A program made the translations under genes and the position numbers. Under the pieces are notes generated by a model. It was not told where the DNA came from. It was given only the letters and a program-made list of their open reading frames with translations, and made no database searches. Below, one piece after another: positions 1 to 59,737 of a DNA stretch of 59,737 bases. The stretch comes from Syntrophaceae bacterium (lineage in GTDB: Bacteria > Desulfobacterota > BSN033 > UBA1163), in NCBI GenBank assembly GCA_013388635.1, contig JACAEX010000011.1:1-59737 (forward strand). Direction: 5' to 3'. Positions within the stretch are counted from its first letter, which is position 1; each line of letters begins with the position of its first letter.

Positions 1-37
1 AATCGGTCCATCATTGTATAGACACTCGCCTTGCTTT

Positions 38-159
38 GTCATTCCTGGCTTGACCAGGAATCCAGGGTTTCCTGTGAAAACAGGAACCCAGTTTTACACG
101 TTCCTGGTTCCCTGCCTACACAGGGACGGAGCCTGGACTCCCGCCTTCGCGGGAATGAC
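38..159. repeat. Palindromic intergenic repeat with four small hairpins
   Basis: The outer ends are inverted: GTCATTCCTGG at 38-48 matches the reverse complement of the end near 150-159 (GGGAATGAC), and CCAGG at 62-66 mirrors CCTGG at 132-136. Inside are hairpins CCTGGcttgaCCAGG (44-58), TTCCTGtgaaaaCAGGAA (69-86), CCTGcctacaCAGG (111-124) and CCCGccttcgCGGG (140-153). The arrangement is like the REP or BIME-type elements common between genes in Desulfobacterota genomes. A 62-codon open frame crosses it but is only a translation of the repeat. Confidence 0.7.
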
Positions 160-251
160 GTTATGTCTTGTCAATTATGGACTCCTTAGTAAATTCCAAT
201 AACCAAGTTCCAAATTTCACCCCTCTCCCCCGAGAGGTTGTGTCGTCCTTT

Positions 252-1286
252 TTACCATCGGATCAGGCTGCTGGCCCAGGTCAATCCCCCGCCAAAGGCG
301 GTGAGGATCACCAAATCTCCCTTCTCGATTGAGCCGTTCCGGACTGCTTCGTCGAGAGCGATCGGGATGGTTGCGGAAGAGATATTCCCATACTTCTCAA
401 TGGTGAGATAGACCTTCCCCATGGGCACATTGAGTCGTTTGGCAACCTGTTGAAGCATGCGGGCATTGGCCTGATGAGGGATGATCCATTTCACACCATC
501 AAGGGAGACCCCATTGAAAGAGGCTGCCTCTTCCGCGGCCTCGGCAAATCGTTTCACTGCCACCCGGACCGATTCATTGGCCCTGATCATCCTCAGGGTG
601 TGGAGTTTCTTATCGACGCTTTCATAGGAGATGGGCGTGGTTTTCGATCCGCCTCCGGGGAGAAGGAGATTTTCCCCATTTGCGCCATCGGTGTGAATAT
701 GGATGGAGAGGACTTCACCGATCTCCTTCCCTTTATGGATGAGGGGTCCGGAGCCAGGGGGATCATCATAAGCTCGAAGAATGGCTGATCCTGCTCCATC
801 GCCCCAGAGGATACAGCTCTCCCGGTCTGTCCAATCGAGAGTCCGGCTCATGATCTCCACGGATGCGACCAGCGCGGTCTTGTAAGTGCCGGCCTTTAGA
901 TACTGTTCTGCAACGGAGAGACCGAAGACAAATCCGCTGCACGCCGCGGTCACATCGAACGAGACCGCTCTTTCCGCCCCCAATTTTGCTTCCAGCCAGT
1001 TGGCCCCGGAAGGGCAGGCGGTGTCGGGCGTCATCGTGGTCATGATGATGAGGTCGATCTCCTCGACCTCTATCCCTGCCATTTCCATCGCCCTCAGGGA
1101 GGCCTCCTTGGCGAGATCCGAGGCGTTGACGTCCGGTGCTGCAATCCTCCGCTCTTTAATCCCTGTTCTTTTGTAAATCCATTCGTCGTTGGTATTGAGG
1201 ATCTTTTCCAGATCGAAATTGGAAAGAATTCTCTCCGGAAGAAACGAACCTGTCCCCAATATACCGATTCTCCTTTGGTTGCCCAT
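252..1286 (-). CDS. fabH: Beta-ketoacyl-ACP synthase III
   Basis: This is a 344-residue thiolase-fold condensing enzyme that starts fatty acid synthesis by joining acetyl-CoA (or another acyl-CoA) with malonyl-ACP. The nucleophile Cys is in VTAACSGF (about residue 116), the His in IIPHQAN, and the Asn in YGNISSATIP, giving the Cys-His-Asn triad of the KASIII family. Length matches the family. The start at 1286 is preceded by AAGGAG. It is the last gene of a minus-strand run after the mla genes (33-bp gap to the gene upstream). FabH standing apart from other fab genes may be a paralogue with a special primer; the sequence alone does not tell. Confidence 0.93.
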   Translation of the reverse strand: MGNQRRIGILGTGSFLPERILSNFDLEKILNTNDEWIYKRTGIKERRIAAPDVNASDLAKEASLRAMEMAGIEVEEIDLIIMTTMTPDTACPSGANWLEAKLGAERAVSFDVTAACSGFVFGLSVAEQYLKAGTYKTALVASVEIMSRTLDWTDRESCILWGDGAGSAILRAYDDPPGSGPLIHKGKEIGEVLSIHIHTDGANGENLLLPGGGSKTTPISYESVDKKLHTLRMIRANESVRVAVKRFAEAAEEAASFNGVSLDGVKWIIPHQANARMLQQVAKRLNVPMGKVYLTIEKYGNISSATIPIALDEAVRNGSIEKGDLVILTAFGGGLTWASSLIRW

Positions 1287-1319
1287 TCATGAACTCCTTG
1301 ACAGAGATTGGAGATCGCC

Positions 1320-2783
1320 TCATTGTTGAGGAGGCGGCTCCGCATTGCCATAAGACCATCTCAGGCGGAATGGAAGGTAGAAAAGCCTGAGGTTGGCCTC
1401 CTTCCCGTCGCTCTTGTAGAGAAACAGACCTTTAAAGAGAGAGATCGCCTTGCGATCCCTTTCCCTTTTCATGCCGATCAGATGTGCAATTTCCCATGAG
1501 TCTGTCTCCTCTCTCTTCACCCTTTTGTAAAACCCCCAGAGGAGATCGGTCGAGGTCCCCCTTTTCGGATCTTTCTCCCAACGAAATATTCGAAAGAGCG
1601 GAAAAAGGTTTCTCTCCAGGCCTTCCTCTTTAAAAGGGAGGAGGTAGAGGATGGAGAGCTTCTCCTGGCCGATTGCGTCTTTCTCATAGTCGAAGAAAGG
1701 CCAGATCCGGATGGAACGTTCTTTTTCCGCGGCCTGGCTCTCTTTCCCTTTCCGGATTCGACTGAGGAGAAGGATCCGGATGGTTCTCTCGTAAACATCA
1801 TCTTTGCGATCTTCTTCCCACTGGTAGAGAGGATAGAGAAGAAAACCTCTCCTCATCTCGTCCCCCTTCTCCTTATAACCGTAGAGCGGGAAGATCCTCA
1901 TCCCCTTCAAATCCTCCCCCTTGAGCGTCTGGAAGATCGGCCAGGGGAGATCCCACTGTTCAAAGCCGGTGGCCCGGTCGATCGTATGGGAGAAGAATGG
2001 CCAGAGAAAGGTCTTGCTCTCGAAATGCTTCGACTCCTTCACCCTATAGAGCGGAAAGATCATCCTCTCGTCAACGGGATCATCGGTGTCGATCCCTTTC
2101 CTCTCTCTTATGAAGATCGGCCAGAGGAAGAATTCCTTATCAGAGACCCCGACCTCCTCCTTTCGGCCGTAAATGGGCCAGAACCGCTCGCCCCTCTTCC
2201 TCTCCCCCTCGGTCGATGAAAAGAATGGCCAGAGCAGGTTTGTCGTAGAGACGCCCTCGGAGATCGATCGGGAATAGAGGGGCCATAAATAGAACCGGAT
2301 CTCATCCTTGCCGTACCTGTCTAGCAGGGTGCCAAAAAGGGGAAAGACGCCTGAATAATTTTTTCCTCCCTCGGTCTCCCCTGTGAAGAAAGGGAAGAAT
2401 TGGAAGTCCCACTTCTTCTTCCCGTCGAAGATCTCCTCCTTATAGACTGAGAGCGGAAATAAGTAACCCTTCTTTTCACCCTCTTTCATCTGATACTTTC
2501 CCAATGGATAGAGGAATTCTAACCTATCAAGAGGCTCGGCCCCATCCCCTGTCCAGTAAAGGAGAGGACGGATTGCCCACTGCTTTTGGCGGGCTTCTTT
2601 TCTCCATAATAGGAGAGGTCCCAGCACATTTACCTCCTTCACCCCTTCCGTCCGATCAGAGGTGTACTGAAAGAGTGGCCAGAAGTTGATCGTGGTCGGC
2701 CCGACCTCTGCCATGGAACAGAAAGGGATGAGGGATAAGACTACCAAAGCAATGGATGGAAAGAGTATCCTTTGACCCGCCAT
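1320..2783 (-). CDS. Exported WP[LIF][FY]-repeat protein of unknown function
   Basis: I do not recognise a named family. The 487-residue protein begins with a Sec-type signal (hydrophobic residues about 5-22, possible cleavage after CSMA). The mature part carries about 15 copies of a four-residue core of the type [WFY]-P-[LIF]-[FY], for example at residues 35, 130, 147, 167, 185, 202, 221, 243, 261, 281, 298, 317, 361 and 394, spaced mostly 15-19 residues apart with charged linkers. Such periodicity suggests strands of a solenoid or beta-barrel in the cell envelope. It lies between mlaD and fabH with gaps of 62 and 33 bp, so a role with the Mla lipid pathway is an inference from position only. 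Confidence 0.8.
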   Translation of the reverse strand: MAGQRILFPSIALVVLSLIPFCSMAEVGPTTINFWPLFQYTSDRTEGVKEVNVLGPLLLWRKEARQKQWAIRPLLYWTGDGAEPLDRLEFLYPLGKYQMKEGEKKGYLFPLSVYKEEIFDGKKKWDFQFFPFFTGETEGGKNYSGVFPLFGTLLDRYGKDEIRFYLWPLYSRSISEGVSTTNLLWPFFSSTEGERKRGERFWPIYGRKEEVGVSDKEFFLWPIFIRERKGIDTDDPVDERMIFPLYRVKESKHFESKTFLWPFFSHTIDRATGFEQWDLPWPIFQTLKGEDLKGMRIFPLYGYKEKGDEMRRGFLLYPLYQWEEDRKDDVYERTIRILLLSRIRKGKESQAAEKERSIRIWPFFDYEKDAIGQEKLSILYLLPFKEEGLERNLFPLFRIFRWEKDPKRGTSTDLLWGFYKRVKREETDSWEIAHLIGMKRERDRKAISLFKGLFLYKSDGKEANLRLFYLPFRLRWSYGNAEPPPQQ

Positions 2784-2845
2784 GGTGATTCCGTCCTCAC
2801 CTCCATCCTGCCTTCAGGATGAAGGGTGAGTGAAGAGAGTCTGAC

Positions 2846-3979
2846 CTAAAAGAATATCCCGATAATGGTCCCCAGGACGGTGATGGGGGTCTGTTCCTGA
2901 ACGCCTTCAGCAGTTTTTTGAACCTTCTTTAACGTCTTTTCCGCCTCCTTCATCAATGTATCATCCTGGACCAGCTTGCCGAGGGTGCCCTCTCCCTTCT
3001 CTATTTTTTCTGCGATTTGCTTTACAGATTGAAAAGCCTCGTTCGCCGATTGCATCGTCCCTTTTGCGGATTCGACCGTCTCCTTAACCCCCTGGTATAG
3101 AGACTCATCATGGATCAGTTTGCCCAGGGTTCCTTCTCCTCGCTCGATCTTCTCGGAGACATTTTTCAACGTTTCAACCGCCTTCCTTGCCTCCTGGTAG
3201 AGGGAATCGTCGTTGACGACCTTCCCTAAGGTTCCTTCACCCCGTTCGATCTTCTCGGACACATTCTTTAAGCTGTCCACAGTCTTCTTAACGGACTCCG
3301 CTGCCTCCTTCGCAACCTCAACGGTCTTTTTCGCCTCCTGGTAAATCGCTTCGTCCGCGATCAATTTTCCCAGGGTTCCTTCCCCTTTCCTTATCTTCTC
3401 AATCGTCTCCTTCGACTCTGTAGCAATCCCTGTTAACTGTCCTGAAAATCGGTTCAGATTGTCGATCACGCCCTCCACCTTCTTCACATCCACTGCCTTG
3501 AGCACATCTCCGAGAGGCTTTGTCACATCCCTGATGTCCTCCCGGATGGCCCCCATTTTTGAAAGGACCTGTTCCATGTCGACCGGGGGTTCTCCCTGGG
3601 CAATGATGCCGTTGGGCTCCAGTTTCGGAGAGCCCGCTGTTCCTGGAGAGATCTCCACATACCTCTCGCCCAGAAACCCCTCCGATTTGAGATAGGCTTT
3701 GGCGTCTTGGTAAAGAACGACATCTGAGGGGACACGCACGGTGACCTTTGCCATTCCCTTTTCCAGCGATATTCTTTCCACATTGCCGACATGGACTCCA
3801 GAGACCTTGACCGCCGAGTTTCGATCCAGACCTGAGGCCGTGTCGAAATAGATGTGGCCCAGGTAACCCCTGTCTTTTCCGATCTGAAATTTCTCGATTT
3901 TCAGGGTCATCAGGATCAGAAGGGCGATTCCGAGGACGACAAAGATACCGACCAACGTCTCAGAACGCTTATTCCTCAT
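2846..3979 (-). CDS. mlaD: MlaD/MCE-family substrate-binding protein with C-terminal repeats
   Basis: A 377-residue protein with one N-terminal membrane anchor (about residues 10-25), an MCE domain (about 38-115, including the GLDRNSAVKVSGVHVG stretch) and a long helical tail. The tail has four copies of a [KR]GEGTLGKL[IV] motif followed by an acidic/LYQEA stretch. MCE proteins form hexamers that pass phospholipids between inner and outer membrane with the MlaFE ABC transporter encoded just upstream. The tail may build a helical tunnel as in other long MCE proteins (inference). The start is supported by GAGGAGGTGA just upstream. Confidence 0.9.
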   Translation of the reverse strand: MRNKRSETLVGIFVVLGIALLILMTLKIEKFQIGKDRGYLGHIYFDTASGLDRNSAVKVSGVHVGNVERISLEKGMAKVTVRVPSDVVLYQDAKAYLKSEGFLGERYVEISPGTAGSPKLEPNGIIAQGEPPVDMEQVLSKMGAIREDIRDVTKPLGDVLKAVDVKKVEGVIDNLNRFSGQLTGIATESKETIEKIRKGEGTLGKLIADEAIYQEAKKTVEVAKEAAESVKKTVDSLKNVSEKIERGEGTLGKVVNDDSLYQEARKAVETLKNVSEKIERGEGTLGKLIHDESLYQGVKETVESAKGTMQSANEAFQSVKQIAEKIEKGEGTLGKLVQDDTLMKEAEKTLKKVQKTAEGVQEQTPITVLGTIIGIFF

Positions 3980-4004
3980 TTCGAGTCACCTCCTCGTTAA
4001 GTTA

Positions 4005-4047
4005 AGAAATTCAAAATTCAAGATTCAAAATCCAAAATCCAAAATAA
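4005..4047. repeat. A-rich ATTCAAAATCCAAAAT-type short tandem repeat
   Basis: The gap between mlaF and mlaD holds repeated ATTCAAAAT/ATCCAAAAT units. Similar A/T-rich units occur at about 198-222, 5668-5745 and 27340-27420, always between genes. Their origin and function are not evident. Confidence 0.5.
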
Positions 4048-4049
4048 AG

Positions 4050-4817
4050 CTAAAGAATTTGAATGGGACCTTCAGACTTTCCCTGAACGAATTGCTGGAC
4101 GATCGGATTCGGAGAGCCCTTGATCTCATGCGGCGTCCCAACCTCAATGATCTTTCCCTGGTAGAGCATCGCGATCCGATCCGCTATCTTATAGGCGCTT
4201 TTCATATCATGCGTGATCGCAATGGAGGTGACGTTCAGCTTCTCCCTCATCTGGATGATCAGATCATTAATGGCATCGGCCATGATGGGGTCGATCCCTG
4301 TCGTCGGCTCGTCGTAGAGCAGGATCTCCGGCTCCATGGCGATGGCCCGGGCCAGGCTCACCCTTTTTCTCATCCCCCCGCTCAATTCCGCAGGCATGCG
4401 GTCCTCGATATCCTTCAATCCCACAAGCCTCAGCTTCTCAGTGGCGATCTTGCGGATCTCCTCTTCGCTGAGCTGAGTATGTTGCACAAGGCCAAAGCCC
4501 ACGTTCTCCCAGACTCTCAATGAGTCAAAGAGGGCCCCTCCCTGGAAGAGCATCCCGAACTTCTTCCGGACTTCATTCATCTCCCGTTCTTTCAACTGGG
4601 TGATCTCCAACCCGTCGACATAGATCTCTCCCTCATCCGGTCGGATCAGGCCGATGATGCATTTGATCAGGACGGTCTTTCCCGAACCGCTTCCTCCGAT
4701 CACCACCATGCTCTCCCCTTGCCTTACTTCCAGGTCGCACCCGCGGAGGACACGATTTCCTCCAAAGGATTTGTGGAGATTTACCACACGAATCTTGATT
4801 GGAAATTCCTTATCCAT
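4050..4817 (-). CDS. mlaF: Mla-type ABC transporter ATP-binding protein
   Basis: A 255-residue ATPase with Walker A GGSGSGKT (about residues 41-48), signature LSGGMRKRVSLARA, Walker B ILLYDEPTTGID and switch His in ITHD. This matches MlaF/Ttg2A, which energises phospholipid movement together with MlaE and MlaD. The next genes on both sides in the same direction are mlaE (43-bp gap) and mlaD (70-bp gap), so the trio is an operon. Confidence 0.95.
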   Translation of the reverse strand: MDKEFPIKIRVVNLHKSFGGNRVLRGCDLEVRQGESMVVIGGSGSGKTVLIKCIIGLIRPDEGEIYVDGLEITQLKEREMNEVRKKFGMLFQGGALFDSLRVWENVGFGLVQHTQLSEEEIRKIATEKLRLVGLKDIEDRMPAELSGGMRKRVSLARAIAMEPEILLYDEPTTGIDPIMADAINDLIIQMREKLNVTSIAITHDMKSAYKIADRIAMLYQGKIIEVGTPHEIKGSPNPIVQQFVQGKSEGPIQIL

Positions 4818-4860
4818 CCTCGGCCATATGTCCCCTGCAGCCCGCTTTTGAAAAGGGGGA

Positions 4861-5637
4861 TTAAAACAGAATTGCCGTAATAAAGTAATTTGAGATCAGG
4901 ATCGTGAGCGATGAGGTGACGACCGCCTTGGTGGTGGCGCGGCCAACTCCTTCTGCCCCACCTTCTGTGGAGAAACCCTGATGACAACTGATCGTTGCCA
5001 CGATCATTCCGAAAAAGATTGCTTTTACCAGTCCGCTATAGAGGTCGTTGAACTCCAGATAGTCCCATGTCTTCCGGATGTAAAGCGTGGGGTTTGTCCC
5101 GAGGATCTGGACGCTGACCAGATAGCCTCCGAGTATACCGATGATATCGGCAAAGACGACCAGGATGGGGAGCATGACCGTAGCCGCCAGAAATCTCGGG
5201 ACGATCAGGTATTTGATCGGGTTGGTCGCCAGGGTATAAAGGGCATCGATCTGCTCGGTCACCCGCATCGTGCCGAGCTCAGCGGCCATGGCTGAACCTA
5301 CCCGGCCGGAGACCATCAAGCCGGTGAGCACAGGACCCAATTCCCGCGTCATGGACAGGGCCACCACCGTTCCCACCATGCTTTCCGCATTGAACCGTTT
5401 GAACCCTGTAAAACTCTGCAGCGCTAAGACCATGCCGGTGAAGGCGGCTGTGATAATGACCACCGGAAAGGATCGGACCCCAACCTCCTCCATCTGTTTC
5501 AAGACCTCCCTGCCCTGCATGGGAGGCCGAAAGATCCAGCTCATGGTTTGTACGAAGAGGATCATGATCCTTCCTGCTTCCTCCACAAACCGTATCGAAG
5601 AGTTCCCGATCCCGCTAAATAAACTCACAGAGGCCAC
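4861..5637 (-). CDS. mlaE: MlaE-family ABC permease
   Basis: A 258-residue membrane protein with five or so hydrophobic segments and the family signature TELGTMRVTEQIDAL-like stretch (seen here as ELGTMRVTEQIDAL). It is the permease of the Mla phospholipid system and the first gene of the minus-strand group mlaE-mlaF-mlaD-repeat protein-fabH. MlaB and MlaC are not encoded nearby; many non-Enterobacterial systems keep them elsewhere. Confidence 0.94.
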   Translation of the reverse strand: MASVSLFSGIGNSSIRFVEEAGRIMILFVQTMSWIFRPPMQGREVLKQMEEVGVRSFPVVIITAAFTGMVLALQSFTGFKRFNAESMVGTVVALSMTRELGPVLTGLMVSGRVGSAMAAELGTMRVTEQIDALYTLATNPIKYLIVPRFLAATVMLPILVVFADIIGILGGYLVSVQILGTNPTLYIRKTWDYLEFNDLYSGLVKAIFFGMIVATISCHQGFSTEGGAEGVGRATTKAVVTSSLTILISNYFITAILF

Positions 5638-5745
5638 CTATAAAAAAGAGAATGCAAGCTGAATCATCATGAAATTCCAATGACCGAATCCCAAACAAGC
5701 TCCAATTTCTCAATCACCAAAAAATATTAAATTTTTGAAATTTGG

Positions 5746-6879
5746 TCATTCTTTATAGATCCTCGGAACCCTCTTCCCGATCAAGCAAAATATTTCGTAA
5801 GGGATGGAATGGATCTCCTCCGCAATCTCTTCTGCTGTGATCTGTTCCTTCTTCTGCCTTCCCATCAGAACTGCTTCGTCTCCTATGGAAACATTTGGAA
5901 CATCGGTCACATCGACCATGACAAAGTCCATACAGACCCTGCCCACGACCGGTGCCCTCTGACCTCGAATCAACACCTCTCCCTGATTGGAGAGGTGGCG
6001 ACTATATCCGTCCGCATATCCGATGGGAAGGGTTGCGATGAGACTGGTCCTCTTCGTTACGAAAGTTCCTCCATAACTGATCCTCGCTCCGGCAGGGACC
6101 TGTTTCAGAAAATGGATGCAGGTTTTGAGGGCCATGACAGGCCTGAGCTGGATGAGGTTTTTAAATCTCGGGGAGGGGTAGGAACCGTAAAGCATGATGC
6201 CGGGCCTGACCAGATTCCCTGAGTAAGAAGGGAACGCGGTCAGGATGGCACTGCTCGCCATATGGAGGTACTTACACGAGATCCCCATCTCTTTGGCTAT
6301 GGCCACGGCTTTTTGAAACTCGCGCCATTGGGTTGCTGTAAAAGCCTCGTCCTCATCGGCCATGGAGAAGTGGGAAAGGATCCCCTCTATTTCAATTTTT
6401 GGAAATCTTCTCAACTCCCTTAAGAGATCGGGCCAGAGGTCGAGAGGCACGCCCAGTCTTCCCATGCCAGTATCGACCTTCAGGTGAACCCTCAATCTCT
6501 TTCGCCATCGTTCAGCAGCTCGCGTCAGCGACCTCAGGGACTCCTTCTGAAATACCACTGGGGTCAGATCGTATTTCAAGACCTGATCTGCATCCCCGTC
6601 ATAAATTCCGCCCAAGATGAGAATTGGAACCTTTACTCCACCTTTTCTCAACTCCACTCCTTCATCGGAGATGGCAACACCAAGATATTCCACACCCAAT
6701 CTTTCCAATCTTCGGGAGATCGGAACCGCTCCGTGACCATAGGCATCCGCCTTCACCACGGCGAGAATCTTCACTTCTTTGGGGATTCTTCTTCTGAGCT
6801 GGCGATAGTTAAACTCGAGCGATCCGAGATCGATCTCGGCGACCGTCGGTCTTGCGGATAAGTTCATTCCCTTTTGCAT
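5746..6879 (-). CDS. alr: Alanine racemase
   Basis: A 377-residue fold-type III PLP enzyme that makes D-alanine for peptidoglycan. The PLP lysine is in AVVKADAYGHG (K43) and the second catalytic base is the Tyr in RISYGGTF. Length matches the family. Two starts are possible, Met1 at 6879 or Met5 at 6867. A good promoter lies upstream at 6916-6944. The gene downstream (mlaE) is 108 bp away across an A/T-rich gap, so it is probably a separate unit. Confidence 0.95.
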   Translation of the reverse strand: MQKGMNLSARPTVAEIDLGSLEFNYRQLRRRIPKEVKILAVVKADAYGHGAVPISRRLERLGVEYLGVAISDEGVELRKGGVKVPILILGGIYDGDADQVLKYDLTPVVFQKESLRSLTRAAERWRKRLRVHLKVDTGMGRLGVPLDLWPDLLRELRRFPKIEIEGILSHFSMADEDEAFTATQWREFQKAVAIAKEMGISCKYLHMASSAILTAFPSYSGNLVRPGIMLYGSYPSPRFKNLIQLRPVMALKTCIHFLKQVPAGARISYGGTFVTKRTSLIATLPIGYADGYSRHLSNQGEVLIRGQRAPVVGRVCMDFVMVDVTDVPNVSIGDEAVLMGRQKKEQITAEEIAEEIHSIPYEIFCLIGKRVPRIYKE

Positions 6880-6915
6880 GAAGCCGCTAACCTAACGAAT
6901 AAAAAGAATATTTTT

Positions 6916-6944
6916 TTCATAACATCAAGACCCCCAAAAGTCAA
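6916..6944 (-). promoter_or_regulatory. Sigma-70-type promoter for alr
   Basis: On the minus strand TTGACT (6944-6939) and TATGAA (6921-6916) are separated by 17 bp and end 37 bp before the alr start. The -10 box is only a partial match. Confidence 0.55.
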
Positions 6945-6959
6945 CCAAAACCGAAGCTA

Positions 6960-7826
6960 TTGACAATAGGATCTGCATCCATTAATCTGATCATCGTGAA
7001 CGAAAAGAACTCCCCCGTAATCCAAATCAAGGTGAATGAGAAAGAGGTCTCGGTTCCATCCGATTTCACCCTTTTGCAGGTCAGAAAAGAGTTCAAACCT
7101 GACGCCGATGTGATGATCTATAACGGTTTCCCGTTAACATCGGATTGTTCCCTGAAAGAGGGAGATGAGGTCGTTCTGATCCGGAAAGGGGAAACCCCTT
7201 CCTCAGAAGAGTTTGAATGCCTGATGCTGGCCAGACATACTCCAGGGATTCATCAGAAGATCAAACGGTCGATCGTGGGGATTGCTGGGTTAGGAGGTCT
7301 CGGATCGACCGTTGCGATCGCCCTGGCCCGCGTGGGTGTGGGAACTCTCATCCTGGTCGATTTCGATGTGGTGGAGCCGTCCAACCTGAACCGCCAGCAA
7401 TATTTCATCGATCAGATCGGGATGCCCAAGGTGGAGGCCCTCCGAGAGAGCATCTATAAGATCAACCCCTATGTCAGGATCCAGGCCTGGAATGAGAGGT
7501 TGGATCAAGACAATGTGGAAAGGATTTTTAAGGAGGCCGCTGTCGTGGTCGAGGCCTTTGACCGGGCTGAAGAGAAGGCCATGCTGATCAATGCGGTCTC
7601 GGAGAAGATGCCTGACAAGTATATTGTTGCCGCCTCAGGGGTGGCAGGCTATGGGGAGAATAATGAGATCAGAACGACCCGATTCTCCTCGAGGATCTTT
7701 ATCGTAGGAGATCAGAAGACCGCAGCCCGACCCGGAGTGGGGTTGATGGCACCCAGGGTTGGGATCGTTGCCCACCACCAGGCCAATACCGTCCTCAGAA
7801 TTCTCATCGGCGAAGAGGGAGCGTGA
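6960..7826 (+). CDS. thiF: ThiS-ThiF fusion, sulfur-carrier adenylyltransferase (ThiF family 2)
   Basis: Residues about 18-80 form a ubiquitin-like ThiS/MoaD fold (VNEKEVSVPSDFTLLQV ... LKEGDEVVLIRKGE), followed by an E1-like adenylylating domain with GIAGLGGLGS, the acidic VDFDVVEPSNLNRQ stretch and VAASGVAGYG. It lacks the zinc-binding CxxC pairs of E. coli ThiF, as expected for the shorter ThiF family seen in anaerobes. The fused ThiS-like domain lacks the terminal Gly-Gly, so it probably cannot itself carry sulfur. The start is uncertain: TTG at 6960 or GTG at 6996; neither has a clear ribosome site. Role: activation of ThiS in thiazole synthesis (inferred from family). Confidence 0.85.
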   Translation: MTIGSASINLIIVNEKNSPVIQIKVNEKEVSVPSDFTLLQVRKEFKPDADVMIYNGFPLTSDCSLKEGDEVVLIRKGETPSSEEFECLMLARHTPGIHQKIKRSIVGIAGLGGLGSTVAIALARVGVGTLILVDFDVVEPSNLNRQQYFIDQIGMPKVEALRESIYKINPYVRIQAWNERLDQDNVERIFKEAAVVVEAFDRAEEKAMLINAVSEKMPDKYIVAASGVAGYGENNEIRTTRFSSRIFIVGDQKTAARPGVGLMAPRVGIVAHHQANTVLRILIGEEGA

Positions 7827-8098
7827 TGTTGAAAGAGCCGGGGAAGATGATGATGGAGAAGGAGTTGAGGGAGGAGAACAGAAGGATCCGTTTCCTCCGG
7901 TTCCTGGTCGACCTGTCGCTCCTCTCCATTCAACAGGATGACCTCTCGGTCGTGGAGGCGCTGAGGATCGTGGAGGATGTGAAAAGGGCAGCCTGCCACC
8001 TTTTTCCCGAGAAAGAGGAGGCATTTGAGTTGATTTACCGCCCGCGTTTTAGACGTGTGATTCAGGAGCGATTCGGAGTTGCGCCTCTCATCTCCTGA
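7823..8098 (+). CDS. Small protein coupled to thiF, unknown function
   Basis: A 91-residue charged, mostly helical protein with no motif I recognise. Its ATG overlaps the stop of thiF by four bases, so the two are translationally coupled. Its last 37 bp overlap the 3' end of proS on the other strand (convergent). The frame is open along the full region and coding character is plausible (E/R/L rich, RFRRVIQERFG at the end). Confidence 0.6.
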   Translation: MMLKEPGKMMMEKELREENRRIRFLRFLVDLSLLSIQQDDLSVVEALRIVEDVKRAACHLFPEKEEAFELIYRPRFRRVIQERFGVAPLIS

Positions 8099-9804
8099 GC
8101 GATCATCTCTTTGAGCTTCGATACCGTCTCTTCTTTTTTCACCAGGGCGATCTCGCCTGTCCTCCTCTTTTTGATCTCCACCAACCCCTTTTCCAGGTTT
8201 TTCTCACCCAGGGTCACCCTCAAGGGGATCCCGATCAGATCGGCGTCTTTGAATTTTACTCCCGGGGTCTCTTCCCGATCGTCGTAGAGGACTTCCACTC
8301 CTTCTTCCAGTAAGTTTCGGTAGAGTTGTTCTGCCGTCTGCCGGAGGAGATCGACCTTGAGATTGACCGGAAGGAGGAGGACCTGGAACGGGGCAATGGG
8401 CATGGGAAAGATGATCCCGTTCTGGTCATAGGACTGCTCAATGGCAGCGGCGACCGTCCTTCCAACCCCGATCCCATAGCATCCCATGACGATCTCCTTC
8501 TCCCTTCCTTTTTCGTCCAGATAGGTCGCTCCCATGGCTTTGCTATATTTGGTTCCGAGCTTAAAGGTATGACCCACTTCGATCCCCTTATCGATCCTCG
8601 TCTCTTTACCGCAGAGAGGGCAGAGGTCTCCCGGAGAAAATTTTCGAAGGTCGACGAATCGGGACACCTTGAAATCCCTGTTGAGGTTGACGTGGATGAG
8701 ATGAGCATCTCCTTCGTTCGCACCGGTGACGAAGTTGACCATCTCCTCAATATCGAGATCGGCCAGGATCGGGATCGAAAGGCCGACAGGGCCGGCGAAC
8801 CCTTTGGGTGCATGCGTGATCTCTTCGACCGTCTCCTCTGCGGCCAGCTGGATATTCTCCGTGCCCAGGATGGCTTTTAACTTCCTTTCATTGATCTCAT
8901 GGTCTCCCCGAACCAGGCCGGCCACGCAGCCCTTGTCGGTTTCAAAGATAAGGGTTTTGATCAGATCCCTGGGCTCGACCTGAAGGAAACGGGTGACCTC
9001 TTCCACGGTTCGCTGACCCGGTGTGGAGACCTTCTGAAGCGGTTTGAGTTCTCCTTTTTTGGAAATACGGCCTTTCTCCTGGGGTCTTTTGAAATCTGCC
9101 CTTTCGATATTGGCGGCATAGGAACAGGAGGTGCAGCTGACGATCGTTTCCTCACCGGTTTCCGCCAGAACCATAAACTCATGGGAATAGGTCCCTCCGA
9201 TCAGTCCGGACTCCGCCTCTACGACCTTAAACGTTAACCCACATCGGGTGAAGATGCGAGTGTAGGCATCGACCATCTTCCGGTAGCTTTCCTCCTCTCC
9301 CTTCTCATCGACGTCGAAACTGTAGGCATCCTTCATGATGAATTCCCGAGCCCGCATCACCCCGAAGCGGGGCCGGATTTCATCCCTGAATTTTGTCTGG
9401 ATCTGGTAGAGATTGAGCGGCATCTGACGATAGGACCGGATCTCCCTCCGGGCAATGTCGGTCATCACCTCCTCATGGGTGGGGCCCAAACAGCAGTCAC
9501 GATTGTGTCGATCCTTGAACCTCACCAGTTCCTTTCCGTAGGCCTCCCACCGATGGCTCTCCTGCCAGATCTCGGCAGGTTGGACAAAAGGGAGAAGGAC
9601 CTCCAGCGCACCTGCTCGGTTCATCTCCTCCCGGATGATCGCCTCCACCTTTCGAATCGCCCGTAGACCGAAAGGGAGATAGGAGTAGATCCCCGAGGTC
9701 AGCTTTCGGATCATCCCTGCCCGGAACATCAGTTGATGGCTGGGGACCTCCGCCTCCGAGGGGGTCTCCTTCAGGGTGGGAAGCAAGTATTGGGAATATC
9801 GCAT
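8062..9804 (-). CDS. proS: Prolyl-tRNA synthetase (bacterial type)
   Basis: A 580-residue class II aminoacyl-tRNA synthetase. Motif 2 region FRDEIRPRFGVMRAREFIMKDAYSF and motif 3 GCYGIGVGRTVAAAIEQ are present. The middle holds the YbaK-like editing insertion (about residues 225-380, including GLVRGDHEINERKLK), as in bacterial ProRS. The C-terminal anticodon-binding domain follows. Length agrees with the family. It is a single-gene unit between two plus-strand genes. Confidence 0.97.
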   Translation of the reverse strand: MRYSQYLLPTLKETPSEAEVPSHQLMFRAGMIRKLTSGIYSYLPFGLRAIRKVEAIIREEMNRAGALEVLLPFVQPAEIWQESHRWEAYGKELVRFKDRHNRDCCLGPTHEEVMTDIARREIRSYRQMPLNLYQIQTKFRDEIRPRFGVMRAREFIMKDAYSFDVDEKGEEESYRKMVDAYTRIFTRCGLTFKVVEAESGLIGGTYSHEFMVLAETGEETIVSCTSCSYAANIERADFKRPQEKGRISKKGELKPLQKVSTPGQRTVEEVTRFLQVEPRDLIKTLIFETDKGCVAGLVRGDHEINERKLKAILGTENIQLAAEETVEEITHAPKGFAGPVGLSIPILADLDIEEMVNFVTGANEGDAHLIHVNLNRDFKVSRFVDLRKFSPGDLCPLCGKETRIDKGIEVGHTFKLGTKYSKAMGATYLDEKGREKEIVMGCYGIGVGRTVAAAIEQSYDQNGIIFPMPIAPFQVLLLPVNLKVDLLRQTAEQLYRNLLEEGVEVLYDDREETPGVKFKDADLIGIPLRVTLGEKNLEKGLVEIKKRRTGEIALVKKEETVSKLKEMIAQEMRGATPNRS

Positions 9805-9886
9805 CTCTCTTCCTCCTCGCCTCTCAGAGATTCAAAAAGACCATGGCTTGATTTTTGGCTTCCTTTGTTATAAGAATTCTTCACCT

Positions 9887-10744
9887 ATGAGACGGATTGC
9901 ACCCACAGAAGGGTTGACCGCTATTTTTCTTATCGGGCTGATCCTTCTCACCCTCATCTTTAAGGGTCAAATTCCCCTCTGGCATTCTCTGATCCTTCGC
10001 TATGTGATCTTGATGGGCGTTCTCTTCGGATTAAAACTATCAAGGGGGGCCCATGGGATGGGAAGGGTCAGCGCGTCATTTTATCCTTTTTCTCCCATCT
10101 TGTTTGTCATTCTTATTTATGAGTCGCTCGGGGACCTGATCCAGTATCTTCGGCCCGACATCGATCGCTGGTTGATCCAGATCGATCTCTTTATCTTTGG
10201 CGTCCATCCCACGGTCTGGATGGAGCGATGGATCGTCCCCTGGTTCACAGACCTGATGTCTTTGGCCTACATCAGTTACTACTTCCTTCCGGTCATCCTC
10301 ATCGTCACCCTCTATCTCAAGGGCCGAATGGAGACATTTCATCTCTCGGTGTTCACCCTGGCCTTCGGTTACTACCTATCGTTTATCGGTTATATCCTCT
10401 CTCCGGCGATCGGGCCTCGATACACCCTGACCTCCTTTCAATCCGTTCCCCTGGAGGCAAGCGTGATCACCGATTTTGTCAGGGACGTGTTGAACGCCCT
10501 GGAGCATAACAAACGGGATTGCATGCCCAGCGGCCATACCCAGATCGCCCTGATGGTCTTATGGCTGGCCAGGCGATACGAGCGATCCCTTTTCTACATC
10601 CTCCTCCCGATCGTTTCCGCTCTGATCCTCTCCACGGTCTACCTGAGATATCATTACGTGATCGATCTCTTCGTAGGCGCCGGCTTTGCGGCAGGATGTC
10701 TGATCATCGCCCCACGCCTTTACCGGTGGTGGGAGAAAAAATGA
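9887..10744 (+). CDS. Aur1-type PAP2 membrane protein, candidate sphingolipid headgroup enzyme
   Basis: A 285-residue integral membrane protein with about six hydrophobic spans. PAP2 motifs are CMPSGHTQIAL and STVYLRYHYVIDL (the His and Asp of the phosphotransfer site); the first motif is reduced to GPRYTLTSF. The PSGHT plus RYHYVID pattern is that of the Aur1/inositol phosphorylceramide synthase branch rather than classical PAP2 phosphatases. The open frame extends to 9776, but that part overlaps proS and reads like non-coding sequence; the ATG at 9887 starts a typical N-terminus (MRRIAPTEG). It faces the ceramide gene trio at 10807-14127 tail to tail. It could instead be an undecaprenyl- or lipid-phosphate phosphatase. 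Confidence 0.8.
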   Translation: MRRIAPTEGLTAIFLIGLILLTLIFKGQIPLWHSLILRYVILMGVLFGLKLSRGAHGMGRVSASFYPFSPILFVILIYESLGDLIQYLRPDIDRWLIQIDLFIFGVHPTVWMERWIVPWFTDLMSLAYISYYFLPVILIVTLYLKGRMETFHLSVFTLAFGYYLSFIGYILSPAIGPRYTLTSFQSVPLEASVITDFVRDVLNALEHNKRDCMPSGHTQIALMVLWLARRYERSLFYILLPIVSALILSTVYLRYHYVIDLFVGAGFAAGCLIIAPRLYRWWEKK

Positions 10745-10769
10745 AAAAATTGGGGCATCCCAAAATGGT

Positions 10770-10789
10770 GTAACCCCACCATTGACAAT
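10770..10789. terminator. Weak stem-loop between convergent genes
   Basis: AATGGTG, a six-base loop and CACCATT form a 7-bp stem between the PAP2 gene (plus) and the GNAT gene (minus). There is no run of T on either side, so intrinsic termination is uncertain. Confidence 0.35.
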
Positions 10790-10806
10790 TCATCGATCTT
10801 ATTCAT

Positions 10807-11937
10807 TCAAAGGGAAACCTCGTAAATCCGATAGGTCTTATACCTTTTTCCTCCCATTGCCTCAATCCCATGCTGCATCAGGGGATTGTTTTCAAGTATC
10901 CATGAGCATTCGGCCTGATGGTAACCCTTTCTAATCGCGTTTCTGAACGTTTCAATATAGAGGAGTCCCTCCACCCCTTTCTTACGAAAGGCATCCTTGA
11001 CGCCGAGGAATATGACACGGATCTTTTTAATCTTTCTCGAATAGTAGAGGAACTTAATCGCACCGAATATCCCTAATTTTCCATTTAGGTGTTTGAGGAC
11101 CTCATTATAGTCTGGAAGGGCGACAGAGAAGCCAACAGGCTCCTCGCCCCAATAGGCAAAGAGGATCAAATCAGGAACGACCAGGGGTTTAAACTCTTTT
11201 GCCATAAGGTTGATCTCCTCATCGGTCACGGGAACAAACCCCCAATTCCTGCTCCAGGCCTGGTTTAAGATCTCCTGGATGATCTTTGCATCCTCTTCAA
11301 GATGGCGGGGATGGATCGGCCGGATATGAAGCCTGGGTTCATCTCTCCTCAACCTCTCGGTGATCCGGTTCAGACGGTCCAGATGGAATGAGGATTCTTC
11401 CAGCAGATAGGCATACAGATCCATGGCCTTCTTCAACCCAAACCCTTCCAATAAAGAAGGGTAGTAGCGAGGATTATAGGGCATCAAGAGAGAGGGCGGG
11501 GAGTCAAACCCTTCGATCAGAAGGCCGCATTCGTCATTGGTGGAGGGGTTCATCGGTCCGAGCATCTTTTCCATCCCATGTTCCCTCAGCCAGTTTCCGA
11601 CCGTGGATAGAAGTGCTCCGGCAACACCGGGGTCAGCGATCGATTCGAAGAATCCGAAGAATCCGGTCTTCTCGTGATGATAGGTGACGTAATTATGATC
11701 GATGATCCCGGCGATCCTTCCCACGGCCCGGCCTTCTTCATAGGCCATCAGGAGGATCATCTCCGAATGAGATCGGAAGGGGTGCGCCGGGCTGAACTTT
11801 GAGAGCTGGTCTTTGATCAGAGGAGGGACCCAGTACCGATCTCCCTTGTAGATCTCCCAGGGAAATCGGATAAAGGCCATGAGATCTCGTCTGTCCTTTA
11901 TCTCTTCGATTTGAATTTCCCGTCCTGTCATCCCCAT
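10807..11937 (-). CDS. GNAT-fold acyltransferase, candidate ceramide synthase (bCerS-like)
   Basis: A 376-residue protein of the GNAT-like family that often sits beside serine palmitoyltransferase in bacteria and is frequently mis-named dATP pyrophosphohydrolase. Features seen: RYWVPPLIKDQ near the N-terminus, the central GPMNPSTNDECGLLIEGFD stretch, and a C-terminal acyl-CoA fold (VIFLGVKDAFRKKGVEGLLY ... ECSWILENNPLM). In Caulobacter a GNAT-type enzyme N-acylates the sphingoid amine; I infer the same here from the neighbours. It follows the serine palmitoyltransferase-like gene by 9 bp in the same operon. Direct proof of substrate is not in the sequence. Confidence 0.75.
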   Translation of the reverse strand: MGMTGREIQIEEIKDRRDLMAFIRFPWEIYKGDRYWVPPLIKDQLSKFSPAHPFRSHSEMILLMAYEEGRAVGRIAGIIDHNYVTYHHEKTGFFGFFESIADPGVAGALLSTVGNWLREHGMEKMLGPMNPSTNDECGLLIEGFDSPPSLLMPYNPRYYPSLLEGFGLKKAMDLYAYLLEESSFHLDRLNRITERLRRDEPRLHIRPIHPRHLEEDAKIIQEILNQAWSRNWGFVPVTDEEINLMAKEFKPLVVPDLILFAYWGEEPVGFSVALPDYNEVLKHLNGKLGIFGAIKFLYYSRKIKKIRVIFLGVKDAFRKKGVEGLLYIETFRNAIRKGYHQAECSWILENNPLMQHGIEAMGGKRYKTYRIYEVSL

Positions 11938-11946
11938 CGGTTTCTG

Positions 11947-13128
11947 TCAGATCAATCCCATCTGTTTTCCCACTTTTTCGAAGGCGTCCAAGACCCGATC
12001 GAGCTGTTCCTCGGTATGGGTGGCCATATAACTGGTTCTGAGCAGTTCCCTGCCGGGAGGGACTGCAGGCGTGACCACGGGATTGACAAAGACACCTTTT
12101 TCGAAGAGTCGCTTACACATCTCGTAAACCTTTATGCTGTCTTTGATGATGATCGGAATGATGGGCGTTTCACTGGTGCCGGTGTCGTAACCCAGTGCTT
12201 TATAGCCCTGGAGCATCTTGTGGGTGTTCTTCCAGAGTTGAATCCTCAGCTGGGGTTCCTCTTCGATGATATCCAGGGCGGCGCTGACCGAGGCGACCAG
12301 CGCCGGGGGAAGGCTTGCGCTGAAGATCATCGAACGTCCTGTGTGTTTGATGAAATCGATCACCTCTCTCGATCCGGCGACAAACCCCCCGATCGCAGCA
12401 AGGGACTTGCTGTAGGTTCCCATGATGAGATCGACCTGATCTTCCAGGGCGAAATGTTCTGCTGTCCCCCTTCCTCCCTCTCCGAGAACGCCCACCGCAT
12501 GGGCGTCGTCCACCATCACCCTGGCGCCATAGGCCTTGGCCAGTTTGACAATGGAAGGGAGATCCGCGATATCCCCCTCCATGCTGAAGACCCCATCGAC
12601 GATGATCAGCTTCCCTTTTTCAACGACGCTTTCGAGGATCCTCTCCAGATCGTTCATGTCATTATGGCGAAATTTCTTCACCTGTCCAAAAGAGAGGCGA
12701 CAACCGTCGATGATGCTGGCATGATCGTATTTGTCAATGATGGCGACATCGTTTCGACCCACAAGGGCAGAGATCGCTCCTAAGTTGGTTTGATAGCCAG
12801 TGGCGAAGACGATGGCCGCCTCTTTTCGAAAGAATCGCGCCAGCTTTATCTCCAGCTCCTCGTGGATCTCCAGGTTTCCATTGAGGAATCGAGACCCTGC
12901 ACACCCGCTGCCAAACTTTTCAATCGCCCGGATGGCTGCCTCCTTCACCCTTGGATGGTTTGTCAGTCCGAGATAGTTATTGGACCCGACCATGATCACC
13001 CGCCTTCCATCGACCAGCACCTCTGAGTCCTGGGGCGTTTCGATCTTTCTAAAGAAGAAGTAGTGGCCGCTCGTCCTTAATCCTTCGGTCTGTTCGCGGA
13101 TTTTTGAACATTTCTCAAAGACGTCCAT
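11947..13128 (-). CDS. spt: Alpha-oxoamine synthase, probable serine palmitoyltransferase
   Basis: A 393-residue fold-type I PLP enzyme. Seen: GSNNYLGLTNHP, the aromatic-stacking His in DKYDHASI (about H136), VDDAHAVGVLG (PLP-N1 Asp and His), and the PLP lysine in GTYSKSLAAIGGF (K241). The GT[YF]SKS form is typical of serine palmitoyltransferases, whereas 8-amino-7-oxononanoate synthase and 2-amino-3-ketobutyrate ligase usually have GTLGKA. It would join serine with an acyl thioester to give 3-oxosphinganine in the cytoplasm. The neighbours, an NAD-dependent reductase and a GNAT acyltransferase, fit the later ceramide steps. Confidence 0.85.
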   Translation of the reverse strand: MDVFEKCSKIREQTEGLRTSGHYFFFRKIETPQDSEVLVDGRRVIMVGSNNYLGLTNHPRVKEAAIRAIEKFGSGCAGSRFLNGNLEIHEELEIKLARFFRKEAAIVFATGYQTNLGAISALVGRNDVAIIDKYDHASIIDGCRLSFGQVKKFRHNDMNDLERILESVVEKGKLIIVDGVFSMEGDIADLPSIVKLAKAYGARVMVDDAHAVGVLGEGGRGTAEHFALEDQVDLIMGTYSKSLAAIGGFVAGSREVIDFIKHTGRSMIFSASLPPALVASVSAALDIIEEEPQLRIQLWKNTHKMLQGYKALGYDTGTSETPIIPIIIKDSIKVYEMCKRLFEKGVFVNPVVTPAVPPGRELLRTSYMATHTEEQLDRVLDAFEKVGKQMGLI

Positions 13129-13146
13129 GTGGCACCTCGTTTCCTT

Positions 13147-14127
13147 CTATAACCACTTCTCTTTTCTGTACCATTCGTAGGTTAATTTGGCTCCTTCGGA
13201 AAGTGAGTATTGAGGTCTGAAACCGAGCAGAGTCCGAGCCTGGGTGATGTCGCAGACCCAGTTTTTTTGGATCATCTCCTCCACCTTTCCCCTATTGAGG
13301 AGAGGGGGTTTGCCTGAAATCCTGGAGATGTATTCCGAGAAAGAGGCGATTCCAAAGATCATCCATTCCGGGACGCGGATGCAAAGGGGGTTAACTCCCA
13401 TGGCCTCGGCAAAGATATCCCCGACCTCGTCCAATCGGTAATCCTGCCCATCGGAGAGGAAGAATATCCTGCCGTTCGATTCCTCGGTCTCAGAGGCCAA
13501 GAGGATGGCCTGGATGATGTCCTGGACATAACAGAGGCTGATGTGTTGCTCCCCGCCGAGGAGACAGGGTTTGACCCTCTTGGAGAGGAGTTTGAAAAAG
13601 GCATAGATGTCTCTGTCCCTGGGTCCATAAACGGCACAGGGTCGGAGTATGAGAAGCGGGATCTCATGGGCATGGGCCAGGGCAAATTCCTCCGCCATCC
13701 GTTTGCTATGACCATATGCGGAGACCGGTTCGCATCGATCCGACTCCTTTTTTCTTCCTCCGTTTTGGCAAGGCCCGGCTGCCGCCTGGCTCGAGAGGTA
13801 GACGAATTTCTGGAGGTGAGGATTGTTTTCGAGGCAGGCATGAATCAGGTTCTCGGTCCCCAGGGCGTTGACCTCAAAATAGGTCTTTTCCTCAATCGCC
13901 TTCGTGACCCCTGCAAGATGGAAGACCTGATCGACGCCCTTCACAGCTTCAGCTAAGGAAACCCTGTCATGGCAGTCACCATGAACCATCTCCACCGGAA
14001 GCCCCTCTAACCAGCTTAAATCGCTTCTCTTACGGACGAGGCATCGGACCTGAACCCCTCGATGGAGCAGAGCTTCGACCAGGTGGCTTCCGATGAACCC
14101 CGTCCCTCCTGTCACCAGTGCTTTCAA
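13147..14127 (-). CDS. Extended SDR, candidate oxo-ceramide reductase (CerR-like)
   Basis: A 326-residue NAD(P)-dependent epimerase/dehydratase-type protein. The dinucleotide site is GGTGFIGSH (residues 7-15) and the catalytic pair is in SAYGHSKRMAEE (YxxxK). The C-terminal part ends with the usual LGFRPQYSLSEGAKLTYEWYR stretch. In Caulobacter the corresponding SDR, CerR, reduces the 3-oxo group of the sphingoid or oxo-ceramide. It is the first gene of the trio, 18 bp before the serine palmitoyltransferase-like gene. By sequence alone it could also act on a sterol-like or nucleotide-sugar substrate; context decides the call. Confidence 0.75.
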   Translation of the reverse strand: MKALVTGGTGFIGSHLVEALLHRGVQVRCLVRKRSDLSWLEGLPVEMVHGDCHDRVSLAEAVKGVDQVFHLAGVTKAIEEKTYFEVNALGTENLIHACLENNPHLQKFVYLSSQAAAGPCQNGGRKKESDRCEPVSAYGHSKRMAEEFALAHAHEIPLLILRPCAVYGPRDRDIYAFFKLLSKRVKPCLLGGEQHISLCYVQDIIQAILLASETEESNGRIFFLSDGQDYRLDEVGDIFAEAMGVNPLCIRVPEWMIFGIASFSEYISRISGKPPLLNRGKVEEMIQKNWVCDITQARTLLGFRPQYSLSEGAKLTYEWYRKEKWL

Positions 14128-14210
14128 AACTTTTCCACCTGATGAAATCTAAGGAATTTTATCCGTTTTCCACCAATTGTCAAGGAGAATTCCTTTCCCG
14201 ATCGTGATCT

Positions 14211-14300
14211 CTCACCCCTCCGTGGAAACTTCCCAGGATCGGGCGGGGATGTTCCCGCCCGATGGCCGCATTTCGCCACGCCTCAGTGACGCATTACTCC
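14211..14300 (-). repeat. Dispersed hairpin repeat, copy A
   Basis: This copy reads on the minus strand toward the SDR gene at 14127. It shares with copies at 28484 and 48341 an ATGCGTCA box, a hairpin ATCGGGCGGG/CCCGCCCGAT (14238-14263, 10-bp stem) and a downstream TGGGAAGTTTCCACGGAGG block. Confidence 0.8.
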
Positions 14301-14324
14301 CGATCTCCTCAACCGCTCAACGGG

Positions 14325-15749
14325 TTATGGGAGTTTTCTGTGCAGTTCCGATCCGGAGGCGATCATCTGGATGTCGGTGATGCGATGGAGCAGGGATTGA
14401 TAAGGTCCTGATCTTCCGAGGCTCAGATCTGAAACGACGACCTTTGCAATCTTTTTCATTGCCGGGCCGAACCATCCTGCCTTCTGGTAGCCATAGATGT
14501 TATGGATGACGTAGTGCCTTCCTTTCTCTTTTCCGAGGTAAAGCATGATATGACCGGGGAGGCGGACGATGGTGGCCAGGGGAATGGCTCTATCCAAAAC
14601 CCGCTCCTTCTCCTTTGCGGACATTCCCTCCACCTGGCCCAGACCGATCCCGACCCTCGCCTGGAGTTTTGAATTGCGGGGCATCAGGATTCCGAAGGTG
14701 GCGAAGAGGTCCATGATGAATCTCGAGCAGTCTCGGGCACCGGCCATCTCGCCCCAACCATAAGGCTGATGGAGCATTTTGAAAGCCTGGCGGGCCAGAT
14801 TTGCCTGGTGATAAGGGAGAAAGCCGTGGTAGACATCTTCATCTTTGCGAATGTATCCCTCTCGGAATGCCAGCCCTCCATCAGCCTCCCGTATGGGAAT
14901 CTGGATGACATAGCTCGGGCCACTCCTCGCAGATTCCTTTAGAGAGGCGAGGGTGGGGAAGGATGTTCCCATCTGGACTGGGAAAAGGGGTTGATGAAGG
15001 GATGGATCGCCGAAGACGTTCACAAAATTCCCGGTGATGAGCAGGCGTTCCTTTCTCTCTTCGTAGTCCGTGGCTTGTCTTCTCTCTTTCGCAATGGCCA
15101 GATCCCTCGTCCGTACCCATCCCCGGATAAAGGCACACTGGATATAGGCCCAGAGCTTGTCTCTGCTGAAGTGGTAGATACCGACCAGGGCTCCAGGGGA
15201 GATGGAAGAGTGCTGAAACCGGTCGAAGTCGTGATTCCCAGGCGTGGTCATAGAGGGCTCTTCGGTGGGAAAGACGCGGATATCTGTCCTCTTGACGATC
15301 AAGCCAAAAGGCATCCGGTTCCTCTCTTTCAGCGATTCCCGGTTCAAATTTCCTTTCAGCGCATTCCAGAAGTTATCTTCAAGAGGGGATCCCTTTCGAC
15401 CATACCGGATCTCCTCTGTTCTGCCAAATCCCTGCCAGTCCTCATCCATGAGGGCGAGGATCTCCTCACCGGTCCATTCCTCTTTTAGCTCTTTTACCTT
15501 GCAAAGAAAGAGATCTTGTCTCTTCACGTTCTCTTCGTTCATCTTTTGGATCTCTTCGGGTGTCAATAGGATGCGGACGGGGTTCTCAATCTTTTTAATC
15601 CAGTACTCAGGGTTTTCCATCTCAGGAGACACATTGGGGAGCCGTTCCGAAGCAATCGTAACCCAGGGAGCATATCCCCAAAAGAGAGCGCAGGATAGGA
15701 TGAAGATCAGAATGGGGATGGGTGAAGGGGGCAACCTTTTAGAAGGCAT
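14325..15749 (-). CDS. SH3-domain NlpC/P60 cell-wall hydrolase
   Basis: A 474-residue exported protein. It has a hydrophobic N-terminal signal or anchor (about residues 12-30), SH3b-type domains in the middle (about 140-300), and a C-terminal NlpC/P60 cysteine peptidase domain with the nucleophile in GARDCSRFIMDLF and the His in LPGHIMLYLG. Enzymes with this layout cut stem peptides of peptidoglycan, typically between D-Glu and the diamino acid. The gene has its own promoter at 15860-15887, and repeat copy A separates it from the SDR gene downstream, so it is probably not part of the ceramide operon. Confidence 0.9.
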   Translation of the reverse strand: MPSKRLPPSPIPILIFILSCALFWGYAPWVTIASERLPNVSPEMENPEYWIKKIENPVRILLTPEEIQKMNEENVKRQDLFLCKVKELKEEWTGEEILALMDEDWQGFGRTEEIRYGRKGSPLEDNFWNALKGNLNRESLKERNRMPFGLIVKRTDIRVFPTEEPSMTTPGNHDFDRFQHSSISPGALVGIYHFSRDKLWAYIQCAFIRGWVRTRDLAIAKERRQATDYEERKERLLITGNFVNVFGDPSLHQPLFPVQMGTSFPTLASLKESARSGPSYVIQIPIREADGGLAFREGYIRKDEDVYHGFLPYHQANLARQAFKMLHQPYGWGEMAGARDCSRFIMDLFATFGILMPRNSKLQARVGIGLGQVEGMSAKEKERVLDRAIPLATIVRLPGHIMLYLGKEKGRHYVIHNIYGYQKAGWFGPAMKKIAKVVVSDLSLGRSGPYQSLLHRITDIQMIASGSELHRKLP

Positions 15750-15859
15750 AAGGGATTCTTACCCTGAGTATTTTATTCAAATCCATCGCAAGAAGCCCTG
15801 TCCGCAGGTTGAGAACCGGGCTTCCGGAAAAGGCCAGCGGTTTCTGAGCATTTAGATAG

Positions 15860-15887
15860 ATTATAACGATAAAAGCGATGGAATCAA
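15860..15887 (-). promoter_or_regulatory. Sigma-70-type promoter for the NlpC/P60 gene
   Basis: On the minus strand TTGATT (15887-15882) and a perfect TATAAT (15865-15860) are separated by 16 bp, about 110 bp before the start at 15749. Confidence 0.65.
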
Positions 15888-15917
15888 ATTAAAAAGGATT
15901 CGTCAGCCTTCGGGGTA

Positions 15918-15946
15918 TTGCCAACCTTCACCGTGAGATTTAAAAT
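15918..15946 (+). promoter_or_regulatory. Sigma-70-type promoter for the 275-residue unknown gene
   Basis: TTGCCA (15918-15923) and TAAAAT (15941-15946) are separated by 17 bp, 45 bp before the ATG at 15991. Confidence 0.5.
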
Positions 15947-15990
15947 TAAAGCAGAAGCTTCCATGATTTTTGGGGAGGGAGTTAGGGAAG

Positions 15991-16818
15991 ATGGCTCTGC
16001 AGAGGATAAATATCTTAAGGTTGTCCGATGGTGATCTGGATTTCCTGATTGAGACCGCTCACCCTGAGGTCGTGGATAAGGTGAGGCTGAAGACGATCCT
16101 CAGGGAGGATGAGGATTTCAGGAATTCGTTCATCAGCGACGAAAAGATCTTCAGGAGATTGATCGATGATGAAGAGGTCTTTCTAAAGATCTCTCCTGCG
16201 CTCTTCTTTGAGATCCTCCTCAGGAAGGTGGCCGATGATTTGAGAGGGAAGGGCTTCACGATTGAAAAGACGGGCACGATGAAAATTCCGGTCTTTGATA
16301 CGAAGGACGTGGTGGATTTCCTGAAGAGGAAGTACCTGTTGGACTATCTGGCTGATATGCTTTCATCTTTTACGCGGGTTGAGACCTACACGATCACCTT
16401 CGAGTCAAGCAGGGGGGTGTGGGAGAAGATCCGATTCAACGATCTTGATATGTTCAGCCTGATGAGTCTGTGTGATGTGGTGGAGGATGAGCACCGGATG
16501 GGTTTTTACAAAAGGATTGCGGATATCTGTCTCTTTATTCTGGGGATCTTCCCGGATTATGCAGAGAGGGAATTCCGTTATCCTTTCTCAGGACAGGTCA
16601 GGCCTCAGATCCGGGGAAGGGCGAGGATCAGTCCTGAGGAGTATGAGAAGGAGGGGAGAAGGTTCTATAAGCTGGCTGCGGAACATCGCTCTGCGAGAGA
16701 GCTTGAATTATCGGAAATATTCTGGACCCTCCACGAGGATTTCGAGAAGGCCAAGAAGCCATTGAATTTTATCGCGGAGCATTATCTCCGCTATAAGAGG
16801 CACAAGCTCTTTGCCTGA
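15991..16818 (+). CDS. Conserved-looking hypothetical protein
   Basis: I do not recognise this 275-residue protein. It is soluble, charged and mostly helical, with no signal peptide, membrane span or cysteine motif. The N-terminal part (about 1-90) is Leu/Asp/Glu/Arg rich (LREDEDFRNSFISDEKIFRRLIDDEEVF) and the C-terminal part resembles helical-repeat packing. An upstream TTG (15970) would add seven residues; the ATG at 15991 with GGGGAGGG upstream is more likely. It is convergent with the c-di-GMP protein gene, 10 bp apart at their ends. Confidence 0.75.
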   Translation: MALQRINILRLSDGDLDFLIETAHPEVVDKVRLKTILREDEDFRNSFISDEKIFRRLIDDEEVFLKISPALFFEILLRKVADDLRGKGFTIEKTGTMKIPVFDTKDVVDFLKRKYLLDYLADMLSSFTRVETYTITFESSRGVWEKIRFNDLDMFSLMSLCDVVEDEHRMGFYKRIADICLFILGIFPDYAEREFRYPFSGQVRPQIRGRARISPEEYEKEGRRFYKLAAEHRSARELELSEIFWTLHEDFEKAKKPLNFIAEHYLRYKRHKLFA

Positions 16819-16828
16819 CGTTTTGTTT

Positions 16829-19800
16829 TCAAACTTGGAGAGGAGAGTTGAACCCCAGTTCAGGGGGAGGGGTTTCCAGCATGTTCAGGAACTTCCTCAA
16901 AAGTTTGGGGTCAAACTGTTTCCCAGAATGGTTTAGGAGTTCGGCAACGGCCTGTCCGTGGGAGAATGGCGTTCGGTAAGGTCGACCGCTCGTCATCGAT
17001 TCGTAGGCATCGACGATAGCGAACAAACGACACTCGATGGGGATTTCCTCTCCTTTGATCCCGAGAGGATAACCCCGACCGTTCCACCACTCGTGGTGTT
17101 TGAGGATCAGCTCTGCAATGGGAATGAGGTCAGGGGTGGATAACGCAATCCGATAGCCGATCTCACAATGACGCTTTATCTCCGTCCACTCCTCAGAGGT
17201 GAGCGGACCCTGCTTGAAGAGGATGGAATCGGAGATCGCCACTTCGCCGATGTCATGGAATTTGGCCAGGAGGAATAGGTCAGAGGTGGTCGATTCTGAG
17301 AGGCCGAGGAGGTCCGCCATACTGGCTAATAGCTTCTCCAGGCGAATCGCATGCTTCTCAGTCATCAGGTTCCTTGCGCTCAGCGTATTGATCAGGGTCT
17401 TAAACATCGTGCTGCGGACGTCGTGGGTACGATAGAGCTTCTTCCGGTACATGTCATTATCAGCTTCTCTAAAAAGGTCCTTCAGGTTTTCCTGGGCTCC
17501 CTTTTTAACAGCGGATCCGATGGAGATGCTCAGGGGGAGCTCCCGGTGGTCCGCGTTGTATCTGGCTACAGCCTCGTGAATCCTTTCGCATGCTTTTTCA
17601 ATGTCGGCTTCAGTCGTGTTTGGAAGCACGACGCAAAACTCATCCCCTCCGATCCTGGCCACCAGATCTCCTTCGCGGAAGGATTGTCGGATCACCTTGG
17701 CAGCCGCTACAAGCAGGTGGTCCCCCTGTTCGTGTCCTAAGGTGTCGTTCACCAGTTTGAGCCCGTCCACATCACACGAGACGATCCCTACCGAGTCGTA
17801 GCGTGTTTTTTCTATCCGGCTCATCTCCTCCTCGAAATAGATACGGTTATAAAGCCCGGTCAGGGGATCATGGAGGCTCAGATATTTCATCCTTTCCTCT
17901 CCGAGCTTAAGGTCTGTGATATCCGCTGCAATTCCGACAATACGCTGCACCTTTCCTGAGCCATTATAAATTGGAAAGGAGCGGTCTTTTATCCAGCGGG
18001 TCGATCCATCGGGTCGCACGATCCGGTAGACCTCCTCCACCTGTCCCTTCCCGGTCAAAGACTCCCTCACGCGATTTCGATCCTCCGGGTGGATACTATC
18101 CCAGAAGGATTTTGGATCTTCGTAAAGGCTTTGACAGGTACGGCCCCAGATCTCTTCATAGGCAGGGCTGACATAAGATAGCTGGTGGGTATCCTGTTCG
18201 GCTATGTAGAAGACCTCGCGAATGTTCTCTGCCAGTTCCCGGAACCTCTCCTCGCTCTCCTTCAGTTTTTCCTCTGCACGCTTGCGCTCGGTAATGTCCT
18301 GAATGATCGAACGGATGCCAGTGATCTTTCCCTGCTCATCCAGGATGAGACGGTCCTGGATCAGGACCGGGAGGATACTTCCGTCCTTTCGGCGATAAAC
18401 GCGCTCGATGTTCTGGCCCGGCGCTCTTAACCCCTTCAACTTCTCCAGAACCTCTCTGCGAACTGTTTCCGAATCGACGCTGAACTCCCATATGTAATGC
18501 CCGAGCATCTCTTCTTGGGTATATCCGAGCATTTCGAGATCTGTCAGGTTTACGTTTGTGATCCGTCCCTCAATGTCAAATTCGTGATACCCAACAGGCG
18601 CATGGTCGAAGAGTTCTCTGAATCTCTCCTCGCTTTGGCGCAGAGCCTCTTCTGCACGCTTACGATCAGTGATATCTTCACAAGTCATGAAGTACTCACC
18701 GGTTTCTAATTTCACAGGGGTAAAATTGGCGATCTTTTCCGTTCCATCTTTACAAGTTACTGTAAAAATCTTGGATGTTTTTTCCCCTGGTCTGAATCTT
18801 CCTAAGTCATTAATCCAGGCGGAGATGACGCGATGTCTATAGGTGGGATCGGGGAACGCTTTCCTGAACCAGGTTCTTCCATCGGGAGCATCGGTTAAAT
18901 CATAGCCAAATATTTCTCTAAACTTAGGATTGATATATTTGAAAGTACCAGCTTTATCAATGACTACAATCCCAAAGGGGGCGCTGTCCGATAGAATTTG
19001 GAATCTCTGTTTCTCAGCACGGACGGCTTCCTCCGCGTTCTTACGTTCGGTGAAAAGTCGAGCATTCGCAATCGCCCCGGCAATCTGATTGCCGATACTC
19101 TCGACAAGGTTCTTATCTGCCTCTGTATAGACTCTGGACCTGAGCGAGAACATGTGGAGGGTTCCAACCACCTGATCCTTGGAGATCAGGGGAACAGCCA
19201 TAAAGGACCGCAGTCCAGCATCGAAAGCGGGCAAGAGACCCGGGAACCTGACTGCCAATTCAGCTCTGTCCTCTATATGGACGAGCTGGGTGGCTTGCGT
19301 CCGCACGACCTCTTCAGTCAGTGAGCCTGCCAGGGGGACGACGTCCCCAAGCCTGCGGCCTAGAACGTCAACCCCGAGAACATATTCATCGTAGAATACG
19401 TCTTTTTCATGATCGATGATGGTGACCACAATCCGATCGAAGGGGATCACCTTTCGCACTTCCTCGCAGAACTGCTCGTACACCTCGTTGATGTTTAACG
19501 TTGAGCTAATAATCCGGCCAATCTTTGCCACGAAGGCATGCTCCTGTGAGAGTCGGGTCACTGTCTCCTCTGCCCGTTTGCGTTCAGCAAAGAGCTGGGC
19601 ATTGGCAATCGCACCAGCGATCTGATTGCCCACTCTTTCGGCCAGCTTCAGATCCAAATCCGTATAAGCATTGGGCTTTGCCGATTGAATAATAAGAACG
19701 CCGATCACCTGATCTTTTGAAATCAGAGGAACCGATATCGTAGATCGAAGTCCCGCCTGAAAACTGGAAGAGAGCGCGGGAAACCGGTCTGCGATCCCCT

Positions 19801-21289
19801 GGAGGTTTTCTCCCTGGATGAGCAGACCTGTTCGAGTTCGAGCGGTCTCTCTCGAAAGGGTTCCGACTAAAGGGAACGTACTTCCCTTTTGACGGCCAGG
19901 CACATTCATTCCAGCGCTATAGGCAGCGGTGGCTATCTGTTCCTCAAGATTGATGGTGTTGATTGAGATCCTGTCGAAAGGAATGAGGTTGCGTACTTTT
20001 TCAACAAAACGGTCATAAACTTCTTCAATGTTCAGGGTTGAGCTGATGATTTGTCCAATCTCTGCCATGATCGTATTTTCTTGAGACAGCCTTTTCACGG
20101 CCTTCGCCGCCTCAATACGCTCGGTCACATCGTGGGCCATGGCCCGTACAATGGGCGAGGCAACGCCTTCTGTTCTGAGGGTGTTATTATATTCCCAAAC
20201 GCGTTTTTCGCCTGTGGCTGTCTGAAGCAGCATCAAGCCTTTGGCAAAACCTTGCTTCTGGACCGTCTCCAGGTACGTATCGAACTCATCCCTGAACTCG
20301 GGGGCCAGAAAGTCGCGGACACTCTTATTGAGGAGGTCTTTCTGCTCATAGCCCAGCAGACGGGCTCCCTCTTGGTTCACGGAGAGAATTTGGCCTTGGA
20401 GATCGTGGGTGCAGATCAGGTAGTGACTGGATTCCACCACGTCTCGATAGCGGTCTTCGCTCTGCCGGAGCGCCTCCTCTATCTGACGGCGCTCGCTGAT
20501 CTCCTTTTGAAGAGAATGAATCGCTTTTTGTAGGGCCGAGGTCCGCTCCTCAACTCGTTTTTCTAAGTCATGGTACGATCTTTGAAGTTTGTCCCGATTC
20601 TTCTCTCGCGAGTATTCGAAGAGGTAGGAAAAGATAAAGACCACCAGAAAGGAGGAGAGGAACCTCACTTTAAAATCGAAACTGTAATTGATGAAGGGGG
20701 GAGGAGGGTTTCTCATCAGGAAGAGGCCGATGACGGGTACGAGCATCAGAGCGCTTGCCACTGCCCCTCTTTTGGAGCCGAGGACAAAAGATGCGATCAG
20801 GGGAAAGGTGTAATACCAGATAAATGCACCGCTCCGGTTGACCCCACCGGTGACGAAGAGGTAGACGAAGAGCAGGCCTGTGAGCCAGATGCCCAGGTAG
20901 ATGTTGAACGTGTAATGCCTGTACCGTCGAGCATGAAAGAGGTTTGCAATGAGTATGGACGCCAGAGTCAGATCGATAATTCCGACGGAGGTATCCCTTT
21001 TGACCAGGGCGAGGAGGCCGAGGGAAATGAGAGCGGTTATTCCTATGATGGCGATAAGAAAGAGAACGATCAGTGGCTGGGTTTGACCGGAGCCCGGAGG
21101 AAGATCTAAGAATGTGCCTTGGATTCTGGTCAAGTATCGAAGAAAAAGCTGAAGATCCAGCCTCCGAGAAGACCGACTCTTGACCATAGGCCTGATCCCT
21201 CCCATGGGAGACTCAGACAGAGGGGAGGGCTTTGATACCACCTCCCTCTTCCATTGCGTATAATATCTATGGAACTCTTTTGAAACCAT
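16829..21289 (-). CDS. Large membrane c-di-GMP protein: GAF/PAS-GGDEF-HD-GYP
   Basis: A 1,486-residue sensor. Order seen: about six N-terminal membrane spans (residues 55-225), a coiled coil (RDKLQRSYHDLEKRVEERTSA), PAS (about 275-390), two similar GAF domains (about 400-560 and 580-740, sharing PFDRI and AVPLISKDQVxGxL), three more PAS domains (to about 1125), a GGDEF domain with intact RIGGDEF and an upstream RxxD inhibitory site (REGD), and an HD-GYP domain (KFHDIGE, HHEWWNGRGYP). Both c-di-GMP synthesis and breakdown appear possible. There is no histidine-kinase domain. The GAF domains look like an internal duplication. The gene stands alone. Confidence 0.93.
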   Translation of the reverse strand: MVSKEFHRYYTQWKREVVSKPSPLSESPMGGIRPMVKSRSSRRLDLQLFLRYLTRIQGTFLDLPPGSGQTQPLIVLFLIAIIGITALISLGLLALVKRDTSVGIIDLTLASILIANLFHARRYRHYTFNIYLGIWLTGLLFVYLFVTGGVNRSGAFIWYYTFPLIASFVLGSKRGAVASALMLVPVIGLFLMRNPPPPFINYSFDFKVRFLSSFLVVFIFSYLFEYSREKNRDKLQRSYHDLEKRVEERTSALQKAIHSLQKEISERRQIEEALRQSEDRYRDVVESSHYLICTHDLQGQILSVNQEGARLLGYEQKDLLNKSVRDFLAPEFRDEFDTYLETVQKQGFAKGLMLLQTATGEKRVWEYNNTLRTEGVASPIVRAMAHDVTERIEAAKAVKRLSQENTIMAEIGQIISSTLNIEEVYDRFVEKVRNLIPFDRISINTINLEEQIATAAYSAGMNVPGRQKGSTFPLVGTLSRETARTRTGLLIQGENLQGIADRFPALSSSFQAGLRSTISVPLISKDQVIGVLIIQSAKPNAYTDLDLKLAERVGNQIAGAIANAQLFAERKRAEETVTRLSQEHAFVAKIGRIISSTLNINEVYEQFCEEVRKVIPFDRIVVTIIDHEKDVFYDEYVLGVDVLGRRLGDVVPLAGSLTEEVVRTQATQLVHIEDRAELAVRFPGLLPAFDAGLRSFMAVPLISKDQVVGTLHMFSLRSRVYTEADKNLVESIGNQIAGAIANARLFTERKNAEEAVRAEKQRFQILSDSAPFGIVVIDKAGTFKYINPKFREIFGYDLTDAPDGRTWFRKAFPDPTYRHRVISAWINDLGRFRPGEKTSKIFTVTCKDGTEKIANFTPVKLETGEYFMTCEDITDRKRAEEALRQSEERFRELFDHAPVGYHEFDIEGRITNVNLTDLEMLGYTQEEMLGHYIWEFSVDSETVRREVLEKLKGLRAPGQNIERVYRRKDGSILPVLIQDRLILDEQGKITGIRSIIQDITERKRAEEKLKESEERFRELAENIREVFYIAEQDTHQLSYVSPAYEEIWGRTCQSLYEDPKSFWDSIHPEDRNRVRESLTGKGQVEEVYRIVRPDGSTRWIKDRSFPIYNGSGKVQRIVGIAADITDLKLGEERMKYLSLHDPLTGLYNRIYFEEEMSRIEKTRYDSVGIVSCDVDGLKLVNDTLGHEQGDHLLVAAAKVIRQSFREGDLVARIGGDEFCVVLPNTTEADIEKACERIHEAVARYNADHRELPLSISIGSAVKKGAQENLKDLFREADNDMYRKKLYRTHDVRSTMFKTLINTLSARNLMTEKHAIRLEKLLASMADLLGLSESTTSDLFLLAKFHDIGEVAISDSILFKQGPLTSEEWTEIKRHCEIGYRIALSTPDLIPIAELILKHHEWWNGRGYPLGIKGEEIPIECRLFAIVDAYESMTSGRPYRTPFSHGQAVAELLNHSGKQFDPKLLRKFLNMLETPPPELGFNSPLQV

Positions 21290-21810
21290 TAAGCAACTTT
21301 TTTGCCAATTCTAAGATTTACTCCTTGTAAACAAATAACATACTGAAATTATTATGTAATCGCCCTTTTTGCCAAATCTCCTTGATGGAGGTTAGTCCTG
21401 TAAATTTTTAACTGGCTTTCTGACTAAAGGAGGCAGGAGAATATGAACCTGATTCAAGGACAGTCCAATTTAGAGAGGGGAAAGAATTGAGATGGGTGAA
21501 CTTCTCAGACAGCTCAAGATTCATGTGAGAAAACGGCATATTGACCACAAAGAGGCCGAACCGGCATGTAGAAAAAGTCTGGCCCTTGAGAGAGGAGACA
21601 GGACATTTTGTCATATTAAGATGGGATTTTTGAGTGCTTAACGTTAAGGATTTGATAAAAAAATGGGTCTTTCGAGAGGTGAAAATGATTGTCCACAGGT
21701 GACAATTAACGGCAACTCGGGTATTTAGAACTGTACACGTTCCCAGGGCAGCCTGAGGCTACGCCCCTTGACCATATTTTCAGATGGATTTCCATCCCAG
21801 AAAGAGAATT
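21290..21810. other. Gene-free stretch
   Basis: A 521-bp gap between the c-di-GMP gene and the aminotransferase. It is A/T-rich near 21290-21420 and otherwise mixed. A 68-codon minus-strand frame at 21408-21614 has no recognisable product, no ribosome site and a Ser/Phe-rich composition; it may be a relic. No repeat or RNA gene was recognised. Confidence 0.5.
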
Positions 21811-23004
21811 CTATCTGGGACGCATCCCATACTTTTCGCCCACCTCTTTGAAGCCGGGGAGCGCTCCTTCGATGACCTTCTTTTCAACGCAGTAAGCAAT
21901 CCTGAAGTAACCCGGTTTACCGAAACCCCTGCCCGGGACGGTCAGGATACGTTTCGATTGGAGCTCTTTTACAAAGGCCAGGTCATCCTCAATCGGGGCC
22001 TTTGGAAAGAGGTAGAAGGCACCTTGAGGTTTGACAACCTGGTAGCCGAAGGCTGTCAGAGAGTCGTAGAAGAGGTTGCGTTTCTCCTCATAATCCTTGA
22101 TATTGACCGAATTCCTCTGGAGGGGTGCAACCAGCCTCTGCATCAGTGCCGGGGCATTGACAAAGCCAAGGATCCGGTTGGCAAAAACGAGGGCTGAAAT
22201 CAGCTCATCAGTTCCTTCGCAGAGCGGACTGACTGCGACATAACCGATTCTCTCTCCGGGAAGGGAGAGGTCTTTGGAATGGGAAGTCACCCGGAGTGTA
22301 TGGGGATAGTGGTGAAAAATGATCGGAGGCTCAACGTGATCATAGACGATTCGCCTGTAGGCCTCATCCGTAATGAGGTAAAGGGTCTTTTTCAGCTCAC
22401 GGTTTTTCATCTTCAGGATCTCGCCCAACCTTTTAAGGGACGAATCATCGTAGATCACCCCGGTTGGATTGTTGGGAAAGTTGATCAAAACGGCCTTGGT
22501 CTTCTCTCCAGTTGCCCTTTCGATCTCGGTCAGGTCTAAAGAGAAGTCTTCCCGGGTCGGTACGAGCCGGATACGGCCGCCATTGTTCTCGATGTAAAAT
22601 TTGAACTCCATAAAATAGGGTGATGGGACGATCACCTCATCCCCTTCGTCTAAGATAGCCTTTAAGATTACATTGAGTCCGCCCGCTGCTCCGACTGTCA
22701 TGACCACATGCTTCTCCTCAAAGGGAAGCCCGGACTCCTCTGCGAGATACTGGGCGATGGCTCTCCTTGTTTCGCTGTACCCGCTGTTCGGCATATAGCG
22801 GTGCATCCCGGCGATGGGGTTATCGGCAAGGTCTTTAAGAGCCTTCTTCAAGGAGGCAGGAGGTTCCAGGTTCGGGTTGCCAAGGGAGAAGTCGAAGACA
22901 TTCTCCTCGCCATGAATCTTCTTTAATTCCTCCCCTTCCTCAAACATCCTTCTCACCCACGAGGCGCCGTTCAAGGACTCCTTCACCCTCTTTGAAATAG
23001 CCAT
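21811..23004 (-). CDS. Class I/II PLP aminotransferase
   Basis: A 397-residue fold-type I aminotransferase of the aspartate aminotransferase superfamily. Seen: SLGNPNLEPP near the N-terminus, the cofactor region VGAAGGLNVILKA, FPNNPTGVIYDD, the Tyr in TDEAYRRIVYD, the PLP lysine in SHSKDLSLPGERIGY and the carboxylate-binding Arg in GYFRIAYC. Substrate cannot be assigned; aspartate, alanine or aromatic acids are all possible. AAAGGAG precedes the ATG. The gene is preceded by a long leader with two terminators (23069-23275), so its expression is probably controlled by transcription attenuation. Confidence 0.9.
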   Translation of the reverse strand: MAISKRVKESLNGASWVRRMFEEGEELKKIHGEENVFDFSLGNPNLEPPASLKKALKDLADNPIAGMHRYMPNSGYSETRRAIAQYLAEESGLPFEEKHVVMTVGAAGGLNVILKAILDEGDEVIVPSPYFMEFKFYIENNGGRIRLVPTREDFSLDLTEIERATGEKTKAVLINFPNNPTGVIYDDSSLKRLGEILKMKNRELKKTLYLITDEAYRRIVYDHVEPPIIFHHYPHTLRVTSHSKDLSLPGERIGYVAVSPLCEGTDELISALVFANRILGFVNAPALMQRLVAPLQRNSVNIKDYEEKRNLFYDSLTAFGYQVVKPQGAFYLFPKAPIEDDLAFVKELQSKRILTVPGRGFGKPGYFRIAYCVEKKVIEGALPGFKEVGEKYGMRPR

Positions 23005-23068
23005 TTTCTTCTAATCTCCTTTCTCACTCTTCTTAGTTTTCGATTTTGGTCGGATTGGGCAGATTGCC

Positions 23069-23100
23069 AAAAAAAAGGCCATAGGGTTGCCCCTATGGCC
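23069..23100 (-). terminator. Intrinsic terminator 2 in the aminotransferase leader
   Basis: On the minus strand a 10-bp stem (GGCCATAGGG with CCCTATGGCC, 23077-23100, four-base loop) is followed by eight T (23076-23069). It lies 65 bp before the aminotransferase start, pointing into the gene. Confidence 0.85.
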
Positions 23101-23108
23101 CTTAGAAT

Positions 23109-23144
23109 AAAAAAGCCATGGGGCTGATCAGGTCACCCATGGCT
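23109..23144 (-). terminator. Intrinsic terminator 1 in the aminotransferase leader
   Basis: On the minus strand AGCCATGGG (23144-23136) pairs with CCCATGGCT (23122-23114) around a 13-base loop, followed by a T-rich run (23114-23109). Its first arm overlaps the competing pseudoknot helix by three bases. Confidence 0.75.
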
Positions 23145-23246
23145 CCTCATCCCATATAGGGATCGGCTCTAAGGGTGACCCCTGCCGAAATAAAAATAAA
23201 AGAAATAAAAGCTAAAAAATCTTCCCATGGCCTTACCTTGCGTATA

Positions 23247-23275
23247 TATAAAACACATCCGACCGGAGTTGTCAA
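23247..23275 (-). promoter_or_regulatory. Sigma-70-type promoter for the aminotransferase leader
   Basis: On the minus strand TTGACA (23275-23270) and TTTATA (23252-23247) are separated by 17 bp; transcription should start near 23240. Confidence 0.75.
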
Positions 23276-23302
23276 GAAAAAATTAGAGCAATTCACGGAG
23301 GG

Positions 23303-23331
23303 TTGACATTCCGAAAAAATCCCTTTAGTAT
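23303..23331 (+). promoter_or_regulatory. Sigma-70-type promoter for fusA-birA-coaX
   Basis: A perfect TTGACA (23303-23308) and TAGTAT (23326-23331) are separated by 17 bp, 94 bp before the EF-G start. It is divergent from the leader promoter 28 bp away. Confidence 0.75.
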
Positions 23332-23425
23332 GGCCAAGATACAGATTTTTGGGTTAAAGTTTGTGTTGAAGGTTTAGTGGTCGCCCAGAAGACTTAGGAA
23401 TCGGGCAGAAGATTAAGAGCGAGCG

Positions 23426-25465
23426 ATGGCTGGCGAGAAGAGACTGATCCGGACCCGGAACATTGGGTTCATGGCACATATCGATGCCGGGAAGACGACC
23501 GTCACCGAGAGGGTCCTCTTCTACACAAAGAAGATCCACCGCATGGGCGAGGTCGACGAGGGCACGACGGTGATGGACTGGATGCAGCAGGAGCAGGAGA
23601 GAGGGATCACCATCACCTCAGCCGTGACGACGGTGGAGTGGAAGGGAAACACCATTCATATCATCGACACGCCAGGCCATGTGGACTTCACCATCGAAGT
23701 GGAACGGTCGCTCCGTGTCCTGGATGGAGCCATCGCCATCTTCAGCGCTGTGGAGGGAGTGGAGCCCCAATCGGAGACGGTGTGGCATCAGGCAGACAAG
23801 TATGGGGTTCCGAAGCTTGCCTTTGTCAACAAGATGGATCGGATCGGAGCAAATTTTTTCGACACGGTGAAGATGATGGTCGAACGGCTTGGAGCCAATC
23901 CTGTGATCACCCAGATTCCCATGGGAGCAGAGGATCGATTTATCGGTGTGATCGACCTCATGCGTTTAAAGGGAGTGGTTTGGGATGAACATAGCCTCGG
24001 CGTGGATCTCAAGGAGATTTCCATCCCCGATGAATTTATGGAGGAGGCGGTCCGCTATCGCTCGAAGCTGGTGGAGTCGATTGCGGAGATGGATGACGAT
24101 TTGACGGAGAAGTATCTGAACGGAGAAGGGATCTCCGAATCTGAATTGAAGGCAGCCCTAAGAAAGGGTACGATCTCGATGAAGGCCGTACCGGTCTTGT
24201 GCGGCGCCGCACTGAGAAACCAGGGGATTCAGCCCCTGATCGATGCGATTGTGGACTACCTTCCTTCCCCTCTGGACATCCCTCCGGTGGAAGGCACACA
24301 CCCGAAGACAGGGGAGAGGGTGAGACGGAAGGCTGACGATGCGGAGCCTTTTACCGCCCTGGCCTTCAAGGTGATGATGGATCAGGGAAGGAGGTTGGTC
24401 TACCTCCGGATATATTCAGGGATCCTCAGGGTTGGAGAGGAGGTTCTGAACCCCCGGTTGAACAGAGGCGAGAAGATATCGAGGATCTTTCAGATGCATG
24501 CGAACCAGCGGACAAGGATGGAGGAAGCAAAGGCAGGGGAGATCGTGGCCGTCATGGGACTGAAGGAGACGACCACAGGCGACACCCTCTGCGATCCTCT
24601 TCATCCGATCCTCCTCGAACCGATCGACTTTTATAAACCGGTGATGTCCGTGGCGGTTGAGCCCAGGACCAACCGGGATCAGGAGAGGCTGGTCGAATCG
24701 CTCCAGAAGCTGAGCGATGAGGACCCGACCTTTCAGGTCAAATTCGACGAGGATACCGGTCAGACGATCATCTCCGGAATGGGAGAGCTTCATCTGGATG
24801 TGCTGGTGAACCGCCTGCTCCTGGAGTACCATCTCGAAGTCAATGTGGGCCGTCCCCAGGTCGTCTATCGAGAGACAGTGGAAAAGGAGGCAGAGGCCTC
24901 AGCCAAGTTCATGAAAGAGATGGAGGACGTGAAACACATGGCAGAGGTTTTCCTTCGGGTTTCACCCAATGGCAGGGGAAAGGGGATCGAGTTTCATTCG
25001 GAGCTGCCGGTGGGAGCCCTCAACCAGGAAGGCGTCCTCTCTGTCGAAGAGGGGATCAGGGAATCGTGCGCGGTGGGAGTGGTCCTGGGTTACCCCCTGA
25101 CCGATCTTCGTGTCGCGCTATTAAAGGCGGTCGTGGATCCCAATCAGCCCTCTCTCTTGGGCCTGAAGATCGCTGCATCGAATGCACTAAGGGAGGCCTG
25201 TAGAAAGGCACAGCCCGTTCTGCTGGAACCGATGATGGAGGTGAATATCATCGTTCCCGAGGAGTTCATGGGCGAGGTGGTCGGCGATCTGAAGGCGAGG
25301 AAGAGCTCGGTGGAGGCGATCACCCCGAAGGGGAAGGTCACGATCATCAAAGCCCTCTCGCCCCTGACCCGGATGTTTGGCTACTCGACCGACCTGAGAT
25401 CGCTGACCCAGGGCCGGGGGACCTTCTCCATGCAATTCTCCCATTATGACAAGGTGATCGGTTAA
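23426..25465 (+). CDS. fusA: Elongation factor G
   Basis: A 679-residue translational GTPase that moves tRNA and mRNA after peptide transfer. G1 is [10 protein letters not shown]2/switch [10 protein letters not shown]3 DTPGHVDF and G4 NKMD; domains II to V follow in the usual order ([31 protein letters not shown]). Domain IV is shorter and more diverged than in housekeeping EF-G ([29 protein letters not shown]). It is outside a str operon, followed by birA after 16 bp. It may be a second EF-G of the type used for recycling or stress; a housekeeping copy would lie elsewhere. Confidence 0.93.
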
Positions 25466-25481
25466 TCGTGATTCGTGAATT

Positions 25482-26495
25482 GTGACTCGTGATCCGAAAC
25501 CTCCCATAGATGAAGCCATTCTTCAGCTCTTGAGGGAGCGGCCTTCGGCCTTTCTTTCGGGAGAGGAGATCAGCCGTCGGTTGAAGGTGACCCGAACTGC
25601 GGTCTGGAAGAGGGTGAGAGGTCTGAGGGACCTGGGGTATGAGATTGAGGGGCTGAGACGGTCAGGATATCGGCTGGTTCGAGCACCGGATCTGCTCACC
25701 CCCGCGGAAGTGAAACCTCTTCTCAGGACGAGATGGCTGGGCAGGAAAATCCATTATTTTCATACCGTCGATTCAACAAATTCAAAGGCCTATGAATTAG
25801 GCCTCCAGGGAGCTGAGGAAGGGGAGGTGGTCCTTGCTGAATCACAGACCGGAGGCAGAGGAAGGCTGGGACGGCAGTGGTTCTCTCCGCCGCTCGTAAA
25901 CCTCTATCTCTCCATCATCCTCCGGCCCATGATTCCGCCCCAGAAGGCCTCCCTTCTCACTCTGATGGCAGCCGTAGCCACGGGGGAGGCGATCCAGAAG
26001 TATTCGGGTCTTCATCCCCTGATCAAGTGGCCTAACGATATTCTCCTGAGGGGTCGAAAGGTAGCAGGACTGCTCAACGAGATCCGTTCGGAGATGGACC
26101 GCATCCATTTCGTGGTTTTGGGTATTGGCGTAAACCTCAACATGGAGAGAAGGAGGTTCTCCAGGGAGATCCGGGGCGTTGCCACCTCTTTGAAAGAGGA
26201 GATGGGAGAGGCTGTTTCAAGGAAGGCCTTTCTCCGGTGCCTGTTGGAGGAGGTGGAGCGCTGGTATGAAACCTTCTTGAGAGAAGGAGGAGACGCCATT
26301 CTGGAGGTGTGGAGAGAGAAGGCGGGGATTCAGGGCCGAAGGGTCAACATCACCTCATTTGGAGAACGCCTGATCGGCGTGGCAGTCGACGTCGATTCAG
26401 ATGGGGCCTTGATCTTAGAGACGGAGGATGGGAAACGGAAGAGAATTTTGGCAGGAGATGTGGAATATCCTCGAAAGGAGAACGTGGATAGTTGA
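25482..26495 (+). CDS. birA: Biotin--[acetyl-CoA-carboxylase] ligase and biotin repressor
   Basis: A 337-residue bifunctional BirA. An N-terminal winged helix (about residues 10-65: SGEEISRRLKVTRTAVWKRVRGLRDLGYEI) suggests DNA binding and repression of biotin genes. The ligase domain has GRGRLGRQWFSPP, IKWPNDILL and KVAGLLNEI, which bind biotinyl-AMP, and a C-terminal SH3-like domain. The start is GTG at 25482, 16 bp after fusA. No biotin synthesis genes are in the window. Confidence 0.95.
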   Translation: MTRDPKPPIDEAILQLLRERPSAFLSGEEISRRLKVTRTAVWKRVRGLRDLGYEIEGLRRSGYRLVRAPDLLTPAEVKPLLRTRWLGRKIHYFHTVDSTNSKAYELGLQGAEEGEVVLAESQTGGRGRLGRQWFSPPLVNLYLSIILRPMIPPQKASLLTLMAAVATGEAIQKYSGLHPLIKWPNDILLRGRKVAGLLNEIRSEMDRIHFVVLGIGVNLNMERRRFSREIRGVATSLKEEMGEAVSRKAFLRCLLEEVERWYETFLREGGDAILEVWREKAGIQGRRVNITSFGERLIGVAVDVDSDGALILETEDGKRKRILAGDVEYPRKENVDS

Positions 26496-26561
26496 GAATG
26501 GAGGCAGAGAGTGGAACGACCTGCCACTCTCAACGCTCTCCATTCCGAAACAGGAGGTCTT

Positions 26562-27365
26562 ATGCTACTTGTGATCGATGTGGGGAATACCAATACGGTT
26601 CTGGGGATCTATGATGGGGATGTCCTGGTCGATCATTGGCGCATCGGAACCGAGAGGGAGAGGACCGCAGATGAGTGGGGGATTCTCTTTAGGGATCTCT
26701 TCCTCTTCGACAGGATCGACACGAAAGACGTGGAAGGGCTGATCATCTCCTCGGTCGTTCCTCCGGTCCTCGATATGTTGCAGGAGATGGCGAAGCGATA
26801 TTTCCATGTCGAGCCCCTGATCGTCGGGCCAGGGATCAAGACCGGGATGCCGATCCTCTACGATAACCCCTCAGAGGTAGGAGCAGACCGGATTGTGAAT
26901 GCGATTGCTGCTTTCGAGCAGTACAGGAGATGTTTGATCGTCGTCGATTTTGGCACGGCGACCACCTTCGATTATATTTCATCAAAGGGAGAATATATCG
27001 GAGGCGCGATCGCTCCAGGCATCGGGATCTCTGCCGAGGCATTATTTCAGCAGACCTCCAAGCTTCCCCGGGTGGAGATCCTCAAGCCGAAAAGGGTCAT
27101 CGGGAAGAATACGATTCACAGTATGCAGTCCGGGATCTTTTTTGGATATGTGGGGTTGGTCGATGAAATTGTCAGACGGATGAAGCATGAGATGCGGTCC
27201 AATCCAAAGGTGATCGGCACGGGCGGTCTGGCGAGGCTGATCGCAGGCGAATCAGAGACCATTGAGGAGGTCAATGAGTTTTTGACTCTAAAAGGTCTGA
27301 AGATCATCTATGAGAGGAACCAGGTAAGAAAGAGGAAAGCCAAATTCCAAAATCCAAAATCTTAA
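26562..27365 (+). CDS. coaX: Type III pantothenate kinase
   Basis: A 267-residue ASKHA-fold kinase for the first step of CoA synthesis. Seen: [15 protein letters not shown] (phosphate loop), [26 protein letters not shown] and the GTGGLARLI stretch. The frame opens at GTG 26511, but the ATG at 26562 follows AGGAGG at 26552 and begins the usual [11 protein letters not shown]. It is the third gene of fusA-birA-coaX; birA-coaX pairing is widespread. Confidence 0.95.
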
Positions 27366-27425
27366 ATTTTGATATTTGAATTTTTGATTTAGCGTTTGAA
27401 TGTTGACATTTGAAATTAGAACCCT
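27340..27425. repeat. A/T-rich AAATCCAAAAT-type repeat between convergent genes
   Basis: The end of coaX and the following gap carry repeated CCAAAATCC/TTTGAATTTTTGA units similar to those at 4005-4047. The last codons of coaX are made from this repeat, which suggests the repeat extended the gene's C-terminus. Confidence 0.45.
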
Positions 27426-27435
27426 AAGCATTCCT

Positions 27436-28404
27436 TCAGCACGTTCGCCTCTTTTCTTCTTTGTACCATTCGACAAATCGCTTAATCCCTTCCTTTAAAG
27501 TCACCCTGGGATGGTATCCCAGCAGCCGCTTTGCCTTCGTGATATCGGCATAGGTGACGGAGACATCTCCGGGTTGAGCCCTTAGAATCTGGAGATGGGC
27601 CTTTTTGCCAAAGACCTCCTCGATCGAGGCGATCAGATCCCTAAGGGAGATGGTCTGGGCCTCGCCGAGATTATAAATCTCAAAACCTCTGTGGTGACGA
27701 AGGGTCGCGAGGATCCCCTCGATCAGATCGTCGATATAGGTATAGTCCCTTCGAGAGGAACCGTCTCCGTAAACAGGAATGGCTTCGCCTTGATCGATCA
27801 ATCGGGTGAATTTGTGGATCGCCATCTCCGGCCTCTGTCTCGGGCCATAGGCTGTAAAGATCCGGAGACAGGCGATGTTCATCCCGTAGAGATGATGGTA
27901 GGCATAACAGAGGAGCTCTCCAGCTCGCTTGGTCACGCCGTAGGGTGAGATCGGTTGGAGATGGAGATCCTCTTCAGAAAAAGGGACGCTTTGATTCTCT
28001 CCATAGACAGAGGAGGAAGAGGCGAAGATGAAATCCCTGACCTGATTCTCTTTGCAGGCTTCCAGGAGGACGATCGTGCCCCTGATGTTGACATCCTGGT
28101 AAAGGAGAGGATCTGTGAGCGAAGGCCTCACCCCGGCCCTCGCAGCCAGGTGAACGATCCAGTCGATCCTCTCTTTTTTGAAGACCTCGCGGAGATGTTG
28201 GTCGTTTCGAATATCACCGGTGATGAGCTCGAACCGTCCTGGAAATTTTTCAACCATCCCTTTCACATTTCTGATTTTGATCTCCGGGTCGTAGAAGTTG
28301 TCGAAGTTGTCGAAGCAGATCGTGCGGTGTCCCTCTCTCAGAAGGCGCTCGCAGAGATGGGATCCGATGAAGCCAGCTCCTCCGGTCACCAGGACAGTCG
28401 ACAT
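27436..28404 (-). CDS. NAD-dependent nucleotide-sugar epimerase (UDP-glucuronate 4-epimerase-like)
   Basis: A 322-residue extended SDR. The NAD site is GGAGFIGSH, the catalytic motif SPYGVTKRAGE (YxxxK) and the sugar-binding region RIFTAYGPRQRPEMAIHKF. The stretch FDNFDNFYDPEIK is typical of UDP-glucuronate or UDP-glucose 4-epimerases. The frame opens at 28464, but the ATG at 28404 directly precedes the dinucleotide motif and follows AGAGGAGGGGAGG. It supplies a sugar for surface polysaccharide; no such cluster is adjacent. Confidence 0.9.
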   Translation of the reverse strand: MSTVLVTGGAGFIGSHLCERLLREGHRTICFDNFDNFYDPEIKIRNVKGMVEKFPGRFELITGDIRNDQHLREVFKKERIDWIVHLAARAGVRPSLTDPLLYQDVNIRGTIVLLEACKENQVRDFIFASSSSVYGENQSVPFSEEDLHLQPISPYGVTKRAGELLCYAYHHLYGMNIACLRIFTAYGPRQRPEMAIHKFTRLIDQGEAIPVYGDGSSRRDYTYIDDLIEGILATLRHHRGFEIYNLGEAQTISLRDLIASIEEVFGKKAHLQILRAQPGDVSVTYADITKAKRLLGYHPRVTLKEGIKRFVEWYKEEKRRTC

Positions 28405-28483
28405 ACCCCTCCCCTCCTCTCCACGGGATGAACCATTATTGACGATAGAAGTCCTCTTTGTCAAATTGTAACCGATCCCGAGG

Positions 28484-28576
28484 GTGATGCGTCACCGAGG
28501 CGCGGAGGAAAACCGCCATCGGGCGGGGACATCCCCGCCCGATTCTGGGAAGTTTCCACGGAGGAGCAAGGGATTA
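28484..28576 (+). repeat. Dispersed hairpin repeat, copy B
   Basis: Same block order as copies A and C: GATGCGTCACCGAGG, the hairpin ATCGGGCGGGG/CCCCGCCCGAT (28518-28543, 11-bp stem, four-base loop), then TGGGAAGTTTCCACGGAGG and AAGGGATT. It reads toward the plus-strand gene at 28688. Confidence 0.85.
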
Positions 28577-28687
28577 CTCCATGAAGTCGATTCATCTTGA
28601 CAAGACCGGTTGCTTTGGATATACGTAGCCAAAAACTCAATTTTTCTCATTGCGGAGGCGAAGAAAAGCTGAGATAGGAGGTGTGCG

Positions 28688-29524
28688 ATGAAAGCGGCAT
28701 TTACTCTGATCCCGTCGGAATCGAGAAGATTGATTGCAAAGGCTGTGGTGCAGATGGAGGAGATCAGGATTGCAAAGAAGAAGGCCTACATCATCCTCTG
28801 CGGTGGCACAACGAACGGCTATATCGCCCAGGAGCTCCTCGGAAGGAAGGAGATTGAACCCCAACGATTTACGGCGGGCACCAATACGCATAGACTCCTC
28901 TGTGTTACCGATGCGGATAAGCGAATCCCCTTTCCGATCGTCCTTCATAAGGGAGAGTTGTCCTCGAAGACGATCCCCGAGGCATTACAGGACTTTCATA
29001 TCGAGACCGTTCTGATCAAGGGCGCCAATGCCGTCGATCCTGAAGGAAACGTGGGGGTGATCACTTCGGGTTTCGATGGTGGGACGGTTGCAGCCTCGAT
29101 CGGAACCGTGACCTCTCAGGGATTGAAATACATCTTCCCTGTGGGGCTGGAGAAGCTGGTCGCCTCGGTCAAAGAGGCCTCGGCCTGGACAGGAGCCAAG
29201 ACCCTCGATTATTCGATGGGAGCCGATTTCGGGATGTATTGCATTCCTAATGGGATCGTCGTGACAGAGATTGAGGCGTTTAAGATATTGGCCAACGTAG
29301 AGGCCAAACATGTCGCCTCCGGAGGCATCGGGGAGTCGGCTGGTGCAGTGGTTTTGGTGATCAAGGGAGAAGAGGCGAATGTGAAAAAGGCGATCTCAAT
29401 TGTCGAATCGATCAAGGGCGAACCCGTCATAAAGGGATTTAAGGGGACGTGCGAACTATGTCGGTATGCCTGTAAGTTTGCGGGAAAGAAGGTGTCCGAA
29501 CTTCCGAAATGGCTGACCGATTGA
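28688..29524 (+). CDS. Conserved-looking protein with C-terminal CxxCxxxC, unknown function
   Basis: I do not recognise a named family in this 278-residue soluble protein. An N-terminal alpha/beta part has YIILCGGTTNGYIAQELLG and a glycine-rich middle has GVITSGFDGGTVAASIGTVTSQGLKYIFPVGLEK. The end carries CELCRYACKFAGKK, a possible metal or Fe-S site. There is no signal peptide. The start is an ATG after GGAGGTGTGCG. The pattern (sugar-isomerase or lactate-racemase-like glycine loops) hints at a nucleotide or sugar ligand, but this is a guess. Confidence 0.8.
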   Translation: MKAAFTLIPSESRRLIAKAVVQMEEIRIAKKKAYIILCGGTTNGYIAQELLGRKEIEPQRFTAGTNTHRLLCVTDADKRIPFPIVLHKGELSSKTIPEALQDFHIETVLIKGANAVDPEGNVGVITSGFDGGTVAASIGTVTSQGLKYIFPVGLEKLVASVKEASAWTGAKTLDYSMGADFGMYCIPNGIVVTEIEAFKILANVEAKHVASGGIGESAGAVVLVIKGEEANVKKAISIVESIKGEPVIKGFKGTCELCRYACKFAGKKVSELPKWLTD

Positions 29525-29561
29525 CCCGGACGGGAAGAAGGAGAGGGCCGATTTGGCTGAG

Positions 29562-30314
29562 TTAAACCCTGCCCGTGATCATGGATCTGGTCTCCCCCCA
29601 GTTTTTCTTGATGAAGAGGGCAAAATAGATGTGGCCGATGAGGCCGGCGATCAGCGTGGCTGAGAAGAAGCCGTGGAGAAGGCGACCGTAAAAGATGAAG
29701 TCCCAGCCGATGCCGAAGAGGGAAAGAGGAAGAAGCTCCCGAAGAGGCTTCCAGATCAGAGATCCGGTCAGGATGATGAGAAAGAGATTTCCTGTCACTG
29801 CCCAGTGAAAGAATATCTGCCCCGGATGGTATTTTGAAGTGGATGGATAGGCCCCGGAAAGACCGAAGAAGTTCTTAAGGATAAGGAGAAGCCGCTTCAT
29901 CTCCGTTCGATCGATCACCATGGGGTTGGGCCGGTTGGCGATGAAGCTCTCATAGATGATGTGAGAGGCGATTCCCACCAGAAGGAGGCTAGCTCCCCAG
30001 GAATGCCAGAAGAACCATCGAGAAGGCGTTCCTTCAAGAAGAGGAAGTTTTTTGGGTTGGTAGATCATCCATCCAGAGACGATCAGGATCATCACCGCGA
30101 TGCTGTTGACCCAGTGAAAGATCCTCTGGAAGAGGGTGTAGCGCTCCACTTCCTCTTTTGGAGAGGAGGGAATGGCTCGGCCTTTAGGAAGATCGGTGGG
30201 AAGGGGTTGACGAAAAGCCCTCCGGCTGGCGTGAACAATGCAAAAGATCAATCCGGAGATCAGGAGAGCCCAGAAGATCCGGTCGTCGAGACGGAAAAGA
30301 TTATAATCCGCCAT
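29562..30314 (-). CDS. Cytochrome b-type membrane anchor
   Basis: A 250-residue membrane protein with about five hydrophobic spans. Histidines that may bind heme b are seen in RIFHWVNSIAVMILIVSGW, FFWHSWGASLLL, IFFHWAVTGN and RLLHGFFSATLIAGLIGHIYFALF. This is the pattern of formate-dehydrogenase gamma-type cytochromes that pass electrons to quinone. The frame opens inside the AOR gene at 30440; the ATG at 30314 gives a 32-bp gap and a normal N-terminus. It is the last gene of the AOR operon. Confidence 0.85.
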   Translation of the reverse strand: MADYNLFRLDDRIFWALLISGLIFCIVHASRRAFRQPLPTDLPKGRAIPSSPKEEVERYTLFQRIFHWVNSIAVMILIVSGWMIYQPKKLPLLEGTPSRWFFWHSWGASLLLVGIASHIIYESFIANRPNPMVIDRTEMKRLLLILKNFFGLSGAYPSTSKYHPGQIFFHWAVTGNLFLIILTGSLIWKPLRELLPLSLFGIGWDFIFYGRLLHGFFSATLIAGLIGHIYFALFIKKNWGETRSMITGRV

Positions 30315-30346
30315 GGTCAAGCCAGGAAAGGAGGTGGATTCGCCGG

Positions 30347-32368
30347 TCAAGACCTCCTCCTTTTCAAACCTTCTGCCACCTCTTTCAAACCCAGGCGTTC
30401 CAATGTGGTTCCTGTAGGAGTGCCTGTTCTGGGGTCCCATCCCATGAGCCGATAATATTGGCTCTTGGATCGCTCCAGATCCTCCCGATGGTATCTTCGC
30501 CCTCCTGCATCCTCTTTTTCGAAATAGAGGTCGTGGAGAATATCGTCCTTTCGCGTCCGGCCGTCTCTCACTGCCAGGGCCCTTTCGAGGGTGCAGAGCA
30601 TCTCAGCCTTTTGGTAGGACTCCTCCTCGTTCATCTCCAAACCGGTCACCGCAGAGAAGAGTTTCGATTCAAGCGTTGTGTCACCCACATGGTCTGCCGA
30701 GTTGGCATTGAAAAGGTAGGGGAAAAGAATGTCGCATACAATGTAGCTGTCCTTGAGCATGGAATGTTCATAATACCGCTTTACAATAGGAGCAGCCCAT
30801 GTCCAATCAAGGCTCTTCCCATCCGGCTGAATGAACTCGGCAGCCTTCTCCGAACCATAGACCGCCTTCATCACGGGTTTCAGAACAGGGATGATCTTTT
30901 CTGGAACAGCGGTCAGTGCGTTTTGGCCAACGGTGAAGGCCGCTCCCCAGAGCATGGAGATGAAGCTGTGCGAGACCAAGGCGTCCCGGTTGTCGAGGGC
31001 CCACATCAAGGCCAGGGGCGGAACCGCATATCCTGTTGGGAACCCCCCTAAGTAGACCCAATGTTCTCGAAAACCCCCGAACTTCCCCGCACGGGGATAA
31101 TAGAGCCACGACAGTTTCTCGGCCTTCCCTCCAAGCTTGGCAGCGGCTCGCTGTCCTCCCTCGGCCAGGATGTCACCAAAGCCCTCGCGCTCGGCTATCT
31201 TGTGCAAAAGCCTGGAGATAAAGTTCCAGGATCCGATCTCCTTGAGAGGCAGGCCGGTCTGCTCCTCTGTAATCAGTTTCTCCCTGTAACAATCTGAGAG
31301 CCAGGGGATGATCGCCATCAATTCGTAGGCATTGATTCCATAGAGGTCTGCCAGCTTGCCAGCCTGCCAGGTGATTTTACTATACCCTTTTTCAGGCTGA
31401 TGGATCATGGACTCCAAGTACATATAGGATTGGGCGCAGAAGGCTACGCCGTGGGTGATGTCAGGTCCCTTCACATGAGACCGGCACGAGACCGGACAGG
31501 CGAAACAGCCATCCGGGGTCTGTGAGTATTGGGAAGAGGGGTCATGACAGAGGTCGAGGAGCTCGCCCGGAAGAAGGGAGAGGCTTCCCCTGCCGTAACC
31601 TCCGCCCCAGATGTTATATTTGAACCCCCTTTCTTCAGGCTCATAGGGGTTGGAGCGAAGCGATTTTCGGGAGAAGAGCTTATGAATGGTTGCGGTGATC
31701 TCCATCAGTTCCTTTGGCCTGGCCACAGTGACCGAACCAGTGCCTCGAACGGCTATGGCCTTCAGATTCTTTGAACCCATGACACCACCGAACCCTCCCT
31801 GGCCTGAGGCATCTCCAGAGTCGGTCAGGATGGAGGCGATACGGCTTCGATTCTCACCAGCCCTTCCAATGACCATCACCCGGGTCTTATTCCCGTGAAG
31901 CTTCCAGATCGCCCTCTGGGCCTGGTAGGTATCCAGGCCCCAGAGACGGCTGGCGTCGAGGATCTCCGCCCTTTTATCGGTGATCCAGAGGTAGACCGGA
32001 TTCGAGGCCCTTCCCTGAATGATCAGGGCATCGTAGCCAGCCCATTTCAATTCCGGAGCCCAGTGGCCTCCAACACCAGAGCGGCAGAAGGATTCAGTAG
32101 GAGCGGCCTGGGGAGATTTTCCAAGGACCATGAACCTTCCAGAGGTGGGCGCCAGAGTGCCCTGGAGAGGGCCGGTTGCGAAGATCAGGCGGTTTTCTGG
32201 ATCGAAGGCCCCAACCTCTGGCGGCACCTCATCCCAACAGATCTTCGCTCCGAGGCCACGGCCTCCTAAAAATTTTGGCACATAGTCAAAAGTTGAGACC
32301 TCTGAAATCCTTCGGTCGGTCAGGTCAACCCTGAGGATCCTCCCAACCCATCCACCCGGTTTCCTCAT
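30347..32368 (-). CDS. AOR-family tungsten aldehyde:ferredoxin oxidoreductase
   Basis: A 673-residue protein of the aldehyde ferredoxin oxidoreductase family. Seen: the N-terminal GGWVGRILRVDLT and GGRGLGAKICWDE typical of the pterin-binding domain, GFGGVMGSKNLKAIAVRG, the 4Fe-4S ligands in CFACPVSC and a later Cys in DSYIVCDILFP. It would hold a bis-pyranopterin tungsten cofactor and oxidise an aldehyde or reduce an acid. It has no signal peptide. It is adjacent to the ferredoxin (1-bp gap) and cytochrome b, suggesting a three-subunit membrane-bound enzyme. The exact substrate is unknown. Confidence 0.92.
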   Translation of the reverse strand: MRKPGGWVGRILRVDLTDRRISEVSTFDYVPKFLGGRGLGAKICWDEVPPEVGAFDPENRLIFATGPLQGTLAPTSGRFMVLGKSPQAAPTESFCRSGVGGHWAPELKWAGYDALIIQGRASNPVYLWITDKRAEILDASRLWGLDTYQAQRAIWKLHGNKTRVMVIGRAGENRSRIASILTDSGDASGQGGFGGVMGSKNLKAIAVRGTGSVTVARPKELMEITATIHKLFSRKSLRSNPYEPEERGFKYNIWGGGYGRGSLSLLPGELLDLCHDPSSQYSQTPDGCFACPVSCRSHVKGPDITHGVAFCAQSYMYLESMIHQPEKGYSKITWQAGKLADLYGINAYELMAIIPWLSDCYREKLITEEQTGLPLKEIGSWNFISRLLHKIAEREGFGDILAEGGQRAAAKLGGKAEKLSWLYYPRAGKFGGFREHWVYLGGFPTGYAVPPLALMWALDNRDALVSHSFISMLWGAAFTVGQNALTAVPEKIIPVLKPVMKAVYGSEKAAEFIQPDGKSLDWTWAAPIVKRYYEHSMLKDSYIVCDILFPYLFNANSADHVGDTTLESKLFSAVTGLEMNEEESYQKAEMLCTLERALAVRDGRTRKDDILHDLYFEKEDAGGRRYHREDLERSKSQYYRLMGWDPRTGTPTGTTLERLGLKEVAEGLKRRRS

Positions 32369-32369
32369 C

Positions 32370-32975
32370 TCAGTCCTCTTTGATCACAGGATAGCCGACC
32401 AGCAGCCCCCTCTCTGATCGCTCCAGGCGAAGGACTCCGAGGGGGCAGAACTTGACACATTGAGGTTCTCCGAAGCAGAGGTGGCATTTGATCGTCCTCT
32501 TTTTCTCTTCATCGAACCTCGGTCGGGAGGGCTTGAAATACTGGCTGCAGGCCTCGACACATCTCCGGCAACCAATACAAACCCTTTCATCAATGATGCG
32601 GGCATCAGTGCCTTTTTGTCGTTCTATTTGCAGGGCTGTTACAGGACAGGCCTTCAGACAGGGAGGGTCTGCACACTGGTGGCATACCTTTGGTTGATAC
32701 TCTCCCCGGAGGTACTCTTTTTCCAAGATGATCCGTGACAGAGAGGCAGAATTTCTTCCTTCGCTGTTGAAATTGGCGCAGACGATCTCACAGATGCGGC
32801 ATCCTGAACAGAGGGACCGATCTGCGAGGATGACCGCCTTGGCCAGAGCGACCTTCTGACCATTGGGGAACGTAAGGATTTGGAGAAATTTCCCGATGGT
32901 GGTGATGCTTGCGAGACCGATCGCCCCGAGCGTGAAACCCTTCAGCACCGTTCTTCGTTCAACTTCTCTGGTCAT
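32370..32975 (-). CDS. Four-cluster ferredoxin subunit with Tat-like N-terminus
   Basis: A 201-residue DMSO-reductase-B-type electron-transfer protein with 16 Cys in four sets: CSGCRICEIVC, CHQCADPPCLKACP, CIGCRRCVEAC and CHLCFGEPQCVKFCP. The N-terminus MTREVERRTVLKGFTLGAIGLASITTIG has a twin-arginine motif followed by a hydrophobic segment. It would link the AOR enzyme to the cytochrome b. Whether it is exported or anchored with its clusters inside is open. Confidence 0.9.
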   Translation of the reverse strand: MTREVERRTVLKGFTLGAIGLASITTIGKFLQILTFPNGQKVALAKAVILADRSLCSGCRICEIVCANFNSEGRNSASLSRIILEKEYLRGEYQPKVCHQCADPPCLKACPVTALQIERQKGTDARIIDERVCIGCRRCVEACSQYFKPSRPRFDEEKKRTIKCHLCFGEPQCVKFCPLGVLRLERSERGLLVGYPVIKED

Positions 32976-33416
32976 TTATACCGAGCTCTCAGATCGAAAG
33001 GGTGGCTGCAATCGGGTGGCCGGAGGCGAGAAGTAGGGCCTTGTGGGAAGGGGGCCAAAGGATTCGCCGGTTTCTTTAATGACGAGCTTGTAGTAGTATT
33101 TCGATTCGCTCCCCATGCTCTTATCGACATACTCATAACTGTTCTTATCAGGGGTCAGGGGAACGATCGCCACCTCCTGGTAAGGACCTTCTTCAAAGGT
33201 GTCCGCCCGGAGGATCTGGACGGAGCTTCCGGCTTTAAATTGGGATTTTGTTTTCCAGGTCAGCATGGCAGCCCGGTAGAGGGGCTGAAGTTTGAAATCG
33301 ACAATGGTTGGGTCTGCCTTCTGAGACCAAGAATCACTTGCTGGAATAAGCGTGATGACGAGAAGAATGAAGGAGACGAATGCAAACATACCCTTATCCA
33401 TGCTACCTCTGTCCAT
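32976..33416 (-). CDS. Small exported FN3-like protein
   Basis: A 146-residue protein with a Sec signal (hydrophobic residues about 10-24, cleavage near SWS/Q) and a single beta-rich domain resembling fibronectin type III (VDFKLQPLYRAAMLTWKT ... YYYKLVIKETGESFGP). The function is unknown. It directly abuts the ferredoxin gene and belongs to the same operon, so it may be a periplasmic accessory of the AOR complex. Confidence 0.75.
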   Translation of the reverse strand: MDRGSMDKGMFAFVSFILLVITLIPASDSWSQKADPTIVDFKLQPLYRAAMLTWKTKSQFKAGSSVQILRADTFEEGPYQEVAIVPLTPDKNSYEYVDKSMGSESKYYYKLVIKETGESFGPLPTRPYFSPPATRLQPPFRSESSV

Positions 33417-33446
33417 GATTCACTCCCCACGGTTCCATTTTTTGAA

Positions 33447-33478
33447 GAATCCCCCCTTCCTTCAGGAAGGGGGGATTC
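33447..33478. repeat. Perfect 14-bp stem-loop between DUF362 and FN3 genes
   Basis: GAATCCCCCCTTCC, a TTCA loop and the perfect complement. No run of T follows on either strand, so it is not a standard terminator; it may stabilise or separate the DUF362 mRNA from the downstream genes, or be a small dispersed palindrome. Confidence 0.7.
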
Positions 33479-33489
33479 GGGATGGCAGG

Positions 33490-34674
33490 TCAGCCTAAGA
33501 CGAGCTTGATGTCGTCATCCTTTTTTGCATATCCCACTCCGACCTTAACGGCCTGGAGGATCTGTTTCTGGTACCAGGCATACATGCCGATCTTGTTTTG
33601 AGCCATGTTGGGATACCATTCCTGAAGGATCTTTATTCCCATCACATCATTGGCCACCTGGTCTCCAGAAGCAAGGATCATCCCAGGCTTGACCTGTTCG
33701 CCATGGGAGGGGCCGCCGCTGATAAAGGACCTTCGACCGTCCATGATGATCAGATCCGGCCGGATCGGCAGATTGATCTCGGCCGCGGCAGGGGCGACGA
33801 AGATGTGGTTGAAGGTATGGAGCTGGGCTCCTCGGTCAGCTCGGTGAAGAAGTCCGACAGAGAGTTTCAGGCTCATCGTAATCCCGCCGAGGAAGTGGGT
33901 CTTCATCACCGGGGTGTAGATGATCTTGTCGTAATTTCTCAGATCCTCGGGATAACCGACTGTGCCATCGCCGCCTCCGAACTTGCCGAGGAACTCCGCC
34001 TTGGCATTGCGGATATTCATCCACTTGAACTTCTCCCAGTTCTTGAGAGTGGTCTTGGTGCGGCTGCACACGCTATCGTAGCCGACCTTCTTAATCACCC
34101 GGTCGGTCGGCCCCCAGGGGCCGCAGGTATCAGCCACAGTCAGATTCTCATATCCTTCATCTTTGAGAACGGTGATCAAGGCCTCCAGGAACTCGGGGTC
34201 TGTCCCACCTCCGGGCCAGGGGTCAGCCGTATTCATGTTGGGTTTGATCAGGATCCTGTCCGTTTTTTTGAGCGACTTTCCAAATCCTCCGATCAATCTG
34301 ACCACCTTCTTGATATCTCCCTTCAAGTCCTTATCCAGGGGGGTTGCCATGATCATTCCGAGCAGGGATTTACCCCCTTCGGCATACCAGTTCTCGTGGA
34401 GGTGGGACCAGTTGACCGGCTTTCCATCGTTGATAAATTGCTCAGGTTTTTTCAAAAAATAGTCTTCCGGAAGAGGGGCGTTCTTCCTGAACTCCCCGAA
34501 TTGCATCAGCTGGCTGTCCCGCATCCTCCAGACGCCTTCGTGAGCAGGGACATCCAGATCAGGAACTCCATGAGCTCGACCTGGCCCCATCAGGCCCAGA
34601 GCAGCGACTCCAGCGCCGCAGTACTTTGCCACTTGCTCGAAGAATTTCCTTCGGGAAATTTCCTTAGAGCTCAT
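33490..34674 (-). CDS. Tat-exported DUF362 protein
   Basis: A 394-residue protein that starts with a twin-arginine signal (SRRKFFEQVAKYCGAGVAALGLMG, cleavage near AHG). The rest matches the DUF362 fold: RILIKPNMNTADPWPGGGTDP, VADTCGPWGPTD and MKTHFLGGITMSLKLSVGLL. DUF362 proteins often carry Fe-S clusters, but this one lacks a ferredoxin-like Cys set (only isolated Cys are present). It is the first gene of the redox operon and follows a strong promoter. Its biochemical role is unknown. Confidence 0.88.
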   Translation of the reverse strand: MSSKEISRRKFFEQVAKYCGAGVAALGLMGPGRAHGVPDLDVPAHEGVWRMRDSQLMQFGEFRKNAPLPEDYFLKKPEQFINDGKPVNWSHLHENWYAEGGKSLLGMIMATPLDKDLKGDIKKVVRLIGGFGKSLKKTDRILIKPNMNTADPWPGGGTDPEFLEALITVLKDEGYENLTVADTCGPWGPTDRVIKKVGYDSVCSRTKTTLKNWEKFKWMNIRNAKAEFLGKFGGGDGTVGYPEDLRNYDKIIYTPVMKTHFLGGITMSLKLSVGLLHRADRGAQLHTFNHIFVAPAAAEINLPIRPDLIIMDGRRSFISGGPSHGEQVKPGMILASGDQVANDVMGIKILQEWYPNMAQNKIGMYAWYQKQILQAVKVGVGYAKKDDDIKLVLG

Positions 34675-35028
34675 CGTCCTTCCTCCTTTCTGAAGGTCAG
34701 GGTTAAAGTGGGTCCCATTACCTCATCTGCCGACAATCAAAGAGACTGGTCGCATCCCTCCTTTCTTTTCGTGTTTTCTCCAACTGAATTCAAACCGATC
34801 AGCGTCCCTGAAGGAGATCAGGGAAGCCTCAAACCATTTAGGTTTTGGAGAGATTGGACATAAACCGGATGCCATGAAAATTTATCTACATCTATATACA
34901 AAAGGGTTGGGGTTGTCAAGACAAAACCGGGTGTTGTCTCTTCTTCTTACCCGCCTTCGCAGAAAACCATGCCCTGGCTACGAATCAATATTCCATCGCT
35001 CGGCGATGGCATTCTTCATAGGATGGCA
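34675..35028. other. Intergenic region with the redox-operon promoter
   Basis: A 354-bp gap between the cyclase gene and the DUF362 gene, both on the minus strand. It holds the promoter at 34891-34919 and a short hairpin CCATCGC/GCGATGG near 34992-35009. Nothing else was recognised. Confidence 0.6.
34891..34919 (-). promoter_or_regulatory. Strong sigma-70-type promoter for the AOR operon
   Basis: On the minus strand a perfect TTGACA (34919-34914) and TATAGA (34896-34891) are separated by 17 bp. The RNA leader to the DUF362 start would be about 210 nt. Confidence 0.75.
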
Positions 35029-35787
35029 TTAAAGATTGAGTCCCTCAATGGCTACTACCCTGACCATTGACCCATCTCCATGGATCCAGTTGAGCGGGAA
35101 GGCAGCAATGGTCACCCGTTTGCCCGTCACCTTATCCACTTCGCCACCGACATTTTCAATCCCGGGGATCAGGTTGCCAAGCAAAAGGTAATGGGCCGGC
35201 TCATATAAAGGCCACTTCTCCTCGGGATCCTCTCCGGTCTCTCTCTTATATTCCGCATCGAGCCAGGGCATGATCTTGGAGAGGGGGGCATGGGCAAGTG
35301 GACTATCCAGGGCACCGCCTGTGATCCCGAAGCCTTTGATCCCTCTCTCAACCAGCCATTCAGCCCCTTCTTTGTAAAGGCCAGGGTAGTAGTTAATGTA
35401 AGCGTAGTGGTCGTTCCATTTGTGATGCCAACCGGTGTTGACGATCACCCAGTCGCCCTTTTGGATCTTTGGTCTTGCCTTTTCGAAATCCTCAGGGCCG
35501 ATGATCTCCCACTTCTTCTTGTAGCGCATATCGACGACCACTCCGGTTCCAAAGCAGCTGGACAGAGGGATCTCGTCAATGCCTTTGCCCGTGCCCATGA
35601 TATGAAAAGGCGCATCCATGTGGGTGGAGGTATGCATCTTGCAGTGGAATACCGCGGACTGTTTCCCATCCCGTTCGTGATACAACATCCGCTCGATGAT
35701 CAGGTCCTGCATCTGCCCTACCCAGGGCCAGAGCGGGATCCCCATCTCAATGGGTTGAGAGAGATTGTAAAATTTTAGCTTCTTCAT
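35029..35787 (-). CDS. Cyclase-family metal hydrolase (kynurenine formamidase/isatin hydrolase-like), copy 1
   Basis: A 252-residue member of the cyclase family (PF04199). The metal-binding motif is HTSTHMDAPFH (HxTHxDAPxH). It would hydrolyse a cyclic or N-formyl amide using Mn or Zn. It is the last gene of the catabolic run and is a paralogue of the cyclase at 45067-45828 (shared PGL, MPWLD[AR]EY[KR][RK]ETG[ER]DP and IENxGG stretches). TTTTCCTCCTTTTGAT just upstream gives a ribosome site (GGAGG on the minus strand). Confidence 0.9.
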   Translation of the reverse strand: MKKLKFYNLSQPIEMGIPLWPWVGQMQDLIIERMLYHERDGKQSAVFHCKMHTSTHMDAPFHIMGTGKGIDEIPLSSCFGTGVVVDMRYKKKWEIIGPEDFEKARPKIQKGDWVIVNTGWHHKWNDHYAYINYYPGLYKEGAEWLVERGIKGFGITGGALDSPLAHAPLSKIMPWLDAEYKRETGEDPEEKWPLYEPAHYLLLGNLIPGIENVGGEVDKVTGKRVTIAAFPLNWIHGDGSMVRVVAIEGLNL

Positions 35788-35824
35788 CTTTTCCTCCTTT
35801 TGATCTTCCTATTTTATGAAAATC

Positions 35825-36628
35825 CTATCCCTCATGGAACGGATAGTCGGGTTCTTCCTCTAAGGGGATCTTCGGTTGAGGAGTTAAGTATTTGACTTCG
35901 GTATTGATCGGGATTTTTGAGTTGGGTAACAAAACAGGATTTCTGGTGAATTCATCCAGAGTTCTCCAGGCTATCCTGCGGCTGTCCAGGAATTCCTGAT
36001 AGACCTTCCACCAGCGGAGTTTGACCCCGCTCAGATGGGTCTGAGCCACCAGGACGATCCGATCCTCCTTTAGCCTGAATAGGATACCTTTTAGATCTTC
36101 CGGAGTCGCCCCTCTGCTCCATAAGGATTGATCACATAACGAACCGGTTCCCACCTGCATCCAGGGTACATTGCTGACGGAAACGATGATGACCCCATAC
36201 TCTTCTGGTTTAAATACCGCGGCCCTTGCTCCCAGGGCACCCCGGCCAAATATATATGGAATTCCAAGTTTCTCAGCAACCCTCAATGTGGTTTCATCGT
36301 AGGCGGAGTACTTTGAGCCGAAGATGCGCATGGGCTTGCCCGTACAGGCTTCCACCTCGTCTTTTATGCGACTCATCGTTTCATATTGAAAACTATATGG
36401 TTCATTCCAGAAGGGTTTTTCATTGTAGGCACCGCAGATCTCAAAACCTTTGATCGAAAGGTTTCCTATCATCTCGCCATTGTCGGTCAGCATGCGCTCG
36501 TTGGTTTGAATCACAGCAGGGATCCTTCTCCGCTCGAGTTCTTCGGTCCAGTGTTTTAAACCCTTCGGATTTGCATGGTCTATGATGAGAAACAACCCTT
36601 CCATTGGTCCGGCTTTCCTCTCCTCCAT
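35825..36628 (-). CDS. Polysaccharide deacetylase-like (NodB-fold) protein
   Basis: A 267-residue soluble protein that resembles the polysaccharide deacetylase fold (GLFLIIDHANPKGLKHWTEELERRRIPAVIQTNERML ... GFEICGAYNEKPFW ... LAQTHL-like end). The usual zinc HxxxH/Asp pair is not clear, so deacetylase activity is doubtful. It lies between the cyclase and MmgE/PrpD genes in the catabolic run. Assignment is weak; it may act on a small amide. Confidence 0.6.
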   Translation of the reverse strand: MEERKAGPMEGLFLIIDHANPKGLKHWTEELERRRIPAVIQTNERMLTDNGEMIGNLSIKGFEICGAYNEKPFWNEPYSFQYETMSRIKDEVEACTGKPMRIFGSKYSAYDETTLRVAEKLGIPYIFGRGALGARAAVFKPEEYGVIIVSVSNVPWMQVGTGSLCDQSLWSRGATPEDLKGILFRLKEDRIVLVAQTHLSGVKLRWWKVYQEFLDSRRIAWRTLDEFTRNPVLLPNSKIPINTEVKYLTPQPKIPLEEEPDYPFHEG

Positions 36629-36669
36629 CTTCTCCTCCCCGGAATTAGACAGGCTCGTTCAAAATCGAT

Positions 36670-38031
36670 CTACCAGAGCATCAGAGGGATCAAGCTCCGG
36701 ATGTCCTCCAGCTCTTCAAGTTTTTGAAGCATCGAGACCAGCTTCTCCACCTTCCTTTTCGGGAGCGGTTTTTTGGCATAGTCTATACAATTCCAGAATC
36801 GCTCGAGGATTTCCTCTCTGGTTAAGGGCCGTTCAGCAAATCCTGCGGCGACATCTATCCTCTTTCTGTATTCGGCTCCACTTTTGGCGAGCACCCTCAT
36901 CTCCACAGCAGTCTCGTCCCGTTCCTCAAGGAGAGGATCTGCTTCAACATGAACCTTTTGGACGATCTCCATAATCTTTGGATCCCGGACCATCGCTTCC
37001 TCGAAGTGTTCCAATCTGGAGCCTCTTCTGAGAAGGGCGTTCGCCACGCAATACCGGATGCTGAACTGGGCATTCACTCTTGGATTCTGGCCTATTTGAA
37101 AAGGCCCTCCCACCAGTTTATAGGCATAAGGCGTCACCTTGATATCGATCTGTGAAACATCATCAGGCCTGATGTCGTGTTCTCTGACAAGCTCCAACAT
37201 GGCCTCGGTGCTCGAGATCGTATCCCCACAGCTTGGATACTTCTTGAACATGGTTTTACAGAATTCGAATCGCCTTCCGAGATCCCCGATCACCATGGGG
37301 ATATCATACCGATCTTTAGCGTAAAGGTGAAAATAGCCATAGGTTCCCTCAAGAAAGGCCTTCGGCCCTGTAAAGCCCCTATTGGCCAATTGAGCGGACA
37401 GAATGGCCCCCTCCGCAACAAAGCCCTGGATCAACCTGACAGATAGGGATCCCTCGATATTGCTCTGGAAGCTTCCTCCGGACCGATTGAAGGCAATGGA
37501 GAGGGCATGCCATGTCTTTTCCCTGTCCAAGGAGAGGATTCTGCAGGCGATCGCCGTTGCGGCAAATATACTGCAGATCCCAGTGGGATCGAAACCATCA
37601 TATTTTGAGACAAGGTTGATTCGATCAGCGATCTCTCCTCCCAGGACGAGACTGGTTAACAATTCTTTGCCACTGCAACCTCCAGCCATCTCTGAAGCTG
37701 ATAGGGCAGCAGGAACGGCAGAAGCGCCCACATGCATTCCAGGCCGAATCCCATCGTCACAGTCCAGTGCACGGGCCATATAACTATTCAAAAGGGCGGC
37801 ATGATGGGCTGGGACCCGATCCCCCCAGAGAAGGATGGTCGCTTCCTCCCTTCCGCCCCAATGCTTGATCTGATCTCTCAAGGCATCCACTCCCTCAAGC
37901 GTTGCCCCGGCAATCGTTGTCCCCATGATGGTGAGAAACATATTCTCAGCAGTTGTTCGTGCTTCTTCGGGTAAGTCGTCAAACTTCGTATTCAAAAGAA
38001 AGTTTACGAATGCTTCCTCAATCCCTGCCAT
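36670..38031 (-). CDS. MmgE/PrpD family protein
   Basis: A 453-residue protein of the 2-methylcitrate dehydratase/aconitate decarboxylase family. Seen: ALDCDDGIRPGMHVGASAVPAAL, ISIAFNRSGGSFQS-type stretch (ALSIAFNRSGG), and FKKYPSCGDTISSTEAML with the conserved Lys-Tyr-Pro-Ser-Cys. It would act on a branched or cyclic carboxylic acid. The GTTCAGGAGG just upstream marks the start. It is between the TRAP genes and the deacetylase-like gene. Confidence 0.88.
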   Translation of the reverse strand: MAGIEEAFVNFLLNTKFDDLPEEARTTAENMFLTIMGTTIAGATLEGVDALRDQIKHWGGREEATILLWGDRVPAHHAALLNSYMARALDCDDGIRPGMHVGASAVPAALSASEMAGGCSGKELLTSLVLGGEIADRINLVSKYDGFDPTGICSIFAATAIACRILSLDREKTWHALSIAFNRSGGSFQSNIEGSLSVRLIQGFVAEGAILSAQLANRGFTGPKAFLEGTYGYFHLYAKDRYDIPMVIGDLGRRFEFCKTMFKKYPSCGDTISSTEAMLELVREHDIRPDDVSQIDIKVTPYAYKLVGGPFQIGQNPRVNAQFSIRYCVANALLRRGSRLEHFEEAMVRDPKIMEIVQKVHVEADPLLEERDETAVEMRVLAKSGAEYRKRIDVAAGFAERPLTREEILERFWNCIDYAKKPLPKRKVEKLVSMLQKLEELEDIRSLIPLMLW

Positions 38032-38070
38032 ACCCTGACTTCCATTCCTCCTGAACGATTTAATCCCTTT

Positions 38071-39372
38071 TCATCCCATGAGAGATGGGAGAAATAGAGA
38101 GATCTGGGGGAAAGCAACCAGCAAGATGACGCAGACGATGTCAGACAGAAAGAAAGGCATCACGCCTTTGAATATTTCGAACGTCGGGATGTCCTGAGCG
38201 ATTCCTCGGATGATGAAGACATTGAGACCGATCGGAGGGGTGATCAGGCCTATTTCAACTACCCTGACCACCAGCACACCGAACCATATAGGGTCAAAAC
38301 CCATCTTGACGATGATGGGATAAAAGATGGGAGTGGTCAGTAAGATCATTGGCATGGAATCCATAATGCACCCGAGAAAGATGTAGATGAGGAGGATGGA
38401 TCCCAGGATAGCCAGGGGGGGAAGGGGGAGATTGCCTACCAATTCAGCCGCTCTCATCGGTAATTCAGAGATCCCCAGCCAATAATTCATGATCATTGCC
38501 CCGATCAGGATGGAGAAGATCATCCCGGTCGTCCTTCCTGAACTGAGCAGGGAAGCGATAAAATTCTGCCTGGTAAATTGCCTTCTCCAGAGCATGATGA
38601 GGTAAGCTCCTAAAACGCCGACTGCGGAGGCCTCCGTAGGTGTAAAGATCCCAGCATAAATCCCGCCGACCACAACGATAAAGAGAACAAAGACAGGCCA
38701 GGTATTTCGAAGCGCCAGGATCCTCTCCTTTACGGCCGTTCGAGGCGCGGGAGGTGCCCAATCCGGATGGATTTTAACGAGAATGGAAATCGTCACCATG
38801 TAGAGAACGGCTTCAAGCACTCCCGGTAAGAAGCCTGCCATGAAGAGTTTGCCGATGGACTGCTCGGTCATGATTCCGTAAAGGACAAATATGATACTGG
38901 GTGGGATCAGAATGCCCAGGGTCCCCCCGCTTGCAATCGTGCCTGTCGCCAGCCTCATGTTATATTTGAATTTTTTCATTTCAGGGAGGGCTACAGAGGC
39001 CATGGTGGCTGCCGTGGCCGTGCTCGACCCGCAGATCGCTCCGAAGAAGGCACAGGCGCCCACAGTCGCCATGGCCAGACTTCCAGGAAGGCCTGCCAGG
39101 ACTTTATGGACGCTGGCATAGAGATCTCTGCCGAATCCTGAACGGAATGCAATCTCTCCCATGAGCACAAACAGGGGGATGACGGCAAAATTGTAAGAAG
39201 CGGAATATTGATAGGGAAAGATCCCGAGGACATTGAACCCTGCACCTGCATTCATGATGTAGACAGCACCGCAGAAGCCGATGAGGGCCATTCCAAAGCC
39301 AATGGGCATTCCTGAGAACAGGAGGAGGAAGAGGATCACGAGGCCAATCAATGATATGAGGAATAGATCCAT
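38071..39372 (-). CDS. dctM: TRAP transporter large permease (DctM type)
   Basis: A 433-residue membrane protein with about 12 hydrophobic segments and the family stretches LFSGMPIGFGMALIG, FFGAICGSSTATAATMASVALPEM and GIFTPTEASAVGVLGA. It uses a Na+ gradient to import an organic acid delivered by the DctP protein. The small permease gene ends 3 bp upstream. Confidence 0.94.
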   Translation of the reverse strand: MDLFLISLIGLVILFLLLFSGMPIGFGMALIGFCGAVYIMNAGAGFNVLGIFPYQYSASYNFAVIPLFVLMGEIAFRSGFGRDLYASVHKVLAGLPGSLAMATVGACAFFGAICGSSTATAATMASVALPEMKKFKYNMRLATGTIASGGTLGILIPPSIIFVLYGIMTEQSIGKLFMAGFLPGVLEAVLYMVTISILVKIHPDWAPPAPRTAVKERILALRNTWPVFVLFIVVVGGIYAGIFTPTEASAVGVLGAYLIMLWRRQFTRQNFIASLLSSGRTTGMIFSILIGAMIMNYWLGISELPMRAAELVGNLPLPPLAILGSILLIYIFLGCIMDSMPMILLTTPIFYPIIVKMGFDPIWFGVLVVRVVEIGLITPPIGLNVFIIRGIAQDIPTFEIFKGVMPFFLSDIVCVILLVAFPQISLFLPSLMG

Positions 39373-39375
39373 GGC

Positions 39376-39888
39376 TTATTCTCCACCAGCCCAGCGGTTC
39401 AAGGATTCAAGAATCTCCACAAACAGAACCAGAGAGATCAAAGCCGATCCGAAGGCAACCACGAGATAAAAAGGGTAAACAGGAATATAGAGGATTGGAG
39501 AGGTAAGGTGCTCATGGCGAAGTTCAATGGAACGTACGATATTTCTCCAGGTGATCAGGAGGAAAAGGCCCAGGCTCAGAAGGGTGGTGGCAATCTCAAA
39601 AAATGCCTGGGCCTTTTTGGGTAGTCGATAAACCAGGAGTTCTATTTTAACGATGTTCCTTTCACTCTGGGTATAGGGCAGGGAGGTAAACACCACGATC
39701 GCCATCAGGAACACGACAAGCTCGTAACTGCTCATCAGTGGTTTGTTGAAAAGGTTACGCATCCCGACATCATAAAGGATCAGGAGGATCATGGCTAGCA
39801 TAGAGCTGACACCTCCTAAGAGGAAGATCCTCCGGCACAGATGTCGGACTCCCGTGGCCAGCGGGGTGAGTTTCGATGGATTGATCAT
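39376..39888 (-). CDS. dctQ: TRAP transporter small permease (DctQ type)
   Basis: A 170-residue protein with four membrane spans (about residues 20-45, 55-75, 95-115 and 140-160), as usual for DctQ. It pairs with the large permease encoded 3 bp downstream and with DctP 15 bp upstream. Confidence 0.9.
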   Translation of the reverse strand: MINPSKLTPLATGVRHLCRRIFLLGGVSSMLAMILLILYDVGMRNLFNKPLMSSYELVVFLMAIVVFTSLPYTQSERNIVKIELLVYRLPKKAQAFFEIATTLLSLGLFLLITWRNIVRSIELRHEHLTSPILYIPVYPFYLVVAFGSALISLVLFVEILESLNRWAGGE

Positions 39889-39903
39889 TTTTTAACCCAG
39901 AGG

Positions 39904-40974
39904 TTACGGATGGTATTGTTTGGTGTATTTAGCCACCAATTTCTGTGCCTCGCCTAGGACCGCTTTCCCCGGCAGTCCCTTCGCCTCCATCTCTGCGACC
40001 CATTTATCCCAGATGGGCTTGCAGATGGCCCTCCATTTCTCCACCTGTTCCGGAGAGAGGGGGATGATCTCTTTGCCTTTCATTTTACGGACGATCTCAA
40101 TCCCCTCCTTGTTGAAGCGATCGAACTCCTTGCCGAAGAATTCCGCGCCCGCGGCGCCGCTATGCTCCTCGACGATCTTCTGGATATCGGGTGGCAGTTT
40201 CTTCCAGGCCCCTTCGTTCATCAGGAAGGTGAGTGCGGGCTGGTACATGTTCGCGGTCGTAAAATATTTGCTGACCTCCTGGAGTCGATGGCCGATGACA
40301 GCCTCCCAGCTGATCATCCACCCATCGATGACCTTTCTCTCCATGGAGGTGTAGATCTCGCCTGGTGGCATGAGCACCGGACTTCCGCCCAGTGCCTTGA
40401 TCATTTCAGTAGGGCTTCCGGCCAGGGCCCTGATCTTCAAACCCTTTACATCTTCGGCCTTACGGATCGCCTTGTTCGAGCCGATGGGCGTAGGGGCATC
40501 TGTGTAAAGGATGAGGACCTTTACATCCTGGTATTCCTTCCTGAATTCCGGGAACCTTTCGTAAAGATCCCAGTAAACCCGACTCCCGACGACAGCACTG
40601 GGTAGGCCCAAGAAGGGAAGTTGAACCACATCGGTAAGTGGAAAACGCCCCGGGTAGAAGCCGACGATGACACAACCCATGTCCACCGCACCGGACGCGA
40701 TCATCTTATAGGCCTCCATGGGAGGGCCTAAACTCGCTCCTGGATAGAAGACGATCTCAAGCCTTCCTTTGGTTGCCTCCCCGACCTTCTTAATCCATGC
40801 CTTATAGAACTCGGCCTGTCCACCGACAGGTGAGGCATGATAATAACAGCGTAACTTGATCGAGCTCTCCTTAACCTGGGCCAGGCCAGGTTTAGCCGTG
40901 GCGAAAGACAGGGCCAGGAATAAGCCGATTAAGCATATCGTTCCCAGTAAGGCTGACACTCCTTTCTTTTTCAT
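39904..40974 (-). CDS. dctP: TRAP transporter substrate-binding protein (DctP type)
   Basis: A 356-residue periplasmic binding protein with a Sec signal (MKKKGVSALLGTICLIGLFLALSFATAKPGLA). Seen: the N-terminal strand KLRCYYHASPVGG, the carboxylate-binding Arg region GLKIRALAGSPTEMIKALGGSPVLMPPGEIYTSMERKVIDGW. The ligand is probably a carboxylate. The frame opens at 40998, but the ATG at 40974 has AGGAGGTG just upstream. Confidence 0.93.
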   Translation of the reverse strand: MKKKGVSALLGTICLIGLFLALSFATAKPGLAQVKESSIKLRCYYHASPVGGQAEFYKAWIKKVGEATKGRLEIVFYPGASLGPPMEAYKMIASGAVDMGCVIVGFYPGRFPLTDVVQLPFLGLPSAVVGSRVYWDLYERFPEFRKEYQDVKVLILYTDAPTPIGSNKAIRKAEDVKGLKIRALAGSPTEMIKALGGSPVLMPPGEIYTSMERKVIDGWMISWEAVIGHRLQEVSKYFTTANMYQPALTFLMNEGAWKKLPPDIQKIVEEHSGAAGAEFFGKEFDRFNKEGIEIVRKMKGKEIIPLSPEQVEKWRAICKPIWDKWVAEMEAKGLPGKAVLGEAQKLVAKYTKQYHP

Positions 40975-41138
40975 AGGCCACCTCCTTGCAGATGCCATTT
41001 TTAAGTCGTTTCACCTCATGCTTGAATCCTCATCCGTCATCCCTTTCCCTATTGACCTCTACCGTGCCTCGATCACCTCCTTCACACGACTGGCCAAACG
41101 ATAAGGGGATGGAACGTCCCCTGTCTCGCAACCATCTC

Positions 41139-42455
41139 TCAGGCCTCGCCAGCGGGTTTTCGACCTGCGGCGAACATCTCATCCTGTTTTTTCTTTGAGA
41201 GGATGCCAGTACCGTGATAGTACTCAAAGTCTTGCAGACAGCAGAGCAGGTAGGCGCTACGGCTGAACGTTGATGGAAAAGGAGGATCGAACTTATACTT
41301 CCACCTCAGCTCTGTATAGGCCTTTTGAACTTCAATAAAGTATTCGAGCGGAGGTCTCTGCTGTCTGGCAAAGGCGGATCCGCTTTCAATCGTCCATTGA
41401 TTATATCTCGGGAGCACGCCGTGCCGCATCAGAAAGTCCCATCCCTCAGCCGTGGACTTGACCGCGGCGCTCACATCTTTAAATCCGTGAGGTTGTGCCA
41501 TTTCGACGCCGATGACGAAATTGGGCTGGACCAGACCCCGACCCCAAAAATCGACCGCCCGAAGGGTCCTTTTGATCCATTCATCACGTCCGATCAACTT
41601 GCTTTTGCCCGGGCATATCCAGCCGAACAGGTCCCTGTCCCAGACCTCGATATTGGGCTGGACGCTTCCGATCCCGGTCTCGCGAAGCTTTTTCCATCCC
41701 TCGTCATCCTGGGGATCGATTTGAAAGGTCGATGGAATCCACACCTGCAATTTTTCTCTGATCGCGTTTAGGCGGGAACAGTAAAAATCCAATTCGGTTT
41801 GACCGCGGTATTTCCCCAATATCGTGCCTCCGGTTATAACCACGGCTAAGCGATAGCGGGGATCTACCTCGATCGCTATCTTTAAGGCTTCGGCCAGCGT
41901 ATTCGGTTCCAGCCGAGCTACGATGTCCTCTTCTTCCCAGGACATTTGAGCCTTGAAAAAGGCATTGATGTCACAGAAAAGACACTGATCCCCTGTGTTC
42001 CAAAGCTCGCAATACCTGTTGATCGTGATAAACATGTACTCCCCAGAAAATCCTTGAACTATTACAGGCAATGGAATACCGTTCTCAAATTTCATATCAT
42101 ACCACTTCGGTTTGGGGTCGAAGTAGATCCCCTGAGCCATGATCTCACCGTTTTCAGATAACAGGAAATGGCCATCCACAAAGTCAAGTAAATAAGGGGA
42201 GTTAGCATTGGTTCTGATTTGGACAGGGCATCCATCTGAGAGATGAAAGCCCATCGGAATCTTGTCCTTATACATCTTCGGTCTGTCAGAATCGTAAGAG
42301 AAGACATGGAAGCCTCTCCAGAGGATATCGTCCCTTCGATTGAACTCCTGCTGTGCCCTGTCAGATATCCTCAACCCCTGCCTTAGAACCTCAGTCTTTA
42401 AGACGATATTCGGGTGGACATCCGGAAATTGTTTGTAGAGGTCTTCCATGCTCAT
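41139..42455 (-). CDS. Radical SAM protein of unknown function
   Basis: A 438-residue protein. The putative 4Fe-4S ligands are in RYCELWNTGDQCLFCDI, a CX8CX2C spacing instead of the usual CX3CX2C. Then come VITGGTILGKY (GGxx-type SAM contact) and SVQPNIEVWDRDLFGWICPG. There is no SPASM or B12 domain. The frame opens at 42566 inside the LUD gene; the ATG at 42455 has GAGGAG upstream and gives a 28-bp gap. It lies between the LUD and dctP genes. The reaction it carries out in the pathway is unknown. Confidence 0.85.
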   Translation of the reverse strand: MSMEDLYKQFPDVHPNIVLKTEVLRQGLRISDRAQQEFNRRDDILWRGFHVFSYDSDRPKMYKDKIPMGFHLSDGCPVQIRTNANSPYLLDFVDGHFLLSENGEIMAQGIYFDPKPKWYDMKFENGIPLPVIVQGFSGEYMFITINRYCELWNTGDQCLFCDINAFFKAQMSWEEEDIVARLEPNTLAEALKIAIEVDPRYRLAVVITGGTILGKYRGQTELDFYCSRLNAIREKLQVWIPSTFQIDPQDDEGWKKLRETGIGSVQPNIEVWDRDLFGWICPGKSKLIGRDEWIKRTLRAVDFWGRGLVQPNFVIGVEMAQPHGFKDVSAAVKSTAEGWDFLMRHGVLPRYNQWTIESGSAFARQQRPPLEYFIEVQKAYTELRWKYKFDPPFPSTFSRSAYLLCCLQDFEYYHGTGILSKKKQDEMFAAGRKPAGEA

Positions 42456-42483
42456 TTTGATCTCCTCTCTTTTCTTTATCTCA

Positions 42484-43254
42484 TCAAGGTCGTTGACCCG
42501 TGGGGCCCCTCTCAGGGCCGATCGGGATCCAAACAAACCTTTTATAGTTTTCCAAAATCCGCTCAATTCGGTCTTTTGGCCAGGAAGGATCCCAGCCCAA
42601 TCCCAGATCTTGATCCACGATCACGACATGGAGCTCGGTAAAAAGAGGCCTCCCCTCGATAATGGTAAAAATATTGCATATCCTGTCCGGGGCCCTGCAG
42701 TCGCTGCACTCACCGGTTACGGCACATGGCGTTTTAGAATCTCTTCCCCCCAATTCCACCGACCTGATTCGAACGTGATTGGGCGCGATCACCTTTCTGA
42801 TTCGGTAAAAGGCCTCATCCAGATCTTTGACAATCTTATTCCTTCCCACTACGATGACGGAGGTCGGGTGTCCCCAGAACATCCCTGAAACCCTATTTCC
42901 CACAGCGTCCACATTGACCAGTCTGCCATCCTGAGTGATCGCATTCGTCCCTGTGAGAAAGAGGTCGCTGACCGTTGCCTTTTTTAGCATATCCTTATGC
43001 CATTGCAGGGCCTCGTGCGGGCTCATCTCGGACCCCTTCGGTTCAAAAGGATCCAAAACTCTGATCCCTCTCTCCTTCAGGGCCTTTGAGATGCCGAGCT
43101 GCTTCGTCGTGGTGGAGTCTCCCATTCCCACCACTGCATCCTGAGGAATCAGATTCATGATCCTCCGACTCGCGTCATCAACATTTTGTGCAAAAATTCC
43201 CTGGATATGCCTTGAATGAAGAGAGGATAAAGTCGCATGGATCTGAGCATCCAT
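42484..43254 (-). CDS. LUD-domain (DUF162) protein with Cys-rich stretch
   Basis: A 256-residue protein of the LutC/LUD family (VVGMGDSTTTKQLGI, LTGTNAITQDGRLVNVDAVGNRVSGMFWG). A cluster CAVTGECSDCRAPDRICN near residues 175-192 could bind Fe-S or metal. LUD proteins take part in lactate or related hydroxy-acid oxidation, but a solitary LUD next to radical SAM is more like an accessory. It follows the dehydrogenase gene by 21 bp. Confidence 0.88.
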   Translation of the reverse strand: MDAQIHATLSSLHSRHIQGIFAQNVDDASRRIMNLIPQDAVVGMGDSTTTKQLGISKALKERGIRVLDPFEPKGSEMSPHEALQWHKDMLKKATVSDLFLTGTNAITQDGRLVNVDAVGNRVSGMFWGHPTSVIVVGRNKIVKDLDEAFYRIRKVIAPNHVRIRSVELGGRDSKTPCAVTGECSDCRAPDRICNIFTIIEGRPLFTELHVVIVDQDLGLGWDPSWPKDRIERILENYKRFVWIPIGPERGPTGQRP

Positions 43255-43275
43255 TTAAAATCTTTTTCGTCCCTC

Positions 43276-44217
43276 CTATATGGTTTTTAACGCCTTAAGC
43301 ATCTTGATCAACTTGATGTCTCTTTCTCTATACACCTCTTCTTCTGTTCGGCCTTTGTAGTCGTAGAATCCTCTTCCTGTTTTTACACCCAGGTATCCCT
43401 GTTTGACCAGCTCAAATATCTTCTTCGGCTTGTACTCCAATGGGGTGGGCAGGAAAGAAGGCCTCTCCAGATTCCGGGCGCTCAAATCCAAACCCCCAAA
43501 ATCGAATCGCTGAACCACTCCCACCACCATCATCCGGAGGGCAAGCCCCCACTTCGCTGCCTCGTCCAACTCCTCGGGAGATAGGTAATCATGGTCAAGA
43601 AGGAAGTGGACCTCCCTCTGGAATGCAAACTGGAGACGGCTGACCACATAGCCAGAGACATATTTCTTAAACACCGCGGGCCTCTTGCCCATATCCCTCA
43701 AGACCTTAGCCATCAATTCAATGCTGGTTTGATCGGTCTCGGGCCCCTTCACCAGATCGACCAGGGGAATGATCTGTGGAGGGGCATACCAGTGCGCGAT
43801 GAGGACCTTGTCCGGCCGGGATGTTTCCACAAAATCGAAGATGTTGAGAAAGGTGGTATTGCTTGCCAGGATTGTTCTCGGTGGGCAGTGGGTGTCCAAC
43901 TGCGCAAAGACCTTTTTCTTGACATCTTTCTCTTCCACCACGGCCTCGATCGCAATATCGGCATCATCGGCCGCCTGCTCTATGGACCGGGTGGGGGTGA
44001 TCCTTCCAAGGATCGTTGGAATTGCCTTCCGATCGATGACCTCCTCCTGGGCCAGGGTTGCCAAGCTGGATTCGATCAGGGATAGGGCCCTGTCTAAAGA
44101 TGGTTGAGCAATATCCATCAGCGATACCTGATAACCGGCCTGGGCAAACGACTGGGCGATGCCATGGCCCATGATCCCAGCTCCTATCACGGCAATCTTC
44201 TTGATCCCTGGCTTCAT
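43276..44217 (-). CDS. 3-hydroxyacyl-CoA dehydrogenase family protein
   Basis: A 313-residue NAD-dependent dehydrogenase. The Rossmann motif is IGAGIMGHGIAQSFAQAGY, and the substrate-binding domain follows with IAHWYAPPQIIPLV (the catalytic His) and the C-terminal GFYDYKGRTEEEVYRERD. It is shorter than fatty-acid FadB-type subunits and resembles single-domain carnitine or hydroxyacyl dehydrogenases. It would oxidise a 3-hydroxy acid to the 3-keto acid for the BKACE enzyme encoded upstream. Confidence 0.9.
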   Translation of the reverse strand: MKPGIKKIAVIGAGIMGHGIAQSFAQAGYQVSLMDIAQPSLDRALSLIESSLATLAQEEVIDRKAIPTILGRITPTRSIEQAADDADIAIEAVVEEKDVKKKVFAQLDTHCPPRTILASNTTFLNIFDFVETSRPDKVLIAHWYAPPQIIPLVDLVKGPETDQTSIELMAKVLRDMGKRPAVFKKYVSGYVVSRLQFAFQREVHFLLDHDYLSPEELDEAAKWGLALRMMVVGVVQRFDFGGLDLSARNLERPSFLPTPLEYKPKKIFELVKQGYLGVKTGRGFYDYKGRTEEEVYRERDIKLIKMLKALKTI

Positions 44218-44260
44218 TCTTCTCCTCTGCGGTCAATCGGTTTTTCAGCCGATTTAGCCT

Positions 44261-45034
44261 TTAACCAATAGCGGTCAGCCCTCCATCAAGGTAGATGATC
44301 TGACCCGTGATAAAGTCTGAGGCGGCTGAGGCCAAAAAGATACAGACCCCCACCAGATCCTGAGGCTGGCCGACACGTTTCAACGGGACGTTGGCAAGGT
44401 ATTTTTGAAGGCGTTCCGGATCCTGCAGGGTGACCGCGGCCAATTCTGTGTAGATTAATGAAGGGGCGATCGCATTTACGTTGATGTGATAGGGTGCCCA
44501 CTCAGAGGCCAATGACCTGGTGATCATGTCCACAGCACCCTTCGTTGCACTGTACCCCTCGTTCCCACCCCAGAGGGTGGCCCTTATGCCTCTGACTGAC
44601 GAGAGGTTGATGATCTTCCCCCTCCTCTTCTCGATCATGATCTTTCCAAATTCACTGCAGGAGAGCATGGTCCCTTTCACATTGACATTGAACATGTGGT
44701 CCCAATCCTCTACCGGGAAGTCCACCGCTGGCCTTTTTAGATTTGCACCTTGGGAATTGACCAGGATATCGACCGTTCCAAATCTTGCCACGACCTGTCT
44801 TGCCAGTTGGGTCACACTTCCTTTGTCCGTAATATCGACCTGAAAGGCGGCTGCCTCCGATTTCGTCTCCGATCGAATCTTTTGAGCGACGGCCTCCAAC
44901 TTTTCGATGTTCCGGCTGGCCACAACCACCTTGGCTCCCTGGCCGGCTAAGCCGAGGGCCATGATCTCACCAATTCCTCCTGCCCCTCCGATCACCACAG
45001 CAACCTTACCATCCAATCGGAACATATCGGTCAT
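44261..45034 (-). CDS. Short-chain dehydrogenase/reductase
   Basis: A 257-residue classical SDR. Seen: VVIGGAGGIGEIMALGLAGQGAKVVVASRN, NSQGAN, the catalytic Ser in INLSSVRG and the YxxxK in EGYSATKGAVDM. It oxidises or reduces a hydroxyl group in the catabolic pathway. Neighbouring genes in the same direction are the dehydrogenase (43-bp gap) and the second cyclase (32-bp gap). Confidence 0.92.
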   Translation of the reverse strand: MTDMFRLDGKVAVVIGGAGGIGEIMALGLAGQGAKVVVASRNIEKLEAVAQKIRSETKSEAAAFQVDITDKGSVTQLARQVVARFGTVDILVNSQGANLKRPAVDFPVEDWDHMFNVNVKGTMLSCSEFGKIMIEKRRGKIINLSSVRGIRATLWGGNEGYSATKGAVDMITRSLASEWAPYHINVNAIAPSLIYTELAAVTLQDPERLQKYLANVPLKRVGQPQDLVGVCIFLASAASDFITGQIIYLDGGLTAIG

Positions 45035-45066
45035 ATTCCCATGCCTCCTTTTTCTACGGTTCGGAT

Positions 45067-45828
45067 CTATTCCTCTACGATCCCCACCAGACGGACCATG
45101 CCGCCGTCCGCCAATTCACATCGGAAGGGAAAGGCGGCGATCGTGCAACGCCTTCCCGTCAATAGGTCGATGTCCCCGCCTGCATTCTCAATGGTCACAA
45201 TGCCATTTCTCAAAAGAATTCGGTGGCAGGGTTCGTAGTCCGGGAAGTCCTGATCCGGGTCTCTCCCGGTTTCCTTCCTGTATTCCCTATCGAGCCAGGG
45301 CATGGTCTGGGAGAGAGGATAGTGCCACAATGGACTGTCCGTAGCTCCCCATGTGCCAGCCACTCCCTTCACCTTCTTTTTCACCAGCCATTCGGCTCCA
45401 TCTGGGCCCAATCCGGGATAATGGTTGTAGTATTGATAGTTGTCGAATCGCCAGAACTTGTGCCACCCCGTATTGAAAACGACGAAGTCCCCTGGTTCGA
45501 TCTCTGGTGTTGCGCCTTCAAGATCCTTCGAGTCGATGATATGCCATTTCTTCATATGCCGGAAATCCACCACAACCCCTTTGCCATAGCAGTTTTCCAA
45601 AGGGATTTTATCAAGCATGACCCCGCCCTCTGAAGGATGCAATACATGACTGGGAGCATCGATGTGAGTGCCTGCATGGAATGTCCCAGTATAGACAACA
45701 CTCCTCTTGTGGAATCGGCCGAGATATTCCACTCTCTGAAAGATGAGGTCTTGCCTCGGCCCAGGGAATGGCCACAACGGGGTATCCGCTCCAAACGGCA
45801 TCGATAGGTCGTAGATCTTGGTCGTCAT
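45067..45828 (-). CDS. Cyclase-family metal hydrolase, copy 2
   Basis: A 253-residue paralogue of the protein at 35029-35787, with metal motif TFHAGTHIDAPSH. It keeps the MPWLDREYRKETGRDPDQDFPDYE and ENAGGDIDLLTGRRCTIAAFPF stretches. The two proteins are clearly similar but not identical, so they may open two related rings or two isomers. Confidence 0.9.
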   Translation of the reverse strand: MTTKIYDLSMPFGADTPLWPFPGPRQDLIFQRVEYLGRFHKRSVVYTGTFHAGTHIDAPSHVLHPSEGGVMLDKIPLENCYGKGVVVDFRHMKKWHIIDSKDLEGATPEIEPGDFVVFNTGWHKFWRFDNYQYYNHYPGLGPDGAEWLVKKKVKGVAGTWGATDSPLWHYPLSQTMPWLDREYRKETGRDPDQDFPDYEPCHRILLRNGIVTIENAGGDIDLLTGRRCTIAAFPFRCELADGGMVRLVGIVEE

Positions 45829-45839
45829 CGTTTCCCCCT

Positions 45840-46700
45840 TTATGAGATTTTGAGCCCTAATATCTTTCTTGCCTCGTCCGGAGTCGCCGGTTCCTTATTC
45901 AATTCTCGGGCGATCCTCACTGCCCGGGCTACCAATTGCGCATTGCTTTTGGCCAGCTCGCCTTTGCGATAATAGAGATTGTCCTCCATCCCAACCCTGA
46001 TGCATCCCCCCAGGATCATGCCCATGGTGGTAAGAGGGAGTTGTGCAGCCCCCACAGCCGTGACGTTGAATATCGCCTCCTCAGGAAGAAAGTCGATCAG
46101 GGAATTGAGATACTTCGGGGTTGCGTCCAGCGCGCCCTGATAGGTCATCCCCAAAACGAGGTTGATGTAGTAGGGTTTTTCCACCAGACCCTTCCTGATC
46201 AGATTTTCAACCTCCCGGAACATGGCATGGCTATAAACCTCCATCTCGGGTTTGACCCCCATCTCCTTCATCCGGGTCACATAGATTTCAATCTCCTCCC
46301 TCAGATTCGAAAAAGGGATACCCTTGTATTGGCCTGAGACCCGCATTAAACTGCCCATATTGAGAGAGGCCATCTCGGGTCTGGCATGGAGGCATTCGAT
46401 GCGCTGTTCAAACGTGAGGTTCGGCCCCCCTCCTGTTGAATCCTGAATGATGAGGTTGCACCTTGAACGGATCCGGTCATGGATCTCCTGAAATACCTCT
46501 TTGGTGCCGGTCGACCTACCCTCTCTGTCCCTGGCGTGAATGTGGCAGATGGCAGCGCCCTCCTGATAGCACGCATAGGCGGATTCCGCGATCTCCTCGG
46601 GCTGCTCTGGGAGATTGGGATTTAAGGTCTTCGTCACCAGTGGCCACGCTCCTGTCTGGGCGACGGTGATGATGACTTTGTCTTCTGGCAGCTTGATCAT
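45840..46700 (-). CDS. BKACE family beta-keto acid cleavage enzyme
   Basis: A 286-residue TIM-barrel enzyme (PF05853, formerly DUF849). Seen: VIITVAQTGAWPLVTKTLNPNLPEQPEEIAE, CHIHARDREGRSTG (zinc-binding His pair), and the end stretch GGCIRVGMEDNLYYRKGELAKSNAQLVARAVRI. Members react a beta-keto acid with acetyl-CoA to give acetoacetate and a new CoA ester. The frame opens at 46775; the ATG at 46700 has GGAGG upstream. It is the first enzyme gene after the GntR regulator. Confidence 0.92.
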   Translation of the reverse strand: MIKLPEDKVIITVAQTGAWPLVTKTLNPNLPEQPEEIAESAYACYQEGAAICHIHARDREGRSTGTKEVFQEIHDRIRSRCNLIIQDSTGGGPNLTFEQRIECLHARPEMASLNMGSLMRVSGQYKGIPFSNLREEIEIYVTRMKEMGVKPEMEVYSHAMFREVENLIRKGLVEKPYYINLVLGMTYQGALDATPKYLNSLIDFLPEEAIFNVTAVGAAQLPLTTMGMILGGCIRVGMEDNLYYRKGELAKSNAQLVARAVRIARELNKEPATPDEARKILGLKIS

Positions 46701-46858
46701 GGGGTTTCCTCCGTCCTCTGACGATTGATTGAAAGTAGCCGGGGAGATAGGGCAGGCCCTCTTTTTGATAGGCATCCGGGGAGAACGTTTTCGGTGGCGT
46801 TCAATGGTTGAGGCTCCGTTTCAATCAATGAAATCCTCGGGCAAAGGGTTTGGAAGAT

Positions 46859-47623
46859 TCAACTTCTCGTCAGCTCGATTCGATACTTGTAGAGATCGGG
46901 TCTGAAATGAGTGATGCTGACGAACATCGGAGACCCGTCCCTGGCGTAGTAATCCCGTTTGATGATCAGGAGGGGCGTTCTGGGTTTGATGGAGAGATTT
47001 TCCGCCACCCCTCTGTCCGCCAATCCAACGTCTATGGTTTGATTGGCACGGTTGACCTTGGTCTTCATCTTCGTTTCAACAAAGGTGATGATTTCGGTGG
47101 TTTCGCTCAATTCGTCCGGGGAGATCGTCTTGCCTAAACGCGGAGGGAAGTAGAGGAGAGAGTAACCGAAAGGTCTTTTCTGGGAGAAGCGAACGAGTTC
47201 CAGCTGAAAGACCTTCTGGTTCATCCCCATCTGGAGGGATTTGGCGACCTCAGGGAGAGGAGGGATCTCTTGGTAGGATAGGATTCTGATCCGGCTCCCC
47301 TCTCCCGCAGCGATTAGGTTTTCAATCGTTCCCTTTAACGATAGCCGTCTCAACCCCGCTCCATCCGTCACAAACGTCCCCCTCCCCCGATCCCGATAGA
47401 TCAGTCCTTCCTTGATCAATTCGGAAAGGGCCTGACGTACGGTTGCCCGGCTGACATTATACTCGTCGCAGAGCTCTGCCTCTGAGGGGAGGCGTCCATT
47501 TCCTTTCAGCTCCTTGGAGAGGATTTTGGATTTCAGGATATTCTTAAGCTGAAAGTAGAGAGGGGTTGGGCCCTGATCGAGTGTCATACGAGATGGCCTC
47601 TTGGTCATAGTTTCATCGGACAC
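46859..47623 (-). CDS. GntR/HutC-family transcription regulator with UTRA domain
   Basis: A 254-residue regulator. The winged helix is CDEYNVSRATVRQALSELIKEGLIYRDRGRGTFV (about residues 50-85) and the UTRA ligand domain fills the C-terminal part. It likely senses the catabolic substrate or an intermediate and controls the downstream genes. The first codon may be GTG 47623; the in-frame ATG at 47587, just before GPTPLYFQLKN, is a good alternative. An inverted repeat at 47633-47656 is a candidate operator for its own gene. Confidence 0.92.
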   Translation of the reverse strand: MSDETMTKRPSRMTLDQGPTPLYFQLKNILKSKILSKELKGNGRLPSEAELCDEYNVSRATVRQALSELIKEGLIYRDRGRGTFVTDGAGLRRLSLKGTIENLIAAGEGSRIRILSYQEIPPLPEVAKSLQMGMNQKVFQLELVRFSQKRPFGYSLLYFPPRLGKTISPDELSETTEIITFVETKMKTKVNRANQTIDVGLADRGVAENLSIKPRTPLLIIKRDYYARDGSPMFVSITHFRPDLYKYRIELTRS

Positions 47624-47938
47624 CGGTCAAATGTTATGACAACCTAATATCATAACGTCCATCCGAAGGTCAAGAGTTATTTGCAATGCCTTTTCGGTTT
47701 GAGGGCAGGCATCGAGGGGTACATTCATCATCCTCTTTCTGCACGGTTTTCAAGGGGGCGTTGAAGGCACGCAGACTGACGTCCTTTGGCGGGGGTTCGC
47801 TTTTAGACCGGGGCTCTTCGTTCGATATCTTCAACTCAAAGGGCGGTTCTGATCTGTGGGAGACCGGACAAAGAGAAGGAGCGGGGCAGGCTCGTCAGGA
47901 GAAGTCCGCCCCTTCTTCGGCGTCGCTGTATGGAAGAC
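47624..47938. other. Intergenic region between gntR and the HU gene
   Basis: A 315-bp gap holding the operator and promoter at 47633-47677. A plus-strand frame at 47686-47955 looks spurious (low-complexity, no ribosome site). A GC-rich inverted stretch near 47865-47895 could end the HU transcript, but there is no T-run. Confidence 0.5.
47633..47656. promoter_or_regulatory. Inverted-repeat operator candidate for the GntR regulator
   Basis: GTTATGA (47633-47639) and its exact complement TCATAAC (47650-47656) lie 10 bp apart. On the minus strand a TTGACC (47676-47671) with an overlapping A/T-rich -10 region gives a likely gntR promoter, so binding would block it. Similar arms were not found upstream of the BKACE gene. 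Confidence 0.55.
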
Positions 47939-48238
47939 CTACTTCTTGGGGATGATCGCATCCTTGCAGGCCTTGGCAAGACGCATCTTCACCACGCGCT
48001 TGGCAGGGATCTTGATCTGTTCACCGGTTGCGGGGTTGAAGCCCATGCGCGCCTTGCGATTGGAGATGACGAGCTTGCCGATGCCCGGAAGGATGAAGGA
48101 TCCTGCCTTTTTCGTCTCGGCAATGGCCAGGGCTGCGATTTCATCGATGATCGAACCGGCGACCTTCTTCTTGAGATCAAATTTCTTGGCAAAGTGACTC
48201 ACGATCTGGGATTTGGTAAGGGGTTTTCTTCCAGCCAT
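47939..48238 (-). CDS. HU-family DNA-binding protein
   Basis: A 99-residue HU/IHF-family protein with KKPLTKSQI-type start (GRKPLTKSQIVSHFAKKFDL), GSFILPGIGKLVISNRKARMGFNPATGEQIKIPAKRVVKMRLAKACKDA. The arm sequence ARMGFNPATGE is that of the bent-DNA-binding beta arms. It compacts DNA or bends it at specific loci. AAAAGGAGG precedes the ATG and a good promoter lies at 48292-48321. Confidence 0.94.
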   Translation of the reverse strand: MAGRKPLTKSQIVSHFAKKFDLKKKVAGSIIDEIAALAIAETKKAGSFILPGIGKLVISNRKARMGFNPATGEQIKIPAKRVVKMRLAKACKDAIIPKK

Positions 48239-48291
48239 ATCTTTTTCCTCCTTTTAGAGATGAATTTTTGAAGAACCCTTTTGAGGATGCA

Positions 48292-48321
48292 AGTATAAAG
48301 TAAAGGCCTTATAAAGGTCAA
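48292..48321 (-). promoter_or_regulatory. Sigma-70-type promoter for the HU gene
   Basis: On the minus strand TTGACC (48321-48316) and TATACT (48297-48292) are separated by 18 bp, 54 bp before the start. Confidence 0.65.
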
Positions 48322-48340
48322 GAAAAAAATATCAGCCGTT

Positions 48341-48432
48341 GTAATGCGTCATTGAAACGGGGGAAAAGGCTGCCATCGGGCGGAAACATCCCCGCCCGAT
48401 CGTGGAAGTTTCCACGGAGGAGTAAGGGATTG
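48341..48432 (+). repeat. Dispersed hairpin repeat, copy C
   Basis: The same blocks as copies A and B: GTAATGCGTCATTGA, the hairpin with ATCGGGCGG/CCGCCCGAT arms (48375-48400), GGAAGTTTCCACGGAGG and AGTAAGGGATT. It reads toward the FGGY kinase gene on the plus strand, about 360 bp away. The rest of the 48239-48794 gap (556 bp) holds the HU promoter and no recognisable gene. Confidence 0.85.
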
Positions 48433-48794
48433 CCAGTCGTTGAAATTCTGCCATAAGAAAAGATGGAGGATGAAGAGTGTTGACAAACCGACTGGGTCGA
48501 TATAGAAATGCTTCAGTAAAGGAAGAGGGTGAAGGAGGGCAGGAGAGGATTTCGATGTAGAGTTCGACCACCTTCCGCTCGGGATGAGGACCAATGGTGC
48601 GATGTCTTCTATCAGAGGATGCTCCTGAAGGCAGGTCGTACGTGCAGCGCCTGAAAGAGTTTACCAGACAGAGGTCGTTGCTTTGATCATCGGTTTTTTT
48701 GTGTGGGCCTGACCAGGGTCTATTTTGCGATGTTGCCCCTCGCCTTCTCTCAGATCGTCCGGGCGATCGCATTCAAAGAGAGGTGATTTGAACG

Positions 48795-50159
48795 ATGAGA
48801 GATATCTTAGCCATTGACGTCGGGACGACGGCTTTCAAGATCGGGGTCTTCGGTCCGGATCTGGAGAAGAGGTGCGAGACTTCGAGAAACTACCAGATCC
48901 ATCTCTACGATCATGGAAAGGCGGACATCGAACCTGAGAAGTGGTGGTGGGCCCTTCAGGATTCCTGCGCGGAATTGAGAGATTTTCTTTCCTCTGTGGG
49001 CGTCATCTCCTTCTCCGTGACCACGCCGGGTCTTGTCCCGATGGACGAAAAGGGGAGGGCGCTCGGGCCTGCCATCCTTATGCTCGATGGCCGTTCCCAC
49101 AAGCAGGCCCGGGAGATTCGGGAAAGGGTAGGGGAGGAGAAGTTCCTCCGTGAGACGTGTAACCTTCCGGTCTCCGGAGGTTCTTCCCTCTGTTCGATCC
49201 TCTGGATCAGGGAGAACCAGCCCGAGATCTGGGACGCCTGTTCGAGGTTTGGCCACTGCAATACCTATATGGTGAAACGCTTCACCGGGGAGTGGGCGAT
49301 CGATCCTTCAACGACCTCGATCACCGGACTTTACAATACCGCCCGCCATGATCTCACCTGGAACAGAGATGTCCTTGCCCTGGCCGAGATACCGGAGAGC
49401 AAGCTTCCACCCTTGATGCAGTCCTACCACAGGGCGGGAAGAATCCTGCCCGAAGTGGCCAGAGAGTTAGGGTTGCCCGAAGACTGCGATGTCTTATGCG
49501 GTGGAAACGACGCTGTGATCGCTGCCCTGTCCGGAGGATTCACCTCCCCGGGCGATATCAATAACATCTGTGGGACCTGCGAGATCACCAATGTCTGTGT
49601 CGATCGGCCCGTCAGTTCGAGAAATTTCAATGTGCGGTGTCACGTCATTCCAGGCCGGTGGGTCACCTTCTTTGTTCTCAACACCGGCGGGATGGCCCTG
49701 GACTGGTTCCATTCCGTCTTCTGCCGCGAAATGAGCCAGGATCAATTTTATAACGAATATGTCCCGTCTGTTTTGGATAGCTTCTTTGGAAGCGAGGATC
49801 CTGATCGTCTGGAGGCTGATCTTCCTAACTATGTACCTTTCCTGCAGGGTTGCCGGTACAGTCTGGAACAGCTGACAGCGAGCTTCTCCGGCCTGACGCT
49901 TGAGACTACCCGGGAGAAGATGCTTCTTGCGATGATCAGAGGCAATGCCCTGTACCACGGAGAGCATTTAAAAGAGGTGGCCGGGCTGGTGAAACTGGGT
50001 CGCACGGTGATGACCACAGGAGGTGGGGCAAAGATCAGAGGTTTTCTGGACGTGAAAAGACGCTGGACAGGGGACTTCGAATATCGCTACCAGGATCAAT
50101 CCTCCCTCTTGGGAGCTGCCATGCTCGGCCAATTCTTCCTGACAGGAAGATATTCCTGA
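48795..50159 (+). CDS. FGGY-family carbohydrate kinase
   Basis: A 454-residue ASKHA kinase (xylulokinase/gluconokinase-like). Seen: LAIDVGTTAFKIGVFG (phosphate loop), CGGNDAVIAALSGGF with the catalytic Asp, and VMTTGGGAKIRGFLDVK near the end. It phosphorylates a sugar or polyol; the substrate is not clear. Ribosome site GAGGTGA precedes the ATG. It is followed by the M28 peptidase gene after 98 bp. Confidence 0.92.
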   Translation: MRDILAIDVGTTAFKIGVFGPDLEKRCETSRNYQIHLYDHGKADIEPEKWWWALQDSCAELRDFLSSVGVISFSVTTPGLVPMDEKGRALGPAILMLDGRSHKQAREIRERVGEEKFLRETCNLPVSGGSSLCSILWIRENQPEIWDACSRFGHCNTYMVKRFTGEWAIDPSTTSITGLYNTARHDLTWNRDVLALAEIPESKLPPLMQSYHRAGRILPEVARELGLPEDCDVLCGGNDAVIAALSGGFTSPGDINNICGTCEITNVCVDRPVSSRNFNVRCHVIPGRWVTFFVLNTGGMALDWFHSVFCREMSQDQFYNEYVPSVLDSFFGSEDPDRLEADLPNYVPFLQGCRYSLEQLTASFSGLTLETTREKMLLAMIRGNALYHGEHLKEVAGLVKLGRTVMTTGGGAKIRGFLDVKRRWTGDFEYRYQDQSSLLGAAMLGQFFLTGRYS

Positions 50160-50257
50160 AGTTTGGTATCTTTGTCTTCGCTTCAGAGGATAAAAAAGTC
50201 TGCTATACCTGTCACTGCGAACTCATTCGAGAGCTTATCTTCTATTTCGTTGAGGTC

Positions 50258-51157
50258 ATGGGAGTTAAATCGGCAGCTATGGTCAAGGAGTTGGAGACGT
50301 TTCAGAAACAGAGGCTCGTAGAGAATCTCCATAAGCATGTGGAATATCTCTCCGTGACCATCGGGGAGCGGCACTTATGGAAGGAGGGCTCCCTCGGCAG
50401 AACTGCGGATTATATCGAATCGGTTTTTACGGGTTATGGATATGCCGTGGAGCGTCAGACATATTCCTGTTACGGTCAAAACGTTTCGAATCTGATTGCG
50501 GAAAAGACCGGGACCGACAGCCCGATGGTGATCGTCGGTGCCCATTATGACACTGTTCCTGGAACGCCGGGCGCTGATGATAACGCCTCTGGTGTGGCTG
50601 CCCTGGTGGAGCTGGCGAGGTTACAACAGAGAAACCCGGGCAGAAGACGGTTCTGCTTTGTCGCCTTCGTCAACGAGGAGCCTCCCTGCTTTGGTTCGTA
50701 CAACATGGGGAGCATGGTTTACGCAAGACATCTGAGAGAGCAGGAGGTCTCGGTTGAGGTGATGCTCTCTCTGGAGATGATCGGATTTTTCAGCAGGGAG
50801 TTGATTCAGAACTACCCGCTTCCGGGCATGCGCCTTTTCTATCCCAAAAGGGCAGATTTTATCGGGGTCGTGGGAAACTTTCGCTCATCCAGATACGTCT
50901 CTTTTTTCAAGAAAGGGATGAGAAGATATTCGGAGATGGATTCGAGGTCATTAACCGCGCCGGAATACCTGGGAGGGATTAACCTTTCGGATAACTACTC
51001 CTTCTGGCACCATGGGTACAGGGCTGTGATGATTACAGACACCTCCTTCTTCAGGAATAAGAATTACCATCAGGAGACCGATACGATCGATACCCTGGAT
51101 TTTGAGAGGATGGCAGAAGTGGTCAAAGGGTTGCACTTCTCCCTGCTGGGATTGTAG
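50258..51157 (+). CDS. M28-family zinc aminopeptidase
   Basis: A 299-residue soluble peptidase. Metal ligands are in VGAHYDTVPGTPGADDNASG (His and Asp), the catalytic Glu pair in FVNEEPP, then EMIGFF (Asp replaced by Glu-Met context) and the final His in NYHQETDTID. It has no signal peptide. It could trim peptides, perhaps released cell-wall peptides, given the peptidoglycan genes downstream. A second possible start is the ATG at 50279. Confidence 0.85.
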   Translation: MGVKSAAMVKELETFQKQRLVENLHKHVEYLSVTIGERHLWKEGSLGRTADYIESVFTGYGYAVERQTYSCYGQNVSNLIAEKTGTDSPMVIVGAHYDTVPGTPGADDNASGVAALVELARLQQRNPGRRRFCFVAFVNEEPPCFGSYNMGSMVYARHLREQEVSVEVMLSLEMIGFFSRELIQNYPLPGMRLFYPKRADFIGVVGNFRSSRYVSFFKKGMRRYSEMDSRSLTAPEYLGGINLSDNYSFWHHGYRAVMITDTSFFRNKNYHQETDTIDTLDFERMAEVVKGLHFSLLGL

Positions 51158-51188
51158 GCGAAGGTGTCGAAGGAAAGAGGAGAGGGCT

Positions 51189-52064
51189 TTGGATCGTCAG
51201 GCAGAGGACCGCAGGATTTTTAAAAGGCTGATCAGTTTTCTGAAAAAGAAGAGGCTTTCTCGAACATTCCCTGGCGAGGCGATGCTCGAGATCGGCAGGT
51301 TCTTCCTCGGGACCCCTTATGTGGCCGGCACGCTCGAATCAAAGGATGACGAGCAGGTCACGGTCAACCTGAGAGGGTTTGACTGCGTCACATTTGTCGA
51401 AAACGTGGTCGCTCTGACATGGCTTACGGAGCCCCACCTACAAAGCTTGCGGCATCCTACTTCACTTCCCAGCGGGGGGACATCCCGGCCAGGCGTTGGA
51501 GGGCCTTCTGCTGGCTGGGTAAGGTCCGGGGAAAGATCTTTTGAAGACTTTCGTCATTTGATCGAGAAGGTACGCTACCGAGGGGGCAGGCTGCAGGGCT
51601 ACTCCTCCCGGCTTCACTATTTTTCAGACTGGATTTTTGATAACCAGAAAAAAGGCGTGGTCAGGGATGTGACAAGGAAGATCGGAGGCAGACCCTTCCG
51701 GAAGGAGATACACTTCATGACGTCAAATCAGGATCTCTACCCTCAGCTTAAAAAGGGAGCGGAGCTTCGAAAGATGGGGTCTGTTGAAAAAGCGATCACG
51801 AGAAGATCGTTATTCTTCATCCCGAAGGAGGACGTGAGACATCTGGAAGATCGTATCCGTGATGGCGATCTCATCGCCATCACAACCAATAGAAAGGGCC
51901 TCGATATTCAACACGTGGGGCTTGCGGCAAGGGTGAAGAACCGGGTTCACCTTCTTCACGCCTCGAGCAGGGAAGGCAAGGTTCTCCTTTCTAAGGAGAC
52001 ACTCCAGCGGTATCTGATGAAGAGCCGCGCTCGCTCCGGCATCATGGTGGCCAGGGTTTCTTAA
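51189..52064 (+). CDS. DUF1460 family amidase-like protein with an internal insert
   Basis: A 291-residue protein of the DUF1460 (N-acetylmuramoyl-L-alanine amidase-like) family: FPGEAMLEIGRFFLGTPYVAGTLE, the nucleophile in GFDCVTFVENV, and the His in DIQHVGLAARV. Residues about 82-120 (TEPHLQSLRHPTSLPSGG ...) are Gly/Ser/Pro-rich and interrupt the family pattern just after VALTWL. The open frame begins at 51102, overlapping the M28 gene, but TTG at 51189 with GGAGAGG upstream is the likely start. The domain cuts muramyl peptides in related bacteria. The gene ends 4 bp into the convergent GNAT-HIT gene. Confidence 0.8.
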   Translation: MDRQAEDRRIFKRLISFLKKKRLSRTFPGEAMLEIGRFFLGTPYVAGTLESKDDEQVTVNLRGFDCVTFVENVVALTWLTEPHLQSLRHPTSLPSGGTSRPGVGGPSAGWVRSGERSFEDFRHLIEKVRYRGGRLQGYSSRLHYFSDWIFDNQKKGVVRDVTRKIGGRPFRKEIHFMTSNQDLYPQLKKGAELRKMGSVEKAITRRSLFFIPKEDVRHLEDRIRDGDLIAITTNRKGLDIQHVGLAARVKNRVHLLHASSREGKVLLSKETLQRYLMKSRARSGIMVARVS

Positions 52065-53560
52065 TTCCCTTTCAGTTCTTCCATGGCCTCGATCACCTGT
52101 TCTACGGTCTTTTCTTCCATGGATACCTCCCGGTAGATGCTCTCCACCTGGGCTGCATCGAGCCTGATGAAGTCTTTCTCCAGAGGGGTGATCAGGAGGC
52201 CTCCCATATCGATCGCTCCCGGGCTGACCAGAATCCGGGCATCACCTTCTCTGAAAAAGACCTCGGGACGGTGTTTCCGCCGGGGAAAGATGAGGAGACG
52301 CCACCTCCTCTCCTCGTATAAGCCGGCGATATTGATCATAGGCTCCTCGTCCGTAAGAAGGACCTTTTTCAGGGCATTCAAAAAGTCTCTAAAAGCCCTT
52401 TCGACAACCGTGGCTTCATCTCCTTCGAGGATGATGACCTCACGTCCCAGATCCTTCACACGGTAGCACAGGGCATGGTCAACCTTTCTTAGCATGGAGA
52501 GTCTTTTCTCCTCCCGGACCTGTTTTTCGATTGGCATCTCTCCTGACGGCGCCGCCTGAAAATGGAGGTGATCGGGTGCAGAAGCACCGCACTTCGGTCC
52601 GTTGTAGAGGAGGATCCAGCCAGGGCCGAAATCGGCCATCAACCGGAGAAAGAGATCGACAGGTTCAGCTATCGCCTGAGCGCGGTGGTCAAGATGGGAG
52701 ATGGTGAAATGGAAAGGAAAAACAGGCATGGGATTGCAGAGGATCAGGTAATCGCCTCGGTAAAGGATTCCTTTTTGGCCTTCGGGGAGATGATCGAGGC
52801 AGAGGAAGCATCGGCGTTCGTTCATATCTTTTCCTGAGACAGTCGCCGTACTGCTTTTAATCCTTCCGGGGTTGTACTGGAGGCGGACACAAAATCCTGC
52901 GCAAGATAAGTCCCGTTCCCTGACCTCTTTCAGAGATTCACAACCCCTTCGGAGATCAGACCATGTCTCTTTCTGTTCGGCCAAGAGTTTGAGACAGAGT
53001 CCGGAGAGACCCTCTCCTCCATCAAAGGTGCTATAAACCTTCTGGTTGATCAGGATGCTCCTTCCCAATTTCTTGTAGCCGATCAGGTGGCTTACGGTTG
53101 TCTTCCCCATGGTGAAGGGTCCTTCCTGGACAAAGACAAAGCCCGCCTTCCTGTAAAAGAGGAGGCCGGGCCGGTTTTTGACCATGACGCCAATCCAGAT
53201 TTCGTCGAGGCCCTTTTCTGCGGCATGCCTCTCTGCCGCTTTGAGAAGAGCTCTCCCGATCTCCTGCCCCTGAAACTGAGGAAGAAGATATAAGGAGGAG
53301 ACATAGAGATGATTTTCATCACGGTTGAAATAGAGTCGGGCGAACCCGGCGATCCGATCATCGGCCTCTGCAACCAGGCCCTGTGTGAACGGATCATCGA
53401 ACAGACGGAGGAGAGAGGTTTCTCTGTAGTGAGTCTCGAAATGGGACCTGAGGTCAATTTCAGGGATGAAGCTCGAGTAGGTGGAGATCCAGGACTCCCA
53501 GATTATCCTTCGGATGGACGGTAGATCGCTCTTCTGCCACGGCCGAATGACGGTTCTCAT
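52061..53560 (-). CDS. GNAT acetyltransferase fused to a HIT/DUF4922-like nucleotide enzyme
   Basis: A 499-residue two-domain protein. Residues about 1-160 are a GNAT domain (YVSSLYLLPQFQGQEIGRALLKAAERHA, acetyl-CoA binding; FYRKAGFVFV). Residues about 240-440 match the HIT superfamily branch of sugar-nucleotide phosphorylases or DUF4922 (CFLCLDHLPEGQKGI ... HFTISHLDHR ... PDHLHFQA, the HxHxQ motif). It would acetylate an amine and transfer or remove a nucleotide. The frame extends to 53761; the ATG at 53560 overlaps the stop of the glycosyltransferase gene (ATGA) and begins MRTVIRPW. It is the last gene of the peptidoglycan-salvage operon. Confidence 0.82.
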   Translation of the reverse strand: MRTVIRPWQKSDLPSIRRIIWESWISTYSSFIPEIDLRSHFETHYRETSLLRLFDDPFTQGLVAEADDRIAGFARLYFNRDENHLYVSSLYLLPQFQGQEIGRALLKAAERHAAEKGLDEIWIGVMVKNRPGLLFYRKAGFVFVQEGPFTMGKTTVSHLIGYKKLGRSILINQKVYSTFDGGEGLSGLCLKLLAEQKETWSDLRRGCESLKEVRERDLSCAGFCVRLQYNPGRIKSSTATVSGKDMNERRCFLCLDHLPEGQKGILYRGDYLILCNPMPVFPFHFTISHLDHRAQAIAEPVDLFLRLMADFGPGWILLYNGPKCGASAPDHLHFQAAPSGEMPIEKQVREEKRLSMLRKVDHALCYRVKDLGREVIILEGDEATVVERAFRDFLNALKKVLLTDEEPMINIAGLYEERRWRLLIFPRRKHRPEVFFREGDARILVSPGAIDMGGLLITPLEKDFIRLDAAQVESIYREVSMEEKTVEQVIEAMEELKGN

Positions 53561-55059
53561 GGTTGTCGGCCATCCCCTGCTCTCTGTCCTATGCCCTTTG
53601 CTATCTTTTTCCGGGCGAGAATTTCCGTCGTCCGGATCTTGTCCTTGAAGGCGTTGTTTCGGTTTATCTCTCGCAGGCTGGGAGCTGCATCCGTGTTGCC
53701 CGGCCAGCGCCGGCAGAGATAGAGGCTTTCGTAGATCCGTCCGATCCGGTACTCCCGACAAATTCTGAGCGCTGCGGCATAGTCCTCACCGTAGCTCACA
53801 TTGGGAAATCGAATTTTTCGCATCAGGCGGGTGTTAAATGCCCGCGGGGCCCCCAGACCGTTGATGCGCAGGGCATTGTTGTGGCCATTGTCATCGGTCC
53901 ATTCGCGATGGTCGATCAGACCCGGGGGAATTTCGGTCAGCGTGAAATCGACCAGCGTATAGGAGCCGATCACCATGGCGTAATGGCCCTGCCGAAGCAG
54001 GTCGACCATCTTCTGCAGGGTCTGGGAGCTGCTGTAAAGATCGTCCGAATCGAGCTGTACCGCATAGCGGCCACAGTCTTTGTGCCGGAGGCCTTCGTTC
54101 CAGCAACCACCGATTCCAAGGTCGGTCCTCCTCGGGACGATGTACCTCAGTCTCGGGTGTTGCCTGGCGAGGTCAGAAAGGATGGCCGTTGTCCCGTCTG
54201 TCGAGTGGTTGTCAACGACGATGACGTTGAATGGAAAATCGGTCTCCTGAGACAGGGCGCTTTTTACAGCCTCGGCAATCGTCTCCTTCCGGTTCCGAAC
54301 GGGGATGATCACAGAGGCCTCCACTGGAAAAGCATCCGGCGTCTCTTCAACCTTCTTCAGGTGATCGGAAGGTAGATAGGCCCCGATCTTCTTCAGGTAA
54401 TCGGTGAAGACGGCCTCCATCTCCTTCTGGATGGGTTGATGACGGGGATCGACATAATCGAATAGATTTTCACCACTCCGGACATGGTTCGTCCAGGCCA
54501 CGGAATAGAGTGGTTCCTTCAGATGAGACAAGGAGTGATCGATGGAGAGCTTCAGGCGGAGGTCGTAGAGGCCCGAAAATTTAGTTCCGGGTATGAGACC
54601 ATATTCTTTCTGCGTCTTTCGAAGGGCAGGGATCGAGAAGAGGATCACGGCTCCGAAGTCAAAATCGTCGCGAACGCTGCCCGGCTGATAATCATTCAGG
54701 GGATGAAGGGTCTTACCGTCCTTGTTCTCGTCATAGAAATCCGAATAGACCAGGCCTGCCCTCGTGGACTCCAACCCTCCCACCATTTTCTCGAGGGCTT
54801 CAGACCCAATCGAAATCTGTCGGACCTCCGGTATAAGGAGAAGGTACTTCGTCCGGACCTCGCCAAGAATCAGGCTGAGTGTTTCTTGGGACACCATGGG
54901 ACCGGCGAGGAGAAGACGACATCCATCGATCTTGGTATCGGTCGGCTCCTGGCTGACGATCACGACGTGTTCAACCGGATCTGATTTCGCCAGGGAAAGG
55001 ACGGTCTTCTCAAAGAAGGGATCCGGGCTGTAAGGAATGACCACGGTCAGAGGCTCCAT
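53557..55059 (-). CDS. Tandem GT-A glycosyltransferase (family 2)
   Basis: A 500-residue protein. The C-terminal part (about 245-470) is a family 2 glycosyltransferase: SVIIPVRNRKETIAEAVKSAL, VIVVDNHSTDGT, AVQLDSDDLY (the DxD-type metal site) and SYGEDYAAALR. The N-terminal part (about 1-220) looks like a degenerate second GT-A fold (VVIPYSPDPFFEKTVLSLA ... YLLLIPEV). No membrane span. It is linked to cell-wall sugar genes; its acceptor is unknown. Confidence 0.85.
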   Translation of the reverse strand: MEPLTVVIPYSPDPFFEKTVLSLAKSDPVEHVVIVSQEPTDTKIDGCRLLLAGPMVSQETLSLILGEVRTKYLLLIPEVRQISIGSEALEKMVGGLESTRAGLVYSDFYDENKDGKTLHPLNDYQPGSVRDDFDFGAVILFSIPALRKTQKEYGLIPGTKFSGLYDLRLKLSIDHSLSHLKEPLYSVAWTNHVRSGENLFDYVDPRHQPIQKEMEAVFTDYLKKIGAYLPSDHLKKVEETPDAFPVEASVIIPVRNRKETIAEAVKSALSQETDFPFNVIVVDNHSTDGTTAILSDLARQHPRLRYIVPRRTDLGIGGCWNEGLRHKDCGRYAVQLDSDDLYSSSQTLQKMVDLLRQGHYAMVIGSYTLVDFTLTEIPPGLIDHREWTDDNGHNNALRINGLGAPRAFNTRLMRKIRFPNVSYGEDYAAALRICREYRIGRIYESLYLCRRWPGNTDAAPSLREINRNNAFKDKIRTTEILARKKIAKGIGQRAGDGRQP

Positions 55060-55072
55060 TCAAAATCTCCTG

Positions 55073-56104
55073 TCAGCTCCTTCGCTCAATCGCCTTCTCA
55101 CATGCCGCGCAGAGCTGCCAAAGGCAGGGAAGGGAACCGGCATGGCCGGTTGCGAGGTGAAGATTACGGAGTCCGGAGGGGATGTGATCGAGATAGGTTT
55201 TAAGCCCTTTCCGAAGACCCAGAAATCCATATGCGCCGAGGGCCTGCATCAGTCGCTGGGCCGAAGCCTCCCAGAAGATTTTCTGAAACTCCTTCCAGGT
55301 TAGACCCCTTTTCGAAAGCCCGTAATAATAGAGAAGCAGTTCCATCCTCTGATCGTCCCCGAACTCGACATACGGATCGCAGAGGAGAGAGCCCAGGTCG
55401 TAGAATGGGCTTCCAAACCGCATCCCCTGGAAGTCGATGAGAAAGGGTTCCCCGCCACGGACCATCACATTTTGGGATTGGAGATCGCGGTGAACGAGGG
55501 AGCGCCTCGTTGTCGAAAGTCGCTCCGCAAGACCGGAAAGCTCTTCCTCGATCTCCCTCTCGAAGGAAGGCTCGAGCTCGATGCCGCAGAAGGCCTTGAT
55601 AAAGTTCTCTTTGAAATAGTCCCTCTCCCATCGGTAGAGATCAGGACCAAAGCCCTCCATCAGCCTCACCTGTCCAGAGGGAAAATCCCTCTCGGGAAAG
55701 GAGTGGAGCCGATGAACGATCGCAAGCGTCTTCTGATAAAGATCCTGCCGGGTCTTCCATGGCACTTCTCTGAGAGAGAAGAGGTCTCTCTCACCGAGGT
55801 CTTCCATGAGGATCAGACATCTAACTGGATCGTGGCGGATCATCCGGGGTACAGGGACGTCGATATGACGGAGAAATGCCGCAACGCCGGCATAGTAGGT
55901 GTTCTCCACACGCCTGGGATCGTAATCGATTAGGATGGCTGAATCGTTCCGGTTCCATTTCAACCTGAAGAAGGTCCGATCCGACCCTCTTCCCTCAATG
56001 GGAGAAAGCTCTATCGGGACAGACTCTGAAAGCTCGAGGGTCTCCCGCACAAAGGTGATCCTCTCTTCATATCCGGGATTTTTGAATTCGGATTGCGGAA
56101 TCAT
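55073..56104 (-). CDS. amgK: AmgK-like N-acetylmuramate/GlcNAc-1-kinase
   Basis: A 343-residue aminoglycoside-phosphotransferase-fold kinase. Seen: SLVHRDLQSQNVMVRGGEPFLIDFQGMRFG (catalytic HxD and metal DFQ). AmgK phosphorylates the anomeric hydroxyl of MurNAc, and MurU, encoded 39 bp upstream, then makes UDP-MurNAc, bypassing de novo MurA/B synthesis. The pair and the AmpG gene make the assignment firm. The start is the ATG at 56104. Confidence 0.88.
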   Translation of the reverse strand: MIPQSEFKNPGYEERITFVRETLELSESVPIELSPIEGRGSDRTFFRLKWNRNDSAILIDYDPRRVENTYYAGVAAFLRHIDVPVPRMIRHDPVRCLILMEDLGERDLFSLREVPWKTRQDLYQKTLAIVHRLHSFPERDFPSGQVRLMEGFGPDLYRWERDYFKENFIKAFCGIELEPSFEREIEEELSGLAERLSTTRRSLVHRDLQSQNVMVRGGEPFLIDFQGMRFGSPFYDLGSLLCDPYVEFGDDQRMELLLYYYGLSKRGLTWKEFQKIFWEASAQRLMQALGAYGFLGLRKGLKTYLDHIPSGLRNLHLATGHAGSLPCLWQLCAACEKAIERRS

Positions 56105-56143
56105 TAATCTGAGATTCTTAATCCAGAATATAGAACCGATACT

Positions 56144-56881
56144 TTACCAGGGTGTAATAACATACCCTATGCGCTTTGCGATTTTTTCGTAGGCTTCGAT
56201 GGAGCCGATGTCATGCCACTCGCCTTCATCGATCACGATCCCTCGGATCGATCCCGGTCTCTCCTTGATTCTTCGGATGAAGAGGGGGATGATCGATTCG
56301 ATCTTTCCGGCTTCAAGAAAATGGAGGATCGAGGTCTCCAGAGCATAGATGCCGGCGAACTGGTAGGTCTGAACCCCCGGGTTTCCGAGGATGTGTCTGA
56401 GATCGCAGACCTCACCCGCCTCGTTGAGGCTTACGTTGAGAAGAGGGCCGCTGCTTCGAAGCAGAAGCGTCACCTCCGGTCGCTTCTGCTCATGGGCCTC
56501 AATCAGTTTTGAGAGAGGGAGGTCAGCCATCACATCGCCGTTGTAGCAGAGGATCGCCTCGTCCTCGGCGAGGAGATCCTCAATATTCTTCAGACCCCCT
56601 GCCGTATCGAGAAGAACCGGTTCGTGGCGGAACGTAATCGATGCCCCGCGCCATCGCCTTTCCGGAAACCTTTCAGAGTAGGCCTCCGGGCAGTGATGGG
56701 TGTTCACGATGAAACGGTCGACACCGACCTTCAGGAGCTGGTCCATCGCGTAGGTGATGATCGGCCGGCCTCCGATCTCCAGGAGAGGCTTTGGCCATCT
56801 CTCTGTCAGAGGCCGAAGCCTCGTCCCCAGCCCTGCACCGAGGATGAAGGCCGTCTTGAATCGTCGTTTCTTCCCTGACAC
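56144..56881 (-). CDS. murU: MurU-like MurNAc-1-phosphate uridylyltransferase
   Basis: A 245-residue nucleotidyltransferase: [38 protein letters not shown] (nucleotide loop), [22 protein letters not shown] (metal Asp) and [14 protein letters not shown]. It belongs with AmgK, encoded downstream in the same operon. Length agrees with MurU. Alternative activity on other sugar-1-phosphates cannot be excluded. Confidence 0.9.
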
Positions 56882-56906
56882 TTCTTCCTGCCTCGCTATT
56901 GCTCCC

Positions 56907-58196
56907 TCACCTCATCTCCCTCTTTTTCCCGAAATCCGGGTCGATCTTTACGACGCCGGTTACGATGAACCCGGGGATGGTTGCGGCCATCACCCAGATG
57001 AAGTAGTTCTGATAGCCAAGCTGCTCCTGGAGCCAGCCGCTCGCCATGGCAGGCAGCATCATGCCCAGGGCCATGATCCCTGTGGAGATCGCATAGTGGA
57101 CCGTTCTATATTCGCCCTCGGAAACCATGATCATGAACATCGTGTAGGCCGTAAAGCCGAAGCCGTAACCGAATTGCTCCAGGGCAATGCAGAGGTTGAT
57201 CAGGAGGAGGTTGCCGGGCATGGCCTGTGAGAGGTAGACGTAGACGAGATCCGGCAGATGAACAGCGCAGACCATGATCCAGATCCAGAACTTGAGGCCC
57301 TTCCTCGAAATCACATAACCGCCGAGAAGTCCTCCCAGCATGAGCGAAATCACTCCCACGGTGCCGTAGATGATCCCCACCTCTGAGGTGGTCAGTCCCA
57401 GCCCGCCTTTTGATGTGGGATCGAGCAGAAAGGGTGCGAGGATCTTGACAATCTGGGTCTCCGCAAACCGGTAGAAGAAGAGGAAGGCAAGAATGGCCAC
57501 GATCTCTTTCCTTCTGAAGAAGAGGCTGAAGATGTGGAGAAATTCGTTCGTGAGAGAGACCGAAGGATCTCGGGGAGCGGGGTGGTCTGCCGGTGGGTAG
57601 GGAAGAAGAAGAGAGTGGTAAAGCCAGAGGCCGGCGAAGAGAGCTGCAGCTAAGAAGAGGGCAGTGGACCAGGCGGCAGGGACAGGATGGCCGCTTGCTT
57701 CGAGAAGACCGGCAAGGACGACAAGCCCGCCTTTGGCCGCGATCGTGGCGATCCGGTAGAAGGTCGTTCGAACTCCAACGAAAGCAGCTTGTTGATGCTC
57801 GGAGAGCCCAAGCATGTAGAAACCATCGGCCGCCGTGTCATGGGTGGCCGAGCCAAAGGCCATCAGCCAGAAGAAGGCAAGGGTGTACTGAAAGAACCGG
57901 CTGGCTGGAATGGTGAAGGCAATGCAGGCCAGTGACAGGGCGATCAGGAGTTGCATCAGGACGATCCAGTAGCGCTTCGTCCTGAACAGGTCGACAAAAG
58001 GACTCCAGAGGGGTTTGATCACCCAGGGGAGGTAGAGCCAGCTTGTATAAAGGGCGATGTCTGTGTTTGAGATCCCGAGGCGCTTGTAAAGGACGACCGA
58101 AACCGTCATGACCATGATGTAAGGGATTCCTTCAGCCACATAGAGAGAAGGGACCCAGAGCCATGGATTTCGCGATGTCGATTTCTGTGTGTTCAT
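56907..58196 (-). CDS. ampG: AmpG-like MFS permease for muropeptides
   Basis: A 429-residue, 12-span major-facilitator permease. AmpG-like stretches: [57 protein letters not shown] and [13 protein letters not shown]. It imports GlcNAc-anhydroMurNAc (peptides) from the periplasm for salvage by AmgK-MurU. The neighbours SpoIID-like protein (29-bp gap) and MurU (25-bp gap) support this over an unrelated MFS role. Confidence 0.88.
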
Positions 58197-58225
58197 ATTC
58201 TACGACGCCTGTGCCATGCTGTTTC

Positions 58226-59527
58226 TCAATATATCTTCTTTACTTCCACTCCCTGAAAATAGTGTCTCAGGATCTCCTCCGCTGAAAATCCATGGGCTGC
58301 CATGGCGGCGGCGCCGATCTGGCAGAGTCCCACACCATGTCCCCAGCCTGCTCCGTGAAAGACAAATCGTCCTTCTTCAGCCTTCACAACAAATGCACTG
58401 CTGTAGAGGTGACTCCAGGAGAGCCAGCGCCGTATTTCGAGCTCCTTTCCAACGACCATGCTTCTCTTCGATCCGATGATCTTCAATCGGAAGATCCGGC
58501 CTGAGGGACCGCGCTGAAGGGGAACGATCTCGCGGAGTTTCCCGAAGTCAAGGCCCGATTTCTCTTTGAGGATCTCCTCCAGTTCCGCCCGGGAATATTC
58601 GACCCTCCAGCGGAAGAAGTTTCTTGTATGGCGGTCCAGGTCGGGAAGGATCTTCTCGAGAAGATCCTGGTCTCTTACATGACAGTAGGCCTCTGGCTCT
58701 GAAAGGATCCAGGCTGAAGCCTCCTGTTCATTCTTGATCGGACAATGAGAGAACAGTGAGTCTGAAATACTTGTCAAGTAGGGGAGCCGGTGGTTATCCC
58801 AGGCTGTTTCGAACTCTTCGGTCAGTCCTCCGCAGGCCTTGGAATAGCGTGCATCGCAGATTTGTCCCTGGTAGGTGATCACCATCCCCCGGGTTCTTCT
58901 GAGCGCCTCCTCCGCCTGTTCGGATATCTTCGTAATGCCCTGGTAGCGCTGGCAGTGGTCATCAGCACAGACGTCGAAGAGGTCGTGGCCCTCCCGGTCA
59001 TACCAGCGGGTGATCTCTCCTCCGGCCTCCTCCACCGATTTCGATCTCTTTGCTGTACCCTTCTTCTGCTCCATCAACGCGAGCAGCCAGCTTCGCGCCA
59101 CAATGGCCTGGGTCTTGAGAAATTCGATGGGAGCGGACGGGTTCATCTCTGAGGAGATCACGCTTGCGAGATAATCCTCCAGGGAAATCTCATTGATGGC
59201 GACGATCGTTCCGTCATCCCGCAATTTGAGGATCAGGTCTCCATGGAAGGTCTGATCCTCCATCCTCTCCCAGTGAAAGCGGTTTCCGATTTTGACGTGG
59301 AAAAGTCTGAAGATCGAATCTCCAATCGGTGTGAGCCTGATTGTCGGAGAGCGGCAGATCTCGAGATGGTTGCGATCAGAGAGCACGATCGCGCCAGCAT
59401 CAGCCCTTGCTGAAAACCGGCCTGACACAGGGCCAAAGCCATTCCCTTGAAAGTCGTTTTCCAGATGGCCCTCGACCCTGGTCTTTCGATCCACAATCCC
59501 CACAGCGATCCTCGGCTGGCCCTCCAC
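58226..59527 (-). CDS. SpoIID/LytB-domain protein without signal peptide
   Basis: A 433-residue protein with the SpoIID fold: SLEDYLASVISSEMNPSAPIEFLKTQAIVARSW (catalytic Glu region), SKACGGLTEEF, and GAGWGHGVGLCQIGAAAMA near the end. SpoIID enzymes cleave MurNAc-GlcNAc bonds in peptidoglycan stripped of stem peptides. The protein starts MEGQPRIAVGIVDRK with no hydrophobic signal, so it is predicted cytoplasmic and would act on imported sugar fragments rather than the wall. It is the first gene of the salvage operon. Confidence 0.9.
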   Translation of the reverse strand: MEGQPRIAVGIVDRKTRVEGHLENDFQGNGFGPVSGRFSARADAGAIVLSDRNHLEICRSPTIRLTPIGDSIFRLFHVKIGNRFHWERMEDQTFHGDLILKLRDDGTIVAINEISLEDYLASVISSEMNPSAPIEFLKTQAIVARSWLLALMEQKKGTAKRSKSVEEAGGEITRWYDREGHDLFDVCADDHCQRYQGITKISEQAEEALRRTRGMVITYQGQICDARYSKACGGLTEEFETAWDNHRLPYLTSISDSLFSHCPIKNEQEASAWILSEPEAYCHVRDQDLLEKILPDLDRHTRNFFRWRVEYSRAELEEILKEKSGLDFGKLREIVPLQRGPSGRIFRLKIIGSKRSMVVGKELEIRRWLSWSHLYSSAFVVKAEEGRFVFHGAGWGHGVGLCQIGAAAMAAHGFSAEEILRHYFQGVEVKKIY

Positions 59528-59577
59528 TCGGATCTCCGATCTCTGACTGTTAGGCTCGAATCTTTCCCCTCTAAACC

Positions 59578-59605
59578 ATTATTACTTTTTCGAAGGTGTT
59601 GTCAA
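59578..59605 (-). promoter_or_regulatory. Sigma-70-type promoter for the peptidoglycan-salvage operon
   Basis: On the minus strand TTGACA (59605-59600) and AATAAT (59583-59578) are separated by 16 bp, 51 bp before the SpoIID-like gene. Confidence 0.6.
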
Positions 59606-59633
59606 CTCGTTAACCCCGGGGAGAATTTTTTTC

Positions 59634-59662
59634 TTGACATGTTCAGCTCTATGAGATAATCT
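59634..59662 (+). promoter_or_regulatory. Divergent promoter reading out of the window
   Basis: TTGACA (59634-59639) and TAATCT (59657-59662) are separated by 17 bp on the plus strand. The gene served lies beyond the end of the window. Confidence 0.6.
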
Positions 59663-59737
59663 ACGGAATGCTGTTCCATTATATGACACAAAAGAGCTAT
59701 TCTAAGGGGCAGGGAAGGCCCCATACTCACCAGTCGC

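Follow-up and report, generated by a model that had tools for sequence, protein, structure and literature searches.

A probable Phe- and Tyr-responsive attenuator with two terminators upstream of an aminotransferase gene

The aminotransferase gene examined here is preceded by a leader that is very probably a ribosome-mediated transcription attenuator, which would sense the supply of charged Phe- and Tyr-tRNA and control the gene. Both lie in a stretch of DNA of 59,737 nucleotides, which as a whole we call the window (Table 1). The leader carries what characterizes this class of attenuator: an ORF with codons for the end product, an intrinsic terminator before the gene, and a conserved antiterminator exclusive with that terminator. 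An earlier note on this DNA had proposed a new riboswitch or attenuator. The attenuator part of that proposal stands, but the riboswitch part does not, the sensor being in our reading a ribosome that translates a Phe/Tyr-rich leader. The 19-codon Phe/Tyr-rich ORF had been overlooked in that note, and it is by these codons that the element can be explained.

In the proposed mechanism, RNA polymerase would transcribe the leader ORF, ten codons of which specify Phe or Tyr. When both amino acids are abundant, the ribosome would reach the stop codon and cover arm 1, which lies within the final codons of the ORF; arms 2 and 3 would then form terminator 1, arms 4 and 5 would form terminator 2, and transcription would end. 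When charged Phe- or Tyr-tRNA is short, the ribosome would stall on the aromatic codons, so that arms 1 and 2 pair and terminator 1 does not form; we infer both this ribosome occupancy and this direction of the switch. Arm 3, once freed, may pair with the emerging arm 4 before arm 5 exists, which would disarm terminator 2 and allow the gene to be transcribed.

Table 1 Features of the leader in the window, and related leaders and loci elsewhere. Columns give feature, position or locus, strand, description and basis.
Feature	Position or locus	Strand	Description	Basis
Putative promoter	23247..23275	-	TTGACA (23275-23270), 17 nt, TG-T-TTTATA (-10-like hexamer 23252-23247)	direct reading
Shine-Dalgarno-like site	23236..23239	-	AAGG, 7 nt 5' of leader ATG	sequence
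Leader peptide ORF	23169..23228	-	MGRFFSFYFFYFYFGRGHP*, 19 codons, Phe/Tyr 10/19 residues; ATG GGA AGA TTT TTT AGC TTT TAT TTC TTT TAT TTT TAT TTC GGC AGG GGT CAC CCT TAG	runs of aromatic codons far more marked than in shuffles; frame free of internal stops
Arm 1	23173..23180	-	GGTCACCC, antiterminator 5' strand, codons Gly-His-Pro just 5' of stop codon	covariation with arm 2; swap tests
Small hairpin	23149..23163	-	ATCCC/GGGAT, between arms 1 and 2	sequence and alignment
Arm 2	23131..23138	-	GGGTGACC, antiterminator 3' strand, overlaps terminator 1 5' strand	covariation, swap tests
Terminator 1	23109..23143	-	GCCATGGG (23143-23136), loop, CCCATGGC (23122-23115), U6 (23114-23109)	kept in 43/43 aminotransferase leaders
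Arm 3	23123-23115	-	CCCCATGGC, terminator 1 3' strand
Terminator 2	23069..23100	-	GGCCATAGGG (23100-23091), GCAA loop, CCCTATGGCC (23086-23077), U8 (23076-23069)	in 40/43 leaders
Arm 4	23099-23090	-	GCCATAGGGG, terminator 2 5' strand
Arm 5	23086-23078	-	CCCTATGGC, terminator 2 3' strand
Aminotransferase gene	21811..23004	-	class I/II, PRK06836 family; putatively the regulated gene	NF005305 E 3.5e-169, above its cut-off; Pfam PF00155
Tandem aminotransferase duplicates	G045:C1, G082:C11, G169:C69, G216:C8, G258:C156, G278:C7, G333:C29, G386:C23		families f26, f56
Leaders without Shine-Dalgarno	L086, L091, L093, L097, L099, L101, L105, L106, L120, L123, L131, L140		family f56, 5' of aminotransferase
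ADH synthase leader, window's genome	L268:401-512 (G000:C92:1338-1449)		MDQLRILNSGSGFNFYWFYFSRVYPLLRADH (..FNFYWFYF..), 5' of ADH synthase/3-dehydroquinate synthase II
trpD leader, window's genome	L329 near 1501-1635 (G000:C39:9731-9865)		MRYYWWYWEKIGREVCPVPF, 5' of trpD
F/Y/W leaders			5' of DAHP synthase and ADH synthase
W-run leaders			5' of trpE, trpB-like genes, DAHP synthase-trp clusters
L leaders			5' of leuA
I/V/L leaders			5' of acetolactate synthase
F leaders			5' of phenylacetate-CoA ligase and MBL-fold protein
F/Y leaders			5' of periplasmic binding proteins

Leader ORF and terminators at the aminotransferase gene

The promoter described in the earlier note is present as a putative minus-strand element, and TTGAC[A/T] stands at the matching place in nearly all relatives. 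The leader in the window folds with -72.1 kcal/mol (z = -5.1 versus shuffles, with 0 of 200 shuffles as good), and terminator 2 begins 14 nt 3' of the terminator 1 stem. A consensus terminator scan detected terminator 2 only, and the terminator count in the region was at chance level. We regard both terminators as real because they are conserved in 40 homologous leaders, which bears out the two consecutive terminators of the earlier note, including the perfect 10-bp stem and U8 of the second. A pairing of GGCCATGGG, around the leader start codon, with terminator 1 was seen in one fold and discarded, as it is not conserved in relatives.

Throughout the family to which the window belongs, similar DNA lies 5' of the orthologous aminotransferase. 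To assemble a wider leader set, 395 genomes of the phylum were searched with the protein and the upstream regions were then read; the sequences are mostly metagenome assemblies, and relatedness among them inflates counts. In all, 43 loci from eight families of this phylum carry the element 5' of the orthologous aminotransferase. The relatives that have names are assemblies of Deltaproteobacteria, Syntrophaceae and Thermodesulfobacteriota, and we infer that the phylum is Desulfobacterota. Two terminators, 12-23 nt apart and with a single ORF 5' of both, are found in 40 of the 43 leaders, the other three having no recognised terminator 2. The ORF is rich in aromatic codons in 42 leaders; in the remaining one the contig stops before the ORF is reached. 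Peptide ends vary by family (..GHP*, ..AHPCP*, ..LHPGIxLL*) while the arrangement is constant, and the small hairpin between arms 1 and 2 occurs in most leaders of the window's family and is missing from some families. Among the upstream regions examined, none had conserved twin terminators without an aromatic ORF, and no such leader ORF lies 5' of the named enzyme relatives in Firmicutes and Chloroflexi.

Because members of the set were recognised partly by their aromatic ORF, it is the coding tests that carry the weight. Across the 42 leaders, Phe, Tyr and Trp make up 326 of 840 codons; aromatic runs comprised 300 aromatic codons, compared with 159 +/- 7 in base shuffles, and frame 0 has no internal stop, versus 26 and 61 in frames 1 and 2. 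Sequence differences in the runs between members of the window's family fall mainly at the third codon position (154, versus 71 at the second and 11 at the first), where T and C are the only bases, such that family differences in the ORF are mostly synonymous third-position T/C changes. Of the 16 complete leader ORFs in this family, 15 have a Shine-Dalgarno-like site upstream. In family f56, at the 12 leaders listed in Table 1, 2-10 nt (mostly 6-10) separate the -10 box from the leader start codon, and there is no Shine-Dalgarno sequence; because the start codon adjoins the -10 box in this way, the leader-peptide mRNAs of f56 are probably leaderless.

The PRK06836 family does not give a substrate for the aminotransferase, and the closest solved structure, 3ele, is an unnamed aminotransferase. 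Read from the leader codons, the substrate is probably aromatic (Phe/Tyr), and the enzyme is probably the one that completes Phe/Tyr synthesis. The window's genome encodes further class I/II aminotransferases, which resemble aspartate, histidinol-phosphate and LL-diaminopimelate enzymes. Tandem duplicates of the aminotransferase gene stand behind one attenuator in families f26 and f56. On the other side of the window's leader, a divergent elongation factor G gene (TIGR00484; 23303-25465, + strand) uses the same intergenic region, with a TTGACA-17-TAGTAT promoter-like site on its side.

Antiterminator helix and the second terminator

Arms 1 and 2 of the window are perfect complements that form an 8-bp helix overlapping the 5' strand of terminator 1; the earlier note had seen this helix and its competition with the first terminator, and in relatives it covaries. 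The arms pair in 91.5% of cells (26 distinct arm pairs), and both sides have changed in 6 of 9 pairs. The covariation score was reached by 0 of 500 shuffles and collapsed in slid-partner controls. Swapping arms between families cost the helix about 5 kcal/mol, and of 40,320 ways to arrange the families the arms' own combination came out best (4 of 5040 when the test was made with seven families). When we folded 39 leaders, the mean probability of terminator 1 was 0.99 with a ribosome placed at the stop codon and 0.32 with arm 1 free, the latter dropping to 0.04 after emergence of arm 4. The antiterminator is thus predicted to be mutually exclusive with terminator 1, its 5' arm being reachable by a ribosome at the stop codon.

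This helix was one half of the H-type pseudoknot in the earlier note; the other half, CGGC:GCCG, can be drawn in the window, where both segments occur, but is absent in relatives. That both pseudoknot helices fit the one sequence, and that no Rfam family claims the element, would suit a ligand-binding riboswitch with a pseudoknot aptamer. Such a riboswitch is extremely unlikely given the loss of CGGC:GCCG, the coding constraint on the leader ORF and the nature of the conserved sequence, which otherwise consists of codons and terminator arms, without a conserved unpaired core. The lack of a match to a known riboswitch class, as reported in the earlier note, was borne out in Rfam: there was no match in the window, the leader gave only weak sub-threshold matches to unrelated families, and at 16 related loci no attenuator was matched, known amino-acid leader families included. 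Matches of the leader to suhB and to the Moco motif fell below gathering scores and are explained by the terminator hairpins. We consider it very unlikely, too, that an independent small RNA ends at the terminators while the aminotransferase is transcribed from its own promoter. Such an RNA would fit the promoter-like start, the pair of strong terminators and a weak match to a promoter (9/12, 23070-23043) between terminator 2 and the gene, but promoter-like matches in this region are at chance level, and the element always lies 5' of, and in the same orientation as, the aminotransferase or a gene whose pathway fits the leader codons.

A further feature is that arm 3, the 3' strand of terminator 1, can pair with arm 4, the 5' strand of terminator 2, the two sequences being complementary. 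We think it reasonably likely that the leaders are five-arm 'domino' attenuators, a class spread over the phylum, in which a single stalled ribosome would flip both terminators (off, 2:3 and 4:5; on, 1:2 and 3:4). In the family swap test, the arms' own 3:4 combination was the best of 5040 arrangements and stayed best after dropping any one family, while the control pairings 2:5 and 1:4 gave p values of 0.22 and 0.92 (all permutation p-values here being single-test values, with several pairings tried). In a larger set that included other genes, 3:4 reached p = 0.0008 and 2:5 p = 0.24 with 14 clusters; with finer clustering both were significant (z of -7.8 and -6.0 for 3:4, versus -4.8 and -2.4 for 2:5), and with five clusters neither was. 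In the 39 folded leaders, the mean 3:4 probability with arm 1 free and arm 4 emerged was 0.88 versus 0.27. At equilibrium, arm 4 is won back by terminator 2 in most leaders, so any disarming of terminator 2 would have to depend on co-transcriptional kinetics. We therefore did not take equilibrium folding as proof of coupling. The conserved GGGG of terminator 2 in the window's family was likewise set aside as proof of 3:4 pairing, since a GNRA-like tetraloop in terminator 2 explains it equally well.

That same re-formation of terminator 2, with a mean probability of 0.69 even with arm 1 free, agrees with a reading in which the attenuator holds but terminator 2 is an unswitched fail-safe, its likeness to terminator 1 reflecting common origin or the constraints on a good terminator. 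Both stems have a near-palindromic CCATGG core, which makes all arms partly interchangeable, and 2:5 gives some signal at fine clustering. We give this reading tentative credence, as a possibility on the doubtful side. An unconditional and fully effective terminator 2 would, however, shut off expression always, and a 3:4 signal without a 2:5 signal in the 5040 family arrangements counts against tandem duplication of terminator 1, because duplication should give both. The 3:4 helix also exceeds 2:5 in stability in 78 of 99 elements, which as related sequences are non-independent, and three leaders (L274, L278 and L288) have a mismatch in terminator 2 but none in the 3:4 core.

Related leaders at other amino-acid genes

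The covariance search in related genomes that the earlier note had suggested was positive and placed the element in a phylum-wide set at amino-acid genes. Our model was built on the twin-terminator region and found matches in at least 165 of 395 genomes of the phylum (E <= 0.01, weak matches included and the number of candidates taken from each genome capped), compared with marginal matches in 2 of 22 control genomes of enzyme relatives from other phyla. Because the model selects for two terminators, the frequency of the second can be read only from the aminotransferase set. Of 60 further matches examined, L282 and L299 were set aside as having no convincing leader ORF; in most others the leader ORF suits the pathway of the downstream gene (Table 1), the target genes having been identified in some cases by tests and in others by resemblance. 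In 58 elements, a permutation test gave z = -14 for the pairing of arm 1 with the terminator 1 of its own leader. The window's genome itself holds two more twin-terminator leaders, upstream of the ADH synthase and trpD genes. Together with the coupled-terminator reading, and with the same moderate confidence, we propose that Desulfobacterota-like bacteria re-use the five-arm scheme with other codons at genes for aromatic, leucine and isoleucine/valine synthesis and for transport.

Some targets lie outside the named biosynthetic enzymes. Phenylacetate-CoA ligase (PaaK) genes at L304 and L319 have Phe-type leader ORFs and twin terminators, and may respond to aromatic amino-acid supply. Phe-rich leaders of the type seen at the aminotransferase (..FFFFFVFTRAHPCP, ..FFFFTFRRGSLMPL) precede MBL-fold proteins at L276 and L315, which looks like re-use of the attenuator for another gene. 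Three periplasmic binding protein genes with F/Y-rich leaders (L272, L310 and L313) are annotated by general fold alone; their products are candidate aromatic amino-acid importers.

Comparison with known attenuators

Ribosome-mediated attenuation is a textbook mechanism class, and the E. coli pheA leader (pheL) follows a four-region scheme with one terminator. The element shares with pheL a Phe-rich leader peptide, a stall that would select an antiterminator over an intrinsic terminator, and an amino-acid biosynthesis target; it differs in having two terminators, both Phe and Tyr codons, another gene, another phylum and no match to an Rfam leader family. The pheA operon is listed among attenuated operons, and the his operon attenuator has an extra hairpin (PMC1183508). 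Like the element, the latter forms a longer chain of alternating hairpins from leader peptide to terminator, but in his the last hairpin alone terminates, whereas each of the two 'off'-state hairpins of the element resembles a terminator.

Two attenuation steps within one leader are known from Salmonella mgtCBR, where tandem attenuators have two leader ORFs that sense different signals independently (PMC3641672); the element instead has one ORF before its two closely spaced terminators. In the rimP-leader, a second, tandem terminator occurs in some Gammaproteobacteria, with a possible antiterminator (PMC2965389); tandem terminators and a possible antiterminator are thus shared, whereas the gene and the stem motif differ, and the part of the rimP-leader description considered here mentions no amino-acid leader peptide. 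The uORFC-13-1 motif, found 5' of aroF in Acholeplasma and unidentified organisms, likewise combines a Phe-codon uORF with a terminator before a DAHP synthase gene and has been proposed to act by attenuation, but has one adjacent terminator stem rather than two (PMC8632094). The open-access literature searched yielded no account of a single leader peptide followed by two neighbouring terminators that may be linked, and none of attenuators of this phylum.

The leaders represent a distinct attenuator design across another phylum; there are dozens of them, and Rfam matches none of those that were tested. Their codons predict substrates for poorly annotated proteins, including the PRK06836 aminotransferase, PaaK-like ligases, periplasmic binding proteins and the MBL-fold protein. 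If the terminators are coupled, the textbook four-arm scheme would be extended, and tighter or more switch-like control by linked serial terminators becomes testable: two linked stops in series would cut leakage and sharpen the response.
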